DNA from: Bacteroidota bacterium
GTDB lineage: Bacteria; Bacteroidota; Ignavibacteria; Ignavibacteriales; Ignavibacteriaceae
DNA length: 64,000 nt
Direction of reading: 5' to 3'
Assembly: GCA_022564295.1 (NCBI GenBank)
Contig: JADFLR010000009.1
Location: forward strand, 62,001-126,000
Shown here: positions 1-64,000 of the stretch, piece after piece
How the letters are laid out: each line of letters starts with the position of its first letter
How positions within the stretch are numbered: the first letter of the stretch is position 1
Made by a program: the position numbers and the translations under genes
The notes under the pieces: generated by a model
What the model saw: only the letters and a program-made list of their open reading frames with translations
Database searches by the model: none
Told to the model about the DNA's origin: nothing

Positions 1-557
1 TCTAATCTAACCGGATTGCTTTCACTGTAAGACCAGAAATCTATAATTGAACCGCGCTGAGAAAATTCACCAGGCGCTTCAACAAATTTATCCTGCTGGT
101 ATTCCAACAAATTCAAATACTCAATTAAGTCATCATAAGTTATATCTCCGCCAACTTCAAGTTTTGTTGTTTTCTTTTCAACCTCATCCTTGTTGGGAAG
201 CCGTAAGCTTAATAGTTTATATGTTGAGATAAGTACAAAGCTTTTGCTATTAGAAATTTCAGTCAGTTTTTCCTGGATTGATTCAGCTTTAAAATCGTTT
301 AATAAAATTATCCTCCTGTTTAAGCTTATCAATTCAAGTTCAACACTCAATTCCGTGGCGAGTTTATCATCGGGCGTGAGAACAAATATTTGAGCTTCGT
401 CCTTTATAAGTTCATTTATTAATAAACTCTCTGTTGCCCCGCATAAGGGTGATATTACTAAATTCTGCCCTTCATTTCTATCAGATGTAATTTGATTTTT
501 AATCTCATCAAAAAAACCAAATGATGAAAAATATTTAAGTAAGCCGTCTGAGTTCAT
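1..557 (-). CDS. mfd: Transcription-repair coupling factor Mfd, N-terminal part (cut by window edge)
   Basis: The open minus-strand frame starts at an ATG at 557 and runs off the window after about 185 codons. Mfd is the SF2 translocase that removes stalled RNA polymerase and recruits UvrA. Only the UvrB-like N-terminal module is visible. It has an early segment resembling the degenerate nucleotide-binding fold of Mfd/UvrB (LVISPLCGATESLLINEL) and, near residue 165, EAPGEFSQRGSIIDFW, which matches the (E)PGEFxxRGGIIDxF signature of Mfd better than that of UvrB. The helicase, RNA polymerase-binding and C-terminal domains lie outside the window. It is separated from rsmG by a terminator-like hairpin, so it probably has its own promoter. 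UvrB is the main alternative, but the PGEF-xRG spacing argues for Mfd. Confidence 0.85.
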   Translation of the reverse strand, partial: MNSDGLLKYFSSFGFFDEIKNQITSDRNEGQNLVISPLCGATESLLINELIKDEAQIFVLTPDDKLATELSVELELISLNRRIILLNDFKAESIQEKLTEISNSKSFVLISTYKLLSLRLPNKDEVEKKTTKLEVGGDITYDDLIEYLNLLEYQQDKFVEAPGEFSQRGSIIDFWSYSESNPVRL

Positions 558-597
558 ACAATTAAAAAAAGATAAATTCTTCTTAATTAAATAACAA

Positions 598-619
598 AGG
601 GTTCAGCAATGTGAACCCT
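598..619 (-). terminator. Hairpin terminator after rsmG
   Basis: A perfect 8-bp inverted repeat AGGGTTCA/TGAACCCT with a 6-nt loop lies 34 bp beyond the rsmG stop. Read on the minus strand it is followed by a T-rich tail (TTGTTATTT). It would end the mnmE-mnmG-rsmG transcript before mfd. Confidence 0.6.
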
Positions 620-652
620 AAATGTAAAAAATATTTTTTTCGAACAGAATTA

Positions 653-1336
653 TTATTTTTGAAGCTCAAGCAGAACAAGCTTTTTACCTTTAATATTACG
701 AAGGTTTGTGGGCTTGTATGCCAGCTCGTAAATAGTAGATTTTTTTATGTGAGCTTTATACTTAGTTTCTGCTTTTTTGAATTCGTCTGTAAGATCTCCG
801 CCCTTCATTGCAAGCAAATAAGCTTTATCTTTTATTAAAGGAAGAGAATAACGAAATAAAATTATAAGCGGAACAGTTGAGCGGCTCACTATCAAATCGA
901 ATGTGTTTGCATATTTCTCTTTAAATTCACTGCTCTCAACGCGACTATTTTCCGCAACAACATTGCTGAGTTTTAGCTTGTTAATAAACTCTTGTACTGC
1001 ACTAATTTTCTTCCTTGTTGAATCTGCCAGAACGCCTCTTAAATCGGGTCGCATAATTGCAAGTGGAATGCCCGGAAAACCACCGCCTGTTCCGATATCC
1101 AAAAATCTTGTTACTTTTTCAGGAATATACTTGGTTATATATGCTGAAATAAATACGTGTTTTTCAATTATTGAATCTACATCACGTTTTGAGATGAGAC
1201 TCATTTTTTTATTTTTTTGAGCCACCAAATCTGCAAAATAAGCTAATCTTTCAGTTCTTGTCGGCTCTGGTGTAAAACCGTTTTCCCAACAGTAAGTTTT
1301 AAGTTCTTTAAGATATTGATCCTGCATATGTACCAT
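653..1336 (-). CDS. rsmG: 16S rRNA (guanine527-N7)-methyltransferase RsmG
   Basis: This 227-residue class I SAM-dependent methyltransferase would methylate N7 of G527 in 16S rRNA in the cytoplasm. The SAM-binding motif I, FLDIGTGGGFPGIPLA, is at residues 78-93. It is preceded by MSLISKRDVDSIIEKHVF, which corresponds to the RsmG N-terminal motif (N-L-T-x-I-...-I-x-x-x-H). The length is close to the family norm of 205-240. The gene follows mnmG with only 15 bp between them, the classical mnmE-mnmG-rsmG order of origin-proximal regions. A second ATG three codons downstream (1327) could also be the start; no clear Shine-Dalgarno sequence decides between them. Confidence 0.93.
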   Translation of the reverse strand: MVHMQDQYLKELKTYCWENGFTPEPTRTERLAYFADLVAQKNKKMSLISKRDVDSIIEKHVFISAYITKYIPEKVTRFLDIGTGGGFPGIPLAIMRPDLRGVLADSTRKKISAVQEFINKLKLSNVVAENSRVESSEFKEKYANTFDLIVSRSTVPLIILFRYSLPLIKDKAYLLAMKGGDLTDEFKKAETKYKAHIKKSTIYELAYKPTNLRNIKGKKLVLLELQK

Positions 1337-1351
1337 AAAAAGTCCAAAAAA

Positions 1352-3226
1352 TTACTTTTTCAAATATACCAATAATATAGAAATATCAGAAGGTGTTACT
1401 CCCGATATACGTGATGCCTGTCCAATAGATCTTGGTTTTATTCGGTCTAGCTTCTCTATTGCTTCGGCAGAAAGGGCATTTAATATTAAATAGTTTAATG
1501 TTAAAGGAATTTTCAAATCTTCATATCTTTCAAACTTTTCAATTGTATTTTGCTGGCGTTTGATATATCCTTCGTATTTTAATTCTATCTCAACCTGTCT
1601 CAAAGCTGTTTCATCGTTTAACAATTTATTAAACTGTATATCGTCACTTAACCCATCCAAATTGAGGATGTCTTTTAATCCTAGCTCCGGTCGTTTGCAT
1701 AATTTTGATATTGTTTCCGTTGAATCAATCGGCGAGGAGTTTACTGATCTTAGAAATTCATTTACTACTCTTGCATGTAGTTTTGTTTTAGAACAAATAT
1801 CAAGCCCAGTGCTTATCAATATTTCTCTTGCTTTTACACCTTCGCTTAAATCTTTTTCAACCAATCCTAAATCTGCAGCATATGGCATAAGTCGTCTATC
1901 GGCATTATCCTGTCTTAACAGCAGCCTGTACTCTGCACGCGAAGTAAACATTCTGTAAGGTTCATCTGTAGATTTTGTAACCAGGTCATCAATCAAAACG
2001 CCGATGTATGCTTCGCTTCGTTTCAGTACAAGGTCCTTTCTTCCCTGAATTTTAGAGGCTGCATTAATTCCAGACATTAAACCTTGTGCAGCAGCTTCTT
2101 CATAGCCGGAAGTTCCGTTTACCTGACCGGCAAAGTAAAGTCCCTTTACTAATTTCGTTTCAAGTGTATTGTCTATCTGATGAGGTGGGAAAAAATCATA
2201 CTCAACTGCATATCCGGGTCTTATCATTTCAGCTTTTTCAAGACCCTTAATTTTATGAATCGCTTCCAATTGAATTTCTACAGGCAAAGAAGTTGAAAAT
2301 CCATTTACGTAAATCTCATCGGAATCCAATCCTTCCGGTTCAAGAAAAAGCTGGTGTTTTTCCTTATCTGCAAACCTCACAATTTTATCCTCAATTGAGG
2401 GACAATAGCGTGGACCGACTCCAATGATCAGTCCGGTAAACATAGGAGAAGACTCGAATCCTTTTTCAAGAATTTTATGCACGGATAAATCTGTATATGT
2501 AATATGGCAAGCCAGTTGCGGCAGTACAGGAAACACACTCATATTGGTTTGATATGAAAACGGCTGCGGATTTTCATCTCCCGGCTGAACTTCCAAAATA
2601 GCCCAATCGATAGATGATTTGGTTAATCTCGGTGGAGTTCCTGTTTTTAATCTTCCTCTTTGAAAACCAAGCTTCACAAGAGATTCTGTTATACCCGTTG
2701 ATGGCTGCTCACCAAACCTTCCGCCACTTGTTGATTTTAACCCTGTGTGCATAAGCGCATTTAAAAAAGTACCCGAAGATAAAATTACAGCTTTTCCTAA
2801 AATATCCGTTCCTGAAGCTGTTTTCAAACCTTTTACTTCCCCGTTTTCCGTAATAATATCGATGACTGATTCTTCAACGATTTTAAGATTTTCGGTATTG
2901 CAAATAATGTTGTAAGCTTCTTCGGTGTAAAGTTTTCTATCCGATTGGCAGCGCGGCGACCAAACAGCCGGACCCTTTGATTTATTAAGCATTCTGAATT
3001 GAATTCCTGTCCGGTCTGCAATTCTTCCCATTATTCCGCCCAAAGCATCAATTTCTCTAACCAAATGCCCTTTTGCCGTACCTCCAATCGCAGGATTACA
3101 TGACATCCTGCCAAGAGCATACTTATCCATTGTTATTAGCGCAACCGAGCAGCCCATCCTGGCACCTGCCGAAGCAGCCTCAATTCCAGCGTGTCCACCG
3201 CCTATTACTATTATATCGAAATTCAT
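1352..3226 (-). CDS. mnmG: tRNA uridine-5-carboxymethylaminomethyl modification enzyme MnmG (GidA)
   Basis: MnmG is the FAD-dependent partner of MnmE and installs the cmnm5 group on the wobble uridine of tRNAs reading NNA/NNG codons. At 624 residues it is full length. The N-terminal Rossmann motif GGGHAGIEAASAGARMG is at residues 8-24, followed by the family signature MSCNPAIGGTAKGHLVREID near residues 41-60. The second motif GLYFAGQVNGTSGYEEAAAQG and the C-terminal helical domain that binds MnmE are intact. It lies downstream of mnmE on the same strand. The 91-bp gap between them carries two parS-like palindromes. Confidence 0.97.
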   Translation of the reverse strand: MNFDIIVIGGGHAGIEAASAGARMGCSVALITMDKYALGRMSCNPAIGGTAKGHLVREIDALGGIMGRIADRTGIQFRMLNKSKGPAVWSPRCQSDRKLYTEEAYNIICNTENLKIVEESVIDIITENGEVKGLKTASGTDILGKAVILSSGTFLNALMHTGLKSTSGGRFGEQPSTGITESLVKLGFQRGRLKTGTPPRLTKSSIDWAILEVQPGDENPQPFSYQTNMSVFPVLPQLACHITYTDLSVHKILEKGFESSPMFTGLIIGVGPRYCPSIEDKIVRFADKEKHQLFLEPEGLDSDEIYVNGFSTSLPVEIQLEAIHKIKGLEKAEMIRPGYAVEYDFFPPHQIDNTLETKLVKGLYFAGQVNGTSGYEEAAAQGLMSGINAASKIQGRKDLVLKRSEAYIGVLIDDLVTKSTDEPYRMFTSRAEYRLLLRQDNADRRLMPYAADLGLVEKDLSEGVKAREILISTGLDICSKTKLHARVVNEFLRSVNSSPIDSTETISKLCKRPELGLKDILNLDGLSDDIQFNKLLNDETALRQVEIELKYEGYIKRQQNTIEKFERYEDLKIPLTLNYLILNALSAEAIEKLDRIKPRSIGQASRISGVTPSDISILLVYLKK

Positions 3227-3244
3227 AAATTATCTTCTTTGCAT

Positions 3245-3260
3245 TGTTTCACGTGAAACA
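3245..3260. promoter_or_regulatory. parS centromere site (perfect palindrome)
   Basis: The 16-bp palindrome TGTTTCACGTGAAACA matches the conserved bacterial parS site bound by ParB during chromosome segregation. It sits between mnmG and mnmE. In many bacteria parS sites cluster close to oriC, and the mnmE-mnmG-rsmG block lies beside parAB. No parA or parB gene is present in this window. Confidence 0.88.
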
Positions 3261-3300
3261 AATTGTTCTTTAATTGCAAATATTTTCTAAAGCGTTTTGC

Positions 3301-3316
3301 TGTTTCACGTGAAACT
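3301..3316. promoter_or_regulatory. Second parS-like site (15 of 16 matches)
   Basis: TGTTTCACGTGAAACT begins exactly 56 bp after the start of the first parS site and differs from it only in the last base. It ends just before the mnmE stop codon. Two closely spaced copies strengthen the reading as a ParB loading site rather than a chance palindrome. Confidence 0.82.
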
Positions 3317-3317
3317 T

Positions 3318-4679
3318 TTATTTTCCAATACAAAATTTTGTAAAGATATTATTTAAAATATCCTCGCTTGTTACTTCTCCTATTATTTCCGCAAGATCAT
3401 TCTCGGCATTTCTTAAGTCTACTGAAATAAACTCACCGCTCATTTTATTTAATGCCGATTCTTTTGCTTTATGCAGATTTTCTTTTGCTCTTTTAAGACA
3501 TTCATAATGGCGCATATTCGAAACTATTGTTGTTTTCTCACTGTACGAAGAATTCCCAAGAGCTTTTTCTTTAAGCAGATTTAATAGATTACTTATTCCC
3601 TCCCCGGTTTTTGCTGATAATTTTGCATCGGCTTTTACATTATTTTTTTCCTGTAGATCAATTTTGTTTAGAACCTTAATAATGTTCTCCTGCTTATTTA
3701 ATCCCTGTAATTCCGAGTAGAGTTCTTCAGAGAAAAGCTGCTCAACATCGCCGAGAAATAAAATTAAATCAGAGTCCTTCACAGCTTCCCGCGATCTTGC
3801 CACGCCTTCCTTTTCAATCTCATCTTTTGATTTTCTGATTCCGGCTGTATCAAACATTCTGAAAAGAACTCCGTCAATCGATACCTCTTCTCTTATCACA
3901 TCTCTGGTGGTGCCGGGGATACTGCTAACAATTGCGCGTGATTCTTTTAAAATGTAATTCATTAAAGATGACTTGCCAACGTTGGTTTGTCCCACAATTG
4001 CTACATTCACGCCATCTCTTATAACTCTACCGAATGAATATGTTGAAAGCAGTTTATCTATTTCTTCAATTACATTTTTAATTCTTTTTATCAGTTCTTC
4101 TTTATCAATAAATTCCAGGTCTTCTTCCGCAAAATCCAATTCAAGTTCTACAAACGAAGATGCATTAATTAGCATCTCTCTTAGCTCATTTACTTTTTTA
4201 GACAGTAAACCATCTAACTGATTACGTGAGCCGCGCAATGATGCTTCGGTTCTGGAATTAATTACATCCGCAACCGCTTCTGCCTGTAATAGATCAAGTC
4301 GATCATTAAGGAAAGCACGCTTTGTAAATTCACCCGGTTCTGCTAAGCGAACACCTTCCGAAATCAATAGTTTTATAATTATTTGAGCAATAAGCGGATT
4401 ACCATGAGTGCTTATCTCAACGGCATTCTCGCCCGTGTATGAGTTCGGCTTTTTAAAAACCGAGACGAGAACATCGTCAATTAACTCTCCATCTCTGCTT
4501 TTAATTTTACCGTAATGAATTGTATGTGAATCTACTTCCGTTAATTTCTTTTTACCGGTGAAGACTTTCTCAATAAAATCAATTGCTTCTGGTCCGCTTA
4601 CTCTTACTATAGATATTGCTCCAGTTCCAGCAGGAGTGGCTAAAGCAATAATTGTATCTTCAATAAATATGTTTTCCAT
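3318..4679 (-). CDS. mnmE: tRNA modification GTPase MnmE (TrmE)
   Basis: MnmE is the dimeric GTPase that works with MnmG on the tRNA wobble uridine. Starting from the ATG at 4679 gives 453 residues beginning MENIFIEDTIIALATPAGTG, the normal MnmE N-terminus. A longer in-frame start at 4757 would add 26 unrelated hydrophobic residues and is rejected. Visible motifs are G1 GQTNVGKSS, G2 TTRD, G3 DTAG, G4 NKID and the C-terminal catalytic C-x-G-K as FCIGK at the very end. The N-terminal THF-binding domain and the flanking helices are present. It is the first gene of the minus-strand mnmE-mnmG-rsmG set. Confidence 0.96.
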   Translation of the reverse strand: MENIFIEDTIIALATPAGTGAISIVRVSGPEAIDFIEKVFTGKKKLTEVDSHTIHYGKIKSRDGELIDDVLVSVFKKPNSYTGENAVEISTHGNPLIAQIIIKLLISEGVRLAEPGEFTKRAFLNDRLDLLQAEAVADVINSRTEASLRGSRNQLDGLLSKKVNELREMLINASSFVELELDFAEEDLEFIDKEELIKRIKNVIEEIDKLLSTYSFGRVIRDGVNVAIVGQTNVGKSSLMNYILKESRAIVSSIPGTTRDVIREEVSIDGVLFRMFDTAGIRKSKDEIEKEGVARSREAVKDSDLILFLGDVEQLFSEELYSELQGLNKQENIIKVLNKIDLQEKNNVKADAKLSAKTGEGISNLLNLLKEKALGNSSYSEKTTIVSNMRHYECLKRAKENLHKAKESALNKMSGEFISVDLRNAENDLAEIIGEVTSEDILNNIFTKFCIGK

Positions 4680-5134
4680 ACAAAAAAATAAAATTATAAG
4701 GATGCAAAAATATAGATAAACCCTTCTATTTACAATGTAAATTTGAGCGCTTCCCAACTTCTTGTAATACTTATGTAGGGGTATAGAAATGGAATGTTAA
4801 TTAAATGACTGAAGCGGTGCTGATGAAGAATGCAGTATTTTTATCTGCCATTTAAAGAGAATATGAAAATAACAAATGATCTATTCAGCCCATCATTAAC
4901 CCTTTCTCCTAAGAACCTGCTGATTGAGTTTGTGAATATCTGACACACAAAAACCCCCATTCTGTCAGACCAACCAAATATTCTTCAGACAATAAGACAA
5001 TTTGTCACTATTGCCTTAAACATCCAAATTATTTGTAACTCATTATATTATAAGGGATTGTTGGGAATAAATGTGTTCGGCACGGGAGTTGTTATTACAG
5101 GGTGAATATAATAAATAAAAAAGGAGCTATAATT
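4680..5134. other. Divergent intergenic region between mnmE and hsp20
   Basis: About 455 bp with no credible gene. It holds an inverted repeat CTGACA (4940-4945)/TGTCAG (4963-4968) and a short palindrome GACAATTTGTC at 4996-5006, both upstream of hsp20. These could be operator sites for heat-shock control. No CIRCE element (TTAGCACTC-N9-GAGTGCTAA) was found. Confidence 0.4.
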
Positions 5135-5587
5135 ATGACATTAGTAAAATTTAACCCCGTAAAAGATCTCTTAGATGTTGAAAGAGAATTTAATAGAATT
5201 TTCAACTCTATGGGCAACAGATTAGGAGTAACCCGCAAAGAAGAGTATGACAACACTGTCTGGATGCCATTAACAGATATTGCTGAAGATAACGACAACT
5301 ATTATTTAAAAGTTGATCTTCCCGGAATTAAAAATGGAGATGTTAAGATCTCTTATATTGATGGAAATTTAAGCATCAGTGGTGAGAGAGTTCAGGAAAA
5401 AGAAGTCAAAGACAAAAAGATTCATCGCATAGAAAGATCTTACGGAAAGTATTACAGATCGTTCAATATTCCGAAAGAAATAAAAGATGATAAAATTAAA
5501 GCAGAATTTAAGGATGGGCAATTGACGATCACCATCCCAAAAGCTGATGAAGTAAAACCTAAAGAGATCGATATTAAGGTTAGCTAA
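5135..5587 (+). CDS. Small heat-shock protein, Hsp20/alpha-crystallin family
   Basis: This is an ATP-independent holdase that binds unfolding proteins in the cytoplasm. The 150-residue protein starts at the ATG at 5135, chosen because AAGGAG stands 8 nt upstream; a GTG at 5102 is in frame but adds only a stub with no ribosome binding site. The alpha-crystallin domain covers roughly residues 38-140, opening with WMPLTDIAEDNDNYYLKVDL and closing with FKDGQLTITIPK, the typical A-x-x-x-x-G-x-L-x-I-x-x-P-K pattern. It is the first of four chaperone genes on the same strand and is followed by a strong terminator, so it is probably transcribed alone. Confidence 0.94.
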   Translation: MTLVKFNPVKDLLDVEREFNRIFNSMGNRLGVTRKEEYDNTVWMPLTDIAEDNDNYYLKVDLPGIKNGDVKISYIDGNLSISGERVQEKEVKDKKIHRIERSYGKYYRSFNIPKEIKDDKIKAEFKDGQLTITIPKADEVKPKEIDIKVS

Positions 5588-5613
5588 TACGATGATACTT
5601 CGGTAGATAAAGA

Positions 5614-5640
5614 GGGCGGCTCATTTCGGCTGCCCTTTTT
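5614..5640 (+). terminator. Intrinsic terminator after hsp20
   Basis: GGGCGGC (5614-5620) pairs with GCTGCCC (5629-5635) around an 8-nt loop, with one G-T wobble, and runs directly into TTTTT. It lies 26 bp past the hsp20 stop. Confidence 0.85.
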
Positions 5641-5699
5641 GTTTAAATACTAAATCCTTCATACCTAAATTTGAAGAGAACAAAAAGTTAAGTTTGTAA

Positions 5700-6641
5700 A
5701 TGGAATTTAAAGATTATTACAAAATACTCGGCGTTGAAAAAAGTGCATCGCAGGATGAAATAAAAAAAGCTTACAGAAAGCTTGCGATGAAATATCATCC
5801 CGATCGCAACCAGGACAATAAAAAAGCAGAGGAAAAGTTTAAACAAATTACCGAGGCAAATGAAGTATTAAGTGATCCTGAGAAAAGGAAAAAGTATGAT
5901 ACGCTTGGTAGTAACTGGAAACAATATCAGTCGCAGGGACAAGGGTTTGAAGATTTTTATTCACATTTTGGTAGCAGTGGAAGAGGTGCACAGTACAGCT
6001 ACTCAGGTAATCTCGATGATCTCTTTGGAAATATAAGTGGTTTCTCTGACTTTTTTGAAAGTTTTTTTGGAAGAAGTGGTGCTGCTGCGGGCAGAACCCA
6101 AAGTGTAAGAAGCAGAAAAGGACAGGATTTTGAAGCAACATTATACATACCTTTGATAGAAACATATAATGGAACAACTAAAGAAATTTCTGTTGGCGGT
6201 AAAAGAGTAAGAGTTAAAATTTCCCCCGGAACAAAAGATGGTAAAAAGCTTAGATTAAAAGGACTTGGCAACGAAGGCATGAATGGCGGTGAGAAGGGGG
6301 ATTTGTATCTCACCCTAAAAATTGAAAAAGACCCTTACTTCGATTTAGATAGTAACAATCTTTATTACGATCTTTATGTTGATCTTTACACTGCTGTTCT
6401 CGGCGGTAAAAAGCAAGTGATAACTTTAGGCGGTAAGACTATAAACATTACTATCCCCGAAGGTACCGACAGCGGAAAGGTATTAAGATTAAAAGGTTTG
6501 GGATTTCCAATTTCGGAAAACAGCAAAATTTATGGCGATCTACTCGTTAGAATAAAAGTAGAGCTCCCCCAAAATTTAACTAAAGAAGAGAAAGAATTGT
6601 TTGAAAAACTTGCTTCTCTTGGAAGCACTAAGAATAAATAA
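5700..6641 (+). CDS. cbpA: DnaJ-family co-chaperone of the CbpA type (no zinc finger)
   Basis: This J-domain protein stimulates DnaK ATPase activity and hands over substrates. Residues 1-70 form the J domain with the HPD motif at 33-35 (KYHPDRN). Residues 75-125 are rich in Gly, Ser, Phe and Tyr, like the G/F linker. Residues 130-305 are the two beta-rich C-terminal substrate domains with the paired [20 protein letters not shown] and [20 protein letters not shown] segments. The CxxCxGxG zinc-finger repeats of true DnaJ are absent, so at 313 residues it is CbpA-like (DnaJ class B). It lies upstream of htpG with a 26-bp gap and probably forms an operon with it. Confidence 0.93.
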
Positions 6642-6667
6642 AATATTAACAAGGAGTATTCACGTTT

Positions 6668-8578
6668 ATGGCAACAGTAAAAACAAAATCAAAAAAGTTT
6701 CATTTTAAAGCTGAGGTAAAGCAGCTGCTCGATATACTTGTTCATTCACTTTATACAAGCAGAGATATATTCTTAAGAGAATTGATTTCTAACTCATCCG
6801 ATGCTTTGGATAAGCTGAGATTTGAATCCAATAAAGGCACTAAAATTATCGATAACAAACTCCCCCTGGAGATAAAAATTACTTTTGATGAGAAGAAGAA
6901 GATTTTAATAATTGAAGATAGCGGCATTGGTATGACAAAGGACGAGATAATTAGCGACATCGGTACGATTGCTAAGTCGGGTTCAGCAGAATTTTTGAAG
7001 CAGCTTACGGAGACTAAACAGGATGCAAGTAATATAATAGGAAAGTTTGGTGTCGGTTTCTATTCTATTTTTATGGTAGCTAAAGAGGTAATAATTAAAA
7101 CCAAATCATACAAAAAAGATGAACCAGCAATTATGTGGAAATCCGATGGGCTTGGCGATTATGAAATTTCCGAACTTGATGAAAAGATTAAAAGAGGAAC
7201 AACAATTGAAATTCATCTGAAAGATGACGCAGAAGAATTTGCCGAAAAGTATCGGCTGGAATCAGTAATTAAAAAATATTCCAACTTTATTCAATTCCCA
7301 ATCTTATTGGAAAAAGAAAAAGTAAATACGGTATCTGCTATTTGGCGTGAACCTAAGAGCTCTGTAACCAAAGAGCAGTATGCTGAATTTTATAAGTATT
7401 TAAGTCTCGATAGCGAAGAACCGTTCGAAACAATTCACACATCTGTTGATGCGCCAATACAATTTAGTGCGCTCCTCTTCATTCCTAAAAAGAGTAATGA
7501 GTGGTTTAAATATAACCGCGAAGATTATGGTTTGGATCTTTATGTAAAAAGAGTATTAATTCAGCATAAGAATAAAGACCTCTTGCCAGAATATTTAAGC
7601 TTTATTGTAGGCGTGGTTGATTCGGAAGATTTGCCGTTGAACATATCGAGAGAAACTTTACAGGAAGATATAATCTTCAATAAAATTTCATCAAGCGTTA
7701 CAAGCCAGGTGCTTTCGTATCTGCAAAAAATTGCTAAAGATGACAAGGGACAATATGTAAAATTCTGGAAAGAGCATGGACAAATTTTTAAACTCGGTTA
7801 TATGGATTTTACAAATGCTGAAAAATATACAGGCTTGCTCAGATTTAATTCTTCATCCTCAAAAGATGCTGATGAATTAGTTTCTCTTGATGAATATGTT
7901 GAAAGAATGAAAAAGGATCAGAAAGAAATTTATTATGCGTTGGGACCAAGCAGAGATGCACTTGCCTTCGATCCCCATCTTGAAATATTTAAGAGTAAGG
8001 GAATTGAGGTGCTTTATCTTTACGACCCTATTGATGAATTTGTAATAAGTGCACTTGGTAAGTATAAAGATTTTGATCTTAAATCTGTTGAAAATGCTGA
8101 TCCAAATAAGCTTGAACAAATGGAATCGGTTGAAGAGAAGAAAGAAGAAACCAAAAAGTTAAATAGTGATGATCAGCTTCATTTCGATAGTTTATTAGCA
8201 AAAATGAAAGAGATACTTGGTGACAGAGTTGAAGATGTAAAAGAATCGAACAGATTAACCGGAAGCCCCTCCTGCCTTGTTGCTAAAGAAGAAGGCATGT
8301 CTGCTTCAATGTTAAAGATGATGAAAATGGTTAATCAGCAGGTGAGCGAACAGAAAAAAATATTCGAAGTGAATAAGGATCATAAATTATTGCGAAATTT
8401 ATTAACAGTATTTAAAAAATCATCTGCCGATGATTACATTAAAAACGTAACGGAGCAGTTATATGAATCTGCTTTGCTGCTTGAAGGATCGCTTGATGAT
8501 CCGCATAAACTTGTTAACAGGTTAAATAAAATGTTAGAAGAATCGAGTGGGTGGTACGTTGAAGTAAAGAAATATTAA
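6668..8578 (+). CDS. htpG: Molecular chaperone HtpG (Hsp90 family)
   Basis: HtpG is the bacterial Hsp90, an ATP-driven dimeric chaperone of the cytoplasm. The 636-residue protein has the GHKL ATPase motifs in order: ELISNSSDALDKLR near residue 37, the DSGIGM ATP-binding loop near residue 84, GKFGVGFYSIFMV near 121, and a GTTIEIHL strand near 178. The middle domain contains PLNISRETLQ, with the conserved arginine that contacts the ATP gamma-phosphate. The C-terminal dimerisation domain is complete, with no MEEVD tail, as expected in bacteria. The start at 6668 has AAGGAG about 12 nt upstream. Confidence 0.97.
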   Translation: MATVKTKSKKFHFKAEVKQLLDILVHSLYTSRDIFLRELISNSSDALDKLRFESNKGTKIIDNKLPLEIKITFDEKKKILIIEDSGIGMTKDEIISDIGTIAKSGSAEFLKQLTETKQDASNIIGKFGVGFYSIFMVAKEVIIKTKSYKKDEPAIMWKSDGLGDYEISELDEKIKRGTTIEIHLKDDAEEFAEKYRLESVIKKYSNFIQFPILLEKEKVNTVSAIWREPKSSVTKEQYAEFYKYLSLDSEEPFETIHTSVDAPIQFSALLFIPKKSNEWFKYNREDYGLDLYVKRVLIQHKNKDLLPEYLSFIVGVVDSEDLPLNISRETLQEDIIFNKISSSVTSQVLSYLQKIAKDDKGQYVKFWKEHGQIFKLGYMDFTNAEKYTGLLRFNSSSSKDADELVSLDEYVERMKKDQKEIYYALGPSRDALAFDPHLEIFKSKGIEVLYLYDPIDEFVISALGKYKDFDLKSVENADPNKLEQMESVEEKKEETKKLNSDDQLHFDSLLAKMKEILGDRVEDVKESNRLTGSPSCLVAKEEGMSASMLKMMKMVNQQVSEQKKIFEVNKDHKLLRNLLTVFKKSSADDYIKNVTEQLYESALLLEGSLDDPHKLVNRLNKMLEESSGWYVEVKKY

Positions 8579-8635
8579 CCTCCCCAACACCTGCGGCGGT
8601 TTCCCCTCCTTTACAAGGAGGGGATTAAGGGGAGG
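8579..8635. repeat. Nested GC-rich hairpin between htpG and clpB
   Basis: An outer pair CCTCCCC (8579-8585)/GGGGAGG (8629-8635) encloses a perfect 9-bp inner hairpin CCCCTCCTT/AAGGAGGGG (8603-8623, 3-nt loop). It starts immediately after the htpG stop and is far richer in G and C than its surroundings. It lacks a T-run, so it is more like a dispersed palindromic element or an mRNA-processing hairpin than a standard terminator. Confidence 0.6.
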
Positions 8636-8654
8636 TAAGAAAGGAAGTGACAAC

Positions 8655-11291
8655 ATGAATTTTAATTTAAATAAACTAACAGTAAAAGCACAGGAAGTTG
8701 TACAAACTGCAATTGAGATTGCGCAGAATTATAACAATCAAATTATAGAGCCTGAACATTTGCTTGCTGCATTAATTCAGGAAAGCGGAAACATTGCCGA
8801 TACTATTCTCAGAAAAATCGGAGGTAATGTTGATGCAATAAAAATAAAAGTAAACGGACTTTTAGAATCGCTCCCAAAAGTTACCGGCTCAGGTGTTGGT
8901 AATCAGCAGATGTCGCAAAACCTTGCTAAACTTTTTGATAATGCTGCTGAGGAAGCTAAAAACCTTAAGGATGAATATGTATCAACCGAACATCTTCTGT
9001 TAGCATTATCTGAAGACAAAGGCAAGGTTGGGCAGTTGTTAAGAGATAACGGTATTTCCCGTGATTTGATTTTTACTGCACTTAAAGAGGTAAGAGGAAA
9101 TCAGAGAGTGACTTCGCAAAATCCTGAAGATACATATCAGTCTTTGAAAAAGTATGGAAATGATTTGAATGATCTAGTTAGAGCAGGTAAGCTCGATCCG
9201 GTAATTGGAAGAGATGAAGAGATAAGGAGAGTGCTGCAGGTTCTTTCACGAAGAACAAAAAACAATCCGGTTTTAATTGGAGAGCCGGGGGTTGGTAAAA
9301 CAGCAATAGTTGAAGGAATTGCACATAGGATTGTATCCGGTGATGTGCCTGAAAATCTGAAGACAAAGAGAGTCATTTCACTCGATATTGGAGCCCTCGT
9401 AGCCGGAGCGCAGTTTCGCGGACAGTTTGAAGAAAGAATGAAAGCTGTAATAAAGGAAGTTGAGAGTTCGCAGGGAGAAATAATTCTTTTTATCGATGAA
9501 CTTCATTTGCTTGTTGGTGCAGGTGCAACCCAGGGCGCAATGGATGCGGCAAATATTCTTAAACCGGCACTTGCAAGAGGAGAGCTGCATGCAATAGGTG
9601 CAACAACTCTTAACGAATACAAAAAATATATTGAAAAAGATGCTGCGCTCGAACGAAGATTTCAGCCTGTGCTTGTAAGTGAACCATCCGAAGAAGATGC
9701 AATATCAATTTTAAGAGGATTAAAGGAAAGATACGAAATTCATCATGGCGTTAGAATAACAGACGGTGCAATAGTTGGTGCCGTGCAATTATCTGAAAGA
9801 TACATTACAGATAGATTTTTACCCGATAAAGCAATCGACCTAATGGATGAAGCAGCATCGAAACTAAGAATGGAAATAGATTCGATGCCGGAAGAACTTG
9901 ATGCAATTGAAAGAAAGGTTAAGCAACTTGAAATTGAACGTGAAGCATTAAAACGGGAGAAAGATGATGCATCTGCTAAGAGATTAGTAGAGATTGAAAG
10001 AGAATTGAGTGACCTTGAAGAAGAAAGAGGTAAGCTTAGAATGCACTGGAATCTTGAAAAAGAAAAAATCCAGAAGATACGTTCGATGAAAAGTGAAATC
10101 GAAAACGCAAAAGTACTTGCTGAACAATATGAGCGCGAAGGCGACCTTGGAAAAGTTGCAGAGTTACGATACGGCAAAATAACTGATCTTCATAGGCAGC
10201 TTGAAGAAGAGACAAAACATCTCGCAGAAATTCAAAAAGATACTAAGATGCTAAAAGAAGAAGTTGATGCTGAAGATATTGCTGAGGTTGTTTCTAAATG
10301 GACTGGGATACCGGTAAGCAAAATGCTTGAAAGTGAGAGAAGCAAACTATTGCATTTAGAAGAAGAACTTCACAAAAGAATTATAGGGCAGGAAGAAGCT
10401 GTTTCGGCAGTTGCCAATGCAATCCGCAGATCACGTACCGGTTTACAGGATGTAAATCGCCCGATAGGTTCATTTATATTTTTGGGTTCAACAGGTGTCG
10501 GTAAAACGGAACTTGCTCGCTCGCTTGCAGATTATTTGTTTGATGACGAACATGCTATGATACGAATTGATATGAGTGAATATATGGAGAAGTTTTCTGT
10601 TTCAAGATTGATTGGTGCACCTCCCGGATATGTTGGATATGAAGAAGGCGGACAGCTAACTGAAGCCGTACGAAGAAGACCTTATTCGGTTGTCCTTTTG
10701 GATGAAATTGAGAAAGCTCATCCTGATGTTTTTAATGTCCTCCTCCAGGTATTGGATGACGGAAGGTTAACGGACAACCAGGGCAGAACAGTAAACTTTA
10801 AGAATACGATAATTATCATGACATCAAACCTTGGCTCACACTTGATACAGGATAAGTTGTTTAACATTAATGAAGAACAGATTGACGAAGTTATGGGCGA
10901 GTTAAGAGAAACCATGGTTAATCTGTTACGAAAAACAATCAAACCTGAATTCTTGAACAGGATTGATGAGATAGTTCTATTCAAACCTTTAATACATAAA
11001 GAGATAAGGAAAATTGTTGATATACAGTTGAATAAACTTATTGGTATGCTGAAGGCAAAAGAGTTGGGGCTTGTTGTAAGTGATGAAACAAAAGATTGGC
11101 TTACAAATCTTGGTTACGATGTAACGTATGGTGCAAGACCGTTGAAGAGAACAATACAGAAGTACCTTATAAATCCTTTATCACAGGAGTTGCTCATGGA
11201 TAATTTTGAAAGCGGCGATACAATATACGTTTCCGTTGGTGATAAGGGTAAGTTGGTGTTTAAAAGAAGCGAAAAACTGATTGTGGAATAG
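8655..11291 (+). CDS. clpB: ATP-dependent disaggregase ClpB (Hsp104 family)
   Basis: ClpB is the hexameric AAA+ machine that pulls proteins out of aggregates together with DnaK/DnaJ. The 878-residue protein has an N-terminal Clp repeat domain (about 1-145), AAA-1 with Walker A GEPGVGKT near residue 212 and Walker B ILFIDELH, the long coiled-coil middle domain that distinguishes ClpB from ClpA/ClpC (about 405-525), and AAA-2 with Walker A GSTGVGKT near 613. The sensor and pore motifs (GYVGYEEGG) are present. The ribosome binding site is AAGGAAG, 10 nt before the ATG. It closes the Hsp20-CbpA-HtpG-ClpB block, a set usually co-induced by heat stress. Confidence 0.97.
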
Positions 11292-11567
11292 TTATTGCAT
11301 AACTAATTAAGTTGATTTTCACTTGGCGAATTTTATGTTAAATCACAACAAAATTCGAAAAGAAAATTTAAACAATTTTATTAGTTGTTGGATAAATTCA
11401 AGGGATTATAAATAAGTGATAAAGTTACATGACTACCGACTTCGCTTTAGTGATTAAAAGTTTATTTTGATGATGCTTGAGTGGCTTGAAAAAGCTAAAT
11501 AAATGGAAATGAAAATAATTTAACCTTTAACCCGGAAAATCAATTCTAATCAAAAGGATAAAATAAA

Positions 11568-11672
11568 ATGAGCAAAGGTCTTAACGCTAAAAAAGGATCG
11601 AAGAAAGAACCGCAAAAAACTAAGAAGGAAAAAAAGGCGGCTAAAAGAGAAAAGAAAAATGAAAAAAAATAA
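11568..11672 (+). CDS. Very small Lys-rich protein (34 aa)
   Basis: This short frame encodes MSKGLNAKKGSKKEPQKTKK and a further 14 residues, ending at TAA 11670-11672. More than 40 percent of residues are Lys, with a few Glu and Arg, so it is a disordered, strongly basic peptide. AAAGGA lies 9 nt before the ATG. It stands alone in a roughly 580-bp gap between clpB and the HisH-like gene. I do not recognise a named family with certainty. A nucleic-acid-associated or ribosome-associated role is possible but only a guess. It is followed by two strong palindromes. Confidence 0.6.
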   Translation: MSKGLNAKKGSKKEPQKTKKEKKAAKREKKNEKK

Positions 11673-11691
11673 ATAGAAAAACTATCCGTAG

Positions 11692-11732
11692 CGCAGAATA
11701 ATTATTCTGCGTATGCCGGTAAAATATTTTAC
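11692..11732. repeat. Two adjacent perfect palindromes
   Basis: CGCAGAATAATTATTCTGCG (20 bp, 11692-11711) is followed 7 bp later by GTAAAATATTTTAC (14 bp, 11719-11732). The first is probably the 3'-end hairpin of the small Lys-rich gene, although no long T-run follows it directly. The second could be an operator for the gene that follows. Confidence 0.55.
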
Positions 11733-11874
11733 TGTTGGGGGCTTTGTTTTTTACTTTCTTTTTTTTTGTAGTAGACAATTGTCCTGCCCTACGTTTTTTT
11801 ATTCTATAACAACAAAATCTATTTTAAATTACCTGTGTTGTTAAATTGATACGGTTTTACAATGTTTGAGTTCT

Positions 11875-12453
11875 ATGATTACAATTATTGACTACGGCAA
11901 TACCAACTCAAATGAAATAGCAGAATCACTTGAAAACCTTTCTGTGGATTTTGTTATTTCTAACAGTGAATCCGATATTCTTCAAGCAACTAAATTAATC
12001 TTACCGGACAGTACAGACATTTCATCATCAATAAGGAAACTTCATTTGCTTAACCTGTTTTCAATTCTTAGGATAATTAAAAAACCAATTCTTGGTATAG
12101 GAACAGGTATGCATTTGATGACAAAATCGTTTGAAGATATTAATGCTGCCTGTCTTGGCTGTTTCCCTGTTGAATGTAAGACTGAAGAGATCCAGCAAAA
12201 TATGTTTGAGCATGAACAATCGATAAAAATAATTCAGGAAACATCTCTGTTAGATAATATCAAAAAAGAAGATAAATTTTATTTTGAAGGTGATTGTTTC
12301 ATTCCTCCAAACGAGTTCTCTACCTCAATTGCAAACATTAACGGGGAAATCACTGCTTCAATTGAAAAGGAACATTTTTTGGGTATACAGTTTAACCCTG
12401 TGAAATCAGGCGATGCGGGAATGAGAGTTTTTAGGAATTTTGTGGAGATGTGA
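11875..12453 (+). CDS. HisH-like class I glutamine amidotransferase fold protein lacking catalytic residues
   Basis: The 192-residue protein opens with MITIIDYGNTNSNEIAESLE, the HisH start (IIDYGxGNxxS). The nucleophile motif, normally G-I-C-x-G-M, reads GIGTGMHLM near residue 80, so the cysteine is gone. The catalytic H-P-E motif, normally QFHPEKS, reads QFNPVKSGDAG near the C-terminus, so the histidine and glutamate are gone as well. It therefore cannot hydrolyse glutamine by the usual triad. No hisF or other histidine genes are nearby. The ATG at 11875 is preferred; an upstream TTG (11866) would add only three residues. A regulatory or scaffolding role is inferred. Confidence 0.75.
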   Translation: MITIIDYGNTNSNEIAESLENLSVDFVISNSESDILQATKLILPDSTDISSSIRKLHLLNLFSILRIIKKPILGIGTGMHLMTKSFEDINAACLGCFPVECKTEEIQQNMFEHEQSIKIIQETSLLDNIKKEDKFYFEGDCFIPPNEFSTSIANINGEITASIEKEHFLGIQFNPVKSGDAGMRVFRNFVEM

Positions 12454-12491
12454 ATTAACTGCTTTGATCAACCATTACAGCAAATACATAT

Positions 12492-14480
12492 TTATTCAAG
12501 ATATATTTTTTGATAATCTTCTCTTAACTTTTCAAGAATATTAAAAACTTCTTCCTCTCTGCCTTTTAACGCAGGTGTGCCCTCTAAAGACATCTTTCTT
12601 AACAGCCGTCTGTTAATTTTTCCGTTTTCAAGTTTTGGTAATTTACTTATGAAATTCAGCTCATCAGGTTTTGCAAGAGAGCCGATGTTCTCAACCACAT
12701 AGTTTCGTAATTCTTCTTTTAAAAGCAAACTTTCTTCCGCCTCTTCAATCAAACTAACATAAGCAATAATAGCATTGCCTATAACTTCATCCGGTCGTTT
12801 AACAACCGCAGCTTCTTTTACACTTTCGTGAGTTAACAAAATGTTTTCAATTTCACTGCCGCCCACCCTGTTGCTTGCAGTTTTAATTACATCATCAACC
12901 CTGCCTAAAATCCTTATGTAACCGCTGCCTTCTTTTATTGCAGCATCACCTGTAAAATAGCTGCCTTTAAATTGATTCCAGCAGTTTAATTTTGTTTCCG
13001 GTTTTTCTTCTCTTTCGGTTGTGAACATTGATGGCCAGCTGCCTTTTATTATTAAATATCCGCCCTCACCATCATCAACCGGATTGCCTGTAAGATCAAC
13101 AATATCAATTTCAACACCGGGAAAAGGAGAAGAAGTTAAGCCGGGTCTCATTTCTGCGGCTCCTGGCATAGGCGAAATTAATATTGAACCGGTTTCGGTT
13201 TGTAACCAGCTATTTATAATTGGTGTATTTTCTTTCCCAATTGTTTTATAATACCACAACCATGTTTCCGGTTTTATTGGTTCGCTAATTGTACCGAGTA
13301 ATCTTATGCTTGAAAGATCATGTTTGCCAATCCATTCATCACCGAGTTTTAAAAATGCTCTTAAAAGAGTTGGTGTGGTACAGAAAACATTTATCCTGTA
13401 TTTTGATATCATCTGCCAGTAACGGCTGGGCTGTGGATAAATAGGATTGCCTTCATAAATAAAAGTAGTTGCTCCGTTTAATAAAGGACCGCAAATGGAA
13501 TAAGTGTGAGAAGAAACCCACGCAATGTCTGAAGTAATCCAAACAATATCTTCTTCTTTTAAATCATAAATCCATTTGGAAGAAAGGTGTGCCTGCACCA
13601 TATAACCTGCCGTAAGATGCATTATTTTAAGCGGGTCGCCTTTCGGTCCGTTTGTAAATAAACTAAATGCCGGATGTTGTGAGTCAAGTTCTACCGCTTT
13701 GCAATCAACCGGTGCGTTTTTTAAAACATCCTGCCATAGTTTATCTCTTACAGGATGCATCTTATAAATGTTCTCTTTCGAACGATTGAATACAACGACG
13801 TGCTTCACGTTTTCGTTACCTTCAACAGCATCATCTGCTTTTTCTTTTAGCGGTATAAAGACACCTTTCCTTAGAAGATAATCTTGTGTAATGACAATTT
13901 TGCATTCAAGTTCTTTAATTCTTTTTGAAAGTGCGGTGGAGCTTAATTCGGAATAAACAACCGAATGAACAGCACCGATACGCATACAGGCAAGCATTGC
14001 TATCACAGCTTCCGGAACCATTCCCATATAAATTACAACGTTATCTCTCTTTTTTACACCAAGCATTTTTAAAGCATTTGAAAAGTTGCACACATAGGTA
14101 AAAAGAAGCTGGTAAGTATATATTTTCGTCTCGCCGTCTTCACCTTCCCATATAAGTGCGGCTTTATTTCTTTTTTGTGCATGAAGATGAACATCAAGAC
14201 AATTGTATGCAATGTTTGTCTTCGCACCTACAAACCATTTTGAGTTAAACGCTTTTCCCTGCTTAATTTTATTCCACGGTTTAAACCAATGAAGTTCTTT
14301 TGCAGTGTTGCTCCAAAACTTTTTGAGGTCTTCAACAGAGAACCTGTAAATTTTTTTATACTGATGATAAGATGTAAAGTATGCTTGCTTTCTGAATTCT
14401 TCGGAGGGTGCGAATTTTATCTCTTCATCTTCTGAAGATTGGAAAATATTTTTTTTATCTATACGATGCTGTTTAGGCAT
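12492..14480 (-). CDS. Acetyl-CoA synthetase-like adenylate-forming enzyme with degenerate P-loop
   Basis: The 662-residue protein follows the layout of AMP-forming acetyl-CoA synthetase: N-terminal FNSKWFVGAKTNIAYNCLDV, the Acs-like stretch MLACMRIGAVHSVVYSEL, the adenylate-binding region SWLQTETGS, YFTGDAA, the hinge GRVDDVIKTASNRVGGSEIE, and a C-terminal NGKINRRLLRK carrying the lysine that Acs uses (and Pat acetylates). The phosphate-binding loop, normally YTSGSTGKPKG, reads LFTNGPKGDPLKI. The Ser/Thr/Gly pattern and the key Lys are therefore displaced, and the usual W-W-Q before TET is S-W-L-Q. It may use another acid or be a paralogue with altered activity. It is divergent from the thioesterase gene next door, which suggests acyl-CoA metabolism. 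Confidence 0.78.
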   Translation of the reverse strand: MPKQHRIDKKNIFQSSEDEEIKFAPSEEFRKQAYFTSYHQYKKIYRFSVEDLKKFWSNTAKELHWFKPWNKIKQGKAFNSKWFVGAKTNIAYNCLDVHLHAQKRNKAALIWEGEDGETKIYTYQLLFTYVCNFSNALKMLGVKKRDNVVIYMGMVPEAVIAMLACMRIGAVHSVVYSELSSTALSKRIKELECKIVITQDYLLRKGVFIPLKEKADDAVEGNENVKHVVVFNRSKENIYKMHPVRDKLWQDVLKNAPVDCKAVELDSQHPAFSLFTNGPKGDPLKIMHLTAGYMVQAHLSSKWIYDLKEEDIVWITSDIAWVSSHTYSICGPLLNGATTFIYEGNPIYPQPSRYWQMISKYRINVFCTTPTLLRAFLKLGDEWIGKHDLSSIRLLGTISEPIKPETWLWYYKTIGKENTPIINSWLQTETGSILISPMPGAAEMRPGLTSSPFPGVEIDIVDLTGNPVDDGEGGYLIIKGSWPSMFTTEREEKPETKLNCWNQFKGSYFTGDAAIKEGSGYIRILGRVDDVIKTASNRVGGSEIENILLTHESVKEAAVVKRPDEVIGNAIIAYVSLIEEAEESLLLKEELRNYVVENIGSLAKPDELNFISKLPKLENGKINRRLLRKMSLEGTPALKGREEEVFNILEKLREDYQKIYLE

Positions 14481-14596
14481 TCTGTATTTATCCGCTTCTG
14501 ATTGGAATGTAGAATGAATGTTTCTAAATTAGATAATGCAATTTCTAAATGCAATCAACAATTAATTTTTAATAACCACATATATTCGGTAACAAT

Positions 14597-15004
14597 ATGA
14601 ATACTATTTTTTCAACCGAAATTAAAGTACGACCTGATGATATTGATTTGAACAATCATGTTCATAATGCAAAATATCTTGATTATGTGCAGGCAGGTAG
14701 ATTTGAGCAGATGATTAATAATTATAAAATGCCGATGGATGAGTTTATTGAAAAAGGATACAACTGGGTTGCTTCCGCTGCGCATATTGATTGGAAAAGA
14801 CCTCTGAAATTGGGCGATACAGCTATTGTTAAAACTCAAATGGATTCGGTTAACGGTGCACAATGCAAAGTAAATTTTTGGATTGAGAACAAAGCTACAA
14901 ATAAACTGGTTTCAGAAGGGCATTTTATTTACACAATGGTTTCTGTTAAGTCAGGCAGACCGGTTAGAATAACTGATGAAATAATCGAAAGATATTCTAT
15001 CTGA
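14597..15004 (+). CDS. Acyl-CoA thioesterase, 4-hydroxybenzoyl-CoA thioesterase/YbgC-like hotdog
   Basis: This 135-residue single hotdog domain would hydrolyse acyl-CoA thioesters in the cytoplasm. Near residue 14 it has RPDDIDLNNHVHNAKYLDYV, the family active-site region (D-x-D/N-x-x-x-H-V-x-N-x-x-Y) with the catalytic acidic residue. The following WKRPLKLGD segment matches the second conserved strand. Substrate is not predictable from the sequence. It is divergent from the Acs-like gene (116 bp between starts), so the two may share a control region. Confidence 0.88.
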   Translation: MNTIFSTEIKVRPDDIDLNNHVHNAKYLDYVQAGRFEQMINNYKMPMDEFIEKGYNWVASAAHIDWKRPLKLGDTAIVKTQMDSVNGAQCKVNFWIENKATNKLVSEGHFIYTMVSVKSGRPVRITDEIIERYSI

Positions 15005-15061
15005 GTTTTACAATTCATTTTAATATAAACATTTGATGAAAAATAATTTAGAGGTAATTAA

Positions 15062-16144
15062 ATGGAAGACTTCTTAAATCAAATCTACTTTGGCAACACA
15101 ATTCTAAAGTACATTGAGGCAATAGGAATATTTATACTTGTACTAATTTTGGTTAAGATATTTCAGTTAATAGTTCTAAGAAGATTAAAAAAATGGGCGG
15201 AGAAAACCAAAACCACTATTGATGATTTTATACTAATTGGGATTAAAAAGTCTGTTGTTCCCATAATTTATTACGGTGCAATATTTCTTTCAGCACGTTC
15301 ATTAAATTTATCTGATTCTGCAACAAGTATTCTTGATGTTTTATCAATTGTTGTGGTTACATTTTTTATTATCAGATTGATCACATCAACATTAGATTTT
15401 TCAATAAAATCCTATACTGCCAAACAGGATGCAGGAGACAAGAAAGCCAAACAGCTAAAAAGTATTAGTGCGTCAGCAAGGATTATTATTTGGGGTGTGG
15501 CTTTAGTTTTCCTTTTGGATAACCTGGGTTTTGATATTTCTGCTGTTATTGCAGGGTTAGGAATTGGTGGTATAGCTGTTGCACTTGCGGCACAATCAAT
15601 TCTCGGCGATCTGTTCAGTTACTTTATCATCTTTTTTGACAGACCATTCGAATTGGGTGATTATGTTAAAGTTGGCGATAAAAACGGTACTATTGAACAT
15701 ATCGGAATAAAAACGACAAGAATTCGTGCGCTCAGCGGAGAACAGCTTGTTTTTTCGAATACCGATCTCACAAGTTCGAGGTTGCATAATTTTAAAAAGC
15801 TGCAAAAGAGAAGGAAGGTTTTTATGTTAGGTGTAATTTATGAAACACCTGCTGAAAAACTTAAAATGATTCCTGATATTGTTAAAGATATTATTACCGA
15901 AGAAGAAAAATCAGATTATGACAGAGGTCATTTTAAAACATTCGGTGATTTTAGTTTGAACTTCGAGTTCGTTTACTATGTTTTAAGTCCGGATTATGCA
16001 ACTTATATGGATACGCAGCATAATATAAACATGAAGATATTCAATAAGTTCAAAGAGGAGGGAATTGAGTTTGCCTATCCTACACAATTGGTGTATGTGA
16101 ATAATGCAGATTCCGAAGTAAATGACATCACCACTGTGGCATAA
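15062..16144 (+). CDS. Small-conductance mechanosensitive channel, MscS family
   Basis: The 360-residue inner-membrane channel opens under membrane tension to release solutes during hypo-osmotic shock. Hydrophobic helices lie at about residues 15-37, 65-82, 92-115 and 140-160. The pore-lining TM3 has the signature GLGIGGIAVALAAQSILGDL at about 170-189, followed by the cytoplasmic beta domain beginning FDRPFELGDYVKVG. It is larger than E. coli MscS (286 aa) because of an extra N-terminal helix. It follows the thioesterase gene by 57 bp on the same strand and ends at a strong hairpin. Confidence 0.93.
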   Translation: MEDFLNQIYFGNTILKYIEAIGIFILVLILVKIFQLIVLRRLKKWAEKTKTTIDDFILIGIKKSVVPIIYYGAIFLSARSLNLSDSATSILDVLSIVVVTFFIIRLITSTLDFSIKSYTAKQDAGDKKAKQLKSISASARIIIWGVALVFLLDNLGFDISAVIAGLGIGGIAVALAAQSILGDLFSYFIIFFDRPFELGDYVKVGDKNGTIEHIGIKTTRIRALSGEQLVFSNTDLTSSRLHNFKKLQKRRKVFMLGVIYETPAEKLKMIPDIVKDIITEEEKSDYDRGHFKTFGDFSLNFEFVYYVLSPDYATYMDTQHNINMKIFNKFKEEGIEFAYPTQLVYVNNADSEVNDITTVA

Positions 16145-16190
16145 ACAGGTAAATAAAGAAACTCTGTTTTTTAGTAACTATATACCATAG

Positions 16191-16219
16191 CAAAGGCGAA
16201 CCTTTATGATTCGCCTTTG
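16191..16219. terminator. Hairpin terminator between mscS and the convergent SnoaL-like gene
   Basis: A perfect 10-bp stem CAAAGGCGAA/TTCGCCTTTG around a 9-nt loop lies between two convergent genes. The tail on the plus strand is T-rich (TTCTAATT). It probably serves mscS and may act in both directions. Confidence 0.7.
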
Positions 16220-16246
16220 TTCTAATTCCGATTATGAACTTAAAAA

Positions 16247-16768
16247 TTATTCGTCCTTATCCGTTTCTTCATCCTTGCCATAATCATCGTGCTCGCCTTC
16301 CATTTTCATCCACGGATTCATGTCCGTATTCCACATATCAGCTCTTAATTTCCAATCACCATCTTGCTTTTGCCATACGTTCATGTATTTTCCGTGATCA
16401 TCCATTGTACCCATTTCCGGCATATCCATTGAAATGGTGTATGTCCCAATCTCAATAGCGATATTTCCTTCGATAATTACATCTGTTGCGGTTAATTCAA
16501 ATGCTGTTACCTTCATGCCCATCTCATGTTGCTGCTTATGTGATTCCCTCATAGCGTCAAGGCTTCGCAGCATTGGTTGATAGCTTGGCATTGAAATAGG
16601 ATTTTCAGCGTAGTAGCTGAGCATTCCTTCTAGGTCATTATCAATCATCATTTGTGAGAATTTTTTGTTTGTTTCATTGAACTTTGCTATTAATTCATCT
16701 TCGCTCTGTGCGTAAAGTTGTGATGAGATAAATAATATTGCAACACAAGTTAGAAAATAAATTTTCAT
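16247..16768 (-). CDS. Exported SnoaL/DUF4440-like (NTF2-fold) protein
   Basis: The 173-residue protein has a signal peptide (MKIYFLTCVAILFISSQLYA, cleavage predicted after the Ala before QSED). The mature part is an NTF2-like cone, with an N-terminal helix containing FNETNKKFSQMMIDNDLEGM, the pattern LSYYAENPISMPS, and a final strand set ending YMNVWQKQDGDWKLRADMWN, as in DUF4440/SnoaL proteins that bind small molecules. The last 15 residues are strongly acidic (Asp/Glu/Lys). Function is unknown, and no catalytic residues stand out. Confidence 0.78.
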   Translation of the reverse strand: MKIYFLTCVAILFISSQLYAQSEDELIAKFNETNKKFSQMMIDNDLEGMLSYYAENPISMPSYQPMLRSLDAMRESHKQQHEMGMKVTAFELTATDVIIEGNIAIEIGTYTISMDMPEMGTMDDHGKYMNVWQKQDGDWKLRADMWNTDMNPWMKMEGEHDDYGKDEETDKDE

Positions 16769-17005
16769 TTCGTCCTCCTAAAAAGAGTTAATAATAATTA
16801 GTTAAGTTTATTTAATGCGAGTTCAAACCATTTACTCACAGAACAGATAACTCTAATCTCTCAAATTATACAGCTTAAGTCAAGCGCTGACAGATAAAAA
16901 GATAATAAAGTTTGTTAGCCGCTTTACGGTTTTTCGCCAGATTTAGAGCTTGAGTAAAAAACAGAGAATTAGTTAATTTTAGTTGATTATAAATTAGGAG
17001 AAAAA

Positions 17006-17074
17006 ATGTGTGACAAAAGAGAAAAAATTAAAGAACTTGAGGTTATGGAATATCATAGATTCCTCAAAAAGTAA
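17006..17074 (+). CDS. Possible very small ORF (22 aa) with a strong ribosome binding site
   Basis: An AGGAG sits 5 nt before an ATG that opens a 22-codon frame (MCDKREKIKELEVMEYHRFL plus two Lys). The product would be a short charged helix. It overlaps the 3' end of the convergent DPP-IV gene by 22 bp. A ribosome binding site this good is uncommon among the neighbouring chromosomal genes, which is the main support. Confidence 0.35.
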   Translation: MCDKREKIKELEVMEYHRFLKK

Positions 17075-19224
17075 TTTGTTAATTTTGTATATAGATGCAA
17101 GCGGGTATTTCCACCTTTTATACTATGATTTTTATTCGGGTACAGCATCAAATCAAATTGTTTGCCTTTTAACTGGAATTCCCTTACAATCTGCATTGTG
17201 TTCTGGTAATGAACATTGTCATCACCTGTGCCGTGTACAATTAATAAATTCCCTTTAAGATTTTCAGCATAAGTAAAAACACTCGAAGCTTTATAACCAT
17301 CCACATTATCATCAGGCATTCCCATATAACGCTCCGTCCATATTGCATCATATAAATGAAAATCGGAAACCGGTGCTACCGATACGCCGGTAGAAAAATA
17401 TTCATTTGCACGTGTCATCAGCATTAAGCATAAATATCCTCCGCCACTCCAACCCCAAAAGCCTATACGGTTCGCATCAACATAAGAAAGAGTAATTAAA
17501 TATTTTGCCGCTTCGATATGATCGTTAACAGACCATTTGCTTAAATCTTTGTACATAAGATTTTTTAGTGCTTTCCCCTGTCCTCCTGTCCCCCTGTTAT
17601 CAACGCAGAAAACTATATATCCTTTTTCTGTCATCATCTGGTGCCAAAGCTGCCTGGTTTCATCCCACTTATTTATTACTCTCTGAGACCCTGGGCCACC
17701 ATAACCATAAACCAGAACAGGGTACTTCTTACCAGGATCAAAATCGTGCGGCTTTATCATATAATAATTAAGCCTGAACTCATCTTTTGTTGTGAATGTT
17801 GAGAATTCCGGGTAGACCATATTTAAATTATTTAATGCAAGAAGATTATTTTCTCTCAGTTTCCTTATTAAGGTGCCATCAGCATTGTGCAAATAAGTTT
17901 TTGAGGGATGCCTCACGCTCGAAAACTCGTTAATGAAATATTTACAACCGGGAGAAAAATCCGCTGTATGCCACCCGGGATGATCAGAAACTTTCTGAAG
18001 ATTCTCGCCATTAAGTTTCACTCTGTAAATATGCTGCTCGAGTGGTGTATCTTTCTTACCGTAAAAATAAACCCAGCCCTCACTTTCGGAAACACCTTCA
18101 ACAGAAGTTATTTCCCAATCGCCTGAAGTAATGGGGTTAATTAATTTTCCCTTGTAATCATAAAGATAGGCATGCCTGTAACCACTTCTTTCGGTAACCC
18201 AGATTATAGAATCTTCCTTTCTGAGAAACTTTGCTTTTATCTTATCTACATCAATCCAGCAAGTGTCTGTATCAGTTATTATAGTTTTACCCTCACCGGT
18301 TTTTGTATCATTGATCATAAGCTCAAGATAATTTTGCAACCTGTTAAGTCTTAGAATAGCAAGTTTATCAGACGAGTTTGTCCAATAGATACGCGGTATA
18401 TAAATATCAATTTCCTCCCCGATGTCCATCCAATTAGTTTCACCGCTTACCAGGTTGAATACACCAATTTTAATAATCGAATTTTGTTCACCTGTTTTTG
18501 GATACTTGAGCGGAGTAACTTTATTGTATACAAACATTTCATCTATCATATAAAACTCTTTTACCCTTGTTTGATCGAATCTCCAGAAAGCAATTTTCTT
18601 TCCATCGGGTGACCAGCGCCAGGCATCAGCCAGCCCGAACTCTTCCTCATACACCCAGTCAAATTCACCATTAAGTATGTTCTCTGTTCCGTCAATTGTA
18701 ATCGCCCTTTCAATACCTGTGGCAAGTTCTGTGATGTAAATATTATGATTACGGACAAAACCAACCATACTGCCATCCGGCGAAAGTTTAACATTACGTA
18801 AATTGGGATCATTATTACCAACAGCGGTTATCGTTTTTAATTTAACATTGTAAAGATAAAATGGTGCTTGCCTTGAATGTCTCCATATTTCTTTTTCGGG
18901 TCCCTCAATTAAAAGAAATTCTCCATCATCTGTCCAGCTATAATCACTCATCTCTATCTGCTTCCCGTCAAACTTCAATTCGTTTCCCGCAACAACTAAA
19001 ACATTCTCACCGGATTCAACATCGTGATTGTAAATATCAAGTAGGTTGTAAATTTTGTTGTTCTCTGTGTGGGTAAAAGCCGAACCATCAGGCAGCCACT
19101 GAATGTTTTCTACTTCTTCTGAAATATATTTATCGGTTGAAAATATATCTTCCAGCGATAGTTGATTTTTCTGAGGATAACTACTGATAGTTAAAATTAA
19201 AAAAGAAAGTAAAAATATCTTCAC
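17053..19224 (-). CDS. Exported dipeptidyl peptidase IV (peptidase family S9B)
   Basis: The 723-residue serine peptidase removes N-terminal X-Pro/X-Ala dipeptides outside the cytoplasm. An N-terminal signal peptide (MKIFLLSFLILTISS) is followed by the eight-bladed propeller (about 25-460). This contains YEEEFGLADAWRWSPDG near residue 195, with the double glutamate that anchors the substrate amino terminus. The alpha/beta-hydrolase domain (about 470-720) has the triad Ser593 in GWSGGGY (usually GWSYGGY), Asp668 in GTGDDNVH and His700 in KNHSI. DUF885 lies immediately upstream on the same strand, so both peptidases may be expressed together for peptide feeding. Confidence 0.93.
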   Translation of the reverse strand: MKIFLLSFLILTISSYPQKNQLSLEDIFSTDKYISEEVENIQWLPDGSAFTHTENNKIYNLLDIYNHDVESGENVLVVAGNELKFDGKQIEMSDYSWTDDGEFLLIEGPEKEIWRHSRQAPFYLYNVKLKTITAVGNNDPNLRNVKLSPDGSMVGFVRNHNIYITELATGIERAITIDGTENILNGEFDWVYEEEFGLADAWRWSPDGKKIAFWRFDQTRVKEFYMIDEMFVYNKVTPLKYPKTGEQNSIIKIGVFNLVSGETNWMDIGEEIDIYIPRIYWTNSSDKLAILRLNRLQNYLELMINDTKTGEGKTIITDTDTCWIDVDKIKAKFLRKEDSIIWVTERSGYRHAYLYDYKGKLINPITSGDWEITSVEGVSESEGWVYFYGKKDTPLEQHIYRVKLNGENLQKVSDHPGWHTADFSPGCKYFINEFSSVRHPSKTYLHNADGTLIRKLRENNLLALNNLNMVYPEFSTFTTKDEFRLNYYMIKPHDFDPGKKYPVLVYGYGGPGSQRVINKWDETRQLWHQMMTEKGYIVFCVDNRGTGGQGKALKNLMYKDLSKWSVNDHIEAAKYLITLSYVDANRIGFWGWSGGGYLCLMLMTRANEYFSTGVSVAPVSDFHLYDAIWTERYMGMPDDNVDGYKASSVFTYAENLKGNLLIVHGTGDDNVHYQNTMQIVREFQLKGKQFDLMLYPNKNHSIKGGNTRLHLYTKLTNYFLRNL

Positions 19225-19287
19225 TATAAAATTCCTTTATAATTACTAAAAATATGTTGGATTAAACCCTACAAGATAATGTTATGA

Positions 19288-20964
19288 TTATTCTGGCCAC
19301 AGTTTTTCTATTTGGTCTTTTAAGTTAAGATATTCCCATCTTAATAATGCTATTGGAACGTTTCCGTTTAGAAGCATATAATCGTGGAATTCTTTAAGAT
19401 CAAAATCTTCACCTAAAAGAATTTTTGCTTCTGCAATTAGATTTAATATCTGAAGCTTGCCAATCTGATATGATATCGCCTGCCCGGGATTGTAAGCAAA
19501 GAACCCCGCCTCCTGTAATCCGGATGGCAAATCCATTGGAACTGTTGATGCGAGATATTTTCCTGCTTGTTCAATGGAGTAATTACCGATCGCAAGATTT
19601 ATATCAACATCAACACGCAAAGCACGTAGCCGCATAAAGCTGTATATTATTTCTCTCGTCTTGGGGCTATCATCAAACAAACCATATTGTAGTAAAAGTT
19701 CTTCTACGTAAAAGGCAATTCCTTCATTAGCACCGGAGTCAAAAAATCTTCTTCTAATCCGATCCGGATTTACCCAGGACAAAACAAGTTGAAGATAATG
19801 TCCGGGAACACCTTCGTGAAGTATAAGCGGGCGTGTATCTTTTGCAGTTGCAAGACTAAAGAAACCCATATTGAGCGAGGGTTCTGTAATATATCTTACA
19901 CCATCTTCATCCAATCTTGTTTCTGAAGTAAGATCATCGCGCACACCCATACTTACAGGAATAAGGTAAGGTGGAATCTTCACAAATCTATAATGCTGAA
20001 CCCAATCAGGAATTGTTAAAAGGTCTTTCTCTTGTATAAAATATCTAATTGCTTCTTCGTCCATTCTTTCTGTATCCATCTGTTCTTCAGCGTGGGAAAA
20101 TATTTGTAGCTCCGGTAAGTTTTTATTTCTCCCCTTTTCATAAATATCAAATGCAACCGACCTATCCCATTCCTGCTTACCCATAATTAATAGTTCTTCG
20201 GGAGTATAGGGAATCAAAGCTATGTTTTTCAAAAAGTATTCATATCCTTCTCTGCCAACATTGAACGATGTTTGCATATAGGGTTTCTTTACTTCAAGCC
20301 ACTCTCTATAATCCTCTAATGCCATTACAGCATGTTCCACAGCAGAATTTAATTGCGCATTTAAATCAACGGGGAACAACTCATTTAAAGCATCCCTCAT
20401 TTTATACAACCGTGGTTTAATATCTTTTAAGCTGCCCAAAGCAATATCAGCAAAAGAATTTACCGGTTCATTAAGATTTGTTTTTGCATACTGAATTGTT
20501 TTGTTGAAAGAGTTCAGCCGTAAAATAATATTTGCAGCACGCTTTCTGGTAATCGGAGAATAAATTAATAGAAGTTCATAAACCGCACCCAGAGTTTGAT
20601 GAACGTAAAAATCAGGATTACGATTTGGAAGTTTTAATATGTTCAATTCCCAGTTCACCCTTTCAACCGCAGAGTGAAGCAGTAGATAATCGACACTATC
20701 GGATTTGCTCCACCCGATACGCGGAAGATTTATCAGCTTGCTGCTGAATTCAATATATTTCTCCCTGTACTCAGCTAATGCCACCGGTGAATAATCAGGA
20801 ATCCATTTATCAGGTCTTTCAACCCTGGGAATATCATCCCCTGTTACTGGTTGAGTAATTACTCTCCAATTAAAAAACTCTTTTGCGAAGTTTTGTATTT
20901 CTACATTATTTTGTGATATGCCAAATTGCGGAATTAACAACAAGATTAATAAAAATATTTTCAT
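19288..20964 (-). CDS. Exported DUF885-family putative metallopeptidase
   Basis: The 558-residue protein has a signal peptide (MKIFLLILLLIPQFGIS) and a long alpha-helical body. The diagnostic DUF885 motif HEGVPGHYLQL lies near residue 390, with two histidines and a glutamate arranged as in HExxH-like metal sites, followed by the downstream NEGIAFYVEEL (glutamate ligand) near residue 425. Proteins of this family are predicted zinc carboxypeptidase-like enzymes, but few have been characterised. It shares strand and a 63-bp gap with the DPP-IV gene, which supports a joint role in extracellular peptide breakdown. Confidence 0.86.
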   Translation of the reverse strand: MKIFLLILLLIPQFGISQNNVEIQNFAKEFFNWRVITQPVTGDDIPRVERPDKWIPDYSPVALAEYREKYIEFSSKLINLPRIGWSKSDSVDYLLLHSAVERVNWELNILKLPNRNPDFYVHQTLGAVYELLLIYSPITRKRAANIILRLNSFNKTIQYAKTNLNEPVNSFADIALGSLKDIKPRLYKMRDALNELFPVDLNAQLNSAVEHAVMALEDYREWLEVKKPYMQTSFNVGREGYEYFLKNIALIPYTPEELLIMGKQEWDRSVAFDIYEKGRNKNLPELQIFSHAEEQMDTERMDEEAIRYFIQEKDLLTIPDWVQHYRFVKIPPYLIPVSMGVRDDLTSETRLDEDGVRYITEPSLNMGFFSLATAKDTRPLILHEGVPGHYLQLVLSWVNPDRIRRRFFDSGANEGIAFYVEELLLQYGLFDDSPKTREIIYSFMRLRALRVDVDINLAIGNYSIEQAGKYLASTVPMDLPSGLQEAGFFAYNPGQAISYQIGKLQILNLIAEAKILLGEDFDLKEFHDYMLLNGNVPIALLRWEYLNLKDQIEKLWPE

Positions 20965-21158
20965 GATTAGTTTCCATGTTATAGAATAGAAAGTTTATTC
21001 ACTATAATAATATAATTTGATTTATAATGCTTACACATTTGTTGATTTTTTTGAATAAAAAACAGTGCTGTTCTAAAATTCTGTTTTATTAATATTAATT
21101 GATTTGTATCTTCATTTTATCAAATTGAAATTGTAAACTAAAATTATAAAGGATTATT

Positions 21159-21554
21159 ATGAGCGAACAACAAAAGCCCGAGGTTGGTTCCTTAAGCTGG
21201 TTTGATTTGACAGTACCAAATGCAGAAGAAGTAAATGATTTTTATAGCAAAGTTATCGGCTGGAAATCTGAACCTGTACCAATGGAAAAGGGAAAGTATA
21301 ACGATTTTAATATGAAAGCCCCGGAGAGTGATTTAACTGTAACGGGTGTGTGCCATGCACAGGGTGTCAATAAAAATCTTCCTGCTCAATGGCTTCTTTA
21401 TTTTACGGTTAAAGAACTTGATAAAAGTATAGAAGAATGCAATGCAAGCGGAGGGAAGGTAATTGTTGAAGCTAAGGATATGGGAAACTACGGAAAATAT
21501 TGTGTTATAGAAGATCCGGCAGGTGCTGTTTGTGCGCTTTTTGAACCGGCGTAA
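21159..21554 (+). CDS. VOC-superfamily (glyoxalase-fold) protein
   Basis: The 131-residue protein has the two beta-alpha-beta-beta-beta modules of the vicinal oxygen chelate fold. The first starts with VGSLSWFDLTVPNAEEVNDFY and the second with WLLYFTVKELDKSIEECNASGG, ending GKYCVIEDPAGAVCALFEP, a usual closing strand. The substrate cannot be deduced: members include glyoxalases, dioxygenases and binding proteins. It stands alone before the aromatic fusion gene. Confidence 0.88.
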   Translation: MSEQQKPEVGSLSWFDLTVPNAEEVNDFYSKVIGWKSEPVPMEKGKYNDFNMKAPESDLTVTGVCHAQGVNKNLPAQWLLYFTVKELDKSIEECNASGGKVIVEAKDMGNYGKYCVIEDPAGAVCALFEPA

Positions 21555-21669
21555 AACCATTCTTTAAACTATGCGGATTAAAAAAAATAAAATGCAGTTA
21601 ATGTTATTGATTTCCACGATTAACTCTTGCATATTCACACATTAATTTATTTAACTTTTTTAATTAGAA

Positions 21670-23688
21670 ATGGAAGAACAGCGTAAAATAATAAGCAAAA
21701 TTGATTCTGAGATTATAAAGCTGCTGGCTGAACGCAGAGATTTGAGCCGGGAAATCATCAGCCTGAAAAACGAGAACCAAAGTTTGATCCGTGATAAATC
21801 ACGCGAGAAAGAACTGCTTACTAAACTGGTTGAACTGGGGAAAAAAGCCGGGCTTGATTCTTACTTTGTTACAAAAGTATTTCACGAAATAATTGATGAT
21901 TCCATTCAACTTCAGAATAAAATTGTGCTGGACAAAGATAATCTCGATTCATCATCAACAAGCAAAGTTGTTGCAATTCAGGGAATAGAGGGTTCTTACA
22001 GTTATCTTGCCTCACAAAAGTTTTTCGGTGAATCAAAAGATGAAATAGCTTTTAAATATAAAGAGAGTTTTGAAGATGTTGTAAAAGCAGTAGAAAGTGA
22101 TGAAGCCGATTATGCCATGCTGCCGGTTGAAAACACAACTTCAGGGAGCATAAATGATGTTTATGATGCAATTATCGGTTCGCAGCTTTCAATTGTCGGA
22201 GAGGAAATTTTTCATGTTAAACATTGCCTTGTTGGCATTAATGAAATAGCGCTAAATAAAATTAAAAAAATATACACACATATTCAGGCAGCCAGACAAT
22301 GCAATAAATTTTTATCTGGGATTAAAAGTGCTTCTGTTGAATACTTTATTGATACGGCTCAATCCGTTCAGAAAATAAAGGAAGAAAAGAATCCGCATTA
22401 TGCAGCCGTTGCAAGTGAGGAAGCTGCGGATTTATATGATGTAATAATCCTGAGAGAAAACATTGCCAATCAACCGGGAAACTTTACAAGATTTTTAGTA
22501 TGTGCAAATGAACCAATCACTGTAGACACAAGAATACCCGCCAAAACATCCTTAATTATGGCAACATCTCATAAACCCGGATCGCTTGTGGAAGCATTAT
22601 CAATATTCCGCGATCTCGGAATAAACATGACGAAGCTGCAATCCAGACCTATTATCGGAAACCCATGGGAAGAAATGTTTTATCTCGATTTTATCGGTAA
22701 CGCAAAAGATAGTAATGTTAAGCAATTGTTAGATAAGCTGGGAAAACATGTCCGTTTTTTAAGGGTGCTGGGATGTTATCCAAGCAAAGATGTTGATAGA
22801 ATAAAAGTAAATGTTCCCCTTCAAACCGAAGAAGAAATTCAGCAGGATGAGGCGACACCACCATCTAAAGAAAAAGAGAGCAAACCAAAAGCAAAAGTAA
22901 GTTATAAACTTGCAAGCAGAGAATATAAAAGCGATGACACGTTAGTGAAAGCAGGTAATGTTACAATAGGTGGGGATAACTTTGTTGTGATTGCCGGTCC
23001 ATGTTCGGTAGAATCGAAAGAACAAATAATGGCTTGTGCAAGAGAAGCAAAAGAAAACTATGCACAAATTTTAAGAGGCGGATGTTTCAAACCGCGCACA
23101 TCTCCTTACAGTTTTCAGGGGCTTGGTTATGATGCGCTGAAATATTTAAAAGATGCTGGGAGAGCTTATGAGCTGCCCGTAATAACAGAAGTTTTAACTA
23201 TCAACCAGGTTAGCCGTGTTGCAGAACATTCTGACATTCTTCAGGTGGGAGCAAGAAATATGCAAAACTTTGCTCTGCTTTCGGAAGTTGGAAAATCACT
23301 CCGGCCAGTAATGCTTCAAAGAGGAATGATGTCTTCACTTGATGAATTGTTAAATGCCGCCGAGTATATTCTTGCAAAAGGAAACAGGCAGGTTATTCTT
23401 TGCGAAAGAGGAATACGAACTTTTGAAACAGCCACACGAAATACTCTTGATCTTGGAGCAATTCCCGTACTTAAAGAGCAAACTCATTTACCTATAATTG
23501 TTGATCCTTCGCATGCAATGGGACAAAGAGATAAGGTTATTCCTCTTGCAAAAGCTGCAAAAGCAGTTGGGGCACATGGAATAATGGTTGAAATACATCC
23601 CGAGCCTGATAATGCATTGAGCGACGGACCGCAATCTCTTTACTTCAATCAATTTAAAAATTTAATGAGTGAACTTGCAAAGATGTAA
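21670..23688 (+). CDS. pheA: Three-part fusion: chorismate mutase, prephenate dehydratase (ACT) and DAHP synthase
   Basis: This single 672-residue polypeptide carries the first step of the shikimate pathway and the two steps that commit chorismate to phenylalanine. Residues 1-90 are an AroQ-type chorismate mutase (ISKIDSEIIKLLAERRDLS). Residues 99-285 are prephenate dehydratase with the catalytic NFTRF motif at 271-275. An ACT domain at about 291-368 has QSRPI at 324-328 (the ESRP phenylalanine-binding loop). After a charged linker (about 380-425), a class I type-beta DAHP synthase starts at IAGPCSVESKE (441-451) and contains RGGCFKPRTSPYSFQGLG. The fusion could let phenylalanine bound at ACT also restrain DAHP synthase. 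Confidence 0.94.
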   Translation: MEEQRKIISKIDSEIIKLLAERRDLSREIISLKNENQSLIRDKSREKELLTKLVELGKKAGLDSYFVTKVFHEIIDDSIQLQNKIVLDKDNLDSSSTSKVVAIQGIEGSYSYLASQKFFGESKDEIAFKYKESFEDVVKAVESDEADYAMLPVENTTSGSINDVYDAIIGSQLSIVGEEIFHVKHCLVGINEIALNKIKKIYTHIQAARQCNKFLSGIKSASVEYFIDTAQSVQKIKEEKNPHYAAVASEEAADLYDVIILRENIANQPGNFTRFLVCANEPITVDTRIPAKTSLIMATSHKPGSLVEALSIFRDLGINMTKLQSRPIIGNPWEEMFYLDFIGNAKDSNVKQLLDKLGKHVRFLRVLGCYPSKDVDRIKVNVPLQTEEEIQQDEATPPSKEKESKPKAKVSYKLASREYKSDDTLVKAGNVTIGGDNFVVIAGPCSVESKEQIMACAREAKENYAQILRGGCFKPRTSPYSFQGLGYDALKYLKDAGRAYELPVITEVLTINQVSRVAEHSDILQVGARNMQNFALLSEVGKSLRPVMLQRGMMSSLDELLNAAEYILAKGNRQVILCERGIRTFETATRNTLDLGAIPVLKEQTHLPIIVDPSHAMGQRDKVIPLAKAAKAVGAHGIMVEIHPEPDNALSDGPQSLYFNQFKNLMSELAKM

Positions 23689-23747
23689 GTGAGGATTCTC
23701 TTTCTTCATTTAATATTAGACTCAAAAAAATTTAATCTTGCTTTGTT

Positions 23748-23936
23748 TTTCATGTGTTTATATTTCCAATCTCCACCGTGTCAGGGTATGAATGTATGTC
23801 TGTATGCCTGCCCGGCTTTTGACGGGATTGCATGTAATAAATCCGGCAGCTGCCGCATGGAAACTAATTGATAATCTTTATCAATTATTTCTCATACATT
23901 CATGCAACCATGCATCCAAATATATTCCCATAACGT
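23748..23936. repeat. Diverged intergenic repeat, copy A
   Basis: Most of the 378-bp gap after the fusion gene resembles the segment at 27632-27775. Shared pieces occur in the same order: ATGTTTATATTTCnAATnTC or close to it, GTATGAATGnATGnCTGTAT, TAATnnATCCG, TGATAATCTTT-like, and AACCATGCATCCA. A perfect 7-3-7 inverted repeat TTGATAATCTTTATCAA is present only in this copy. No reading frame is conserved, so it looks like a dispersed noncoding element. Confidence 0.5.
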
Positions 23937-24066
23937 TTCATCTTAACTAATAATAACATCACTCCGCTGAAATTGTTGTTTTAAAGTGCTTCAAATTTCA
24001 AATATGGTGGAAGGAATGATTTTTGACGTTCAACGTATTATTTAATCAATAATCCCGGTTTTTCAA

Positions 24067-24441
24067 ATGAAAACTTTCATTATCCTCCTCATTCTTGGTA
24101 CTGCCGGTTATTTTGGCTATCAGGAATATTTGGATTTATCCAGAACAGTAGAAATTACAGGTAACATTCAGGTATCTCAACAAGGTAATTTTAATATTAA
24201 TGCTCCACAATTAGGCGGGGACCTTTATATGGCAACTATTCGTGGAACAGCAAAAAACACAAGCAATAAACCGATAAAGAATATATTAATTAAGTATAAA
24301 GTTGCCGGAATAAGCACCAGCGCAATGATATTTGATTTAGGACCCCAACAGCAATTAGATTTTACTACCAAAGGTGTAAAAACACCCGGCAAGCATCCTT
24401 CATTCTATCTCGAAAATGTACTATTCGAAGAATCTGATTAA
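24067..24441 (+). CDS. Small membrane-anchored protein with an extracytoplasmic beta domain
   Basis: The 124-residue protein has an N-terminal signal or anchor helix (MKTFIILLILGTAGYFGY) and an all-beta remainder. That part contains GDLYMATIRGTAKNTSNKPI followed by a strand pair ending DFTTKGVKTPGKHPSFYLEN. The G-x-x-K-N-x-S-x-x-x-I pattern recalls FxLYD-type domains that stabilise surface or envelope proteins, but the match is weak. It precedes an SDR gene by 43 bp. No specific function is claimed. Confidence 0.65.
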   Translation: MKTFIILLILGTAGYFGYQEYLDLSRTVEITGNIQVSQQGNFNINAPQLGGDLYMATIRGTAKNTSNKPIKNILIKYKVAGISTSAMIFDLGPQQQLDFTTKGVKTPGKHPSFYLENVLFEESD

Positions 24442-24484
24442 ATTAGAAAAGTGAATATTAATCACTTCTAATTAAATCGGATTT

Positions 24485-25300
24485 ATGGAAAACAAAATTG
24501 TATTAATAACCGGTGCAACGGATGGCATTGGCAAGCAAACAGCTTATGAGCTTGCTGATAAAAATGCAACTGTTATTTTGCATGGCAGAAATAAGGGGCG
24601 GCTCTTAAAAACACAGGAAGAAATTTCCCATCTAACAAACAACAACAATATTAGTATTGTTACAGCCAACCTATCTTCGCTAAAACACGTGCGTTTATTT
24701 GCAGAGGAAATAAAAACAAAATTTAAACAACTTGATGTACTTATAAACAACGCCGGTGTTTATATGAAAACCCGCGTGCTTACCGAAGATGGTTTTGAAA
24801 CAACCTTTGCTGTTAATCATCTTGCTCCTCTTCTTTTAACAAATCTTCTTCTCAACCTCTTAAAGCAAAGCAGATCCGCAAGAATTATAAATGTGAGTTC
24901 AATTGCACACACAAGAGCACAGTTAGCTTTTGAAAATCTTAACAGCGAAAAACATTTTGATGCTTACAATGCTTATGCGGTTTCAAAACTCGCAAATGTT
25001 TTATTTACTTATAAACTTGCAGATCAATTAAAAAACGACAGCGTTACTGTTAATGCACTTCATCCCGGTGTAATTAGTACAAAATTATTACATGCCGGTT
25101 TTAATATCGGAGGTGCCCCTGTTAAAGAAGGTGCTGCAACTTCTGTTTATCTTGCCTCATCAAACGAAGTTGAAAATGTATCGGGCAAGTATTTTGAAAG
25201 GATGGAAGACGTTGCTTCTTCTGATGATAGTTATAATAAAGAAAATCAGAAAAAGATGTGGAATGTAAGTTCACAAATGATTGGTCTAAATCCGGAGTGA
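24485..25300 (+). CDS. Short-chain dehydrogenase/reductase (SDR), retinol-dehydrogenase-like
   Basis: The 271-residue classical SDR has the nucleotide-binding TGATDGIG at residues 8-15, NNAGVYM near 88, the catalytic serine in INVSSIAH near 138, and the YxxxK pair in AYNAYAVSKLANVLF near 160-174. The arginine in HGRNKGR after the second strand suggests NADP(H) preference. The order of motifs and the PGVISTKLL segment resemble the retinol dehydrogenase/WW-oxidoreductase group. The substrate is not predictable. Its stop codon touches the start of the next gene, so the two are translationally coupled. Confidence 0.92.
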   Translation: MENKIVLITGATDGIGKQTAYELADKNATVILHGRNKGRLLKTQEEISHLTNNNNISIVTANLSSLKHVRLFAEEIKTKFKQLDVLINNAGVYMKTRVLTEDGFETTFAVNHLAPLLLTNLLLNLLKQSRSARIINVSSIAHTRAQLAFENLNSEKHFDAYNAYAVSKLANVLFTYKLADQLKNDSVTVNALHPGVISTKLLHAGFNIGGAPVKEGAATSVYLASSNEVENVSGKYFERMEDVASSDDSYNKENQKKMWNVSSQMIGLNPE

Positions 25301-25302
25301 TT

Positions 25303-25617
25303 TTGAAGAAAAATATTTTCGATAACATCCCTTCGAACATTCCCGAAGAAATTATTGAAACTTTAGTTGATAGTGATGGAATAAAAGTAGAACGTATTAT
25401 TTCAAGAGGACATGTTTCCCCCAAAGATTTTTGGTACGATCAGGATAAAAATGAATTTGTGATTTTGCTGAAAGGAAGTGCGAAGCTTCTCTTCGACAAT
25501 GATGAGCATATAATATTAAGTGCGGGCGATTATTTAAATATTCCCGCACATAAAAAACACCGTGTTGAATGGACAGACCCCGAAACTGAAACTATCTGGA
25601 TCGCAATTTTTTATTGA
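25303..25617 (+). CDS. Small cupin-domain protein
   Basis: The single cupin barrel has the motifs EFVILLKGSAKLLFDNDEH and AGDYLNIPAHKKHRVEWTDP; the latter is the second cupin motif G(D)xxxIPxxxxHR with a metal-type histidine. I place the start at the TTG at 25303, because GGAG lies 5 nt before it inside the SDR stop region. A GTG at 25297, or an ATG at 25258 overlapping the SDR gene, are alternatives. It ends 7 bp inside the convergent DUF3179 gene. It may act on the same substrate as the SDR. Confidence 0.82.
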   Translation: MKKNIFDNIPSNIPEEIIETLVDSDGIKVERIISRGHVSPKDFWYDQDKNEFVILLKGSAKLLFDNDEHIILSAGDYLNIPAHKKHRVEWTDPETETIWIAIFY

Positions 25618-26660
25618 GCGATTAATGAATTGGGATAAAATGCAGCCCATGCAAACCAGTAGGCAATAAATGCCTTCGCTTGCTGTAAACTCTCACCTGC
25701 TCTTGGTCCTTCAATCGCTTCACCGAATATATTCCATTTGGTTCCTTCATTATCCATCATAACCAGCGGCAGTTCACCTTGAGTAATTGTAAATTCCAAA
25801 GTGGTTCCGTCATCTAATTTTCTTTTATAAGCCGCAGCAAAATTCTTCCCGCTGCTTCCTATTACAACAAATTCATCTCCGCCGAAAGATACATTTTCAA
25901 TCGAAATCTCCGTTGAAAATGAGTTTATTACAAATGCCATCGTTTGTCTTCCTACAATCAAACCGAGAACACGCTCTTTTTTCTGCAGACGGTTGTCTTC
26001 ATTACTAACAGGAAAAATTAGATCATCATTTGTTTTATATCCTCCATAGGGATAAACACCATACTGTCTGCCAAAACCCGTATTGGTAGATAAAAGTTTT
26101 GAGGTCGGATACATTTCACGCCAGGTTTTATAAGTTGTTTCAATTATCTTGCTTGTTTCAATTTCATTCCCTATCAACGAACCGTTAACACATAGCAGTT
26201 TCATCTGCGACCAATTGCTGTTGCTTCCTCTGTCATAAGGAATAAGATTAGAGTTGAACAATAAACCCGATACGCCGAATTCTGAATTTGAAACGACGCC
26301 CTGTCTTTTCCATGCTATTGCTGAGCCGGTTAACGGACAATAAGTAATTGCTGTTTTTTGTCCGCTAATATCATCGTTCACTATTTCATGCCAATCAAGA
26401 ATCGGATGGGGATATACTTTTATCGTTCCGCCAATTTTAATTCCGATAACCAAATCATCATCCAGCAAATAAGAAGCATCGTTAACATTTGTGAATTGCG
26501 GATTATCTACAGATGGAATGCCATCTTTTCCCGGGCCGCCGTCAAATATCTCATCTTTTTTGATAAGCCATTCACCTGATATATCTGCATTATCAACAGT
26601 ATCGCAACTGTTAAGATAGAAAGCTAATGCAATGAGTGAAATTATTTTTGTTACTTTCAT
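25611..26660 (-). CDS. DUF3179-domain lipoprotein
   Basis: The 349-residue protein has a lipoprotein signal peptide with lipobox LNSC (cysteine near residue 19). The DUF3179 core is recognisable from GIKIGGTIKVYPHPILDWHE, then TAITYCPLTGSAIAWKR, and later VLGLIVGRQTMAFVINSF and TLEFTITQGELPLVMMDNEG. The family is common in marine and environmental bacteria and has no agreed function. The gene is 12 bp downstream of the outer-membrane protein gene 26673-27632 and surely in the same transcript, so the two products may form an envelope pair. Confidence 0.87.
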   Translation of the reverse strand: MKVTKIISLIALAFYLNSCDTVDNADISGEWLIKKDEIFDGGPGKDGIPSVDNPQFTNVNDASYLLDDDLVIGIKIGGTIKVYPHPILDWHEIVNDDISGQKTAITYCPLTGSAIAWKRQGVVSNSEFGVSGLLFNSNLIPYDRGSNSNWSQMKLLCVNGSLIGNEIETSKIIETTYKTWREMYPTSKLLSTNTGFGRQYGVYPYGGYKTNDDLIFPVSNEDNRLQKKERVLGLIVGRQTMAFVINSFSTEISIENVSFGGDEFVVIGSSGKNFAAAYKRKLDDGTTLEFTITQGELPLVMMDNEGTKWNIFGEAIEGPRAGESLQQAKAFIAYWFAWAAFYPNSLIAQ

Positions 26661-26672
26661 TATTAACTCCTT

Positions 26673-27632
26673 TTAAAATTGATCGCCTATTAAATTGATG
26701 CTATAAAATAACCCAATCGATGCCGAATAAGTGGTTGTTAACTGTGTGCCTGTTAAATTTCTGTAAAGCGGAATTTGCCCGCTCAATCTTGCTGTAAAAT
26801 GATCGCTTATTTTTCCGTTAACACCGGGAACAAGATACAACCAGTTTCCTCCTGTGTTAGGAAGCTGCCCGCCGTCAAACTTATCCGGTGTTGTGTTTCT
26901 GAACCGCAGCATTAAAGTAAAATCAAAAAACGTATCTGTTCTATATCCGGCACCAAGATTTACGAACAGTTCATTACCAAATGTATACCCTTGCTGAAAG
27001 CTTTCACCAAAACGATTGTTTGTTCCGTTCAGTCTGTAAGAAACATTTAAGAAAACATTAAGCGGAAGTGCGGGCACAAATCCTTTTGAAAAATATCCCC
27101 ACAATACTCCGTCCCACGAACCGGTTCCCGGCTGCATATCTGCAGGTACTAATATTCCGTCCGATCTTAAAGTAGAATTACCTATCGGGAGTTTTGCTCC
27201 CACGCCAAGAGTAAGTTCAATCTGATCAACAAGAGATAAAGGAATGAAATTATATTTTACAAGAATAATACCGTCACTTAATCCGCCGGTATTTAATCTG
27301 CTTGATAAATCACCGTACGAAGATATGTTCCTGCTTTGGTTTATAAATGTAAAAAGCGCTGTGAGGGAAATTCTTCCTGTTAATCCGTAATTAACCTCTA
27401 ACAGAAATGAGTTTACTCTTCGTTCACGAAGATCATCATCAAGTCTTACTGTTCCGGCATAAACATCCTGCAAGCTATTAAGCTCATAAGTAAAACCAAC
27501 TTGCAACTCACCTTCGGAGGCATTTGAAATATCCAACGAACCTAATAACGGGGAACCCGCAGAACAGCAAGCTTGCGGCAATAGTTCCGCAGTAATTAAC
27601 AATAATAAAGTTATTAAATAAATTCGTTTCAT
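26673..27632 (-). CDS. Predicted outer-membrane beta-barrel protein
   Basis: The 319-residue protein has a cleavable signal peptide (MKRIYLITLLLLITAELLPQ), then a short Cys-containing mature start (ACCSAGSPLLGSLD) and many alternating amphipathic strands, for instance LQVGFTYELN, FLLEVNYGLTGRISLTALFTF and ASIGLFYSINLIGDQF at the end. The terminal aromatic residue of the last strand fits barrel assembly. The motif C-C-S-A-G-S is seen in Bacteroidota proteins encoded next to metal or sulphur redox genes, but its meaning is unknown. It is the first gene of a two-gene unit with the DUF3179 lipoprotein. Confidence 0.75.
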   Translation of the reverse strand: MKRIYLITLLLLITAELLPQACCSAGSPLLGSLDISNASEGELQVGFTYELNSLQDVYAGTVRLDDDLRERRVNSFLLEVNYGLTGRISLTALFTFINQSRNISSYGDLSSRLNTGGLSDGIILVKYNFIPLSLVDQIELTLGVGAKLPIGNSTLRSDGILVPADMQPGTGSWDGVLWGYFSKGFVPALPLNVFLNVSYRLNGTNNRFGESFQQGYTFGNELFVNLGAGYRTDTFFDFTLMLRFRNTTPDKFDGGQLPNTGGNWLYLVPGVNGKISDHFTARLSGQIPLYRNLTGTQLTTTYSASIGLFYSINLIGDQF

Positions 27633-27775
27633 ATGTTTATATTTCTAATTTCAACCAAGGTTAAGTATGAATGCATGACTGTATATAATGAATCCGTAAG
27701 TTGCTTTATGGATACATTTTTATAATCTTTTTAAATCATTCCTCATCCAACCATGCATCCATACAAATTTCCATT
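27632..27775. repeat. Diverged intergenic repeat, copy B
   Basis: This segment begins at the start codon of the barrel-protein gene and resembles copy A at 23748-23936, with the ends best conserved: ATGTTTATATTTCTAAT at the left and CCAACCATGCATCCAT at the right. The middle is shorter by about 25-30 bp. Confidence 0.5.
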
Positions 27776-27955
27776 TTAAATATATAACCATTCCCTTGTG
27801 TGTTTTAATCTATAATGTTTGTTTCCTTACAATCAAGCTGGTTTCCTCAACTACCTTTTTCTTAATTACATATCCATTATAACTTCCTAAAGCCATCCCT
27901 TTTGTCGTCTCGCTTACATTACCATGTTAGTGCCCTTTGCTTGCTTTGCCTATTC

Positions 27956-27971
27956 GGTGATGCAAATCACC
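27956..27971. promoter_or_regulatory. Crp/Fnr-type palindromic operator candidate
   Basis: GGTGATGCAAATCACC is a perfect inverted repeat of the form GTGA-N6-TCAC, the core of Crp-family binding sites. It lies between the divergent barrel-protein and YceI genes, 166 bp before the YceI start. A Crp/Fnr regulator is encoded 1.2 kb away (29191-29880). Confidence 0.55.
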
Positions 27972-28136
27972 AATGCGCCTAAACAAAGAACCTTCACGAA
28001 TCAATTGTCATCTACCTGTCAATCGTCATTCAAATCACTATATATATTGACACTCAATTAATTACGTTATCGTTTGTATCTATATATACATCATTAACAA
28101 TAACTTATTTATTAATAAACAAAAGAAAGGAATAGC

Positions 28137-28775
28137 ATGAAAGCTATTATTAAATCACTCGTATTAAGTTTGCTGATTATGACTGCTGCATTTGCCGGCG
28201 GTTTTGATATAAACACTAAAGGCGAACAAACATTCTCATTTAAAGATAAGGTGGGAAGAAACCAGGCAACTTTTTTCAGCACTACACCGCTGGAAGATAT
28301 AACCGGAATGAGTACTGATGTTTGGGGAACAGTATCGTTTGATATTGAAGATGTTGAAAACACTCTGAAAGGTGAAATATTAATCTCCACAGCATCATTA
28401 AAATCAGGAATTGATTTAAGGGATGAACACATCAGCAGTGCCGATTGGCTTGATGCAGAAAAGTTTCCAACTATATCTTTTAAAATTAAAGAAGTGACGG
28501 GGATTGAGAAAATTGAAGACAACAAATTAAAAGCAAAAGTGCTTGGAGAATTCACGGTGCACGGTGTTACAATGGAAGTTGAATCTGAAGTAACGCTTGT
28601 TTATTTGGAAGAAAATGAAATGACGAAAATGAGACTGCCCGGTGACCTTTTGGGAGTAAGGGCTAAGATCAACATTAATCTTTCCGATTACGGCATACAG
28701 CATATGGTACTTGACCAAAAAGTATCAGATGAAATAGAGATAAATGTAAACATTGTTGGTTCCAACAAAATGTAA
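28137..28775 (+). CDS. YceI-family periplasmic lipid-binding protein
   Basis: The 212-residue exported protein (signal MKAIIKSLVLSLLIMTAAFA) has a lipocalin-like YceI barrel thought to bind polyisoprenoid lipids. Typical elements are ISTASLKSGIDLRDEHISSADWLDAEKFPTISF as a family hallmark (a D-x-R-D-x-H-x-x-x-x-x-(F/W)-x-D-x-x-x-(F/Y)-P pattern, around residues 83-114), the FTVHGVTMEVE strand, and a closing segment with IDIN-like strands. The product is secreted to the periplasm. A terminator follows. The upstream palindrome at 27956 suggests redox or nutrient control by the nearby Crp/Fnr protein. Confidence 0.92.
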   Translation: MKAIIKSLVLSLLIMTAAFAGGFDINTKGEQTFSFKDKVGRNQATFFSTTPLEDITGMSTDVWGTVSFDIEDVENTLKGEILISTASLKSGIDLRDEHISSADWLDAEKFPTISFKIKEVTGIEKIEDNKLKAKVLGEFTVHGVTMEVESEVTLVYLEENEMTKMRLPGDLLGVRAKININLSDYGIQHMVLDQKVSDEIEINVNIVGSNKM

Positions 28776-28828
28776 ATAATAGCGCTGGTTGAATAAAAGA
28801 TGAGCAAAACAAAGCAAGTCACTGCTAT

Positions 28829-28856
28829 AAAGCTCCGCAAATAAAGCGGGGCTTTT
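28829..28856 (+). terminator. Intrinsic terminator after the YceI gene
   Basis: AAAGCTCCGC pairs with GCGGGGCTTT around AAATAAA with one wobble pair and ends in TTTT. It lies about 55 bp past the YceI stop. Confidence 0.8.
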
Positions 28857-28880
28857 GCTATTAAATTTTACAAGTGGATA

Positions 28881-29123
28881 TCAATTTGCAGCACGAGTTA
28901 ACTCTAATCGTTCTATAAATTTCTCTTCATCCAAATCTCCGTAAGAATATAATTCATCATCAATAAACAATGCCGGGGCAATAATTATACCGTTAGAGTT
29001 CACTTTTTTAATGTTTTCAACTAAAAGATTAATCTCTTTTCTGTTATTCAAAAGTTCTTTTAATTGGTTTTCCACCCTTTGGCAGGAGAGACAATTGCCG
29101 GTAATAAAAAGAGTAATATCCAT
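28881..29123 (-). CDS. Small thioredoxin/glutaredoxin-like protein with a CxxC site
   Basis: The 80-residue protein has a single thioredoxin-fold core. MDITLFITGNCLSCQRVENQ places the redox pair Cys-Leu-Ser-Cys at residues 11-14, and the cis-proline loop is IIIAPALFIDDEL, as in small glutaredoxin-like proteins. It would act as a cytosolic disulphide reductant or metal carrier. It is downstream of the Crp/Fnr gene on the same strand (67 bp gap) and is probably transcribed with it, which points towards a redox-linked regulon. Confidence 0.83.
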   Translation of the reverse strand: MDITLFITGNCLSCQRVENQLKELLNNRKEINLLVENIKKVNSNGIIIAPALFIDDELYSYGDLDEEKFIERLELTRAAN

Positions 29124-29190
29124 ATAATTTTTAACTCAAATATATTACCCGCGGCACATCTGTACTGTCATCATTAAGACAGAAATGCAT

Positions 29191-29880
29191 TTACCCCACC
29201 CTTTTTTTCAATTCTTCTTTGTTCTGAATAATTAATTTCTTCCGGTCAAAATTGATTACGCCTTTTTCTCTAAGGTCTGTTAGTACAGAATTCACTGTCT
29301 GCCTCGAACAAGCTGTGAGTTCTGCTATATCCTGATGTTTGAGAAATGGTTTAACAAATATCTCATCGCCAATTTGTTTACCGTTTTCATCGGCTAATCT
29401 TAAAAGAAAAGAAATAACACGCTGCCCGGCATCTTTAAAAACTAATTCTTCAATTCGCTCAGAGTATTTGCGCATCTTTAAACCAATTAGTTTTGTCAGG
29501 CGAAGGTTTAGTTCTGGGTTATGATCCACAAATTGCTTGAAATCATCTTTATTAATTGCACAAACTAAAACTTCATCTAGTGTGGTTGCAAATTCTTTTC
29601 TTTCATCTTCATCCAGGTAGGACATTTCCCCAAACACCTCGCCTTTATTTATCAATCCCAAAATCATTTCTTTGCCGTCGGGAGACATCCTGGTAAGTTT
29701 TACCCTTCCCTTCTTCAAAAAGTAGATTGACTTTGAAGGCTCCTGTGGAAAGTATATGGGTTGGTTTTTGGAAATGTTTTGCATAGAAGTGATCCTTTTC
29801 AATTCTTCCATACTTTCATTATCCAAATTTCTAAAGAGATTAAAGTTTTCCAGATACCAGAATTTTGTCAGCTCTGCCAT
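29191..29880 (-). CDS. Crp/Fnr-family transcriptional regulator
   Basis: The 229-residue protein has an N-terminal cyclic-nucleotide-like beta roll (about 15-125) with KGRVKLTRMSPDGKEMILGL and GEVFGEMSYLDEDERKEFAT, the usual sensor-barrel phrases. A long dimer helix follows, then a winged helix with recognition region HQDIAELTACSRQTVNSVLT near residue 170-190. The Fnr cysteine cluster is not present, and RxxxRE-type cAMP contacts are not obvious, so the ligand is unknown. The candidate operator at 27956-27971 fits its recognition helix class. Confidence 0.92.
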   Translation of the reverse strand: MAELTKFWYLENFNLFRNLDNESMEELKRITSMQNISKNQPIYFPQEPSKSIYFLKKGRVKLTRMSPDGKEMILGLINKGEVFGEMSYLDEDERKEFATTLDEVLVCAINKDDFKQFVDHNPELNLRLTKLIGLKMRKYSERIEELVFKDAGQRVISFLLRLADENGKQIGDEIFVKPFLKHQDIAELTACSRQTVNSVLTDLREKGVINFDRKKLIIQNKEELKKRVG

Positions 29881-30026
29881 TTTGATTTCCTTTAGCTATA
29901 ACTAGATAATTGTTGATATAAAGAGGTAGTTCCTAAAATTAAACAATGCTGTCGTTATAAAGAAATGTTAATGTACAAATAATAGTACCAGATTGTAAAG
30001 GCATTTACGGTTCATTGTGTTTCGGT

Positions 30027-30046
30027 AAGCATTTCGATGCTTTTTT
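30027..30046 (+). terminator. Orphan intrinsic terminator (possible small RNA 3' end)
   Basis: AAGCAT/ATGCTT closes a TTCG tetraloop and runs into TTTTTT. The plus strand has no gene upstream back to the divergent Crp/Fnr start, so it could end a small RNA of roughly 100-120 nt. A promoter-like pair TTGTTG-N18-TAAAAT starts near 29909. Confidence 0.55.
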
Positions 30047-30242
30047 CGATTTGAATTATTGTAGAAATTAATCAAGCTAATGTTTTACTTACGTACCATT
30101 TGCCGGGAATATTAGTAATATCGTTTTAGATTTACTTTGCAAATCCAATCCATTTTGATATTTTACTTCCGTTAAAATCTACCGCTTGGTGGGTATTTGT
30201 TTTAATAAGGAAAATTATAATCATTATTTAGAGGATGCTAAT

Positions 30243-30722
30243 ATGAAAAGACTAACAATATTTGTGGTGCTGTTTCTTTTCGGAATTGGTTTTGCCCAAT
30301 CCGAAAATTTTGAAACCGGCTATATAGATATTTTAAAGAAAGACATTCAAACCGAGGCAAAAAAACTTGTTGGCGAAAATCTTGAGATGACCGAGGATCA
30401 GGAAAATGTTTTCTGGCCGTTGTACGATGAGTATGTTGCTGAATTGCTTGAGCTTTCTAATGAAAGATTAAATGTGATTTCAAGTTATATGCTTGACTAT
30501 TATGATCTTTCAGACGAAAAAGCAGAAAAGCTGGTAAACCAGGCAATGGATATTGAACAGAAAAGGCTGGACTTAAAGAGAAAGTATATTGCAAAGATGA
30601 ATGAAGTGCTGCCGGCGAAGTTAGTTGGAAAGTATTTTCAGATTGACAATTATCTTCAAACTTTGGTTACTATTCAAAGGCAATCAACAATACCGTTTAT
30701 AAAAACTGATGGTGAAGAATAG
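30243..30722 (+). CDS. Exported helical protein, weakly Spy/CpxP-like
   Basis: The 159-residue protein has a signal peptide (MKRLTIFVVLFLFGIGFAQ). The mature part is almost entirely alpha-helical and charged, with EMTEDQENVFWPLYDEYVAE and later LSDEKAEKLVNQAMDIEQKR, spaced like the paired L-T-x-x-Q helices of Spy/CpxP-type periplasmic chaperones. The homology is not certain. I start at the ATG at 30243 because the signal peptide begins there and AGAGGA lies 10 nt upstream; an in-frame GTG-like start at 30186 adds a non-secretory leader. A terminator follows. Confidence 0.62.
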   Translation: MKRLTIFVVLFLFGIGFAQSENFETGYIDILKKDIQTEAKKLVGENLEMTEDQENVFWPLYDEYVAELLELSNERLNVISSYMLDYYDLSDEKAEKLVNQAMDIEQKRLDLKRKYIAKMNEVLPAKLVGKYFQIDNYLQTLVTIQRQSTIPFIKTDGEE

Positions 30723-30748
30723 TAATTCAAATAATAAGATTATCAAAG

Positions 30749-30772
30749 CGCAGTCAATTGGCTGCGTTTTTA
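30749..30772 (+). terminator. Intrinsic terminator between convergent genes
   Basis: CGCAG/CTGCG with an inner CAATTG and a run of T follows the helical exported protein. It sits only 8 bp before the convergent msrA stop, so it may serve both genes. Confidence 0.7.
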
Positions 30773-30779
30773 TATTAAA

Positions 30780-31439
30780 TCATTGCTTTAATTTATCTTT
30801 AAACACTTTTTCAAACTTTTCAACTTTTGGTACTATTACAAAAGAACAATAGCCCTGGTTGGGATTATTCTCATAATAGTTTTGATGATAATCTTCTGCT
30901 TTAGTGTAGTTGTTATACTGTGCTATTTCCGTAACAATTGAGTCCTCCCACACACCTGATTCATTAAGAGCTTTTTTATATTCTTCTGCTTTTTTCTTCT
31001 GCTTATCATTGTGATAAAATATAACCGACCTGTATTGTGTTCCCACATCGTTGCCTTGCCGGTTTAAAGTTGTCGGATCATGTGTCTTCCAAAATATTTC
31101 AAGCAGATCATCATAAGTAATAATATCAGGATCATAATTAATTTGTATTACTTCTGCCGAACCGGTTTCACCACTGGATACCTGTTCGTAAGTCGGATTT
31201 TTAACTGTCCCGCCCGCGTAACCGGATTCAACTTCTTTAACACCATTTACTCTTTCAAAAACGGCTTCGCTGCACCAAAAGCAGCCGGAGCCAAATGTTG
31301 CTTTTTCCAATTTGCTATCTGCACCTTTCTTTAAAGTAAAATTGTCCGTAATGGTTTGCCCTGCTGTTTGGAATCCCAATAATGCAAAGGAAAATACCGA
31401 CAAAAAAATTGTATTAACATTTAAAATATTCTTTCTCAT
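30780..31439 (-). CDS. msrA: Exported peptide-methionine (S)-S-oxide reductase MsrA
   Basis: MsrA repairs oxidised methionine (S-sulphoxide) in proteins. The 219-residue protein has the active-site GCFWCSEAVF with catalytic Cys53 and a second Cys56. Also present are VESGYAGG, the VIQINYDPD strand and the family tail region DYHQNYYENNPNQGYC, which supplies a resolving cysteine. An N-terminal hydrophobic segment (residues 9-28) looks like a signal peptide, so the enzyme probably works in the periplasm. It is close to the redox-type genes 28881-34147 but transcribed on its own. Confidence 0.95.
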   Translation of the reverse strand: MRKNILNVNTIFLSVFSFALLGFQTAGQTITDNFTLKKGADSKLEKATFGSGCFWCSEAVFERVNGVKEVESGYAGGTVKNPTYEQVSSGETGSAEVIQINYDPDIITYDDLLEIFWKTHDPTTLNRQGNDVGTQYRSVIFYHNDKQKKKAEEYKKALNESGVWEDSIVTEIAQYNNYTKAEDYHQNYYENNPNQGYCSFVIVPKVEKFEKVFKDKLKQ

Positions 31440-31588
31440 CTTTCATTATTAAATACTAAATTATATAATATTTAAGATGATATAAGTATTAGCATTTATC
31501 AAGACAAATTCCAGTATTTAGTCGTCTTAAAATAAAAAATACGTTAGTCGGCAGTTTTACAAATCATTAAAACTCATTCGTTTTTTGA

Positions 31589-31602
31589 TGAGAAATTTCT
31601 CA
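31589..31602. promoter_or_regulatory. Perfect 14-bp palindrome upstream of the flavoprotein-polyferredoxin gene
   Basis: TGAGAAATTTCTCA lies 59 bp before the start codon at 31661, in the region where an operator would be expected. No matching family of regulators can be named. Confidence 0.4.
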
Positions 31603-31660
31603 ATTTTGAGCAATACATATTTATATTTGTTATAACATTTTACATCTTATAAAATAAAAC

Positions 31661-34147
31661 ATGGGCGTACTAAAAAAATATTTTAACTGGCTGCAGAAAG
31701 ATGTTCCAACCGGCGAAGTAGAACGCTACCCTGAAATAGATGAAAATGGTGAAACATCTGTAAAAGGAATTTATATAATTGGCGATCTTACCGGTATTCC
31801 ACTGCTTAGGCTTGCTGCAGAAAGCGGTACTAATATAATAAACCGTTTTGAGAAAGATGAAGAGTTTCAAAAACAGAGAAGAAGCAATAAAGATAATTCG
31901 GTTTATGATTTGGTGATTGTTGGTGCGGGTCCGGGCGGAATAGCCGCAGGTATTGAAGCAAGCAAGCATGGCTGGCAATTTAAGATACTAGAATCCTCAC
32001 AAAAGTTTAACACCATCACTAACTTCCCAAAAGGCAAACCGATATTTGCAGAGCCGGAAGATTATATACAGAAATCCGATCTTAAAATTAATGACGGTAC
32101 AAAAGAATCATTGCTAACCGATCTTGAAAATCACATTAAAGATATTGACCTGCCCATAAACGAAGGCGTAATGGTTGAAAAGATTGATAAGAAAAACAAT
32201 CATTTTGAACTGATAACAAAACGCGAAAATTATAAGGCGCTTCGCATAATTCTTGCAATAGGCAAAACGGGGAATGCAAGTATGTTAAATGTCCCGGGTG
32301 AAAATCTTCCCAAAGTTTTCAACCGCCTTTTTGATCCAGCCGATGCTGCAGGACAGGAAGTTCTCGTAGTTGGCGGCGGCGATACAGCGTTGGAAACAGC
32401 AATTGCAACTGCAAAATATGCTTATTCCGCAACTCTCTCTTACAGAAAACCATCTTTTGCAAGACCAAAGGAAGGAAACGTGGAAGAATTTAGCAATTTG
32501 GTTAATGAAGGTAAAATTAAATTGCTCACGGAAACCAATGTGGAAGAAATAAAAGAAAATGAGGTTATCCTCACTGATAAATCGGGTAAAGAAATTACGC
32601 TTAAAAACTCTATGGTTTTCACAATGATCGGAGGAGAATTACCCACTCAATTCTTTAAGCGAAGCGGCATAAAAATGGAGGGCGAGCTTTCGCTAAATGC
32701 AAAACTACAATTTGCTTTACTTCTCTTAGTTTCGGGTGTGATTTATTTTGGGAAAAGCAGTGCTTATTTTTATAAAGATTTATTCGGCATAACTGGTTCT
32801 TTTGGGGAAGCTATTGGTTATCTCATTACTCCAGAATTTTGGGGTAAGTTTTTAACCTTCCCGGGTGTTTTGCTTTCCACACTTTTCTCTGAACAGGTAA
32901 GAATATGGAGTGTTACAAAATATATTAGCGCCGCTGTTGCATACTTTTGTTTTATAGCTGTTGTTATACTTGGAATATATTTGCTTATCAAATTTATTAA
33001 GGATAACTATAAAACATTCTCATTAAATTGGAAGACATTCAAATTCGCATACTTCATTTCGGTTGCGATATTCTTTGCGGTTGTCTTCTTCGGAGGAAGA
33101 TATTTTGGTGTGCTTGTATTCGATAAACCTCAAAGCTTTTGGTACACAGGATTATATTCGCTTACGATTTTAATCTTCGGCTTGCGAAGAATAAAAATGA
33201 AACCGACAACATATATTAAATTACAAACGTGGACTTTAATTTCAATACAGGCACTACCGTTGTTCATTTTACCCGAATTTGTTTTCCCTGCAATGGGCAG
33301 CGCCGGGATGCTTGGTGGGAATGATGGATTTATAATGTCTCAGGTCTTCCCAAAAGAAAGTTATTGGAGATCATACGGCTTTATTCTTGCATGGCCGCTG
33401 AATATGAACAATCTTTATAGTTCAAATATCACAACATTCTGGTTGTTATTCAGTTTGTTTCAAACGTTTGTGGTTATTCCTTTTATAGTTTACAAATGGG
33501 GCAAAGGTGCTTACTGTGGGTGGATTTGTTCCTGCGGCGCTTTGGCAGAAACACTCGGTGATGAATACAGAACTCTTGCACAGCACGGTCCAAAAGCAAA
33601 GAAATGGGAAAACTTCGGACAGTGGGCCTTACTTGCGGCATTTATCATTACCGGATTGAAACTAATAAGTGTTCTTCACAATACCGAAATTGCTATTATC
33701 AATGAATCAGTCTCTTACACTGCAGATTTTTTTCACAAATTTTATTACATAGGAATTGATGTTGTTTTTGCCGGAGTGCTTGGTGTTGGTGTTTACTTCT
33801 TTTTAAGCGGAAGAGTTTGGTGCAGGTTTGGCTGCCCGCTTGCGGCGCTCATGCATATTTATAATCGCTTTTCTCCTTACAGAATTTTTTCGGAAAAGAA
33901 GAAATGTATTTCCTGTAACATCTGTACAAAGGTTTGTCATATGGGAATTGATGTTATGAACTATGCCAACAAAGGTATCCCGATGAACGATGCGGAATGT
34001 GTTAGGTGCTCGGCTTGTATCGTTAACTGCCCAACTCAGGTTTTGTCTTTCGGCTCATTACCAAAAGGCGATACTAAAAATGAATCTTATAAAAAACTGG
34101 ATATTGATTTAACGAACAAAGCAGCCGCCTGGGGAAGTGGTTTGTAG
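31661..34147 (+). CDS. Fusion of a YpdA/thioredoxin-reductase-like flavoprotein with a NapH/NosR-type membrane polyferredoxin
   Basis: This 828-residue protein has two halves. Residues 80-345 form a two-dinucleotide-binding flavoprotein: FAD motif VIVGAGPGGIAAG at 85-97 and NADPH motif VLVVGGGDTALETA near 231. There is no CxxC redox pair. Residues 35-55 (GIYIIGDLTGIPLLRLAAES) look like the C-terminal FAD-contacting GxxxxGD motif of this family placed at the N-terminus. From about residue 350 come several membrane helices, CGWICSCGAL and CRFGCPLAAL as in NapH/NosR, and two 4Fe-4S motifs, CISCNICTKVC and CVRCSACIVNC. It could pass electrons between NAD(P)H and the membrane. The partner is unknown. 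Confidence 0.88.
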   Translation: MGVLKKYFNWLQKDVPTGEVERYPEIDENGETSVKGIYIIGDLTGIPLLRLAAESGTNIINRFEKDEEFQKQRRSNKDNSVYDLVIVGAGPGGIAAGIEASKHGWQFKILESSQKFNTITNFPKGKPIFAEPEDYIQKSDLKINDGTKESLLTDLENHIKDIDLPINEGVMVEKIDKKNNHFELITKRENYKALRIILAIGKTGNASMLNVPGENLPKVFNRLFDPADAAGQEVLVVGGGDTALETAIATAKYAYSATLSYRKPSFARPKEGNVEEFSNLVNEGKIKLLTETNVEEIKENEVILTDKSGKEITLKNSMVFTMIGGELPTQFFKRSGIKMEGELSLNAKLQFALLLLVSGVIYFGKSSAYFYKDLFGITGSFGEAIGYLITPEFWGKFLTFPGVLLSTLFSEQVRIWSVTKYISAAVAYFCFIAVVILGIYLLIKFIKDNYKTFSLNWKTFKFAYFISVAIFFAVVFFGGRYFGVLVFDKPQSFWYTGLYSLTILIFGLRRIKMKPTTYIKLQTWTLISIQALPLFILPEFVFPAMGSAGMLGGNDGFIMSQVFPKESYWRSYGFILAWPLNMNNLYSSNITTFWLLFSLFQTFVVIPFIVYKWGKGAYCGWICSCGALAETLGDEYRTLAQHGPKAKKWENFGQWALLAAFIITGLKLISVLHNTEIAIINESVSYTADFFHKFYYIGIDVVFAGVLGVGVYFFLSGRVWCRFGCPLAALMHIYNRFSPYRIFSEKKKCISCNICTKVCHMGIDVMNYANKGIPMNDAECVRCSACIVNCPTQVLSFGSLPKGDTKNESYKKLDIDLTNKAAAWGSGL

Positions 34148-34207
34148 AAAGATCTTCCTTTCCGCTGATATCTGGGAAGTTTTAAGAACTAATCATTATT
34201 CGGAGTA

Positions 34208-34372
34208 ATGATAAAAGTACAGGCAGTGGGAGATAGGGAAGCATTGGCAAAGAACGATAGGCGGGTTATAACAATCGATTTGGGAAATGACATTAAAAAA
34301 GAATTGGAATTGCTGAGAAGCTCAATCCTTTAAACGAAGCATCATAAAAATGGAGGGTGAGCTTTCTCTCCC
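34208..34372 (+). pseudogene. Decayed fragment copying part of the upstream flavoprotein gene
   Basis: Positions 34322-34372 are about 88 percent identical to 32643-32692 inside the flavoprotein part of the preceding gene (CTCAAT-CTTTAA-CGAAGC-CATAAAAATGGAGGG-GAGCTTTC). Several frame-changing differences show it is not coding. The fragment overlaps a 41-codon frame from 34208 that begins after GGAGTA and ends inside the copied part. I read that as a relic rather than a gene. Confidence 0.5.
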
Positions 34373-34411
34373 TATTTTTACTTGAGTAATGCCATTTTCT
34401 TTAATCTTAAC

Positions 34412-34442
34412 AAAAAAACCCTGCCTATGTTATTAAGCAAGG
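34412..34442 (-). terminator. Orphan terminator-like element (minus orientation)
   Basis: Read on the minus strand, CCTTGC pairs with GCAGGG and is followed by GTTTTTTT. It is a near copy of the terminator at 35546-35571, including the shared loop region, yet no minus-strand gene lies upstream of it. It probably marks the end of a lost gene. Confidence 0.5.
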
Positions 34443-34739
34443 ATTGGAGAAGTTGAATAATAGTGGGTAATGGTTTTATAGCAAGTGTGATTGTTGGAAA
34501 AGACAATAATTTTCTTTCTATTTCACTAGAGAATTGTAAGAAGTACAATTAAAATAAGAGAAAATGGTAAATGTGTTTGACTATATTTGTAATAACATAC
34601 TTACTAGTTCATTTGCAGTTAAACCGCATTGCGCCTGCATGTCGGCAGACAGGTTTATTGAGAAGTTATCTGAAATTTTGATGGTTTGTTTGAAGGAGGC
34701 ATTGTCTTTTGAACTATGGAATAAAGCAAGGAGGATAAA
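34443..34739. other. Intergenic stretch before the Yip1 gene
   Basis: No gene is seen. It contains an imperfect palindrome around CCTGCATGTCGGCAGACAGG (34640-34659), of a type that is often a dispersed intergenic repeat. Base composition changes abruptly to GC-rich from about 34730 on. Confidence 0.4.
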
Positions 34740-35273
34740 ATGACTAGTTTTCTGAATCGTATGCTGCGGGCAGCTAAGTTAGATGTTAATCTGTATGAAG
34801 AGGTTGAGGCTGACACCGGGGCCATGCGTCAGGCCATGGGAGTGGTAGTTCTCTCCAGTATCGCCGCTGGAATAGGCAGCATTGCTACAGGAGGGCTTGA
34901 TGGGATTTTGATGGGGACGATCGCCGCCCTTATCGGCTGGTATGTTTGGGCCTTTCTAACTTACTATATTGGCACGAAATTCCTGCCAGAGCCACAGACC
35001 AGAGCAGATCTCGGTGAGTTGCTACGCACTATTGGCTTTTCAAGCTCTCCCGGTTTGATTCGAGTATTAGGTATCATCCCCGGGTTGGGAGGGGTGGTTT
35101 TTCTAGTGGCGTCTATTTGGATGCTGGTAGCAATGGTGATTGCGGTCAGACAAGCCCTTGATTATGAGAGCACATTACGAGCTGTAGGAGTTTGTGTGAT
35201 CGGCTGGATCATTCAAACGTTAATATTTGCGTTATTGTTTTTTATTTTGGGTGGTGCTGAAATACCAGTCTGA
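34740..35273 (+). CDS. Yip1-domain membrane protein, probably acquired
   Basis: The 177-residue protein has four to five hydrophobic segments (about 30-50, 55-80, 115-135, 150-172), a conserved polar loop (FLPEPQTRADLGELLRTIGF) and a Gly-rich turn SSSPGLIRVLGIIPGLGGVV, which is the bacterial Yip1 pattern. The gene has a perfect AGGAGG 5-6 nt before the ATG. Its codons are markedly G/C-rich at third positions, for example ATC, GCC and CTC, unlike its AT-rich neighbours. Both the ribosome binding site and the base composition suggest transfer from another lineage. Function in bacteria is unknown. Confidence 0.85.
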   Translation: MTSFLNRMLRAAKLDVNLYEEVEADTGAMRQAMGVVVLSSIAAGIGSIATGGLDGILMGTIAALIGWYVWAFLTYYIGTKFLPEPQTRADLGELLRTIGFSSSPGLIRVLGIIPGLGGVVFLVASIWMLVAMVIAVRQALDYESTLRAVGVCVIGWIIQTLIFALLFFILGGAEIPV

Positions 35274-35309
35274 TGCTTTGTCATTCAACAATCAGAACAT
35301 CAGATAACA

Positions 35310-35382
35310 CAGCATATACACTAGAGGCTTACGCCTTTTTCTTCGGGACATTGCTCCCTTCGATGTAATGTCATATATGCTG
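35310..35382. repeat. Nested inverted repeats downstream of the Yip1 gene
   Basis: CAGCATATA (35310-35318) pairs perfectly with TATATGCTG (35374-35382). Inside are AGGC/GCCT followed by TTTTTC (35325-35340) and GACATT/AATGTC. The whole can fold into an extended structure. The integron attC core motifs RYYYAAC and GTTRRRY are not both found at suitable places. Confidence 0.45.
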
Positions 35383-35545
35383 GAAAACTTATACAAGAAA
35401 AACAAACTTGATAATTAACAATTAAAGAATACCTCAACCTCTAAAACACACACAATACCCATCAACCAAATCTCATGCCCACGGCTCCATATTCAAGCCA
35501 TGTGACAGCCAAGCTCACACACCAATCATAACACTTATTAAAAAA

Positions 35546-35571
35546 CCCCCGCCTATATTATTAAGCAGGGG
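35546..35571 (-). terminator. Terminator of the T9SS cargo gene
   Basis: On the minus strand CCCCTGC pairs with GCGGGG (one bulged T) and runs into GTTTTTTAAT. It lies 28 bp past the T9SS cargo gene stop. Confidence 0.75.
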
Positions 35572-35598
35572 TTCAAGGAAAGTTATCAGAATTCAATC

Positions 35599-36762
35599 TT
35601 ATTTTAAAAGTATCATCTTTTTAGTCTCAACAAAATTCCCAGATTCAATTTTGTAATAGTAGATCCCACTGGATAAATTGTTTGCATTAAATTGAATCTC
35701 ATAACTGCCCGCTTCTCTAACCTCATTAACTAAAGTTGCTATCTCTACACCTAACGAATTATATATTTTAACAACAACATTGTTCTTTACGGGTATTCCA
35801 AATTTTATTGTTGTGCTTGGATTAAATGGATTCGGATAATTCTGTTCTAACACATAATCTGCAATGAAACTTGTTGATTCAACCGACACAATCTTAGAGC
35901 GCACTGCAGTACCGGTAGGAAATGAATTAGCAACGTTACTATCCATCATATAAGTAATGTGATCCATTGCATTTGAAGGAATGCCTGCCACAAGAGGTTT
36001 TAACAGAAATGGTGCAGTGCTGTTATCGGGATCGGGCTCGATCGATATAACTCCTGTCATCCCCGAGAGATCAGTTGGGAATGTAAGCCCTGGCGGTGCA
36101 TTCACTAAAAAATCTTCGCCTGGGAAAGGCGGTCCCGGATCTGGTCCACTATAAGGATCAGCCTCATCAACCATATCAACTGCCGTAAATGTTCCGGTTG
36201 TTACAGGCATGCCACTTATAACAGCCCATCCTTCATATTTCCAGCCAGTCGGCAAATTAGGTAGAGTAAGTCCTGCCTCTGGTGAGCCACTTGATAAATC
36301 CAGAAACCATATACCACTTAATTCGTCTGTATTATCCCCGTTGGTTGGTGTAGCAAGTATATACTTTCCATCAATACTCGAATAGTCATCGCCAAGTGCA
36401 GCGGTATGACCGACTGATAACGGTGCATCAAAATCCATAAAACTACCGCCAAGAATATGTGTAGTGCTAGGATCTGGGTCTGGATCGGGAATAGGTTCGA
36501 TAGTTAGAACAAAAGTGGTGGCATTTATTAGATCACTTGAATTAACACTAAATATAGTTTGACTTAATTCCCCATTTACATCAACTGTAAAAGTTCCTGT
36601 GGTTACCGGCATTCCGCCTACAATTAACCATCCTTCATATTGATAATTAGCACCGAGATCTTCTAAGCCATTTATATTAAGTGTTACGGTCTGGCTATTA
36701 GCCGAAAAGGAAAATATAAGAACAAACAGTATCGAAGTTAAGAGAAACTTTATTTGTCTCAT
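35599..36762 (-). CDS. Secreted protein with a type IX secretion (T9SS) type A sorting domain and a duplicated GW domain
   Basis: The 387-residue product starts at the ATG at 36762, which has GGAGGTG 5 nt upstream; an in-frame start 17 codons earlier is unlikely because the signal peptide begins at 36762 (MRQIKFLLTSILFVLIFSF). The mature part contains two copies of a domain with YEGWLIVGGMPVTTGTFTVD and YEGWAVISGMPVTTGTFTAV, separated by acidic proline/aspartate linkers. The last 90 residues are a T9SS sorting domain: LEQNYPNPFNPSTTIKFGI, then IYNSLGVEIATLVNE and a C-terminal SGIYYYKIESGNFVETKKMI. It is therefore exported across the outer membrane. The YEGW-type domain resembles those of anti-sigma-like and adhesive proteins; its function is unknown. 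Confidence 0.88.
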   Translation of the reverse strand: MRQIKFLLTSILFVLIFSFSANSQTVTLNINGLEDLGANYQYEGWLIVGGMPVTTGTFTVDVNGELSQTIFSVNSSDLINATTFVLTIEPIPDPDPDPSTTHILGGSFMDFDAPLSVGHTAALGDDYSSIDGKYILATPTNGDNTDELSGIWFLDLSSGSPEAGLTLPNLPTGWKYEGWAVISGMPVTTGTFTAVDMVDEADPYSGPDPGPPFPGEDFLVNAPPGLTFPTDLSGMTGVISIEPDPDNSTAPFLLKPLVAGIPSNAMDHITYMMDSNVANSFPTGTAVRSKIVSVESTSFIADYVLEQNYPNPFNPSTTIKFGIPVKNNVVVKIYNSLGVEIATLVNEVREAGSYEIQFNANNLSSGIYYYKIESGNFVETKKMILLK

Positions 36763-37012
36763 AACACCTCCGTTATAATGATTGGATGAAATAATTAATT
36801 GAACAGCATCCATTTTTTATTTTGAAATCCATATAGATCGATGGAAAGCAAATCAGATAAACGGATAACTTTCAATACCACATTAGTAAAATCAGGAGTC
36901 GATATCCTCACGAAATCATAAAAAATAAATCACAAAATTGTAACAGAGTTGATAATTTTATTGAGTTGTTTATGTAGTTAAGAAAAGGTTGGAAAAGTTG
37001 AAAATTTATCCA

Positions 37013-37099
37013 TTATTTATCATCGCTTGAATGGTATTCTTGTTGGAAGCTGATAAAATCAGGGTCTATCCATTGTTCAATGATACTACCAATAGACAT
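37013..37099 (-). pseudogene. Possible protein fragment in the gap upstream of the T9SS gene
   Basis: On the minus strand a frame that opens after a stop near 37185 continues as protein-like sequence ending EQWIDPDFISFQQEYHSSDD-K at 37013. Only the last 28 codons follow an ATG. It may be the tail of a lost gene. The rest of the 632-bp gap (36763-37394) shows only AT-rich sequence and a hairpin ending in TTTTTT near 37172-37200 (GCCC...GGGC). Confidence 0.22.
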
Positions 37100-37394
37100 T
37101 TTATAGTTTGCAACCTCAGAGATCTCCACTTTTTTATCAGTTGCTGAATTGCTTAAGGATTCGCCCTTATTTGTTCCTCATTTGAACCCGGGCCTTTTTT
37201 AATATTCTAACCAATTTGTCACCTGAATATGAGCTTTATGATAATCTCGCAATGATTTTAAAAATAATAAATTTGTTGATTATTTCCCCGAATTTTTATT
37301 AATAATTTTTCTTGTAGCATTCGGGTTCTTTCCTTGAGAATTTATGATTGTCCCGACAAAATACCATATGACAACCAATATTTTTGATGCGAAT

Positions 37395-38144
37395 TCATAT
37401 TTTCAAAAAAATATGTCGGTTTTGAAAATTACTTACTATATCTAAAATATCACCTGCACTTTGGATTTTATAATCCGGCAGCACACTCCAGTCCGACGTA
37501 TCCACATTAAAACCATAAAACGCACCAATACTTACAATCTTTATATCCTTTTTTTTCTCACTTAAAATCTTGTTGGCATTTACTACACATCTAACATCTG
37601 TTTCATGATCTCCAATATAAATAACAACTCCCGGTTTATAATCTGTAAGTCTTTCTATACATAAGAGTAATCCATCAGGAAATGGTTTTTGCCTCTCCAT
37701 CTTAACTTCTTCATATCCAACAATGTCCTTAAAATAAGATAATAAGTTATTCCCTTTTAAATACCGAATTATATTACTTCTTGAGTTTTGAGAGACAATA
37801 CCTTGGGGATATTTATTTAAGGAATAAATCACATCCTCAACACCATTCATAAGTGGAATGGGTGTATGATCTTTAATCTGGAATTCTGTCCACATTCTAC
37901 CGGCATTGTCTGTTTGTTCTCCGGTTAAACCAAAGCTTTCTTTATAAAATTCCCGCCAATTAGCAGCTTTAATATTTGCCTGATGATAGTTGCTTAATGA
38001 GCTTAAAGCAGGAATTTCTGATGGATTCCCCTTTAATATTTTTGAAACTATTTTTCTTGTTACATTTAAGTTTTTTTGGCGGGAGTCAACGAGTGTTCCA
38101 TCATAATCCCAGATGATAGCTAGAATTTTTTTATTTGATGTCAT
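37395..38144 (-). CDS. HAD-superfamily hydrolase (phosphatase-like)
   Basis: The 249-residue protein has the HAD nucleophile motif WDYDGTLVDSR at residues 12-22 (DxD with the nucleophile Asp13), a helical cap, motif II in QNSRSN near 120, motif III lysine region ERQKPFPDGL near 150, and motif IV VIYIGDHETDVRC near 175. This is the phosphoglycolate-phosphatase-like subgroup with a cap between motifs I and II. A sugar- or nucleotide-phosphate substrate is likely but not predictable. It is isolated between the T9SS cargo and receptor genes. Confidence 0.88.
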   Translation of the reverse strand: MTSNKKILAIIWDYDGTLVDSRQKNLNVTRKIVSKILKGNPSEIPALSSLSNYHQANIKAANWREFYKESFGLTGEQTDNAGRMWTEFQIKDHTPIPLMNGVEDVIYSLNKYPQGIVSQNSRSNIIRYLKGNNLLSYFKDIVGYEEVKMERQKPFPDGLLLCIERLTDYKPGVVIYIGDHETDVRCVVNANKILSEKKKDIKIVSIGAFYGFNVDTSDWSVLPDYKIQSAGDILDIVSNFQNRHIFLKI

Positions 38145-38275
38145 AGAATAGATTTTCTGTAATAAAAATTTGTTTGAATCTTACCACTAATATAGAGTAA
38201 AATTGCTACTAATATTTATTGTTTAAATTTTAATCGTTATGAGTTGCTTAAATCTGTTTTTATATAAATAAAAAA

Positions 38276-38294
38276 CCCCCGCAATTTGCGAGGG
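38276..38294 (-). terminator. Terminator of the TonB-dependent receptor gene
   Basis: On the minus strand CCCTCGC pairs with GCGGGGG (one wobble pair) around AAATT and is followed by TTTTTTATT. It is 26 bp past the receptor stop. Confidence 0.85.
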
Positions 38295-38319
38295 TTTATA
38301 AGAGAATATTAGACTTCTT

Positions 38320-41300
38320 TTATTCAAAGAAATATCTAAGGCCAAGCTGTATTTGCCAGCGAGAGAACAAACCAGGATCATCAACAAATGTTTCTGTAAG
38401 ATTACTCTTATAGTTAAAAGTAGGATCGCCCTCTGAGAAACCAATTAATTCTAAAGGTGAGGTAGCCAACGAATTAGCAACTTGCCTTACACCCCAATCT
38501 GAATTTAAAAGATTAGGTACATTCAGAATATCTAGGCTTATTTGGAATGTATGTCTTGTATTTCCTGAAAGTAAGGAAAAATCCTGCATCACTCTGAGAT
38601 CAATATTGAAGAACCACGGATTAATAGCTCCAAATCTATCCGCAATTTCACCACGATGCTCTTTCAGGTAATCATCCTGCTCGATAAAGGAATTGAAGGC
38701 TGCCCATTGTGCATCCTCTGTTGCAAAAAAATCGCCGTTGACATCATTCTCCGAGAATTTAATTTCGCTTTGATTTCTTGGAATGTAAATCAAATCATTT
38801 ACACTAGAACCATCACCATTAACATCCCCGGCATATATAAAGGAGTATCTGTTACCTCCAGCTCCTGCAAAACGATTTCCTTCCCCAACTTCAAGGAATA
38901 ATCCGAAATGTGTGGCAAGATTTTCAGACCATACTTGAGTATAAATGGCTACACCTGTTATTCTGTGCCGGTTGCCAAACTCAGAGTAGCTTAATTGCGG
39001 ATTGTTTGGATCTCCCTTAACCGGGTTTTCAGTGAACAAAACACTTGCAATTTCTGTAGATTTTAACAAGCTTTTTGCTTCTAAAAATGTATATGCCAGG
39101 CTGCTAGTGAGCCCGATGCCAAATCGCTTGCGTATCTGAGCAGTTATGCTATAATTATAACCTTCACTTGAGTTATCTATAACGTAGACGCCAGCATCGC
39201 CATCCGGGTTCAGTTCATGTAGAGAATTACCGTCCGCGTCGTGACCTCCATAATATGGTCTGCCATCAATCGGTAGAAAGCGGACAGGGGCTACTAAATC
39301 AGCATTCCTTACATAAATAGAGTTTATATCTTTCCCATAAATAAATTCAAGAGTACCTAAAAATCCTCCTCCTAATTTATGATCAATTGCAATGTTGGTA
39401 TTCCAAACCTGCGGCCACTTAAAATCTTCAACCATACCATTTACATCGAATGATGTTTGAAGTATGGCATCATCTGATGTCATAACTTGTTCTTCTACGT
39501 TCGGAAAAATATTAGGGTTGTCACCGGGATTAGAAATAACATTTCCTATCCAGACAAAAGGCAGTCGACCGGTAAATATTCCTGTCCCACCACGAATCTG
39601 TGTGGATCGGTCTCCTGTTACATCCCAGTTGAATCCAACACGCGGTGATAATAAAGGAGTGGCTCCTGGAAGCTTGCTCTGATCTACTGTTTCAGGATTG
39701 CCATTTTCATCAAGTAACGTTAATCCTCTGGAAAATGGATTATCTACCGGCTCAGTAATATAAATTGGTATATCGACCCTTAAGCCATAAGTTAAATTGA
39801 AAACCGGTGAGATGAGAAATTCATCCTGTGCATAAAAGGATAACTGCGCCACTTCAATCTGTTCACCTTTGAATGGATCAGTGCTAGGTGTCACAAGACT
39901 GTTAAAGTCGTAGAAGGGGTCGTCCTCGTTACCGAGGATGCCATCAGGGCCAGGATCGGTCGGATCCGTACGACGGAAGAATTGTTCTAATGATTCAAAT
40001 CTCACAGCACCTAAGAAATCCAGGCCCCCGGGGAAAAAACGATCCAAATCCCCTGGCAAGAAAAATAACCCGTGGCGGAATATATTAAAAGAATTAAAGA
40101 ACTTGAAATATTCAAAAGATCCACCAACAGTAGCTACATGATTACCAAGGAAATAACTAAAGTTGTTTGTAACCTGATAAACATCCTGATCTAATATATT
40201 GTGAATAGAGAAAGGTTCATGACCAATTGTGGTTAATGTTACACCTTCCTCCAGAATTTCTATAGTCGGGAAGGGTGCGCTGAACGGATCTCTGCTATCG
40301 CGAAACCGATTGTAGCTTGCGAAGAAACGATTTGCAAAGTTATCGCCTCTGGAATTTAATTCAAGAGCAAAAGAATTTAACTCGTTATTAATCTTGTAAC
40401 CCGAATTACTAAACGGCAAGCTATTCTCGTTTGGTCCGCGTCCGCCTGCACTAAGTACAAACGGATGGGGAGGTTTATCCTGTCTTGCATCCAAACGATT
40501 ATACCTGAAGAAGAAGTTATTATTTTCGTTAATGTTCCAGTTGAGTTTAACTATAATTTTTTCATTTTCGGTATCATGAATATAGTTTTCATAATCGCCA
40601 GTATCGTATCCGTATACTTCCATCATTCTGGTTCTTATAGTATTCATCACATCTGCGCTAACTCTTGATTCCCCAAAAGTAACATTACCATCTTGGTCTG
40701 CAACAAAGTTAGAACCTGGATCAGTTCTTCTTTCAATTTCAGCATTAATAAAGAAAAATAATTTGTTTGGAATGATAGGTCCGCTAACTCTAATACCTGA
40801 TTGATTAAATGAAAGATCAGGATTTGCAATTACGTCGTTTCCACTAACGGTATTGCCAATAAAACTTTCATTCCGAAAAAAACTATAGATCGATCCTTTA
40901 AAACGATTTGTACCGCTTTTCGTTACCGTATTGATTCCTGCACCGGTAAATCCACCCTCGCGGACGTCAAATGGAACCACAGAAACTTGTACGTGCTCAA
41001 TAGCATCAAAAGGAACTGGTTCAGAATTGGTCTGACCACCGGGAGCAGGGTCATCTAATCCGAACGGATTATTAAAATACGAACCATCAAGAGAAATGTT
41101 ATTGTATAACCAGTTTTTACCACCAAAACTAAAATTACCGTCACTGCGTGGATCTAATCTGGTAAGATCCCTTACACTTCTTTTAATTGTCGGTAAATTC
41201 TTAATTTCATCAATATCAATAAAAGTAGCTGCACCTGTTCTTCCGCTGTTTAAAACATTATCCTGTTCGCCGGAAACGACAACTTCACCTATCTCGACGG

Positions 41301-41649
41301 CTTCACTTTCCAGTTTGAATTCAAGTCGGATATTTGAACCCAGGCTTAGATTAATGTTTTCCTGTTTCTCCGCGTTAAATCCAACAAAAGATACTGTTAC
41401 ATTATATGGTCCCCCTGCTCGCAGATTAGGTAAATTAAATAGTCCATTTGTTCTTGTAGAAGTGCCGTATTGCGTTCCGCTGGGTTCATGTACAGCAATA
41501 ACGTTTGCTCCGGGTAATGGGTTGCCATCAGCATCCTGAACAATACCGTTCATTGATGCGGTTGTAACTCCCTGTGCAAAAATTTGGTTTGAGTTCGTAC
41601 AGACTAAAACAAAAACCAAAAAGATAAAAAGTATAAAATTTTTATACAT
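38320..41649 (-). CDS. TonB-dependent outer-membrane receptor with a CarboxypepD_reg-like N-domain
   Basis: The 1109-residue protein has a signal peptide (about 1-26), a carboxypeptidase-regulatory-like Ig domain at about 30-110 (ASMNGIVQDADGNPLPGANV...GTSTRTNGLFNLPNLRAGG), a plug domain (about 125-260) and a large barrel ending in an aromatic residue: ...GLRYFFE. Such receptors take up oligosaccharides, peptides, siderophores or vitamin B12 across the outer membrane with TonB energy. The ribosome binding site GGAGGAGGG lies 3-4 nt upstream of the ATG. No SusD-like partner gene is adjacent, so a polysaccharide-utilisation locus is not indicated. The long barrel resembles Oar-like receptors. 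Confidence 0.92.
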   Translation of the reverse strand: MYKNFILFIFLVFVLVCTNSNQIFAQGVTTASMNGIVQDADGNPLPGANVIAVHEPSGTQYGTSTRTNGLFNLPNLRAGGPYNVTVSFVGFNAEKQENINLSLGSNIRLEFKLESEAVEIGEVVVSGEQDNVLNSGRTGAATFIDIDEIKNLPTIKRSVRDLTRLDPRSDGNFSFGGKNWLYNNISLDGSYFNNPFGLDDPAPGGQTNSEPVPFDAIEHVQVSVVPFDVREGGFTGAGINTVTKSGTNRFKGSIYSFFRNESFIGNTVSGNDVIANPDLSFNQSGIRVSGPIIPNKLFFFINAEIERRTDPGSNFVADQDGNVTFGESRVSADVMNTIRTRMMEVYGYDTGDYENYIHDTENEKIIVKLNWNINENNNFFFRYNRLDARQDKPPHPFVLSAGGRGPNENSLPFSNSGYKINNELNSFALELNSRGDNFANRFFASYNRFRDSRDPFSAPFPTIEILEEGVTLTTIGHEPFSIHNILDQDVYQVTNNFSYFLGNHVATVGGSFEYFKFFNSFNIFRHGLFFLPGDLDRFFPGGLDFLGAVRFESLEQFFRRTDPTDPGPDGILGNEDDPFYDFNSLVTPSTDPFKGEQIEVAQLSFYAQDEFLISPVFNLTYGLRVDIPIYITEPVDNPFSRGLTLLDENGNPETVDQSKLPGATPLLSPRVGFNWDVTGDRSTQIRGGTGIFTGRLPFVWIGNVISNPGDNPNIFPNVEEQVMTSDDAILQTSFDVNGMVEDFKWPQVWNTNIAIDHKLGGGFLGTLEFIYGKDINSIYVRNADLVAPVRFLPIDGRPYYGGHDADGNSLHELNPDGDAGVYVIDNSSEGYNYSITAQIRKRFGIGLTSSLAYTFLEAKSLLKSTEIASVLFTENPVKGDPNNPQLSYSEFGNRHRITGVAIYTQVWSENLATHFGLFLEVGEGNRFAGAGGNRYSFIYAGDVNGDGSSVNDLIYIPRNQSEIKFSENDVNGDFFATEDAQWAAFNSFIEQDDYLKEHRGEIADRFGAINPWFFNIDLRVMQDFSLLSGNTRHTFQISLDILNVPNLLNSDWGVRQVANSLATSPLELIGFSEGDPTFNYKSNLTETFVDDPGLFSRWQIQLGLRYFFE

Positions 41650-41999
41650 ATGCCCTCCTCCGGGTTTAGTGATAGATAATACAACTAAATAACTAGTAAT
41701 TATATCAAGTAAGGTAAGTCCGCATAAATTTAGTTACAAACTTACCAATTGAAAATATGAATTAATCATCTTATTACAAAGAACAAATTAATTTAATACA
41801 ATTTTATTATTATTCTTTTACGTTGGATGAAAAAACAAATTAAACGATGAGGCTGCGAGGAATGAAGCAAAAATGCTCGAAAATATAATTGTCAATTGTT
41901 TTTTGAAGTAATCTTCGTTCTCGAAATAGCTTGTAAAACCCACTTTAAAAAAATAGCAACTCAGTAAAGCACGAAAACTTTCAGTTATCGGGCTTTTTT
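41650..41999. other. Intergenic stretch upstream of the element
   Basis: No gene is seen. The TonB receptor promoter lies at its left part. A hairpin-like sequence GAAAACTTTCAGTTATCGGGCTTTTTTG ends directly at the attL copy of the tRNA 3' half and may be the old terminator of the tRNA-Lys gene on the other strand or part of the junction. Confidence 0.3.
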
Positions 42000-42046
42000 G
42001 TGCACCCTACCGGGTTCGAACCGGTGACCTGCTGATTAAGAGTCAG
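42000..42046. other. attL: displaced tRNA-Lys 3' half
   Basis: This 47-bp copy of the tRNA 3' half differs from the intact gene at only two positions: A instead of G (10th base) and T instead of C (26th base). Both lie in the T-stem and pair with each other, so the change is compensatory. The sequence after 42046 diverges completely. Confidence 0.92.
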
Positions 42047-42134
42047 TATAGCATTGTGGGTTTATGGGCAAAAGATTAAAGGTTTGATTTCAGTCCAATG
42101 ATATCTTCCTAAAGATCCAGGAGGTATTCATAAC

Positions 42135-43157
42135 ATGTATTTAATTAAAACTAATAAGTCTCCCTTCTATCAAGTGATGTATAAGAAAAATGGTAAGTGG
42201 ACTTCAAAGAGTAGTGGAGAGACAATAAAATCAAGAGCATTTATCTTTTTATCAGAGTTTAAAGAAAATCTTACCAGGCAGCCTAATTTAATTCCACATA
42301 CAATTGAAAGTTTTAAGGATGAATATATTGAGCAAAAAAAAACAACTCATACTAAAAGCTATATTAGGAGTATTAAATATTCATTTTCAGAGCTGATTAA
42401 ATTTGCTGGTAACATTCGATTAGATTATGTAGATGTTAGAACTGCAGAAAATTTTATTTTTGAAACTTTCCAAAAGTCCTATCACGCTGCAGCCCTTCAC
42501 CATAGAACATTAAAGGCTGCATTCAGCAAAGCAATATTTTGGGAATATGTTTCAGAAAATCCTTTCAAGAAAATTAAATCACCAAAAATCCCGATCAAAT
42601 TACCAGTGTTTATTAACGCCCGGGAACTGAAACAGATACTAGACAAAACCGAATCTAAACTTTTTAGGGATATTTTTATAGCAGCATTTTTAACCGGCGC
42701 GAGGCTTGGTGAAATTCTTAATCTTAAATGGAATGGAGTAGATCTTACTAATCAAATTTTAACTGTAAAGAATACTGTGGAATTTACTACAAAAAACAAA
42801 AGAGAAAGAGTAATTCCAATAAATTCCGAACTTCAGATAATACTTAAACATCGTTTTCCGAAAGTGATCGATCTGAAATTAGATGAATTTGTTTTCTGGA
42901 AAGTTAAAGGTGTGAAACTGAATAATGATTATGTAAGTAAAAAATTTAAAGCTGCTGTGAGAGCGTCAGGTTTAGATGATAAAATTCATTTTCATACACT
43001 CCGGCATTCATTTGCTTCACGGTTAGTACAAAAAGGAGTTGCATTATATGTCGTTAAAGAATTACTAGGGCATGAAGATCTAAGAACAACACAAATTTAT
43101 GCACATATTTCTACTGCAAATTTGGTTGATGCGGTTAAGAATCTTTCAGTATACTGA
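42135..43157 (+). CDS. int: Tyrosine recombinase/integrase (Int1)
   Basis: This 340-residue site-specific recombinase likely integrates and excises the element. The N-terminal part (about 1-45) resembles the arm-type DNA-binding beta domain (FYQVMYKKNGKWTSKSSG). The core-binding SAM-like domain is at about 55-150. The catalytic domain carries the RHRY set: Arg in TGARLGEIL, the HTLRHSFAS box, the histidine in LLGHEDLRTT and the tyrosine in QIYAH. It lies 88 bp inside attL, reads away from it and has AGGAGG before the ATG. It is about 50 percent identical by eye to Int2 (51352-52317) in the catalytic half. Confidence 0.94.
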   Translation: MYLIKTNKSPFYQVMYKKNGKWTSKSSGETIKSRAFIFLSEFKENLTRQPNLIPHTIESFKDEYIEQKKTTHTKSYIRSIKYSFSELIKFAGNIRLDYVDVRTAENFIFETFQKSYHAAALHHRTLKAAFSKAIFWEYVSENPFKKIKSPKIPIKLPVFINARELKQILDKTESKLFRDIFIAAFLTGARLGEILNLKWNGVDLTNQILTVKNTVEFTTKNKRERVIPINSELQIILKHRFPKVIDLKLDEFVFWKVKGVKLNNDYVSKKFKAAVRASGLDDKIHFHTLRHSFASRLVQKGVALYVVKELLGHEDLRTTQIYAHISTANLVDAVKNLSVY

Positions 43158-43307
43158 AAGTATTTATAAAACAAGGATGAGTAATTCAATATTACAGAGG
43201 TGGAATTGATTATTTTTTCTTCCCGTAGTTCTATATGTAATTTCTATTTATTAAATTAACTTTACAGATATGTAAATGTAAAGCATAAAAATTGACCAGG
43301 AGGAGTC

Positions 43308-44858
43308 ATGGCGACATTAGTAAATTTAGATGCTCTATTAAAGAGAGAAGACTTTGATATCGTTGGGGATTCCGAACAAACAATGCAACTCCAGACTATC
43401 CAAATTAGGGATTTAGAGCCTACGGCGTTCTTTTATGTTGTTCTGAGAAAACCAGTATTTCAGAGAGAAACAGCTGACTGGAATACCAAAAAGGTTGTAG
43501 ACTTTATACAATGTTTCTTATCCGGAGATTTAATTCCATCAATAATTCTATGGCGTACAAAAGCAAGTCAGGTTTTTGTAATTGATGGGGCACATAGGCT
43601 TAGTGCCTTAATAGCCTGGGTTAATGACGATTATGGTGATGGAGATATTTCAAAATCTTTTTTTGAATTCAGCATACCTGAGGATCAAGTTAGTGTTGCA
43701 AATAAGACAAGAGATTTGATACATAAATCTATAGGTTCTTACAAAGATCATAAATTTGCTGCAGAACATCCAGAGCGGTCAACAACCGATATTGTTGAGC
43801 GGGTCAGACAATTAGCAACCTTAGGCATTCAAGTTCAATGGGTTAAAGGGACATCAGAAAAGGCCGAGGCTGCATTTTTCAAGATTAACCAAGAACCAGT
43901 TACAATCAATAAAACTGAAATTCGCTTATTGCAATCAAGAAATAAACCTAATGCAGTGGCAGCTAGAGCAATAATAAGATCAGGGACTGGTCATAAATAT
44001 TGGTCCGCGTTTAATGAAGAAAACAAATTGGATATCGAATCGATTGCTAAAAATATTAATGAAATTTTATTCGTTCCTTCAATGTCAAAACCTGTTAAAA
44101 CATTAGATCTTCCAATTGGGGGACAAGTATATTCTGCTAAAGCACTGCCTTTGGTTTTAGATTTAGTAAATCTAACAAACGATAATATTTCTGATAAAGA
44201 TCTGGATGATGATATTGACGGTTACCAAACGATAAAATTTCTGAATAACACAAAGCGAATTGTATATCAAATATCAGGAATGCATGCTTCCTCATTGGGA
44301 TTACACCCCATTGTTTATTTTTACAGTGTTTATGCATATTATCAACCAACCTCATTTTTTGCTATTGTTTCCTTGATTATGGATTTTCATAGAACCAAAG
44401 GATATAAAAAATTTATTGACAACCGGGCGAAACTCGAAAAATTTCTTTTACAGCATAAAGACATTCAAAACCAAGTCGCTGTTAAGTATGGCGTTGGATT
44501 AAAAGGACAAAAGTATTTAGTAGAATTATATAATTTCCTGATAGATGAGTTTGATAATGGAGTCGAAAATTCAGAAGTGATAAGTAAATTACAAGTACAT
44601 CAGACATTTAGGTTTTTAAAACTAAATGGCGACGTAAACATTCTCGAGAAAAGAAAAGATTTTTCAACTGAAACAAAGTCTGCTGCGTTTATAAGAGAAG
44701 CATTACAAAACCCCTTGACTTGCAGTATTTGTGGTGGATTAATTCATAGCCCCTCCATTACATTTGATCACAAAATTAGGAAACAAAATGGAGGAAAAGG
44801 TAATTTAGATAATGCTCAAATTGCTCATCCTTATTGTAATACTACTTATAAAAATTAA
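43308..44858 (+). CDS. DUF262-type protein fused to an HNH nuclease domain
   Basis: The 516-residue protein begins with a DUF262/ParB-like nucleotide-processing domain; its diagnostic motif is VIDGAHRLSALIAW near residues 91-104 (usually I-D-G-Q-Q-R-L). The C-terminus is a zinc-type HNH domain: CSICGG at 472-477, FDHKIRKQNGG at 486-496, N502, HPYCN at 507-511. Cysteines 472, 475 and 510 probably hold zinc. DUF262-HNH proteins include the GmrSD type IV restriction enzymes and other anti-phage genes, so defence cargo is plausible. GmrSD-type proteins also carry DUF1524, which is absent here. Start: ATG after AGGAGGAG. Confidence 0.87.
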   Translation: MATLVNLDALLKREDFDIVGDSEQTMQLQTIQIRDLEPTAFFYVVLRKPVFQRETADWNTKKVVDFIQCFLSGDLIPSIILWRTKASQVFVIDGAHRLSALIAWVNDDYGDGDISKSFFEFSIPEDQVSVANKTRDLIHKSIGSYKDHKFAAEHPERSTTDIVERVRQLATLGIQVQWVKGTSEKAEAAFFKINQEPVTINKTEIRLLQSRNKPNAVAARAIIRSGTGHKYWSAFNEENKLDIESIAKNINEILFVPSMSKPVKTLDLPIGGQVYSAKALPLVLDLVNLTNDNISDKDLDDDIDGYQTIKFLNNTKRIVYQISGMHASSLGLHPIVYFYSVYAYYQPTSFFAIVSLIMDFHRTKGYKKFIDNRAKLEKFLLQHKDIQNQVAVKYGVGLKGQKYLVELYNFLIDEFDNGVENSEVISKLQVHQTFRFLKLNGDVNILEKRKDFSTETKSAAFIREALQNPLTCSICGGLIHSPSITFDHKIRKQNGGKGNLDNAQIAHPYCNTTYKN

Positions 44859-45192
44859 AGGTTGATTATTCAACTGTCTGATTATTATTGACTCACCACC
44901 AGCCAACTCACAACTAATGATTAAACGAGAGTAATAGTAAGCTGCTATTTAAATTGATTTGAAATAATTATATATTTAAATGAATCTCAAACGGGTTCAT
45001 CCGGCCCCTGCAATTAAAATGCCTTAGCCACCAATTAGGGTTTGCAGGGGTTTTTTATATTACAGGGGCGCGGTATGACGTGAGTCAGGCGCAGTAACTG
45101 AATAGATATGTATACTCTTGCTTAGAAAGCCCCGCAAAATTAATTTGTGTGCGAAATAAACCTATATTTACAACCAAAAGGAGTATACCGGA
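44859..45192. other. Intergenic stretch between the DUF262-HNH and HTH genes
   Basis: No gene is seen in about 330 bp. It holds the strong hairpin terminator at 45005-45056, and a leader with AAGGAG before the first HTH gene. Confidence 0.4.
45005..45056 (+). terminator. Strong hairpin terminator in the element
   Basis: CCCCTGCAA (45005-45013) pairs perfectly with TTGCAGGGG (45042-45050) and is followed by TTTTTT. The 28-nt interior can form a second, weaker hairpin. It is 146 bp past the DUF262-HNH stop, so it probably ends that transcript. Confidence 0.8.
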
Positions 45193-45477
45193 ATGGAAAA
45201 TACAACAGTAACATTAACTGATGCTCAATTTGAGCAGCTTACAAAAATATTGGCTCGGGCTTTAAAAAAGTGGATGCCTCGCGATGTATACACTTATGAG
45301 CAGGCAGCACATCGTTTGGGTATAAGTAAAAATCGTGTGAGAAGGGATTACATTTTAACCGGCAGGCTGGATATTGTTATGATAGATGGGCAGATGAAAA
45401 TACCCAATTATGCAATAGAGAATTACCTTAAAAGTAACACTAAATATTATGCTGAAGTAATAAAAAAAAGTAGATAA
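45193..45477 (+). CDS. Excisionase/MerR-like HTH protein (first of a tandem pair)
   Basis: The 94-residue protein has a short N-terminal acidic/amphipathic helix (MENTTVTLTDAQFEQLTKIL), then a small winged helix-turn-helix: YTYEQAAHRLGISKNRVRRD at about 37-56, followed by a wing and the GQMKIPNYAIENYL closing helix typical of excisionase-like (MerR-helix) proteins. It may direct excision by the integrases or repress the element's promoters. AAGGAG lies 9 nt upstream. The next gene is a close paralogue. Confidence 0.8.
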   Translation: MENTTVTLTDAQFEQLTKILARALKKWMPRDVYTYEQAAHRLGISKNRVRRDYILTGRLDIVMIDGQMKIPNYAIENYLKSNTKYYAEVIKKSR

Positions 45478-45531
45478 CACTTTCATCATTACAAATAAAC
45501 TAATTTTTATAACTACAAGGCACAAAACAAA

Positions 45532-45771
45532 ATGGAAAATACAGCAGAAACATTAAGTGATGAGCAATTTGAGCAGCTTACAAAAAAGTTGACCAGGGAA
45601 TTGAAAAAGCAGATGCCGCGGGATGCATATACTTATACGCAGGCGGCTCACAAGCTGGGTGTTGGGCGCAACCGAATATGGTTGGACTACATTAAAACCG
45701 GCAAGTTGGGTATAATTAGGATGGATGAGAGCTGGAAAATTACCAGTTATGAATTGGAGAATTACCTTTAA
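45532..45771 (+). CDS. Excisionase/MerR-like HTH protein (second of a tandem pair)
   Basis: The 79-residue protein is a tandem copy of the preceding one: MENTAETLSDEQFEQLTKKL and YTYTQAAHKLGVGRNRIWLD align directly, ending in SYELENYL. It is shorter, lacking the C-terminal tail after the closing helix. Recognition-helix residues differ (KNRVRRD versus RNRIWLD), so the two probably bind different sites. The gap between the genes is 54 bp and they presumably share a transcript. Confidence 0.78.
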   Translation: MENTAETLSDEQFEQLTKKLTRELKKQMPRDAYTYTQAAHKLGVGRNRIWLDYIKTGKLGIIRMDESWKITSYELENYL

Positions 45772-45814
45772 GTAATGCGAAATAAGTTATGGCAGCGATT
45801 AAGAAATAAAGCAC

Positions 45815-45843
45815 TTGACTTCCTTCTCAAAAATTAATATCTT
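45815..45843 (+). promoter_or_regulatory. Sigma-70-like promoter of the radC leader
   Basis: TTGACT (45815-45820), then a 17-bp spacer, then TATCTT (45838-45843). Transcription would start near 45850, giving a structured leader of about 150 nt before radC. Confidence 0.6.
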
Positions 45844-45892
45844 ATAACCGTCTAATTTCGATGGCGGTTGATCCGCTCCGTAATGCGGTTAT
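45844..45892 (+). ncRNA. First hairpin of the radC leader
   Basis: ATAACCG (45844-45850) pairs with CGGTTAT (45886-45892); inside lies GCGG/CCGC with a TTGAT loop. The segment GTCTAATTTCGATGGCGG recurs almost unchanged as GTCTAATTCGATGGAGG just before radC, where it holds the ribosome binding site. Confidence 0.5.
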
Positions 45893-45908
45893 TTCATTTT
45901 AAATAATC

Positions 45909-45970
45909 GGCCAAGTATCCTGCTTCCGCGAGGAGTGGGGTGTTCCATCGAACACAGACAATACTTGGCC
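45909..45970 (+). ncRNA. Three-way-junction leader RNA 1 (upstream of radC)
   Basis: P1 is GGCCAAGTAT (45909-45918)/ATACTTGGCC (45961-45970), 10 bp, perfect. Stacked directly on it are P2 CCTGCTTC/GGAGTGGG (45919-45926 and 45932-45939, loop CGCGA, with G-T pairs) and P3 GTGTTC/GAACAC (45940-45945 and 45950-45955, loop CATC). A 5-nt linker AGACA returns to P1. A T-rich stretch follows. The fold was made by hand. Confidence 0.65.
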
Positions 45971-45999
45971 TTTCTTATGTCTAATTCGATGGAGGAAAT

Positions 46000-46479
46000 A
46001 TGCCTAATAATAAACAACGTGCCCTGGCAAAGCGGATAAGGACCATCACGTGGAAGTTTCGTGATGTAAGTGATAGTTACCCTGAGCTCAAAAAAAACAG
46101 GGATATTAAAATTACCTCTCCGGGTGATTTATATAACACTTTTAAATTTTTGTTCGATCACGAAGTGAAAGAAAAATTTGTTGTCTTTTGGTTGAGTTCG
46201 GCCAATAAAGTTATCGGCTTTGAGATTGTGAGTGAAGGTAATTTAAATAGTTCGGTTGTTCACCCTCGAGAAGTATTCAGGGGAGCCATAGTCAGCAGCT
46301 GTGCAAGTATTATTATAGCTCATAATCATCCGAGTGGAAATACAGATCCTTCCGGTGAGGATATTATTATAACAAAAAGATTAGTTAAGGTAGGAAAAAT
46401 AATTGATATACCAGTTTTCGATCATATTATTTTTACAAATGATTCATACACTAGTTTTATAGAGAGAAGAATACTGTAA
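46000..46479 (+). CDS. radC: RadC-like JAB-domain (MPN) protein
   Basis: This 159-residue MPN/JAB metal-protease-fold protein is of the RadC type. Metal-site motifs are visible: glutamate in GFEIVSEGNLN, and H-x-H-P-S-G...D in IIIAHNHPSGNTDPSGEDI near residues 106-124, the JAMM signature ExnHxHx7Sx2D. The N-terminal HhH region of long RadC proteins is missing and replaced by a short helix. Such proteins are common on integrating elements and phages, possibly as anti-restriction or processing factors. The start has GGAGG 5 nt upstream, directly below a structured leader. Confidence 0.9.
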   Translation: MPNNKQRALAKRIRTITWKFRDVSDSYPELKKNRDIKITSPGDLYNTFKFLFDHEVKEKFVVFWLSSANKVIGFEIVSEGNLNSSVVHPREVFRGAIVSSCASIIIAHNHPSGNTDPSGEDIIITKRLVKVGKIIDIPVFDHIIFTNDSYTSFIERRIL

Positions 46480-46500
46480 ATTTTTATAATTAAAAGAAAG

Positions 46501-46527
46501 GGCGAACAATCAATGTAACTGTTCGCC
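46501..46527 (+). terminator. Hairpin after radC
   Basis: GGCGAACA (46501-46508) pairs perfectly with TGTTCGCC (46520-46527), 11-nt loop, 21 bp past the radC stop. The tail is TTAATCT, weakly T-rich. Confidence 0.6.
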
Positions 46528-46670
46528 TTAATCTCCGATAGATATTTATGGGCAGAGCATAGTTTTCGCAACAGCTAATGTAGAAAATATTCTCTAAAAG
46601 TCAAGAATAATTTTAAGGATAAACAATTTTTCAACATTCAATTTCATTTTAATTTTTTTTTCTATATAAT

Positions 46671-46773
46671 ATTGAAGAAATTAGAAATAGAATTACTATC
46701 GGTAATTTTTCGACAATTCGTTTACTGTTATGATTTTAAATTGTAAACTATTGAAGCAATTAGAAATAGAATT
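46671..46773. repeat. Iteron-like direct repeat pair
   Basis: ATTGAAGAAATTAGAAATAGAATT (46671-46694) and a copy with one substitution (46750-46773) are separated by 79 bp start to start in the gap between radC and the next gene. It may bind the element's replication or control protein. The rest of the 425-bp gap is AT-rich and has no gene. Confidence 0.6.
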
Positions 46774-46819
46774 CTGATTGTTATTTAAAACTGGATATAA
46801 AATGAAAAGAATTTTAAAC

Positions 46820-46884
46820 AAATCCCTTTTGATTGGTTCGTTAGAACTACCTGGTCACAGGTATCCAGCAATCAAAGGGGATTT
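46820..46884 (+). ncRNA. Three-way-junction leader RNA 2
   Basis: P1 is 16 bp with a single G-T pair: 46820-46835 against 46869-46884. Directly stacked are P2 GTTC/GAAC (46836-46847, GTTA loop) and P3 TACCTG/CAGGTA (46848-46863, GTCA loop). A 5-nt linker TCCAG returns to P1. A T-rich stretch and the ribosome binding site of the next gene follow within 20 nt. Folded by hand. Confidence 0.75.
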
Positions 46885-46904
46885 CATATTTTAGGGAGTT
46901 AGTG

Positions 46905-47153
46905 ATGCAAAAAATAAATGTGTTTCAATCAATAAAGGGATTGGAAGGAATGCTGCCTGATGATGTCTTAGAAAGATTAAAGAAAATAGAAGATTATAAT
47001 GCTGAAGTAGATGCGCTAGAAAACGTGAGCTTGCTTCAGAAATTACTTGTAAAAGTTAATCAAGGTGATCTTATTGGCGCTCGTGATATAGTAGATAATA
47101 GCAGCCCATCTTTTCAAGAGTTCTTAGCAAGATCGGGCGGAGATTCTAATTAA
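46905..47153 (+). CDS. Small unknown element protein (82 aa)
   Basis: This 82-residue protein begins MQKINVFQSIKGLEGMLPDD and is predicted mostly helical and acidic (QKLLVKVNQGDLIGARDIVD, then a Ser/Gly-rich tail). No family is recognised. I choose the ATG at 46905, which has GGAG 7 nt upstream, rather than the GTG three bases earlier. It stands directly below leader RNA 2, and leader RNA 3 follows it, so it may be part of a set of individually controlled genes. Confidence 0.65.
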   Translation: MQKINVFQSIKGLEGMLPDDVLERLKKIEDYNAEVDALENVSLLQKLLVKVNQGDLIGARDIVDNSSPSFQEFLARSGGDSN

Positions 47154-47222
47154 AAATTTAGTGTTCATAGAATAAATTTTATCAATAATCAGTTAATAAA
47201 AATGCTTAGTACTTTTATAAAT

Positions 47223-47287
47223 ACCGTTTCAACTGTTCCCGCTTAGGGAAAGCCAGAAAGCAACTGGCTAATTGCAGTTGAGGCGGT
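47223..47287 (+). ncRNA. Three-way-junction leader RNA 3
   Basis: P1 is 13 bp with two G-T pairs: ACCGTTTCAACTG (47223-47235) against CAGTTGAGGCGGT (47275-47287). P2 is TTCCC/GGGAA (47236-47250, loop GCTTA). P3 is AGCCAG/CTGGCT (47251-47269, loop AAAGCAA). The linker AATTG is 5 nt. TTTTTATTTT follows. Same layout as leaders 1 and 2. Confidence 0.75.
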
Positions 47288-47309
47288 TTTTATTTTAGGT
47301 TAATGGAAA

Positions 47310-48131
47310 ATGGAAAGCACTGAAATAAGGCGTTTAATTCTTCGCCTGCGGTCTGATAAAGACAGCCTTAAACTTGAAAAAAAGGAAATTAAATTTCCCC
47401 TCAAAAAGTTTCCTGTTTCGAATAAACCACTTCGATCTCAGCAAAGTATTGATTGGTTTGAAGAAGCAGATAATCCAACTATAGGCCGTCATTCAAATAT
47501 TAAATTGGCAAAGTATCTTTACTATAATTCCGAGGGTGCAGAAATTGATAAAAAGAAATACGATGAATTATTTGTAGATGCAGGTAAAGAAACAAAGAAA
47601 ATTGAGGGAGAAATAATCCATTTGGAAGGGAGAATTTCCAAATTACAAAAGGGGCTGATAAAAGCAGAAAATGAGGAATCACTAGAAGTAAAATCCTCTG
47701 ATGATACTGAGGTCGGAGACCAGGAATTATCCAGTGAGATTAATTTTAACCATCAATCAGAAACAACAAGTGAGAACATTGGGGATACTGTTCCTGGCAA
47801 TGATAAAATTACTTGGAATGAGGAAATGGTAAAAAAATATGCTGCCAAACTTTTAAATATGCCTGAGATACGATTTAATAATTTAATTCAGAGTAAGAAG
47901 AAGGGTTATAAACAGATCATTACTGATGCATTTTCTCAGCTTTATAGTCACGTTAAAGATAATGGTGCTTATGTAATCAAGATGGATTTTTCTAAAATAG
48001 TTTTTCCCATAATATTAAATTGTTATAACATCGATGATAAAACTTGGAAGGTAGAAGATTTTAGTAATCGATTGTGTTATATAAAAAATAAACGTCAAAG
48101 AAAATTAATTAATGAGATCATAAAAGACTGA
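47310..48131 (+). CDS. Unknown element protein, charged and partly coiled (273 aa)
   Basis: The 273-residue protein starts MESTEIRRLILRLRSDKDSL, is strongly charged in its first 160 residues (a coiled-coil-like KKIEGEIIHLEGRISKLQKG), then has an acidic low-complexity linker. The last 100 residues look globular (MVKKYAAKLLNMPEIRFNNL). No known family is recognised. It is a separate unit below leader RNA 3 and upstream of the tail-type genes, so a DNA- or virion-associated role is possible but unproven. Confidence 0.6.
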   Translation: MESTEIRRLILRLRSDKDSLKLEKKEIKFPLKKFPVSNKPLRSQQSIDWFEEADNPTIGRHSNIKLAKYLYYNSEGAEIDKKKYDELFVDAGKETKKIEGEIIHLEGRISKLQKGLIKAENEESLEVKSSDDTEVGDQELSSEINFNHQSETTSENIGDTVPGNDKITWNEEMVKKYAAKLLNMPEIRFNNLIQSKKKGYKQIITDAFSQLYSHVKDNGAYVIKMDFSKIVFPIILNCYNIDDKTWKVEDFSNRLCYIKNKRQRKLINEIIKD

Positions 48132-48265
48132 AAATTCATATCCCCCCACTTCTGAAGGCATTTAGTCATATCCAACCTTGATTGTTCCCTGGTATTTTAC
48201 TTTTTTTGTGTAAAATAAACGGCCATTATTTACGAATTGTAACTAATGTCAATTGCTAATTTTGC

Positions 48266-48342
48266 AAGAAGAGAACAGGTAAAAGCAAACAAGTTTCCGT
48301 TAACCTAAAACCCGATCATCTCTTCTTGATCGGGTTTTCTTT
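48266..48342 (+). promoter_or_regulatory. Terminator with an upstream anti-loop sequence (possible attenuator/pseudoknot)
   Basis: A strong terminator, AAAACCCGATCA (48307-48318)/TGATCGGGTTTT (48327-48338), has the loop TCTCTTCT. The nine bases AAGAAGAGA (48266-48274) are perfectly complementary to the loop plus one base (TCTCTTCTT, 48319-48327). This allows a pseudoknot or an alternative structure before the tail chaperone gene. Confidence 0.55.
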
Positions 48343-48393
48343 TTATAGGGAATTGAAATTTTCTTTAATTAATAATTGTGAAAGGAGAAACTT

Positions 48394-48783
48394 ATGCCAC
48401 GTGAATTAAAAAGCAGTGATAAAAATGAATTCTCAATCTTTGACAAATTCTCCGGAGAAAATATTCTTCTTTATTATCGCACCCCAACCACAAAGGAATA
48501 TATTGAATACAGGGTGGCTTTGATAAATCTTGCATCAACCTTGGCAGAACCGGCAGAGATTACAAAGACACAGATTGAGTGGGCAAAAAAAATAATGACT
48601 GGTTTTGGGACCGGTGATTTTATGGTGGATGGAAAACCTATATCATCTAATGAGAAAGATGAAAATTATTACCAGGGCTGGAGGGGATTACTGGAAGAGA
48701 CAGCCACTGATATTCTATTACTGCTGACGCACAATATTTTAGAAGAATCTTGTTACGCAATTAAAACCGTTAGGAAAGTATAA
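48394..48783 (+). CDS. Putative phage tail assembly chaperone
   Basis: The 129-residue protein is recognised mainly by position: it ends 2 bp before a tape-measure gene, the usual place of the tail chaperone. It has the pattern FSGENILLYYRTPTTKEYIE followed by a helical core, like small Caudovirales tail chaperones. A programmed frameshift extension was looked for but not found. Ribosome binding site AAAGGAG lies 8 nt upstream. The call rests on context more than on motif. Confidence 0.55.
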   Translation: MPRELKSSDKNEFSIFDKFSGENILLYYRTPTTKEYIEYRVALINLASTLAEPAEITKTQIEWAKKIMTGFGTGDFMVDGKPISSNEKDENYYQGWRGLLEETATDILLLLTHNILEESCYAIKTVRKV

Positions 48784-48785
48784 AA

Positions 48786-50726
48786 ATGCCAAATAAGGTT
48801 CGAATTGACATTGATGGTAACAACCGTGGCGCTGTAACTGCTATTAATGGTGTTTCGACAAAGCTGCTCGGTATGGAGCGGCAAGCAGGAACATCAAGCC
48901 AGAAGATGGGCACCTCTTTTTCAAAAATGGGCGGAATGATTGGCGGCTTAAAAACAAAGTTAGCTTTGATGGGAGTTGCTGCTGTTACAGCCTTTGGTTA
49001 TATGATAAAAAGTGCTATAGATACCGCCGAAAGTTTGGAAAAGATGAGCCAGAGAGTTGGTCTGTCAGTTGAATTTTTATCTACACTCCGTCACGCTACA
49101 GAATTAAGCGGCACGGAAATATCCGTTATGGAAAAAGCGGTTCAGAGAATGAGCCGTACCTTGTTTGATGCTAACCGTGGTTTACTTACAGCACAAATCC
49201 CCTTTAAAGAATTAGGCATTGCCGTAAGCGATAGTATGGGACAATTACGTAATGGTGAAGTGATTATTTTAGAAGTTGCTGATCGTTTTTCTAAAATGAA
49301 GGATGGAACGGAAAAGACAGCTCTGGCATTGCAAATATTTGGTAGAGCAGGCGCCGATCTTATCCCTCTGCTTAACTCTGGCGCTGATGGTATTAGAAGG
49401 ATGCAGGAAGAAGCTCGCGCATTAGGGTTGGAGATAAGTACCAAAACCGCAAAGAACGCTGCAGAGCTAAAAGATAATATGCTCCGCCTTGAACGTTCTG
49501 TAACCAGGGTAGTGAATAAGATAGCGGAAGGATTAATTCCTGTGTTAAATGGATTAGTCACTTCTTTGTCATCAATCCCTACTGATCTTATTAGAGTAGC
49601 TGGTGAAGCAGGAGCCTTATTACTTGTAATCCGGTCATTAGGGTGGGCAGTAAATGCTTTGAATATAAAGGTGCTCGCATCGAGGGCAGCGTTTTTAAAA
49701 TCTGGCTGGGGTATTTTGATAGTAGCTGCGGGAACCCTGGCAGCAGAATTACTTATTGTAGAGAAATCTACTGAAAAATTAGATAAGGGATTAAATAAGA
49801 ACACAAAAAGCCTTGATTGGATGGATGGCAATTTAAGACGCGTTGGTAATCGTCTTATTAGAATAACAAAAGAATCAGCTGGTTTAACAGATGAGCAAAT
49901 TAAGGCATTGGAAATACTTAATAAACAATGGGCGGGCATTTCTTCAAAACTTCAAAAAGATATTTTGCTTTTAGGTTTAAATCCTCAACACAAAAAAATG
50001 ATTGAACTTAATCTGAAGGCGGAAGAGTACCGGCAGAGATTTGGATCAGTACCGGGTGCAATGACACAAATAAGTAATTGGTATGATACACTAATATTTA
50101 AAGCTGCAGCATTAAATGAAATAAGTGCACGTGGTCTGGGCATTCCCGAAGGTGGAGAAAAATTTGAACCGACTCCCCTGGTTGATACGACGCAGATAGA
50201 CGCAGCTCATCAGGCGCAGATAGATGGGATAATGCGGGTATCTGATTTTGAATTAGCTAACTGGGCATTAAGGGAGGCTGCCGCATCAGGGTCCTTTGCT
50301 ATGATGTCCGGTGCAGCGCAAGCGTATTATGAAGCTTTTGGTAATGCGGGACGAAAAGGTTTTGGAATATATAAAGCTTTTGCAATAGGTGAAGCTGTTA
50401 TGGCGACATATCTTGCCGCAGATAAAGCGCTGGGAACGGTGCCGTTTCCGTTTAATATTCCGGTGATGGCTTCAATAATAACTATGGGGTTAGCTAACGT
50501 AGCAAAAATCTCTGCGATGCAGCCCGGAAGCAGCGGTGGAGGTGTACCTTCTTACTCTGCACCTGCATTGCCGGGAAATGTTGTTAATAACCAGAGCACC
50601 AACACGCGCAACTTCGATTTTAACATTACAATTATTAACCAAGGTAACTTAGATCCTGATGAGTTAGATGCAATTGCAAGACAGTTGATAGGTTCATTAC
50701 GAAAAGCGGAAAATGATGGGGCTTAA
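48786..50726 (+). CDS. Phage tail tape-measure protein
   Basis: The 646-residue protein has the layout of tail tape-measure proteins: an N-terminal alpha-helical charged region, hydrophobic segments near 55-75 (LKTKLALMGVAAVTAFGYMI), 270-325 and 540-580 (IGEAVMATYLAADKALGTVP), a middle helical region with LRHATELSGTEISVMEKAVQ and RMQEEARALGLEISTKTAKN, and a C-terminal Gly/Ser segment. TMPs set siphophage tail length; at 646 residues this would make a short tail (about 100 nm by the usual 1.5 A per residue). No tube, portal or capsid gene is present in the window. Confidence 0.86.
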   Translation: MPNKVRIDIDGNNRGAVTAINGVSTKLLGMERQAGTSSQKMGTSFSKMGGMIGGLKTKLALMGVAAVTAFGYMIKSAIDTAESLEKMSQRVGLSVEFLSTLRHATELSGTEISVMEKAVQRMSRTLFDANRGLLTAQIPFKELGIAVSDSMGQLRNGEVIILEVADRFSKMKDGTEKTALALQIFGRAGADLIPLLNSGADGIRRMQEEARALGLEISTKTAKNAAELKDNMLRLERSVTRVVNKIAEGLIPVLNGLVTSLSSIPTDLIRVAGEAGALLLVIRSLGWAVNALNIKVLASRAAFLKSGWGILIVAAGTLAAELLIVEKSTEKLDKGLNKNTKSLDWMDGNLRRVGNRLIRITKESAGLTDEQIKALEILNKQWAGISSKLQKDILLLGLNPQHKKMIELNLKAEEYRQRFGSVPGAMTQISNWYDTLIFKAAALNEISARGLGIPEGGEKFEPTPLVDTTQIDAAHQAQIDGIMRVSDFELANWALREAAASGSFAMMSGAAQAYYEAFGNAGRKGFGIYKAFAIGEAVMATYLAADKALGTVPFPFNIPVMASIITMGLANVAKISAMQPGSSGGGVPSYSAPALPGNVVNNQSTNTRNFDFNITIINQGNLDPDELDAIARQLIGSLRKAENDGA

Positions 50727-50803
50727 TATCAGATTATAATTTTAAATATGACAGACATCTACATTACATTTCAATTTCATTTTTGTATAGCACACATTTT
50801 TTT

Positions 50804-50848
50804 GAGCTTGCCTGTTCGTGGATGTCCGGGTGAGCTCTTTTATTTTTT
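50804..50848 (+). ncRNA. Hairpin leader upstream of the 165-aa gene
   Basis: GAGCT (50804-50808) pairs with AGCTC (50833-50837), with extra G-C/G-T pairs between GCCTG and CGGGT. TTTTATTTTTT follows and the next start codon is 28 nt beyond the stem. It is smaller than the three-way-junction leaders and does not share their fold, but sits in the same position. Confidence 0.5.
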
Positions 50849-50864
50849 ATCAGGATATTGTTAA

Positions 50865-51362
50865 ATGTTGAGCAAGACAGATGCAAGGGCTTACAATCGT
50901 TTTTATGATCGGATTGATGAGCTGATTTCAAATGATAAAATTACTTATAGGCTTGGTCTAGAAATTATAAGTATCCTGAGTTGGGTTCTTCATACAAAAA
51001 AATATGCTAATCCGGAAAAGATAATAAGTTGTGAAGCATATAGAGATAGAATGGATAGCAGATCAGAATTTCAATTGCGCGGGGATGAAATAGATTTTGA
51101 TACTAAAGAATTTATTAATTCACTATGCAAATCAATCTCGATACAAATATTAAAAATCGATTGCTACATTAGAGAAGCTTCAAAGTTAAAATCTCACAAC
51201 ACTCAAAATAAATTTCTAACCCTGGTAATTGAAAGACTAAATAATAGTGAGAGCGGTTTAATGGAAGTCTCTGAGATCCTCACAGAATTTCTTGACAGCC
51301 AAACCGATATGGATGTAGAAATGTTGTTATCCAGATATGTAAAGGAGTGTGATGACAATTAA
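50865..51362 (+). CDS. Unknown helical element protein (165 aa)
   Basis: This 165-residue protein is rich in alpha helix and charge (MLSKTDARAYNRFYDRIDEL, later KFLTLVIERLNNSESGLMEV). No family is recognised. Its last codons overlap the start of the second integrase by 11 nt, with the integrase ribosome binding site AAGGAG inside this gene. The two are therefore coupled, and the protein may take part in recombination, for instance as a directionality factor. Confidence 0.6.
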   Translation: MLSKTDARAYNRFYDRIDELISNDKITYRLGLEIISILSWVLHTKKYANPEKIISCEAYRDRMDSRSEFQLRGDEIDFDTKEFINSLCKSISIQILKIDCYIREASKLKSHNTQNKFLTLVIERLNNSESGLMEVSEILTEFLDSQTDMDVEMLLSRYVKECDDN

Positions 51363-52317
51363 CAAAAAATTATTTTTAAGTTTGTTAGGTGAACGGGATT
51401 TGCAAGAGTTAAGAATGTTATTATCGGTCAGTTCAGATGTAAAGCTTAAGCAGTCCCGGGATGAGTACATCGATTCAATGCAGCATACTCATTCAAAAGC
51501 TTACATTCAATCAAGCAACTCTTCATTAACTGCTTTTATGAAATTCGTTGGTGATATTCCCTTATCGAAAATTGATATGAGAATGGCTGAAGGATTTGTG
51601 TTAAACCATTTCAAAAGATCTCAGTATTCAGCAGCTCTTCATTATAGAAATTTGAAAGCCGCTTTCAATAAATTTTTGCTCTGGAAATACATTGTTGAAA
51701 ATCCATTTGTGCAGGTTAAGCTACCAAGGATGCACAAGCCTAAGCCTACATATCTCACTCCTGCCGAACTTCAAATTATATTAGGGAATACAAGCGCAGC
51801 ATATTTGAAGGATATTTTTGTTTTTGCTTTCAATAGTGGTCTACGCCTTGGCGAATTATTAAATCTCAAATGGAATGCTGTTGATTTAAAAAAAAGAGTT
51901 GTCACGGTCCGTAATACCCCAGAATTTAATACAAAGAATAAAATGGATAGAGTAATTCCAATTAACCAGGAATTATTTATCGTTCTTAAAAACCGGTACC
52001 CGAAAGTAATAGATTATAAACTGAATGAATATGTGTTTTGGAAAGTTAAGGGTGTGAAGCTGAATAACGACTTTGTGAGTAAGCAATTCAAAAAGGTTGT
52101 GAGAGCTTCTGCTCTAGATAACAAAATTCACTTTCATACGCTCAGGCATTCCTTCGCATCTCAATTGGCTCAAAAAGATGTTTCGCTCTATGTTATTCAG
52201 AAGCTCTTAGGTCATAATTCAATTATTACCACACAGACCTATTCTCATCTGAATATCGATACATTAAGAAACGCAACTGATAAGCTCTCAATTGTTGTGG
52301 AGGGATGCTTGCTTTGA
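51352..52317 (+). CDS. int: Second tyrosine recombinase/integrase (Int2)
   Basis: The 321-residue recombinase has no obvious arm-binding N-domain, unlike Int1. The core-binding domain (about 45-145) contains SAALHYRNLKAAFNKFLLWK. The catalytic domain carries Arg in SGLRLGELL, HTLRHSFAS, the histidine in LLGHNSIITT and the tyrosine in QTYSH, so all RHRY residues are intact. It is a close paralogue of Int1 with shared stretches such as YVFWKVKGVKLNND. I start it at the ATG at 51352 (AAGGAG upstream). Confidence 0.92.
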   Translation: MTINKKLFLSLLGERDLQELRMLLSVSSDVKLKQSRDEYIDSMQHTHSKAYIQSSNSSLTAFMKFVGDIPLSKIDMRMAEGFVLNHFKRSQYSAALHYRNLKAAFNKFLLWKYIVENPFVQVKLPRMHKPKPTYLTPAELQIILGNTSAAYLKDIFVFAFNSGLRLGELLNLKWNAVDLKKRVVTVRNTPEFNTKNKMDRVIPINQELFIVLKNRYPKVIDYKLNEYVFWKVKGVKLNNDFVSKQFKKVVRASALDNKIHFHTLRHSFASQLAQKDVSLYVIQKLLGHNSIITTQTYSHLNIDTLRNATDKLSIVVEGCLL

Positions 52318-52396
52318 AACCCTCATTTGCCAATAATTTTTTATAAGAGAAACGGCACTGGAAATATTCACAAAATAAATTTAAGGATTTTGAGAT

Positions 52397-52594
52397 ATGG
52401 AAAAAGAGATAAAAAGAATAGTTTCTGATTATGTTATTGTGGGTGGTATAGCTGGTAAACCGAATCTAATAGTAATAGAGCAAGGTGATTATTCGGTTGC
52501 CTTGGACATCGATCAAATAGGTCTCTTTGTGAAACAGCTTGAGGGGGTTGCAAAAGAAATGACTGAACGATTAATTGAAAGTGAAGAAGAATAA
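52397..52594 (+). CDS. Small unknown element protein (65 aa)
   Basis: The 65-residue protein (MEKEIKRIVSDYVIVGGIAG...) has alternating hydrophobic strands and an acidic tail; no family is recognised. It ends 5 bp before the DnaD-like gene, so the two are almost certainly co-transcribed. It may be an accessory or regulatory protein of the replication module. Confidence 0.55.
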   Translation: MEKEIKRIVSDYVIVGGIAGKPNLIVIEQGDYSVALDIDQIGLFVKQLEGVAKEMTERLIESEEE

Positions 52595-52599
52595 ACTCT

Positions 52600-53268
52600 A
52601 TGAAAAAAGGGTGGATATCTATACACAGGGAACTAACGGAGCATTGGCTTTGGGAAGACAAACCTTTTAGCAATGGCCAGGCATTTATTGATATGTTACT
52701 TGAGTGTAACCACAAATCAAAAGAGGTGAGGATCGGGAATGAAATCGTTTATTGTAATAGGGGAGAATCAATTAAATCACTTGACACCTGGGCTAAACGT
52801 TGGGGATGGAATAAATCAAGGGTTAGAAGATTTTTAAAATTACTTGAAAAGGCGAACACAATTGAAACGAAAAAAGCACGCAACACAACCTACTTAAGTA
52901 TTTGTAATTATGATAATTATCAGGGCAATCAAAATGAAAATGAAACGAAAGTGAAACGAATCGGAAACAAACCTGAAACAAACCTGACACCAAACAATAA
53001 TGACAATAATGATAATAATGGTAGTAGTAGTGATCCGCCACAATTACAGATAGTTAAATTATTTGCTATTTGGGGTAGAGCTTCAGATAACGGAGAAAAA
53101 GCAAAGTGTGAGAATTTACTAAAGCAGTTTGGATGGGAAAAGGTTTGGAATGCGTTTCACCGTGCAAGCGAAATGGGTAAGGAGAAAAAGAATCTGGCAT
53201 ACGTGAAGGGGATTTTAACCAACCCGGATAGAGGCGGGGGGCGTTTTGATAAATCAATTGGTAATTAA
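52600..53268 (+). CDS. DnaD-like phage replication initiation protein
   Basis: The 222-residue protein has an N-terminal winged helix similar to phage replisome organisers: KGWISIHRELTEHWLWEDKP followed by WGWNKSRVRRFLKLLEKANT near 65-84 (recognition helix). A low-complexity Asn/Glu/Lys linker (about 107-145) leads to a helical C-terminal region (about 147-215), like the DnaD second domain. This suggests an origin-binding protein that loads the host helicase. The linker-coding DNA is partly repeated in decayed form at 53448-53523. Confidence 0.78.
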   Translation: MKKGWISIHRELTEHWLWEDKPFSNGQAFIDMLLECNHKSKEVRIGNEIVYCNRGESIKSLDTWAKRWGWNKSRVRRFLKLLEKANTIETKKARNTTYLSICNYDNYQGNQNENETKVKRIGNKPETNLTPNNNDNNDNNGSSSDPPQLQIVKLFAIWGRASDNGEKAKCENLLKQFGWEKVWNAFHRASEMGKEKKNLAYVKGILTNPDRGGGRFDKSIGN

Positions 53269-53447
53269 AAGTTAAATGATAGAACCAATTAAATCACCAT
53301 CAGCACCGGAAGCAGATGCACAAATATATCATCATGGGTCCTTACTCAGAGCACTAAATACGGATACCGAAGGAGCCTATAAAACCTCGATGTAATTAAT
53401 AAAATAGTATGACATGAACATGAACCATAAATGAAAACATTACGACA

Positions 53448-53523
53448 CACTTAAGAGTTTGTAATTACAATACTTATCAAGTCAATCAAAACGAAAGTAA
53501 AACAAATCAGAAACAAATTTAAC
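53448..53523 (+). pseudogene. Decayed duplicate of part of the DnaD-like gene
   Basis: CACTTAAGAGTTTGTAATTAC and the following AATCAAAACGAAAGTAAAAC and AATCAGAAACAAATTTAAC resemble 52892-52976 in the DnaD-like gene in the same order, with small deletions. No reading frame survives. The remaining 490-bp stretch up to attR has no gene. Confidence 0.6.
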
Positions 53524-53759
53524 TATGATGTATATATTGTTGTGGTATAAAGCCATTTGGTTTTTGATAATGGAATTTTTAATTTTATTATATAAGCTAC
53601 GGCTTTAGTATAAATGTTTTTTAATAATTTAAATAGGATTTTAAGAAGAGATATCATTAGTCCCTAGTAATCTCCCTAGTAGAATTATTGATCAATAGGG
53701 TATTGAAACAAACCACAAAAATAAAAACCTCAAAACGAGTTGATTCTGACGGTTTATTA

Positions 53760-53806
53760 GTGCACCCTGCCGGGTTCGAACCGGCGACCTGCTGATTAAG
53801 AGTCAG
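53760..53806. other. attR: tRNA-Lys 3' half at the right end of the element
   Basis: 47-bp direct repeat of attL with 45 matches, lying within the intact tRNA-Lys gene. Crossover is expected near the anticodon-loop side, at the end of the identity (GAGTCAG). Confidence 0.92.
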
Positions 53807-53833
53807 ATGCTCTGCCAACTGAGCTAAGGGTGC
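53761..53833 (-). tRNA. tRNA-Lys (anticodon CTT)
   Basis: The minus strand folds as a tRNA: acceptor GCACCCT/AGGGTGC with discriminator A, D-arm GCTC...GAGC with AGTTGGCA, anticodon stem CTGA/TCAG with loop CTCTTAA (anticodon CTT), T-arm GCCGG/CCGGC with loop TTCGAAC. No CCA is encoded. The 3' half is supplied by the integrated element. Confidence 0.95.
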
Positions 53834-54130
53834 GTTGCGAAATTAATAAAAATCCTCCCTGTTTCAAAGAAGTTAGTTTTTCTAATTTCTAATTAACCTA
53901 ATTGCTCTAATGACCTAAACAAATGTCAATTGCAGATCATCAAAAATCCATTTACATAAATAGTGTGAGATTTGATTAGAAGTGTGGTGGGAAAATTAAA
54001 GCCATTGGTTCAATAAAATATATTAATTTGAAAGCATGTTTGTCTTGGAGTGGGGTGTAAATGAGGTGGGGGACACATCATGATTTTATTAAACCATTAA
54101 TTAAAAAATGAGGGTGTCTTGAATATTAGA
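53834..54130. other. Intergenic stretch after tRNA-Lys
   Basis: Nearly 300 bp of AT-rich sequence without a recognisable gene. It contains the promoter side of the tRNA (on the minus strand). Confidence 0.35.
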
Positions 54131-55177
54131 TTACTTTATTGGAAATATTATTGTGTTTGGTGGTCTCTTAGGTAATACAGTTCTTGAGATTGGTACATAT
54201 GTATATGATAATCTTAGCGGTTTTGGCCTCTCCACATCACAACAACCTTTAAGATTGATTTTTGCAATTATCTCTATACTGTTATAGTAATATAGCCAAT
54301 TAAAAAAGTTTAAAGATACACTTTTAGTAGAGGGATATACTATGTTGATGTTGACTTCATTTCCATAATTTGCAATTAAGAACACTTTCATTTTCTCAAA
54401 ATCATCACCCCCAATTTTGGAATCAAACTCAATTAAAAGGTTGTAAAACTTATCATCTTCAAAAGCAAATATCCATTTTGAAACTTTTACCCCTCCAAAT
54501 TCACCATCAATAAAGTCAACTCTATACTCATTTAAGGAATCAATATTAACATTATTAAATGATTTCATCTTCTCAATTACTTCCTCTTTTGTGCTTCCCC
54601 ATTCAATATCAAAAAAGCCATCTAAAGAATCATTTTTACTAATAAATTCTTTCATAATTGTTTCTCTTTTCTCAACTAATCTTAAGTTTGTTATGTTGAA
54701 AGAGGTTTTTACCTTTTCATTTTTATGCGCCACACCAAAGGGAACTCTATTTGTTGAACTATCTTTTCTATTTATTTTCTCTACATCAAATGATTGAAGT
54801 TCCAAATCTAATTCTTGTTTTAGTTTCCCATATTTATCTTCTAATGAATTTACAAATACGTTTGCCTCCTCTAATGTTAATCTAGGAATAATTGTAATGC
54901 TAAATAATGAGTCTTCAATGAAACTATAAGTACAAGAAAAAATGGTCTCTTCACTTTTGTCTCCATATTTTAAATAACTTGTTTTTTCTCTATTTACAAT
55001 TGTTTCTCCTTTTAAGTATCCATATTCATTCAATTTGCTTGTATCCCATATAGTTTTAACATCATCTAGTGATGAACCTATTTCCATCTCAATCATTTTC
55101 ATATAATCAATATCTTGTGAACAGATTGATGGTGTAAGTAAAAGGGCAAGTAATATGAACTTAATTCTCATCATCAC
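54131..55177 (-). CDS. Exported unknown protein with a duplicated domain (348 aa)
   Basis: The 348-residue protein has a signal peptide (MMMRIKFILLALLLTPSICS). It contains two related halves: LDDVKTIWDTSK near the start and FFDIEWGSTKEEVIEKMKSF with IFAFEDDKFYNLLIEFDS later, both with a W-G-S/T-x-x-E-V-like pattern, which points to internal duplication. No named family is recognised. The DNA is noticeably AT-rich, and the gene is beside the tRNA insertion hotspot, so acquisition is possible. It is on the same strand as the next gene (89 bp). Confidence 0.6.
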   Translation of the reverse strand: MMMRIKFILLALLLTPSICSQDIDYMKMIEMEIGSSLDDVKTIWDTSKLNEYGYLKGETIVNREKTSYLKYGDKSEETIFSCTYSFIEDSLFSITIIPRLTLEEANVFVNSLEDKYGKLKQELDLELQSFDVEKINRKDSSTNRVPFGVAHKNEKVKTSFNITNLRLVEKRETIMKEFISKNDSLDGFFDIEWGSTKEEVIEKMKSFNNVNIDSLNEYRVDFIDGEFGGVKVSKWIFAFEDDKFYNLLIEFDSKIGGDDFEKMKVFLIANYGNEVNINIVYPSTKSVSLNFFNWLYYYNSIEIIAKINLKGCCDVERPKPLRLSYTYVPISRTVLPKRPPNTIIFPIK

Positions 55178-55266
55178 AACAAAGTATAATTATTTTTACT
55201 ACCAAAAGATAATTTCATATATAATATCTAAGCAACACATATTTTTAGTTTTTTCTTATATAATTA

Positions 55267-55761
55267 TCAACATCTATGATGGTCTATTACTTTCCAACTA
55301 ATGTTTCCTTCTTTGTTTACATCATACTTAAGAATCACATAACCACATATATGTCCATCTTCAAAATATGCCAACACCCATTTATTTGTTAATATCCATA
55401 TGTTTTTATCAAAATAAAATCCCATCTTCCCACCTAAAACTCCCCCATAAGGGATCAATTCATCATGTTTTTTTAAATCATCTCTTAAATCTTGAAGTGG
55501 ATTAGTTAAACCCTTATTTTTCATTTCCTCAATATCTCTCATTGATAATGCAACGGGCTTCAATAATTTATGTTCTAAATGATTGATTTTGACTATCAAA
55601 CTTTTCTTACTCGAATCACTCTCACTTAGTGCATCTTCATATTTATCTTCTAGGTGATCTACTTCATTATTACTATCAATGTAGAGTAAAATAAAAATAA
55701 ATGTTAAAATCCAAGGGATAGTGAAAAAGACAAATTTTAGGACACTCTTTACTTTACTCAT
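55267..55761 (-). CDS. Unknown membrane-anchored protein (164 aa)
   Basis: From the ATG at 55761 (GGAGAAG 8 nt upstream) the protein has 164 residues. An N-terminal helix (KFVFFTIPWILTFIFILLYI) is followed by a charged coiled-coil stretch and a globular C-terminal part ending VIDHHRC. The first ATG at 55797 would add 12 residues and has no good ribosome binding site. Function is unknown. It is AT-rich like its downstream neighbour. Confidence 0.55.
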   Translation of the reverse strand: MSKVKSVLKFVFFTIPWILTFIFILLYIDSNNEVDHLEDKYEDALSESDSSKKSLIVKINHLEHKLLKPVALSMRDIEEMKNKGLTNPLQDLRDDLKKHDELIPYGGVLGGKMGFYFDKNIWILTNKWVLAYFEDGHICGYVILKYDVNKEGNISWKVIDHHRC

Positions 55762-55950
55762 ATATTCTTCTCCAAATTTGATTTTGGATAATTTCATATT
55801 TCAAATCTAAGCAAATATGAGATTTTATTGAATGTTTTTATTCAATTGCAAAAACTACAATTACCTATAAGTTGCTATAAAATTCTTGGACTTACCTTTC
55901 ATTAAGTTATTCGCACTCCTGAGTAAACCTAGTAAGATCAAATTGATAAA

Positions 55951-56784
55951 CTAAAGCTTCGAGCCGCAATACTTACAATGAGTTGCGTCCTTATCATGTC
56001 CTTCTGATAAACAATTGGGGCATACCTGGGTGGTAACCTGTTTCTTAGCTGCACTGGCAATCTCAACAGAAACAATTCCAGTTGGAACGGCTATGATGGC
56101 ATAACCCAATATCATAACTATAGATGCAATAAACTGACCAAGCGGAGTCTGTGGAGAAATATCGCCATAACCAACAGTGGTTAACGTAACTATCGCCCAG
56201 TACATACTTACCGGGATGCTTGTAAATCCGTGTTCCGGTCCTTCCACTACGTAAATAATTGCACCGATTACAACCACCGAGGTTAAGACTGCAAAAAGGA
56301 AAACTGCAATCTTCGCCCGGCTCGCTTTTAAAGCCCCAACTAAAATATTAGACTGCGCAAGCAAGTGAGTAAGTTTAAAGACTCTAAATACACGAAGAAG
56401 TCTTAGTATTCTTATCGCCAGTAGGTATTGGCTGCCTACAACAATCAGACTTAGATATGTAGGTGCTATCGAAAGAAAATCAATTATTCCATAAAAACTA
56501 AAAATATACCTCAACGGTCTGTTGACACTGATTACACGGAGCAAGTACTCAACAGTGAACAAAATTGTAAAGCCCCATTCTAAAGCATAAAATATTCGAC
56601 CGTAATCATTTTTTAATACTTCAATACTCTCCAGGAAAACAACGGTTACGCTTAGAAGAATTGCAACAATTAATAATACATCGAAGAGTTTGCCGGATGG
56701 TGTATCAGCCTCAAATATTATTTCATATGTTTTAGTTCGCCACGGTTTGGTCTCGCTAACTGGTTTTTGATTTTGCATTTTCAA
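55951..56784 (-). CDS. Voltage-gated-type potassium channel (6-TM) with a C-terminal zinc ribbon
   Basis: The 277-residue protein has six predicted membrane helices (about 30-240). The S4 region is RILRLLRVFRVFKL, with positive charges every third residue. The selectivity filter TTVGYGDI follows the P-loop helix in VSMYWAIVTLTTVGYGDISP. It is a Kv-like bacterial potassium channel. The tail CPNCLSEGHDKDATHCKYCGSKL carries two CxxC pairs, a zinc-ribbon-type cytoplasmic domain that may sense redox or metal state, unusual for such short channels. It stands alone. Confidence 0.9.
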   Translation of the reverse strand: MKMQNQKPVSETKPWRTKTYEIIFEADTPSGKLFDVLLIVAILLSVTVVFLESIEVLKNDYGRIFYALEWGFTILFTVEYLLRVISVNRPLRYIFSFYGIIDFLSIAPTYLSLIVVGSQYLLAIRILRLLRVFRVFKLTHLLAQSNILVGALKASRAKIAVFLFAVLTSVVVIGAIIYVVEGPEHGFTSIPVSMYWAIVTLTTVGYGDISPQTPLGQFIASIVMILGYAIIAVPTGIVSVEIASAAKKQVTTQVCPNCLSEGHDKDATHCKYCGSKL

Positions 56785-56908
56785 ACAAGTTTTATTACAA
56801 ATTTAATCTTACAATTATTAACATAATAATAAATATTATTATAAGATTACTAGTGTTATATTTGCCGTTCAAAAAACAATTGTTGCTTAATAATAACTGT
56901 TTGGATAA

Positions 56909-57823
56909 ATGAAGAAATTTGCACCATTTTTTGTAATACTCGCTGCAAGCTTATGGGCTGTAGATGGAATTGTACTGCGTCCTTCGTTATACAACTTACC
57001 TGTTACTCTTGTTGTATTTATTGAAAGTACGATTGTTGCTCTTCTTCTCACCCCGTTTATGTACAAGTATTTTGATGATGTTAAAAAACTAACATCAAAA
57101 GATTGGCTTGCATACTTTGGCGTAGCAATATTAGGCGGTGCAATTGGAACAATGGCAATAACAAAAGCTTTGTTCTATGTTAACTATGTAAACCTTTCCA
57201 TTGTAATTTTAATTCAAAAACTTCAGCCGGTGTTTGCAATATCACTTGCCGCAATTTTTTTAAAAGAGAAGCAGCCGCGTGAGTTTTTCATTTGGGCGGC
57301 TCTTGCAATTATTGGTGCATACTTTATGACGTTCGGTTTACATATTCCAAATATATTTTCTGGGGATAAAACGACAATGGCTGCACTGTTCGCATTGCTT
57401 GCCGCTATAAGTTTCAGTTCATCCACAGTGTTAAGCAAACGCGCACTTAAAAATGTGAGTTTTGAGTTAGGTACTTATTTACGTTTTGCCATTACTTCTG
57501 TAATAATGCTGATAATTGTTGTGGCTTCGGGTACCTTAAATAGTGCTACCGATGTATCTACAAAGCAAATTTACATTTTTATTCTCATTGCATTTACGAC
57601 CGGCGGTCCGGCAATCTTCCTCTATTATTACGGATTGAAAAGAATATCAGCTTCGGTGGCATCAATTTGCGAATTGGCATTTCCGCTAACTGCTGTAATT
57701 TTGGAATTTGTACTTCGGGATAATATACTCGGTCCGGTACAGTGGGCAGGCGCTTTAATATTACTTTTTAGCATATTAAGGATAACAAGAATACATGCGA
57801 TTATAGCAAAGAACACATCTTAG
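56909..57823 (+). CDS. EamA-family (DMT) transporter
   Basis: The 304-residue protein has ten hydrophobic helices in two EamA repeats (about 1-135 and 155-300). Typical phrases are ILAASLWAVDGIVLRPSLYN at the start, FLKEKQPREFFIWAALAIIG near the end of the first repeat and ILEFVLRDNILGPVQWAGAL in the second. It is a membrane permease for small metabolites. Family members export amino acids or related compounds, but specificity cannot be read here. Its 3' end overlaps the convergent HtrA gene by 4 bp. Confidence 0.9.
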   Translation: MKKFAPFFVILAASLWAVDGIVLRPSLYNLPVTLVVFIESTIVALLLTPFMYKYFDDVKKLTSKDWLAYFGVAILGGAIGTMAITKALFYVNYVNLSIVILIQKLQPVFAISLAAIFLKEKQPREFFIWAALAIIGAYFMTFGLHIPNIFSGDKTTMAALFALLAAISFSSSTVLSKRALKNVSFELGTYLRFAITSVIMLIIVVASGTLNSATDVSTKQIYIFILIAFTTGGPAIFLYYYGLKRISASVASICELAFPLTAVILEFVLRDNILGPVQWAGALILLFSILRITRIHAIIAKNTS

Positions 57824-59241
57824 TCTATTTCTAGTGTAACATATTTATATTGTCCCGCTCTTTCCACATGTACAACACAAATATGCCCCGTAGACATTTC
57901 ATCTGTATATTTCTTCAACGATTCAAAATCATACATTGGAACATTATTTACCGAAATAATTATATCTCCTGTTCTCAAATCACCCTCCCAGGAGCTTACC
58001 TTTCCTACCAAAGCGGCAACAAGTACACCATTTTTAGTTCTTACCGGAGGTAAAAGACTTAACAGCTCATCATTCAATTCGAGCCCGAGAATACCAAGAT
58101 TTGGAATGAGATGATTTTCAAAATCAACCATATTTACAAAAGATTGTGAGCTCTCTTTTATATCCATAACTTCAACATTTATGGTTAAGCGTTTTATTCC
58201 TCTCAGCACCTCCAGCTTTACTTTATCTCCTTCGACTCTTCCGTAAAGATTAACACGGAACTGCCTCCCGTTTTCCATAATTTTTCCATCAAGAGTTAAA
58301 ATTATATCACCGGGTTTCAATCCTGCCCTGTATGCTGTTCCACCGGGATAAACATCACTTACAATCACACCCCAGGTTTGTGTAATACTCAATCCTTCTG
58401 CTAAATAAGGAGTGATGGTTTGTGCATTAACACCAATAGTCCCTCTTTTAACTCTGCCGTATAGCCTTATCTGTTCATAAATTCTTTTCACAATATTACT
58501 CGGAGCTGCAAATCCTATACCTTCACTTCCGCCCGACTGAGAATAAATAAGTGTGCTGATTCCAACAACTTCGCCTCTCATATTTACAAGTGGTCCACCG
58601 CTGTTACCTGGATTTATTGAAGCATCTGTTTGAATATAAATCATTGGAGATTCGGGTGTAAGCTGACGGGCAACCGAACTTACAACTCCCATGGTTACAG
58701 TGTTTCTTAAACCCAGAGGGCTTCCGTATGCAAACACTAACTGTCCGGGGTTAAGCTCATCCGAATCACCGAATAATAAATAAGGATAGTTTGCCCCATC
58801 AATTTTAATTATTGCTAAGTCAGTTTCCTGATCAACTCCAACGATCTTTCCTTCAACCATATCGCCAACTGGTTTTAATATAGACGAGAGATTTAAATTC
58901 TTGTTTGGTTCTTTTTGAATTATGATTTTTATTTTTACCGCACCGCGAACCACATGAAGATTCGTAACTATATAGCCATTCGGATCTACAATCACCCCCG
59001 AGCCAGTACCACGAACTTTAGTAATCTGAAGCTGACCTGTTTGTAGTCTCGGTTCGTATGAAGTAACAAATATTTGCACAACAGATTTAGCAACAATTTC
59101 GGAAAGACTTTGGATATGATTGCTCATATCCTGTGCTGTAAGCTTTTCCTTATCAAAAATGGTTTCCTGTGCCGGCATTTGCACATTTAACAATGCAAAT
59201 AGCGCACAAAGTGTTATAGTTATTTTTATTATGGATTTCAT
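57820..59241 (-). CDS. degP: HtrA/DegP-type periplasmic serine protease with two PDZ domains
   Basis: The 473-residue protein of peptidase family S1C degrades or refolds damaged envelope proteins. After a signal peptide (about 1-24) comes a trypsin-like domain with the triad His96 (TNLHVV), Asp141 (ETDLAII) and Ser214 (GNSGGPL). PDZ1 follows at about 275-355 (GVIVSDVYPGGTAYRAGLKP) and PDZ2 at about 380-470 (GVLVAALVGKVSSWEGDL...). Length and order match DegP/DegQ. It may be induced by envelope stress. A palindrome lies upstream (59256-59268). Confidence 0.93.
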   Translation of the reverse strand: MKSIIKITITLCALFALLNVQMPAQETIFDKEKLTAQDMSNHIQSLSEIVAKSVVQIFVTSYEPRLQTGQLQITKVRGTGSGVIVDPNGYIVTNLHVVRGAVKIKIIIQKEPNKNLNLSSILKPVGDMVEGKIVGVDQETDLAIIKIDGANYPYLLFGDSDELNPGQLVFAYGSPLGLRNTVTMGVVSSVARQLTPESPMIYIQTDASINPGNSGGPLVNMRGEVVGISTLIYSQSGGSEGIGFAAPSNIVKRIYEQIRLYGRVKRGTIGVNAQTITPYLAEGLSITQTWGVIVSDVYPGGTAYRAGLKPGDIILTLDGKIMENGRQFRVNLYGRVEGDKVKLEVLRGIKRLTINVEVMDIKESSQSFVNMVDFENHLIPNLGILGLELNDELLSLLPPVRTKNGVLVAALVGKVSSWEGDLRTGDIIISVNNVPMYDFESLKKYTDEMSTGHICVVHVERAGQYKYVTLEID

Positions 59242-59255
59242 ATGATTATACCTGT

Positions 59256-59280
59256 CCGCCTCAGGCGGAATTTTTTATTT
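59256..59280. repeat. Palindrome with T-run upstream of htrA
   Basis: CCGCC-TCA-GGCGG followed by AATTTTTTATTTTT on the plus strand, 15 bp before the htrA start. It has the form of a terminator, but no plus-strand gene ends here. It may be a dispersed palindromic element. Confidence 0.5.
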
Positions 59281-59378
59281 TTGTTCGGATATGTCGGGAA
59301 ACTCGATCAACCAAAACTATTTGCTAATAAATTATAATACTGTCCTGCATACTACAATATACTCGTACGTTGGTCAAA

Positions 59379-59813
59379 CTAATCTTTTTGTTTGCTCAAG
59401 TAATTATCAACGGAGAGCGGACCCGAACCGTAGAAAAAGAAAAACAATAGTAGAAAAAGTATGAGGATTGCAGCTTCAAGATCTGAATTAAATGAACTGA
59501 ACGCCCTGGGCAAATCCACAAATATTATTGCACCGATTAATATAGGAATTTGAAATGCTACCGATAATCGTGTAAATAATCCTATTGTAATTGTAAAGCC
59601 GCCAAAAAGATGCGCAAGAATTACATAATGGGCAATGATAATAGATATAAACTCTAACTGGCTTCCCTGCAACATAGATACTATTATTTCTCTATCGTTT
59701 ATAAAAAAAACACCCTTTGTAAAAAGAATGATTCCGAGGATTATTCTAAGAACATCCAGCCATTTAGGATGGTGTGCATCTGCCCATTTTTTTATACTTT
59801 CAACACGAACCAT
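59379..59813 (-). CDS. DoxX-family membrane protein
   Basis: The 144-residue protein has four membrane helices typical of DoxX (about 15-35, 52-75, 82-105, 113-135), with the conserved IAHYVILAHLFGGFTITIGLFTRLS phrase in two parts: HLFGGFTITIGLFTRLSV near 68-85 and the first helix LRIILGIILFTKGVFFI. Family members are linked to electron-carrier or thiol metabolism, but the role is open. No partner gene is adjacent. Confidence 0.85.
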   Translation of the reverse strand: MVRVESIKKWADAHHPKWLDVLRIILGIILFTKGVFFINDREIIVSMLQGSQLEFISIIIAHYVILAHLFGGFTITIGLFTRLSVAFQIPILIGAIIFVDLPRAFSSFNSDLEAAILILFLLLFFFFYGSGPLSVDNYLSKQKD

Positions 59814-59999
59814 ACGTCCTCTGTTAAATTAATTTAAGCGATAATGCATATGAAATAGTACTTTATGCATTTAATTTATGTAAATATTGGATAAATTTAA
59901 AGGGTTTGTTTATAATATATTAATAGATGTATAATCTAATTAATCTATCATATAAATTTTATTAATAATGTAAGACTTTTTAAATCCTGGGGTAGTGTT

Positions 60000-60422
60000 C
60001 TATCCATTATTAAATGGTGTGCCTTCTCCTGTTTCACAATATTGCTTTAAGCTTTTCAAATAATATCCCCAATTATAATTACAAGATGCGAAGAAATCAG
60101 TTTCTTCTTTCCAGTTGTTATGTGAGAATCTTAATATTGTACTTTCATCTTTCTCTTCAAGATCAAAGAGAAAAGTTGTACCTATCCACTCTTTATCACC
60201 CTCGAGGCATTTCCACTCTACTTTTTTGCTATTCAGAAGATTCGTTATTTTCATTTTGTTGTAATATCGTTCACCAAAAATAAATTCGGCTGTACCACCA
60301 ACTCTTTCATCGGCTTTGGCTTCAACTGTCCACCATCCACATAATCCTTCCGTTTTGCTTAATGCAGTATAAACTTTTTCGGCTACTGCTTTTATTACAA
60401 GGTAGTGTTTAATTGATGGCAT
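60000..60422 (-). CDS. SRPBCC/AHSA1-family protein
   Basis: The 140-residue START-like helix-grip protein of the AHSA1 type begins with IKHYLVIKAVAEKVYTALSK, followed by LCGWWTVEAKADERVGGTAE and the later stretch ILRFSHNNWKEETDFFASCN, which is the family pattern (W-W-(S/T)...G-G-x-x-x-F). Such proteins bind small hydrophobic molecules. The name comes from the eukaryotic Hsp90 activator, but no Hsp90 link is implied. It is isolated. Confidence 0.88.
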   Translation of the reverse strand: MPSIKHYLVIKAVAEKVYTALSKTEGLCGWWTVEAKADERVGGTAEFIFGERYYNKMKITNLLNSKKVEWKCLEGDKEWIGTTFLFDLEEKDESTILRFSHNNWKEETDFFASCNYNWGYYLKSLKQYCETGEGTPFNNG

Positions 60423-60456
60423 CTACTAATTATTAATTTAAAGTTATGAAAACAAG

Positions 60457-60497
60457 GTCATTGCGAGCTTCGGTATATTCAGTATACTCGCAATGAC
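60457..60497. repeat. 41-bp inverted-repeat element (GTCATTGCGAG type)
   Basis: GTCATTGCGAG (60457-60467) is mirrored perfectly by CTCGCAATGAC (60487-60497), with an inner GTATA/TATAC pair. Similar short palindromes are scattered through many bacterial genomes. It lies between the AHSA1 and DinB genes. Confidence 0.65.
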
Positions 60498-60513
60498 GTT
60501 CTGTTAATACCAA

Positions 60514-61128
60514 TTACCCCTCACTTTCAACTTCACCTTCGGCTTCGCCTTCTTCCTTCTCACTCCACGGTGGAGTTACACCATTCATTCTTGCATAGGC
60601 GATTCCCTGTCCAAGGTGTTCATGACTGTGCGCAATCATAGATATCACAAAATTCCTGACGCTCATAGTCATACCAAATACATCGACCTGACGATCAAGA
60701 TCTTCCTGGGTAAGTTCCCCAATTCTCTTTTTTAGAATATCAAAGGATTCCTTCATTTTTTCTATTACTGCTGCTTTATCTGTAGTTTGTGTGTCCCAAT
60801 CATTAGCCTTACTAAAATCCATAACAAAGCCTACATCTTCGGGCACTGTGCCGCCGGACATAGTTACACAAATATAATTAGCAAAAGCAGCATGCAGATA
60901 TACCTCACTAACGGATCGAACTCCATCTGTCGGTCTCCATCCGAATGTGGACTCCGGCATTGCCTCTGCAAGCTGACTTAATCTTCCCTGTATAAACTCA
61001 GTTTGTCCGATAAACTCCTTAACAATAACGATATCACTGGGCGGATTGTGTGCAGAAACAGGCTTGATTAAGACAAGCAAAATTGCTGCAGCGAAAATTG
61101 AAAATAGGATTGATTTAATGTTAAACAT
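60514..61128 (-). CDS. DinB-family protein with a signal peptide
   Basis: The 204-residue four-helix DinB/YfiT-like protein has an N-terminal signal peptide (about 1-26, MFNIKSILFSIFAAAILLVL). Metal ligands are histidines: the first in SEVYLHAAFAN near 77 and the pair in MIAHSHEHLGQ near 166-172, the three-His pattern of DinB proteins. The acidic Glu/Gly-rich tail (EEGEAEGEVESEG) is unusual. Export is also unusual for DinB but is known from some members. Role is unknown; thiol-transfer activity is possible. Confidence 0.86.
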   Translation of the reverse strand: MFNIKSILFSIFAAAILLVLIKPVSAHNPPSDIVIVKEFIGQTEFIQGRLSQLAEAMPESTFGWRPTDGVRSVSEVYLHAAFANYICVTMSGGTVPEDVGFVMDFSKANDWDTQTTDKAAVIEKMKESFDILKKRIGELTQEDLDRQVDVFGMTMSVRNFVISMIAHSHEHLGQGIAYARMNGVTPPWSEKEEGEAEGEVESEG

Positions 61129-61253
61129 AGTACCTCCTGATAGTAATTAAATAAATTAAACTCTCCACCTGATTATAATTCCCTAATGTACATAATTAAT
61201 GGATTGTGAATATATAAAATTGAACCATCATTTGCCAAAAAAATAAAACAATC

Positions 61254-62384
61254 TTAAATTGCACCGCCTGTTTCTGTAATCGCAGCTTTTTCAATTGGGG
61301 TGTTCATTACAAGCGTTTGTCTCATTATAGATTCTTTATGGATCAACTGTAATAAGCTCTTTATAAATTCTTCACTAAGTCCCATTGCCAGACCCATATT
61401 AAGTCTTTTGTTAGCTATCTCATCCCATCGTTTAATTTGTAAGATCGTAACACCATTTTCTTTCTTATATTCTCCGATACGCTCAGCAATATCCATTCTT
61501 ACCGAAAGATTTTGGATCACTTCTTCATCTAACTCATCAATAACATTTCTAAGCTGTTCTAATTGATCTTCAAAAGTTTTATTTCTTATTTTCGATTCTC
61601 TGATTATCAACTTATCAATAATTTTAAATAGCTGCAGAGGTGTGATCTGCTGGCTGGAATCGCTAAGTGCTGTTTTAGGATTAATATGACTTTCTATCAT
61701 CAACCCGTTCATATCCAAATCAATTGCTTTTTGTGATATCATTGGGATCAACTCCCTGCTGCCTGCTATATGACTGGGGTCGCAAATAACCGGTAATGCT
61801 GGACAAATTGTTTTTAGCTCAATTGGTATTTCCCACATAGGAGTATTTCTAAATGGTGTTTTTTCAAATGATGAAAAACCTCTATGAACAGCAGCAATTT
61901 TTGTAATACCAGCTTCATTAATTCTTTCCAATGCGCCAATCCACAATTCTAAATCAGGGTTAACCGGATTTTTTACCAGAACAGGAATATCAGTTCCCTT
62001 CAAAACATCTGCAATTTCCTGAACCGAAAAAGGATTAGCCGACGTCCTTGCGCCAATCCATAAAACATCTATTCCATATTTTAAACAGAGTTCAACATGT
62101 TTTTGGTTTGCGACCTCGGTAGTTACAAGCAAACCGGTTTCTTCTTTAACAGTTCTCAGCCAACCGAGTCCTTTTTCACCTACACCGTTAAATGAATTAG
62201 GTCTTGTTCTTGGTTTCCAGATTCCTGCTCTGAATAAATGCACTATTCCTGTTTCAGCGAGTTCTTCAGCCGTACTTAATAATTGCCTCTCTGTCTCGGC
62301 ACTGCAAGGTCCGCTGATAATGACTGGTTTTTTGTATCCTGGAAGCCACTTTTCGATAGGGGTAATATTTAATTGAAGATTCAT
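61254..62384 (-). CDS. aroF: Bifunctional DAHP synthase/chorismate mutase (tyrosine branch)
   Basis: The 376-residue protein has a class I type-beta DAHP synthase domain at about 1-260 (VIISGPCSAETERQLLSTAE; catalytic FRAGIWKPRTRPNSFNGVGE; metal-type VICDPSHIAGS). An AroQ-fold chorismate mutase follows at about 275-360 (LRNVIDELDEEVIQNLSVRM...). This is the known Bacteroidota arrangement. It lies 2 bp after tyrA in the same operon, which supports a tyrosine-side role. The window thus has two different DAHP synthase/chorismate mutase fusions, one for each branch. Confidence 0.94.
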   Translation of the reverse strand: MNLQLNITPIEKWLPGYKKPVIISGPCSAETERQLLSTAEELAETGIVHLFRAGIWKPRTRPNSFNGVGEKGLGWLRTVKEETGLLVTTEVANQKHVELCLKYGIDVLWIGARTSANPFSVQEIADVLKGTDIPVLVKNPVNPDLELWIGALERINEAGITKIAAVHRGFSSFEKTPFRNTPMWEIPIELKTICPALPVICDPSHIAGSRELIPMISQKAIDLDMNGLMIESHINPKTALSDSSQQITPLQLFKIIDKLIIRESKIRNKTFEDQLEQLRNVIDELDEEVIQNLSVRMDIAERIGEYKKENGVTILQIKRWDEIANKRLNMGLAMGLSEEFIKSLLQLIHKESIMRQTLVMNTPIEKAAITETGGAI

Positions 62385-62386
62385 AA

Positions 62387-63271
62387 TTACATTCCTTTGG
62401 TTACTGGTAGCGCCGTTATAAGGTTTTTACCTTCTAATATTCTTCTTATATCATTTGCTTTTATCATCAGGTTATAAATCTGTTGTGTATCTTTCTTCTC
62501 AATAAGTTCTTTGAACAATTTAAGTTTCTCTATATATGCATCTAATGCTTTTGATAGGTGTTGTGAATTTTGTTCGAATATTGGCGCCCACATATCAGGT
62601 GCGCTTTTTGCAAGTCTTACAGTGGATGCAAAACCACTTCCTGCAAGCTCAAATATTTTCTCTTCTTCTTTTTCTATTTCGAGAACTGTTAAACTCAGAG
62701 TAAAAGAGCTTATATGTGAAAGATGAGAAACATACGCTGCATGAAGATCATGTTCCTTTGATTGCATATTTATGATCTTCATTCCAATAACATTGTAAAA
62801 TTCTTCTGTTTTTTTAACTGCAAAATCAAAACTGTTTTCACTATCACAGATAATTAATAATTTACCATCGAACAACCCGTGGAAGGCAGAGAGAGGACCA
62901 AAATTCTCAGTTCCTGCTATTGGATGCGTTGCAACAAAATTACCCCTGTTTTTATGTTGATCAGCAATTAGGCAAACCCCTTCCTTTGTTGAACCAACAT
63001 CTATAACGGTTGCTGTGCTGTTTATTTTATCAAGAATCTCCGGTAATAATAATTTTGTCTGATCCACGTGCACAGCAATTATAACAAAATCAGCACGGTA
63101 AACTGCTTCGTCCAAATCAGCAAGTTCATCAACAAGACCGATGTTGAGGGCATCTTTTGCATTTGATTCATTTATATCAACTCCGATTATAGTTCCGGCA
63201 ATTCCTTTTTCCTTAATGCTTATTGCCATCGAACCGCCAATCAATCCCAACCCGATTATTGTTACTGTCAT
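62387..63271 (-). CDS. tyrA: Prephenate dehydrogenase
   Basis: The 294-residue protein converts prephenate to 4-hydroxyphenylpyruvate in tyrosine synthesis. The NAD-binding motif GLGLIGGSMAI is at residues 7-17. IIAVHVDQT, VIDVGSTKEGVC, and the catalytic His in FVATHPIAGTENFGPL near 114-129 follow; later come HDLHAAYVSHLSHISSF and a helical dimerisation part. No ACT or regulatory tail is seen. It is the first gene of the pair with the DAHP synthase/chorismate mutase fusion (2-bp gap). Confidence 0.95.
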   Translation of the reverse strand: MTVTIIGLGLIGGSMAISIKEKGIAGTIIGVDINESNAKDALNIGLVDELADLDEAVYRADFVIIAVHVDQTKLLLPEILDKINSTATVIDVGSTKEGVCLIADQHKNRGNFVATHPIAGTENFGPLSAFHGLFDGKLLIICDSENSFDFAVKKTEEFYNVIGMKIINMQSKEHDLHAAYVSHLSHISSFTLSLTVLEIEKEEEKIFELAGSGFASTVRLAKSAPDMWAPIFEQNSQHLSKALDAYIEKLKLFKELIEKKDTQQIYNLMIKANDIRRILEGKNLITALPVTKGM

Positions 63272-63356
63272 AATAATTTCTCTTTAATATTATTATGTAT
63301 GGTATTTGTTAATTTATTTTTGTTTGAATTTTCCATAAAACTTATGATTGTTTTAA

Positions 63357-63390
63357 AACAAAAAACCCGGCTCATTTTCGAAACCGGGCT
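63357..63390 (-). terminator. Terminator after apbE
   Basis: On the minus strand CCCGG/CCGGG (63366-63370 with 63384-63388) is followed by TTTTTT. It lies about 140 bp past the apbE stop. Confidence 0.75.
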
Positions 63391-63531
63391 TTGTGTGCTA
63401 ATATTTTATTTTTGATTAGAACATACTACTACAGTTCCGAGAGGTTATGACCGGATAGTAAAAGTAATAATATGTGCTAAAGCTTAAATTCATTTCTCGA
63501 AAAGTATGAAAGCTATCTTATTAAGTCAAGT

Positions 63532-64000
63532 TTATTTTTGAGTTCGTTCTAAATTAAATTTTTCAAAACCCGATGAATATGTTTTGTTTATCTGATCATC
63601 AATTATCATTACTTCCGTTCCGGGTAGGTTTTCAATTAATCTCATTCCTTTCGCCTGCCCAAGAACAAAAACCGCTGTTGCCAATGCATCAGCAATCGTA
63701 CAACTTTTATTTAGAACGGTTACGCTGATTAATCTGTCTGCGGGATATCCGGTTTTAGGATTTAATATATGATGATATCGTTTGCCATCTAATTCAAAAT
63801 ATTTTTCATAATCTCCTGATGTCGCGACAGACATTCCCCCGGGATTTACTTTTTCAATTATTTGATTTTGATTTCTCGGATGCCGAATCCCAATTACCCA
63901 ATCGTCTCCAATTGTTTTTATTTCACCACCTGCATTTACAAGCGCACTATTAATCCCAAGTTTTATCAAAACATTAACCGCCTTATCTACAGCATAACCT
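63532..64000 (-). CDS. apbE: FAD:protein FMN transferase ApbE (C-terminal part; cut by window edge)
   Basis: The frame is open to the right edge of the window (at least 156 codons), so only the C-terminal part is seen. ApbE attaches FMN to a threonine of Nqr/Rnf-type flavoproteins in the periplasm. Signatures: GYAVDKAVNVL at the edge, LVNAGGEIKTIGDDWVIGIR, SVATSGDYEKYF, HHILNPKTGYPAD, and TIADALATAVFVLG, the Mg- and FAD-binding DAxxT region. The target flavoprotein is not in the window. Confidence 0.92.
   Translation of the reverse strand, partial: GYAVDKAVNVLIKLGINSALVNAGGEIKTIGDDWVIGIRHPRNQNQIIEKVNPGGMSVATSGDYEKYFELDGKRYHHILNPKTGYPADRLISVTVLNKSCTIADALATAVFVLGQAKGMRLIENLPGTEVMIIDDQINKTYSSGFEKFNLERTQK

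What the first reader, a model, noticed from the sequence alone, without database searches (positions are those of the whole stretch)
3245..3316. Two parS-like sites between mnmG and mnmE but no parAB nearby
A perfect 16-bp parS palindrome and a 15/16 match are 56 bp apart in the 91-bp gap between mnmG and mnmE. Such sites are usually clustered near oriC and bound by ParB. The surrounding mnmE-mnmG-rsmG order is the classic origin-side block, so this should be an origin-proximal region. The parA/parB genes expected next to rsmG are replaced by mfd, which suggests a rearranged origin region.
Basis: partly seen in the sequence, partly recalled or inferred. Interest (0 to 1): 0.65.

Follow-up and report, generated by a model that had tools for sequence, protein, structure and literature searches.

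The report
Origin centromere pair beside mnmG
Two short DNA sites where a bacterium grips its chromosome to pull the copies apart sit beside the gene mnmG; relatives keep them there too, while the genes for the gripping machinery lie far away, in several relatives near the opposite end of the chromosome.

Summary
An exact parS and a 15/16 copy lie in the 91-bp mnmE-mnmG gap, and they are the only sites with at most 1 mismatch in the 4.07-Mb genome. The genome does have parAB and dnaA, but on other contigs, so parAB is at least 86 kb away.

This is not a local rearrangement. In 28 of 29 parS-centred loci from the class, parS lies within 300 bp of mnmG. In 62 of 80 named loci, including several other Bacteroidota lineages, a parS-like site lies within 300 bp of an mnmG end. 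No site was found in 39 parB loci or 14 dnaA loci.

In single-contig relatives, parS is usually near dnaA (7 of 10 within 5.5% of the genome) and parB is near the opposite pole (8 of 10 at 0.41 or more). GC skew sampled in five relatives puts the origin near parS and the terminus near parB. Outside the class, parB-parS distance is 0.11-0.37 in 18 genomes.

Best reading: a genuine ParB-loading centromere at the origin, kept beside mnmG after parAB separated from it. The mechanism is ordinary ParABS; the split layout is the unusual part. ParB binding is untested.

The parts
3245..3260 (.). parS1, exact 16-bp palindrome, 18 bp upstream of the mnmG start codon
3301..3316 (.). parS2, 15 of 16 bases, 1 bp beyond the mnmE stop codon
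1352..3226 (-). mnmG (gidA), the gene beside which parS is kept
   Evidence: PF01134, PF13932; conserved adjacency
3318..4757 (-). mnmE, upstream in the same direction; the listed ORF starts at a TTG, and the true start may lie further in
   Evidence: PF12631, PF10396
653..1336 (-). rsmG (gidB)
   Evidence: PF02527
1..557 (-). start of mfd (full gene at C22:59144-62557), in the place where parA-parB sits in many other phyla
   Evidence: TIGR00580

Best explanation
The pair is the chromosomal centromere of an ordinary ParABS system in a member of the Ignavibacteria. ParB, made from a distant parA-parB operon, loads on the two parS sites as a CTP clamp and spreads; ParA then pulls this origin-proximal region apart after replication. 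Shown here: the sites, their genome-wide scarcity, their placement beside mnmG across relatives, a single ParB with parS-type DNA-contact residues, and an unlinked parAB that lies near the replication terminus in five sampled relatives. Inferred: ParB binding, clamp loading, segregation, and the history that parS stayed beside mnmG when parAB moved away.
For: Two sites in 4.07 Mb with at most 1 mismatch, 56 bp apart. Class: 192 of 294 genomes have a site with at most 1 mismatch, commonly one or two. Of 29 parS-centred loci, 28 have mnmG within 300 bp; the other is a 2.1-kb contig with neither gene. In 25 of the 25 with both genes, a site lies in the mnmE-mnmG gap. Named loci chosen by mnmG: 62 of 80 have a site with at most 2 mismatches within 300 bp of an mnmG end (109 of 124 sites); the reversed control pattern gives 1 site. 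Mismatches sit at positions 1, 5, 12 and 16; central CACGTG hardly varies. Single ParB match over the family cut-off, with ParB_N, HTH_ParB and ParB_C and R173/G201, the residues that PMC7383237 reports as absolutely conserved in ParB (passages). Skew in five relatives: harmonic origin within 0.0005-0.053 of the genome from parS, terminus within 0.010-0.087 from parB.
Against: No binding data. In the window's own genome parS, dnaA and parB lie on three contigs, so distances are only lower bounds. The skew used 20 stretches of 20 kb per genome; G113's harmonic is marginal (permutation 0.053), and the alternative split fit misses the origin by 0.215 in G113 and the terminus by 0.215 in G176. Exceptions: G180, G027 and G221 have parS 0.13-0.33 from dnaA; G032 and G027 have parB only 0.18 and 0.32 from parS; G151 has dnaA and parB 11 kb apart and no canonical parS pair. 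18 of 80 named loci lack a site with at most 2 mismatches beside mnmG. 102 of 294 class genomes lack a site with at most 1 mismatch, some because their sites have 2 mismatches.
Confidence: 0.86

Rival explanations
1. A rearrangement special to this genome cut parAB out of an origin block that otherwise has the usual gene order.
For: rsmG is followed by mfd, not parA-parB; parAB is on another contig.
Against: The same block, with mfd after rsmG, is seen in relatives, and parB is 0.11-0.50 of the genome away from parS in all 28 single-contig genomes measured.
Confidence: 0.04
2. The palindromes act in the mnmE-mnmG-rsmG messenger RNA, as hairpins or as an operator, rather than as a centromere.
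For: The sites lie inside an apparent operon, one 18 bp before a start codon. The gap RNA folds far better than shuffles (z -5.16), as any two palindromes would.
Against: The central CACGTG, which would hold the hairpin loop, is among the least variable parts. Many relatives place a site after mnmG instead, and the spacing of the pair varies from 46 to 721 bp or more. The genome has a parS-type ParB.
Confidence: 0.05
3. Relict parS sites, no longer used, or used by another protein that reads CACGTG.
For: No binding evidence; in two Ignavibacteria loci (one of them from family f8) the palindrome beside mnmG has a different centre.
Against: Strict conservation of a pair beside mnmG in diverse lineages, with the ParB DNA-contact residues kept.
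Confidence: 0.05

Closest known systems
Chromosomal ParABS of Thermus thermophilus HB27 (PMC4409726, passages seen)
   Same: Consensus 16-bp parS in the gid block, close to oriC; one chromosomal ParB.
   Different: There the site is inside gidB immediately upstream of parA, and parAB is about 6 kb from oriC. Here parAB is unlinked and the sites lie beside mnmG.
Bacillus subtilis Soj/Spo0J-parS (PMC7022226, table passage seen)
   Same: Same consensus apart from a free position 5, which is also the variable inner position here.
   Different: The table passage lists ten parS sites, eight in the origin domain. Here there are two, 56 bp apart.
ParABS of gut Bacteroidetes in the OMM12 Hi-C study (PMC10197239, passages seen)
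   Same: Same phylum in the wide sense; parS clusters mark the origin; the paper warns that dnaA does not always do so.
   Different: The passages I saw do not describe mnmG adjacency or the place of parAB.

Membership tests
Chromosomal ParABS | 16-bp parS consensus TGTTTCACGTGAAACA | tested here: met
Chromosomal ParABS | ParB with N-terminal CTPase-type domain, HTH and C-terminal dimer domain | tested here: met
   PF02195, PF17762, PF23552; GERR motif in the translation
Chromosomal ParABS | parS-type specificity residues R173 and G201, not Noc-type Q and R | tested here: met
   G000 reads R,S,K,G at the four positions; residue roles from PMC7383237
Chromosomal ParABS | Walker-type ParA ATPase encoded with ParB | tested here: met
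   AAA_31 (PF13614), directly upstream of parB
Chromosomal ParABS | parS sites clustered near the replication origin | tested here: met
   Met in relatives: 7 of 10 single-contig genomes within 0.055 of dnaA and skew in 5. Own genome: fragmented, skew only consistent.
Chromosomal ParABS | parAB close to parS and oriC (usual, not defining) | tested here: not met
   At least 86 kb apart in the own genome by contig ends; 0.18-0.50 of the genome in 10 class genomes, 0.11-0.37 in 18 others
Chromosomal ParABS | ParB occupies the sites and they are needed for segregation | not testable with these tools
   needs ChIP-seq or deletion
Noc/NBS nucleoid occlusion | NBS-type sites and a Noc with Q, K, K, R at the four specificity positions | tested here: not met
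   Sites have the parS sequence; the ParB residues R and G differ from Noc; score below the Noc model cut-off, 236.7 against 315

The most novel reading that the evidence does not exclude
In the Ignavibacteria, and more loosely across Bacteroidota, the centromere and its machinery are kept far apart by selection. parAB replicates last near the terminus, so ParB supply is tied to the end of replication, while ParB on the parS pair 10-80 bp before mnmG also tunes the mnmE-mnmG-rsmG tRNA and rRNA modification operon, linking segregation to translation.
Probability: 0.1. Interest if true: 0.75.

Novelty: new variant of a known kind. Interest (0 to 1): 0.5.

Why it matters
parS and parAB are usually described as one origin-proximal locus. 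If a large bacterial phylum keeps its centromere beside mnmG while parAB sits far off, near the terminus in several Ignavibacteria, then linkage of parAB to the origin is not needed for ParABS function, and mnmG becomes a handy marker for the origin in fragmented Bacteroidota genomes, where dnaA can mislead. It also offers natural cases for asking whether the dose and timing of parAB matter.

Tried and rejected
A search for more parS in the genome gave one 2-mismatch site on C35, at the level of the reversed control. DnaA-box counts on the own contigs were uninformative for C22; three boxes lie within 260 bp upstream of dnaA on C26 (box consensus recalled). GC skew in the own contigs is weak: the C22 minimum is at 67041, but the C26 minimum is 47 kb from dnaA. 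The idea of a genome-specific rearrangement was dropped. Literature: nine searches. I saw nothing in their listings, or in the passages I opened, on parS beside mnmG in Bacteroidota or on parAB near the terminus. The comparative survey by Livny et al. 2007, which might hold it, is not in the library, so I cannot say that it is unreported.

Full report
Sites at 3245-3260 (exact) and 3301-3316 (one mismatch) lie in the 91-bp mnmE-mnmG gap. They are the only sites with at most one mismatch in the 4,066,394-base genome. Site 1 is 18 bp from the mnmG start codon and site 2 is 1 bp from the mnmE stop codon. The block reads mnmE-mnmG-rsmG-mfd on the minus strand.

The genome does have the machinery. 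A single ParB match above the family cut-off is at C12:21341, behind a ParA of the AAA_31 family and followed by a DUF5683 gene. DnaA is at C26, with three DnaA-box-like words just upstream. From contig ends, parS is at least about 109 kb from dnaA and at least about 86 kb from parB.

The placement is conserved. In 294 genomes of the class, 192 have a site with at most one mismatch. Of 29 loci fetched around such sites, 28 have mnmG within 300 bp and 25 have the site in the mnmE-mnmG gap; the one miss is a 2.1-kb contig with neither gene. Of 80 named loci picked by MnmG similarity (the best 80 of 581, so biased to close relatives), 62 have a site with at most two mismatches within 300 bp of an mnmG end. 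Of 124 such sites in 834 kb, 109 are adjacent, 2 are inside mnmG and 13 are farther off; the reversed pattern gives one site in all. Upstream sites cluster 10-28 and 44-81 bp before the start codon (69 of 78), and 22 of 31 downstream ones lie up to 41 bp after the stop (gene ends extrapolated from tblastn). The named records with such sites include Thermochlorobacter, Kapaibacterium, Rhodothermus, Rhodocytophaga, Algoriphagus, Roseivirga, Brumimicrobium and Sphingobacterium. No site lies in 39 parB loci (137 kb) or 14 dnaA loci (45 kb) of single- or few-contig relatives.

The site evolves as a protein-binding site. Among 140 sites with up to four mismatches beside mnmG, changes fall at positions 1, 5, 12 and 16 (55, 55, 48 and 39), against 0-10 at every other position; the reversed pattern gives 3 sites. 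Selection by similarity to the consensus limits this test, but does not explain where the changes fall.

ParB specificity fits. Of 40 ParBs aligned (own genome, 17 class genomes, 22 others), 38 have R and G at positions 173 and 201, and two, both of family f8, have R and A. PMC7383237 (passages) reports these two residues as absolutely conserved in ParB and changed to Q and R in Noc. The own ParB reads R, S, K, G at the four specificity positions.

Where parS and parAB lie. In ten single-contig class genomes with a recognisable parS, parS-dnaA distance as a fraction of the genome is 0.022, 0.006, 0.040, 0.133, 0.030, 0.010, 0.274, 0.004, 0.055 and 0.331, and parS-parB is 0.414, 0.464, 0.465, 0.500, 0.493, 0.466, 0.322, 0.182, 0.478 and 0.475 (G119, G161, G176, G180, G113, G149, G027, G032, G037, G221). 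For G161, G176 and G221 the site used has two mismatches and was picked because it is beside mnmE. The eleventh single-contig genome, G151, has no canonical pair and was left out; the six genomes with 2-8 contigs among the 17 were not used for these fractions. For G180, G027, G032, G037 and G221, and for all genomes outside the class, lengths are rounded to 0.1 Mb. GC skew, sampled as 20 stretches of 20 kb in each of five genomes, gives harmonic origins 199,665, 1,920, 15,509, 122,709 and 145,992 bases from parS, and termini 227,489, 317,319, 144,525, 258,670 and 32,461 bases from parB (G113, G119, G161, G176, G149; permutation 0.053, 0.002, 0.006, 0.028, 0.0002). The alternative split fit disagrees for the G113 origin and the G176 terminus, each by 0.215 of the genome. 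The five genomes come from two families, so they are not independent.

Phylum comparison. Of 22 single-contig genomes outside the class (out of more that one search showed), 18 have a site with at most one mismatch; parS-parB distance is 0.11 to 0.37, median about 0.25. So the split between parS and parAB is general in this sample, while the near-antipodal placement is seen in the class. In three of these genomes, and in two class genomes, two sites are 1.90-1.95 kb apart, about the length of mnmG, which suggests that they bracket it; this was not checked gene by gene.

Reading. The pair is a real origin-side centromere of an ordinary ParABS system. In Thermus the single parS lies in gidB directly upstream of parA (PMC4409726, passage), so a gid-parS-parAB block exists elsewhere; the simplest history is that parAB left and parS stayed beside mnmG. 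That history is inference; no tree was built.

Noticed in passing
L251:4959-4988 and L245:2812-2827, 2918-2933: Beside mnmG, palindromes with parS arms but a different centre (TGTTTC-TTAA-GAAACA; TGTTTC-TCAG-GAAACA twice). By coordinates L251 (CP054675.1, Ignavibacteria Ch128a) is very likely genome G151, whose ParB has A in place of G201. The same change in G116 goes with two exact canonical parS, so the residue alone does not explain it. A possible shift of parS specificity.
   Followed up: partly
G151 (L251, L104): dnaA, mnmG and parB lie within about 13 kb: the compact origin layout exists in this class too.
   Followed up: partly
window 5102-11291 (+): A heat-shock gene run (hsp20, dnaJ, HSP90, clpB-like) diverges from mnmE; the hsp20 gene is also found in 8 of the 80 named mnmG loci, all among the closest.
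   Followed up: no
C12:20593-22785 (L004, L053): parA-parB is followed by a DUF5683 gene; conservation of this neighbour was not examined.
   Followed up: no
G194: Four DnaA C-terminal-domain matches in one genome, three of them in short open frames.
   Followed up: no

Follow-up and report, generated by a model that had tools for sequence, protein, structure and literature searches.

One ORF in the window raises the question of how a flavoprotein can complete its FAD site when the segment that normally closes the fold stands at the wrong end of the chain, and what such a protein does once joined to a membrane iron-sulphur module. The window is the whole stretch of DNA analysed, 64,000 nt at positions 62,001-126,000 (forward strand) of contig JADFLR010000009.1 from a Bacteroidota bacterium (GCA_022564295.1). 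A sequence-only reading had placed the closing motif at residues 36-55, ahead of the first Rossmann motif as in a circular permutation, and this position was borne out, with GAGPGG at residues 88-93. The features of the gene are as follows.

31661..34147, +: permuted flavoprotein and membrane polyferredoxin fusion, 828 aa (ORF; orthologues 65-82% identical over full length)
31706..31885, +: displaced FAD-closing segment, residues 16-75, C-terminal in canonical enzymes (phmmer, profile, HMM, rotation)
31766..31825, +: GIYIIGDLTGIPLLRLAAES motif, residues 36-55, N-terminal of GAGPGG (sequence, alignments)
31901..32695, +: FAD and NAD(P) Rossmann domains, YpdA/TrxR-like, cysteine-free, residues 81-345 (Pfam, NCBIfam, fold search)
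31922..31939, +: GxGxxG of the FAD Rossmann fold (GAGPGG), residues 88-93 (sequence)
32372..32389, +: GGGDTA, second (NAD(P)) Rossmann motif, residues 238-243 (sequence, alignment)
32693..33790, +: eight predicted TM helices, residues 345-710 (TM prediction, AF2), at predicted residues 345-366, 417-452, 457-482, 491-513, 517-547, 592-613, 651-672 and 686-710
33515..33535, +: CGWICSC (CX3CXC), Cys invariant, residues 619-625 (alignment)
33821..33835, +: CRFGC (CX3CP), Cys invariant, residues 721-725 (alignment)
33905..34030, +: 2x[4Fe-4S] ferredoxin-like dicluster, eight conserved Cys, residues 749-790 (Pfam, alignment)

Domain content and immediate surroundings

The start codon of the ORF is supported by its N-terminus (YFxWLQKD...), which is conserved across MAGs of many phyla. 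An HMM domain search, proposed as a check in the sequence-only reading, recovered both halves of the protein. In the flavin domain, Pyr_redox_3 matched residues 85-340 and Pyr_redox_2 residues 82-350, the latter covering model positions 1-264/291 only; Pfam gathering thresholds were exceeded for PF07992 and PF13738 (110 bits vs 26.1 and 147 bits vs 30). The best NCBIfam match was YpdA (TIGR04018) at 153.5 bits, under the equivalog cut-off of 339.9. Thioredoxin reductase (TIGR01292) scored 84 bits, under its cut-off of 343, and the redox-active CxxC of the NAD domain was absent. There are no cysteines at all in residues 1-347, which speaks against the flavin domain acting as a disulfide reductase. 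In the membrane part, Pfam reported Fer4_5 at residues 602-634, a second copy of it, and a 4Fe-4S dicluster at 748-794. The best NCBIfam match here was NapH/MauN (TIGR02163), at 58.5 bits under a cut-off of 213, and NosR (NF046105) scored 42-44 bits against a cut-off of 1000, with only the C-terminal part matched and not the N-terminal FMN domain. The description of this module as NapH/NosR-like thus holds as far as real homology goes, but with scores so far under the curated cut-offs it is a member of neither family.

The fusion gene is flanked by msrA on the opposite strand and by a Yip1-domain gene. Upstream lie genes for DUF3179 (25611-26660), YceI (28137-28775), a Crp/Fnr-type regulator (29191-29880) and MsrA (30780-31439); L033, the closest relative, has this block in the same order, whereas most other relatives do not. 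A promoter scan returned sites no more numerous than in shuffles.

The closing segment is displaced to the N-terminus

When the whole protein was searched against the PDB with phmmer, the best segment of the glutathione reductase matches was query 15-76 or 26-76, and its partner region was residues 284-366 of those enzymes, the segment with which they close the FAD site. Taken by themselves, residues 1-76 matched PF07992 solely at its C-terminal end, positions 254-289/291 (E 3.7e-4). The segments of 14/20 family members, each searched singly, also matched this family. A profile built from 20 rows of the segment was searched against 177,635 PDB sequences. The best 60 matches listed were all pyridine-nucleotide reductases (best E 1.8e-6), among them glutathione reductase, lipoamide dehydrogenase, AhpF, TrxR and similar enzymes, and within these 60 every match fell at the C-terminal closing site. 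The corresponding segment HMM matched residues about 258-322 in all 17 canonical flavoproteins, and in 16 of the 17 its score exceeded the best of 340 shuffles.

The reverse comparison gave the same arrangement. Against an HMM of six canonical YpdA sequences, most permuted proteins aligned as two blocks (about 4-276 and about 277-330) in exchanged order, the second sitting N-terminally in the query; this second block was weak in the fused family and reached 5-12 bits in a sister family. Rather than the canonical order of FAD domain, NAD domain and closing segment, the protein therefore has the closing segment first, with both canonical blocks present and neither missing. After in-silico rotation, 17/17 permuted proteins gave a single continuous YpdA-HMM match, and the Pfam matches lengthened to 1-305/305 and 1-288/291. 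Since rotation adds only a few bits, the evidence for permutation lies in the position and order of the matches and not in the size of the gain. A normal closing motif further downstream, named beforehand as one of two findings that would speak against a permutation, was looked for, and none was present after residue 345, where the first TM helix starts (Pfam, AF2). Comparison of sequences thus confirms that residues 16-75 correspond by homology to the segment that closes the FAD site at the C-terminus of canonical enzymes, a likeness far beyond chance, and the proposed circular permutation has the independent backing of profile, rotation and phylogenetic tests.

Structure prediction, also suggested at the outset, yielded an AF2 model from 82 homologues with pLDDT 87.5 and pTM 0.81; a first model from 8 sequences was poor (pLDDT 50.7) and was set aside for conclusions. 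The N-terminal segment is modelled as a strand at residues 37-39 and a helix at 49-65, both confident, and residues 1-80 otherwise show only isolated bridge residues at 24 and 31 (DSSP). Since a strand is assigned by DSSP only when it has a partner, and there is no second one within residues 1-80, the strand at 37-39 most likely pairs with the Rossmann core. The other finding named beforehand, a model in which the motif is clear of FAD, did not arise: the segment has its strand and helix, and from sequence and model we infer its contact with FAD. Residues 79-340 superpose on YpdA 1-265 (VIA-align Z 22.1, rmsd 9.8, 257 aligned, 28% identity), and the last 55-60 YpdA residues have no colinear counterpart in the model, as found with a sequential aligner that is blind to a permuted segment. 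Fold-search matches were confined to residues 78-341, the search barely covering the membrane module, and a profile of that module matched only ferredoxin-like chains in the PDB. The eight TM helices place the flavin domain and all Fe-S motifs on one side of the membrane (TM prediction, AF2), taken as the cytoplasm because the flavin domain precedes the first TM helix and has no signal-peptide-like start.

It could be argued that the N-terminal segment is an independent motif, or the remnant of another flavoprotein fused upstream, and that the FAD site is closed otherwise or is non-functional. Such a reading would draw on the shortness of the segment, which spans only ~60 residues, and on a FAD contact that is deduced from a model. 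However, the profile, the HMM and the rotation all map the segment to the canonical closing site, its GDLTGIPLL is unchanged across close orthologues, it is found in two sister families with different partners, and an alternative closing segment is absent from the protein. We therefore regard this explanation as very improbable and retain circular permutation.

Distribution and origin of the permuted domain

A scan of genome contigs found 51 loci, mostly full-length fusions. The fusion family (41 aligned relatives) extends over about ten phyla by MAG labels, which may err where bins do; the labels include Ignavibacteria/Melioribacteraceae, Bacteroidetes, Aminicenantes, Chitinivibrionales/Fibrobacteres, Lentisphaerae, Spirochaetes, Acidobacteria, Chrysiogenales, Peregrinibacteria and others. 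The N-terminal segment was present in all 32 fusions read, and the rearrangement is common to about 70 relatives. These include a sister family of about 445 aa (Fd-permuted), composed of a TM helix, 2x[4Fe-4S] and the same permuted domain, whose members end where a closing segment would come next. Among genomes sampled from the phylum of the window, 35/296 carried the permuted domain. No relatives were found among viral contigs.

In a tree rooted with YpdA (six sequences, the one outgroup used), the two permuted families were sister clades, with 100/100 for the permuted set. This tree replaced an earlier one with a long-branch canonical outgroup. The result is compatible with a single origin of the permutation, which is ancient and conserved in two families, one of them the membrane fusion of the window.

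The membrane module also occurs beside a separate flavoprotein

All 13 module cysteines were conserved in 41 other fusions and 10 stand-alone modules, save that one truncated fusion row is without the last. The module, fused or alone, was found in 51/198 genomes of the phylum, and fusions account for 8 of the 51. Where it stands alone, it directly adjoins a separate flavoprotein of about 440 aa on the same strand in 17/22 loci read; the four such flavoproteins scanned contained PF07992 in normal order. This pairing is good evidence that module and NAD(P)H flavoprotein form the working unit, and that the fusion is a version of it with another flavin domain, a permuted one. Three stand-alone modules (L185, L189, L191; 445 aa) have no flavoprotein neighbour, and a 421-aa lipoprotein-like gene lies upstream of each.

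Gene context of the fusion and the module

Comparison of gene neighbours, proposed earlier as a way to a terminal acceptor, did not identify one; in relatives, the surrounding genes are indicative of arsenosugar biosynthesis and of the pentose-phosphate pathway. Arsenosugar genes lie within about 8 kb at 15/39 fusion loci. Representative neighbours scored above NCBIfam cut-offs for ArsS (TIGR04167), TIGR04169, TIGR04282 and TIGR04283, while ArsM-like neighbours fell under the cut-offs yet match arsenite methyltransferase models. Pentose-phosphate genes (zwf, pgl, tal-pgi; named by sequence likeness) were found at 11/39 fusion loci and DUF547 at 18/39. The gene of the window is not beside arsenosugar genes: none of ArsS, ArsM, TIGR04169 or TIGR04282-3 is in the window, and the ArsS gene of this genome is on another contig (C48; locus L176).

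Across 59 order-level relatives, ArsS was present in 9/10 genomes with the fusion vs 3/49 without (Fisher p 1.7e-7), and in 11/12 genomes with either fusion or stand-alone module vs 1/47 (p 5e-10); in the phylum sample the figures were 33/51 module genomes vs 46/147 without (p 3e-5). These p-values all ignore shared ancestry and so overstate the strength of the association. Nor is the link exclusive, as 18/51 module genomes lack ArsS and 46/79 ArsS genomes lack the module in the phylum sample.

Five loci (L170, L171, L177, L178, L187) share a recurrent order of flavoprotein, polyferredoxin and glycosyltransferases (AglJ-like GT2, a second GT2, GT87), and in three of these (L170, L171, L178) ArsM-like, purine nucleoside phosphorylase-like, ArsS and peroxidase-like genes are close by. 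Loci of this flavoprotein-polyferredoxin-glycosyltransferase type suggest lipid-linked arsenosugar assembly. At two further loci, both holding ArsS, a gene resembling a Rieske domain plus a flavin-reductase-like domain directly precedes the fusion (L040:6910-8001, and L044).

Proposed mechanism and candidate acceptors

The protein is probably a single-chain NAD(P)H-oxidising membrane enzyme, in which a permuted YpdA/TrxR-like flavin domain passes electrons through [4Fe-4S] clusters to a membrane-associated acceptor, and which is the one-chain form of a two-gene unit. NAD(P)H-to-membrane electron transfer is the predicted activity, and both the domain content and the two-gene version give it good support. 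The sequence shows that the usual last strand-helix segment of the fold is now N-terminal and that the old C-terminus runs straight into the first TM helix; in three dimensions the permuted segment would rebuild a normal FAD site. NAD(P)H would reduce FAD through hydride transfer, and FAD would then hand single electrons to the cytoplasmic-side [4Fe-4S] clusters of the C-terminal dicluster, with probably one further cluster on the CX3CXC/CX3CP cysteines, as the conserved cysteines and topology imply. NADPH may be favoured over NADH, given the conserved YRxxxFxRxK after the second Rossmann motif and the zwf/pgl neighbours. The clusters would deliver to an acceptor at the membrane, either a quinone or a pathway enzyme. 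Gene maps show that a common pair, in which the same membrane module accompanies a canonical NAD(P)H flavoprotein, has its one-chain counterpart in the fusion, and this pair is frequently part of arsenosugar/lipid-glycan loci. The best reading is that the enzyme serves arsenosugar or lipid-glycan synthesis in many lineages.

Which acceptor is used admits several answers. Menaquinone, with the protein acting as an NAD(P)H:quinone oxidoreductase (a NapH-like quinol dehydrogenase in reverse), is plausible if somewhat short of probable; homology to NapH/MauN and NosR, the eight TM helices and the placing of all redox motifs on one side, adjoining the membrane, argue for it, but no quinone site was identified and the link to arsenosugar genes would be left unexplained. 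A second reading makes the protein a dedicated reductant of arsenosugar synthesis, its clusters acting on the radical-SAM enzyme ArsS or converting pentavalent arsenic intermediates to the trivalent state. Here the co-occurrence of ArsS in the order-level relatives (11/12 vs 1/47), the adjacency of ArsS, TIGR04169, TIGR04282/4283 and ArsM genes in relatives, and zwf/pgl neighbours that would provide NADPH all fit. Against it, modules without ArsS and ArsS without modules both occur, there is no sign that ArsS meets the membrane, and NADPH is a rather weak reductant for a radical-SAM cluster, so that we judge this acceptor rather unlikely. The two roles, reducing quinone and supplying the arsenosugar pathway, do not exclude each other. 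A third candidate is the lipid carrier, for example a polyprenyl chain, or another membrane substrate used by the glycosyltransferases of the linked operon (AglJ-like GT2, GT87). It would explain the gene order of flavoprotein, module and glycosyltransferases at several loci, but several module loci are without these glycosyltransferases and we know of no precedent for such a lipid-carrier reductase; it appears improbable.

Relation to known systems

Few enzyme groups are as large as the two-dinucleotide-binding flavoproteins, whose segments are generally taken to come in a fixed order. The fusion has FAD and NAD(P) Rossmann domains in common with the bacillithiol disulfide reductase YpdA/Bdr and the TrxR-like ferredoxin-NADP reductases (PF13738/PF07992), and its flavin domain is without a cysteine pair, as in TrxR-type FNRs. 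It differs from both in carrying the closing segment at the N- and not the C-terminus and in having a membrane module, as well as in falling under the YpdA equivalog cut-off. With NapH/MauN and the C-terminal part of NosR it shares TM helices carrying CX3C(P) motifs, with a 2x[4Fe-4S] dicluster behind them. However, its first motif is CX3CXC, with Ser for Pro, it has eight predicted TM helices, it is without the periplasmic FMN domain, and it scores far under the curated cut-offs. The two-gene flavoprotein and polyferredoxin units of Bacteroidota, often in arsenosugar loci, have the same module, the same 13 Cys and an NAD(P)H flavoprotein partner, but this partner is separate, unpermuted and of another Pyr_redox_2 subfamily, unlike that of the fusion. 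No named family was found for the two-gene unit.

The literature search returned no account of such a permutation or of the module in arsenosugar loci, which is weak evidence as subscription papers were mostly outside its scope. A recent preprint on permutant detection makes no mention of flavoproteins (PMC12667903). Among proteins already described, FesR, a chromate/selenite reductase reported to have FAD and two [4Fe-4S] domains, was weighed as a possible relative and set aside: its FAD domain, residues 16-520, had been likened to 2UUU, 4BBY and 1WVF rather than to TrxR-like proteins, and no TM was predicted (PMC8957926).

The widest claim would be that a natural circular permutation of a two-Rossmann NAD(P)H flavoprotein is here recognised for the first time, that it is used in two membrane redox families, and that one of these is a dedicated NADPH-driven electron supply for arsenosugar/arsenolipid synthesis, with the permuted domain taking the place of a separate canonical flavoprotein; as a whole we hold this to be doubtful. 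The protein is nonetheless a widespread, conserved permutant that standard domain models report only in part, Pfam covering 85-340 and stopping short of the profile's end. The fold evidently accepts new chain ends at the closing loop, a property of use in engineering fusions, and the link to arsenosugar genes offers a concrete, testable candidate electron source for that pathway.

Lastly, the Fd-permuted family, a sister clade with the same permuted flavin domain, has an N-terminal ferredoxin in place of the C-terminal membrane module of the fusion, and is often beside multihaem cytochrome genes. In most loci from L013 to L032 a large gene for a multihaem c-type cytochrome (about 490-510 aa) comes after the Fd-permuted gene, as with L013:1126-2460 and L013:2433-3932. 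Together, these loci look like an NAD(P)H-to-periplasm electron route. At L015 a membrane protein gene precedes the Fd-permuted gene.

Follow-up and report, generated by a model that had tools for sequence, protein, structure and literature searches.

Three-way-junction leader RNAs with covarying upstream boxes, likely transcription attenuators, in integrative elements of Ignavibacteria

Three RNA structures, S1 (45909-45970), S2 (46820-46884) and S3 (47223-47287), all on the + strand, precede three genes of an integrative element in the 64-kb window (the whole 64,000-nucleotide stretch of DNA analysed here). Each is a three-way junction in which a stem (P1) encloses two hairpins (P2 and P3) and a short linker (J31) that leads from P3 back to P1. 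The three have relatives elsewhere: the family comprises 29 copies, spread over 18 Ignavibacteria genomes and two viral contigs (L178 and L220), and in most copies an upstream box covaries with the P3 loop and J31. We consider it likely that each structure is the expression platform of a two-state transcription attenuator that acts in cis through hypervariable box-loop pairing in integrative elements, and the folded leader RNA probably lets each element gene be switched separately during transcription. The design is unusual, since it would combine a branched terminator with a free loop and a linker that both dock on a single upstream strand, and it recurs ahead of several genes within one mobile element, each time with different co-varying pairing sequences. 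These results suggest that RNA-level attenuation controls the genes of a group of integrative elements in a bacterial class that has received little study.

The host element (41994-53806) is small and is delimited by a 53-bp imperfect repeat (four mismatches) of the 3′ end of tRNA-Lys, found at 41994-42046 and 53754-53806, with a tRNA at 53760-53833, and it contains two related tyrosine recombinase (integrase) genes at 42135 and 51349 that are 55% identical. Its cargo includes a GmrSD/HNH protein (43308), two HTH proteins, a RadC-like protein and several unknown genes; a phage tape measure protein gene at 48786 was the only recognised virion gene in the element. S1 is followed by the gene for the RadC-like JAB domain protein of 159 aa (46000-46479, + strand; PF04002, 2.9e-40), S2 by a gene for a protein of 82-83 aa with no family (46905-47153, + strand) and S3 by a gene for a charged protein of 273 aa with no confident family (47310-48131, + strand). 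Similar elements, marked by related integrases, occur in other Ignavibacteria, and some of them carry genes for DnaB, a DnaD-like loader, primase or terminase; the relatives look satellite-like. Two further local features of the element are a pair of adjacent HTH genes (45193-45477 and 45532-45771), which are 62% identical and represent a local duplication, and a direct repeat, ATTGAAGMAATTAGAAATAGAATT, at approximately 46674-46696 and 46752-46774 in the long intergenic region upstream of S2.

The first-pass annotation had placed S1-S3 at these coordinates and had folded them by hand as three-way junctions, and both points were borne out by minimum free energy (MFE) folds, an energy scan and a strict descriptor. 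For the RNA segments 45905-45985, 46815-46895 and 47218-47298, the MFE fold is in each case a three-way junction (z-scores −4.1, −6.2 and −6.6), with junction linkers J12 of 0, J23 of 0-1 and J31 of 4-5; both strands fold, the coding strand better. In a local-fold scan of both strands of the whole window, S1-S3 were the three lowest-energy three-way junctions. The descriptor, written by hand (8 or more pairs in P1, both hairpins perfect, linkers of 0-1, 0-1 and 3-7), matched the window at S1-S3 only, with scores of 25.5-32.5 and a 0-0-5 junction in every case, and no score of 21 or more occurred in 5.12 Mb of dinucleotide-shuffled sequence (the window shuffled 80 times). As putative terminators, the three have the following parts on the + strand: in S1, P1 is formed by 45909-45918 and 45961-45970, P2 by 45919-45939, P3 by 45940-45955 and J31 by 45956-45960, with the U-rich tail TTTCTTATGTCT at 45971-45982; in S2, P1 is formed by 46820-46835 and 46869-46884, P2 by 46836-46847, P3 by 46848-46863 and J31 by 46864-46868, followed by the tail CATATTTTAGGG; and in S3, P1 is formed by 47223-47235 and 47275-47287, P2 by 47236-47250, P3 by 47251-47269 and J31 by 47270-47274, followed by the tail TTTTATTTTAGG. 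The U-rich tails and the distances of 29, 21 and 22 nt to the ATG had also been read correctly at the outset.

Further copies were collected first by scanning related elements for the same geometry and then with a covariance model (R1, nine-member seed) run against 391 genomes of the class. A covariance-model search had been proposed as the check on the family, and it found further members, so the grouping of S1-S3 into a family stands; S3 matched the model at 47.6 bits and S2 at 27.6 bits, and S1 had no match. The initial statement that the structures share no clear sequence similarity holds among S1-S3 alone but not against the wider family, with which S3 and S2 have a weak core in common (P1 ending in G, then TT; RACC..GGTY in P3; often CAR in J31). 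Compensatory change in the stems had been claimed from the same three sequences, which are insufficient as proof; it is an alignment of 18 members that supplies it, with 89.8% of cells pairing and double-sided changes in 14 of 20 pairs. The covariation score of this alignment, which was fitted to the covariance model and hence leans towards it, was 0.655, compared with 0.261 in shuffles (0 of 500 as good) and at most 0.235 when slid. A MAFFT alignment of 20 members misaligned the stems, and the nine-member seed with covariance-model fitting was used instead; a MAFFT alignment of nine sequences, not fitted to any structure, gave the same covariation picture. Across the family, the innermost pair of P1 is G-C without exception and its neighbour is either U-G or U-A in every case; P3 has mostly 5-7 bp and J31 mostly 5 nt.

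The family is restricted to integrative elements of the class to which S1-S3 belong. Where contigs are named, their titles place the copies in Ignavibacteria, Melioribacteraceae, Stygiobacter, Kryptoniota and similar bins, and a phylum-wide search with a second model (R2; sample of 296 genomes) gave convincing matches within the class only. A viral pattern search for the P2 hairpin returned 40 stretches, none of which matched R1 at E ≤ 1. The member on viral contig L220 (806-867) has a box match of 5+7 bp, and the only integrase on that contig is a distant one. Weak covariance-model matches (L245-L247, 22-24 bits) lacked a significant box and were taken as chance. Rfam yielded no family match at gathering or relaxed thresholds, c4 antisense RNA and STAXI included, and a search of the open-access literature found no paper on an RNA motif in Ignavibacteria; the three-way-junction leader RNA is apparently an undescribed RNA family.

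The main new feature lies outside the segments first annotated. Listing the 90 nt upstream of every copy revealed a box, usually 9-19 nt upstream of P1, that consists of a J31 complement, a short A/T-rich gap and a P3-loop complement, and both of its targets are unpaired in the junction. The S1 box (45850-45864, + strand) reads GTCT (against AGAC in J31), AATTT and CGATGG (against CCATCG in the P3 loop), with 11.0 expected pairs and none of 26 swapped combinations as good. That of S2 (46791-46805, + strand) reads CTGGATAT (against GTATCCAG, the 3′ end of P3 plus J31), AAAA and TGA (against TCA in the loop), with 6.3 expected pairs and again 0 of 26 swapped as good, and that of S3 (47190-47207, + strand) reads CAGTTA (against TAATTG, J31), ATAAAAA and TGCTT (against AAGCA in the loop), with 1.5 expected pairs, which is weak in the energy model. 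Copies from other genomes illustrate how far the sequences differ while the match is kept: TACCAAAT-AGAT-TGTCCGAA against TTCGGACA..GTTTGGTA in G114a, CTGCTAA-AA-TTTTGGAA against TTCCAAAA..TTAGCAG in G033a and GTGCTGA-ATAAA-TTGCC against GGCAA..TCAGCAC in G263a. Under a fixed scoring rule, copies scored a mean of 23.3 with their own upstream sequence compared with 15.6 with that of another copy, and none of 10,000 permutations did as well. The G412 copy, which had come from the covariance-model search and had been left out of box discovery, showed 14.7 expected pairs (0 of 200 shuffles as good). The box was weak in one of two tests in four copies (L151, L159, L157a and G016), and it was not found at the expected place in G109, G107, L178 and G033c. 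In the subtype formed by G109, G107 and L178, without the usual box, a conserved additional hairpin lies 25-60 nt upstream of the three-way junction (loci L065, L089 and L178), and after it comes a T-rich stretch that ends in TTTTAAATG; a similar arrangement precedes S1 and G033d.

Partition-function calculations indicate that the box and P1 compete. For RNA extending up to J31, the expected number of pairs between upstream sequence and targets was 7.7 for a copy's own upstream sequence and 2.0 for swapped ones (0 of 20,000 permutations), and it dropped to 0.01 once the 3′ arm of P1 was added, in a calculation that covers nested folds only. Likewise, of the 20 copies whose box is clear, 19 had the box-target pairing as their MFE structure before P1 can form, and all 20 had the terminator afterwards. 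In the thermodynamic model of nested folds, then, the antiterminator and terminator folds are mutually exclusive, four copies being without a box.

We infer from the sequence that transcription can terminate at these structures, and the folding models point to the box as a putative antiterminator that would pair before P1 closes. In the proposed sequence of events, the nascent RNA would first expose the two-part box of about 11-20 nt. Once P3 and J31 are transcribed, and while the 3′ arm of P1 is still missing, the box would pair with the P3 loop and J31 to give the antiterminator. Emergence of the P1 3′ arm would then allow the P1-P2-P3 three-way junction, the more stable fold, and the closed junction with its U-tract, 9-35 nt ahead of the start codon, would act as an intrinsic terminator; the gene would thus be read only when the switch to P1 fails or comes late. 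The 0-0-5 junction and short P3 may serve to keep the loop and J31, both single-stranded docking sites, aligned with the two halves of the box. Because each copy has its own co-varying box and loop sequences, leaders within one element should not cross-talk, and the family offers a natural set of attenuators with differing box-loop sequences suited to orthogonality assays. The balance may be tipped by a trans-acting regulatory RNA, a protein or polymerase speed, or it may be purely kinetic, with no signal involved.

One variant of this mechanism, which we regard as rather unlikely, is that a terminated leader works in trans: with its P3 loop and J31 exposed, it would capture the box on newly made transcripts of that leader and force them to terminate. 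Because the complementarity is present in cis as well, sequence cannot separate such P4-type trans action from cis pairing. In satellite phage P4, a leader RNA silences the integrated satellite by premature termination via two complementary segments, immunity being exerted by the CI RNA with seqA and seqC (PMC4825925). In outline, the leaders described here may work like P4 immunity, in that an integrated element, premature (here predicted) termination in an untranslated leader and two complementary segments flanking a structured RNA are common to both. However, P4 relies on one processed trans-acting RNA, whereas here the box and two targets reside in the same leader, each leader has its own sequence, and the predicted pairing rests on complementarity in cis. 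If the trans reading were true, RNA-based immunity or copy control would be private to each element, incompatibility groups would be set by the box-loop pairs, which are hypervariable yet always matched, and the Ignavibacteria elements would hold an independent, many-leader counterpart of P4 immunity.

Since the box omits the middle of the P3 3′ arm, to which it is not complementary, the main rival to the two-state attenuator is a static double pseudoknot, in which the box would sit on the P3 loop and J31 without displacing P1 or a shortened P3, and the compact fold would act on translation start or protect the mRNA 5′ end, with termination secondary. The skipped part of the arm forms conserved CC/GG pairs with the 5′ arm, J31 and the loop are precisely the unpaired parts, and the structure ends 9-35 nt from the start codon, all as such a fold would have it. 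Nevertheless, we judge it improbable: the models release the box upon P1 formation (in nested folds only, pseudoknots being beyond scoring), the loop half of the box often takes the closing pair of P3 and the J31 half its base, a box-to-P1 linker of 9-12 nt in several copies seems too short to cross all the helices, and a static fold does not require a U-tract.

The U-tract is a general property of the copies. The T fraction after P1 is 0.82, 0.75, 0.79, 0.68 and 0.79 at positions 1-5 and about 0.25 by position 11; S2 is poor in this respect, and G033d (L087 15635-15713, minus strand), which has a long P1 of 23 pairs, has none. Aside from these two, a stable GC-containing stem is immediately followed by a U-tract, as in intrinsic terminators. 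Such features, good U-tracts and stable stems, would equally suit plain, non-switching terminators that shield each cargo gene from transcription coming from upstream, but we find this reading quite improbable given where the copies lie. From the end of P1 to the start codon the median distance is 21 nt, with 24 of 27 measured copies at 9-35 nt, whereas ordinary terminator-like hairpins between co-directional genes at the same loci have a median of 113 nt to the next start (5 of 23 within 35) and of 24 nt from the preceding stop codon. The three-way junctions therefore adjoin the downstream start and not the upstream stop, which makes them part of the following gene's leader, close to its start as in known attenuator arrangements, and 9-35 nt leaves no space for a promoter in between. 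Insulation also leaves the box-loop covariation unexplained. In 9 of 27 copies, compared with a mean of 3.0 in shuffles (0 of 500 as good), a match to a Bacteroidota-type promoter has its end 35-45 nt upstream of P1, which would put the box at the extreme 5′ end of the transcript; a standard sigma-70 scan gave a promoter count no higher than in shuffles. The attenuator reading, one of several in the first-pass annotation, thus gains support from the U-tract, the fixed start-codon distance and the upstream box that covaries with the P3 loop and J31.

Another of those readings, a folded single-stranded DNA site for the element's tyrosine recombinase or replication proteins (compare integron attC sites and single-strand origins), draws on the fact that a tyrosine recombinase belonging to one family lies no more than about 4 kb from most complete copies, and on the DnaB, DnaD-like or primase genes of some elements. 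We found it unsupported and hold it to be very improbable, as the sites have no crossover core sequence in common within or between elements, their P1 sequences are unrelated, the U-tract is one-sided, the start-codon distance is fixed, and the coding strand keeps 50 G-U compared with 14 A-C pairs (in the covariance-model alignment, which was fitted to that strand and so leans towards it). A ligand-sensing riboswitch or self-cleaving ribozyme, also suggested at first and in keeping with a complex conserved 5′-leader fold, is scarcely credible, because there is no invariant unpaired nucleotide, the unpaired sites covary with the box, the downstream genes are unrelated and Rfam has no match.

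Among the downstream genes, clear homologues were limited to the G107 and G109 proteins. Upstream of the closest RadC relatives, hairpins are present in some only, so the structure is not tied to the radC gene. The post-junction proteins of L240, L244, L235 and L241 are charged and some are alike in C-terminal helical stretches (32% over 47 aa for G351 and G386); the charged post-junction proteins of different elements are possibly one fast-evolving family.

Several known RNA systems resemble the leaders in part. Plasmid attenuators of the pT181 type, in which a countertranscribed antisense RNA kisses a separate leader hairpin (PMC3753616), are likewise RNA-only, and they too combine an intrinsic terminator with loop pairings that vary and can be exchanged, but here the docking sites are part of the branched terminator and their partner lies upstream in cis. 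Unlike the leader family, whose loops covary with the box, ANTAR antitermination is protein-dependent and has conserved loop bases, and c4 antisense RNA for its part also pairs through two segments. As in ANTAR systems, where a leader RNA structure competes with an intrinsic terminator (PMC8934654), the structure proposed here would be in such competition. The c4 antisense RNA (RF01695) and STAXI, which consists of pseudoknot repeats near integrases, are structured RNAs of phages and integrative elements (PMC2864571) that differ from the leader family in fold and taxa, and the family matches neither in Rfam.

Boxes also precede unbranched hairpin terminators in the element. The hairpin at 48307-48338 (+ strand), before the gene at 48394, has the loop region TCTCTTCTTG (48319-48328), to which a box at 48265-48274 (+ strand), CAAGAAGAGA, is complementary over 10 bp (1 of 1000 shuffles as good), and the hairpin at 50804-50837 (+ strand), before the gene at 50865, has the loop part GTGGATGTC (50818-50826), to which a box at 50754-50762 (+ strand), GACATCTAC, is complementary over 9 bp with one G-U (14 of 1000 shuffles as good). 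A 13-bp box-loop match was found for a hairpin at locus L063. In the sampled loci, where numbers are small, loop-bearing hairpin terminators had a loop-complementary box in 4 of 5 cases when a start lay within 60 nt and in 0 of 17 when it lay farther away. Lastly, L087 has two three-way junctions in tandem (8159-8236 and 8339-8415, minus strand), about 100 nt apart before one gene, whose P1 stems have CGTTCAT in common.
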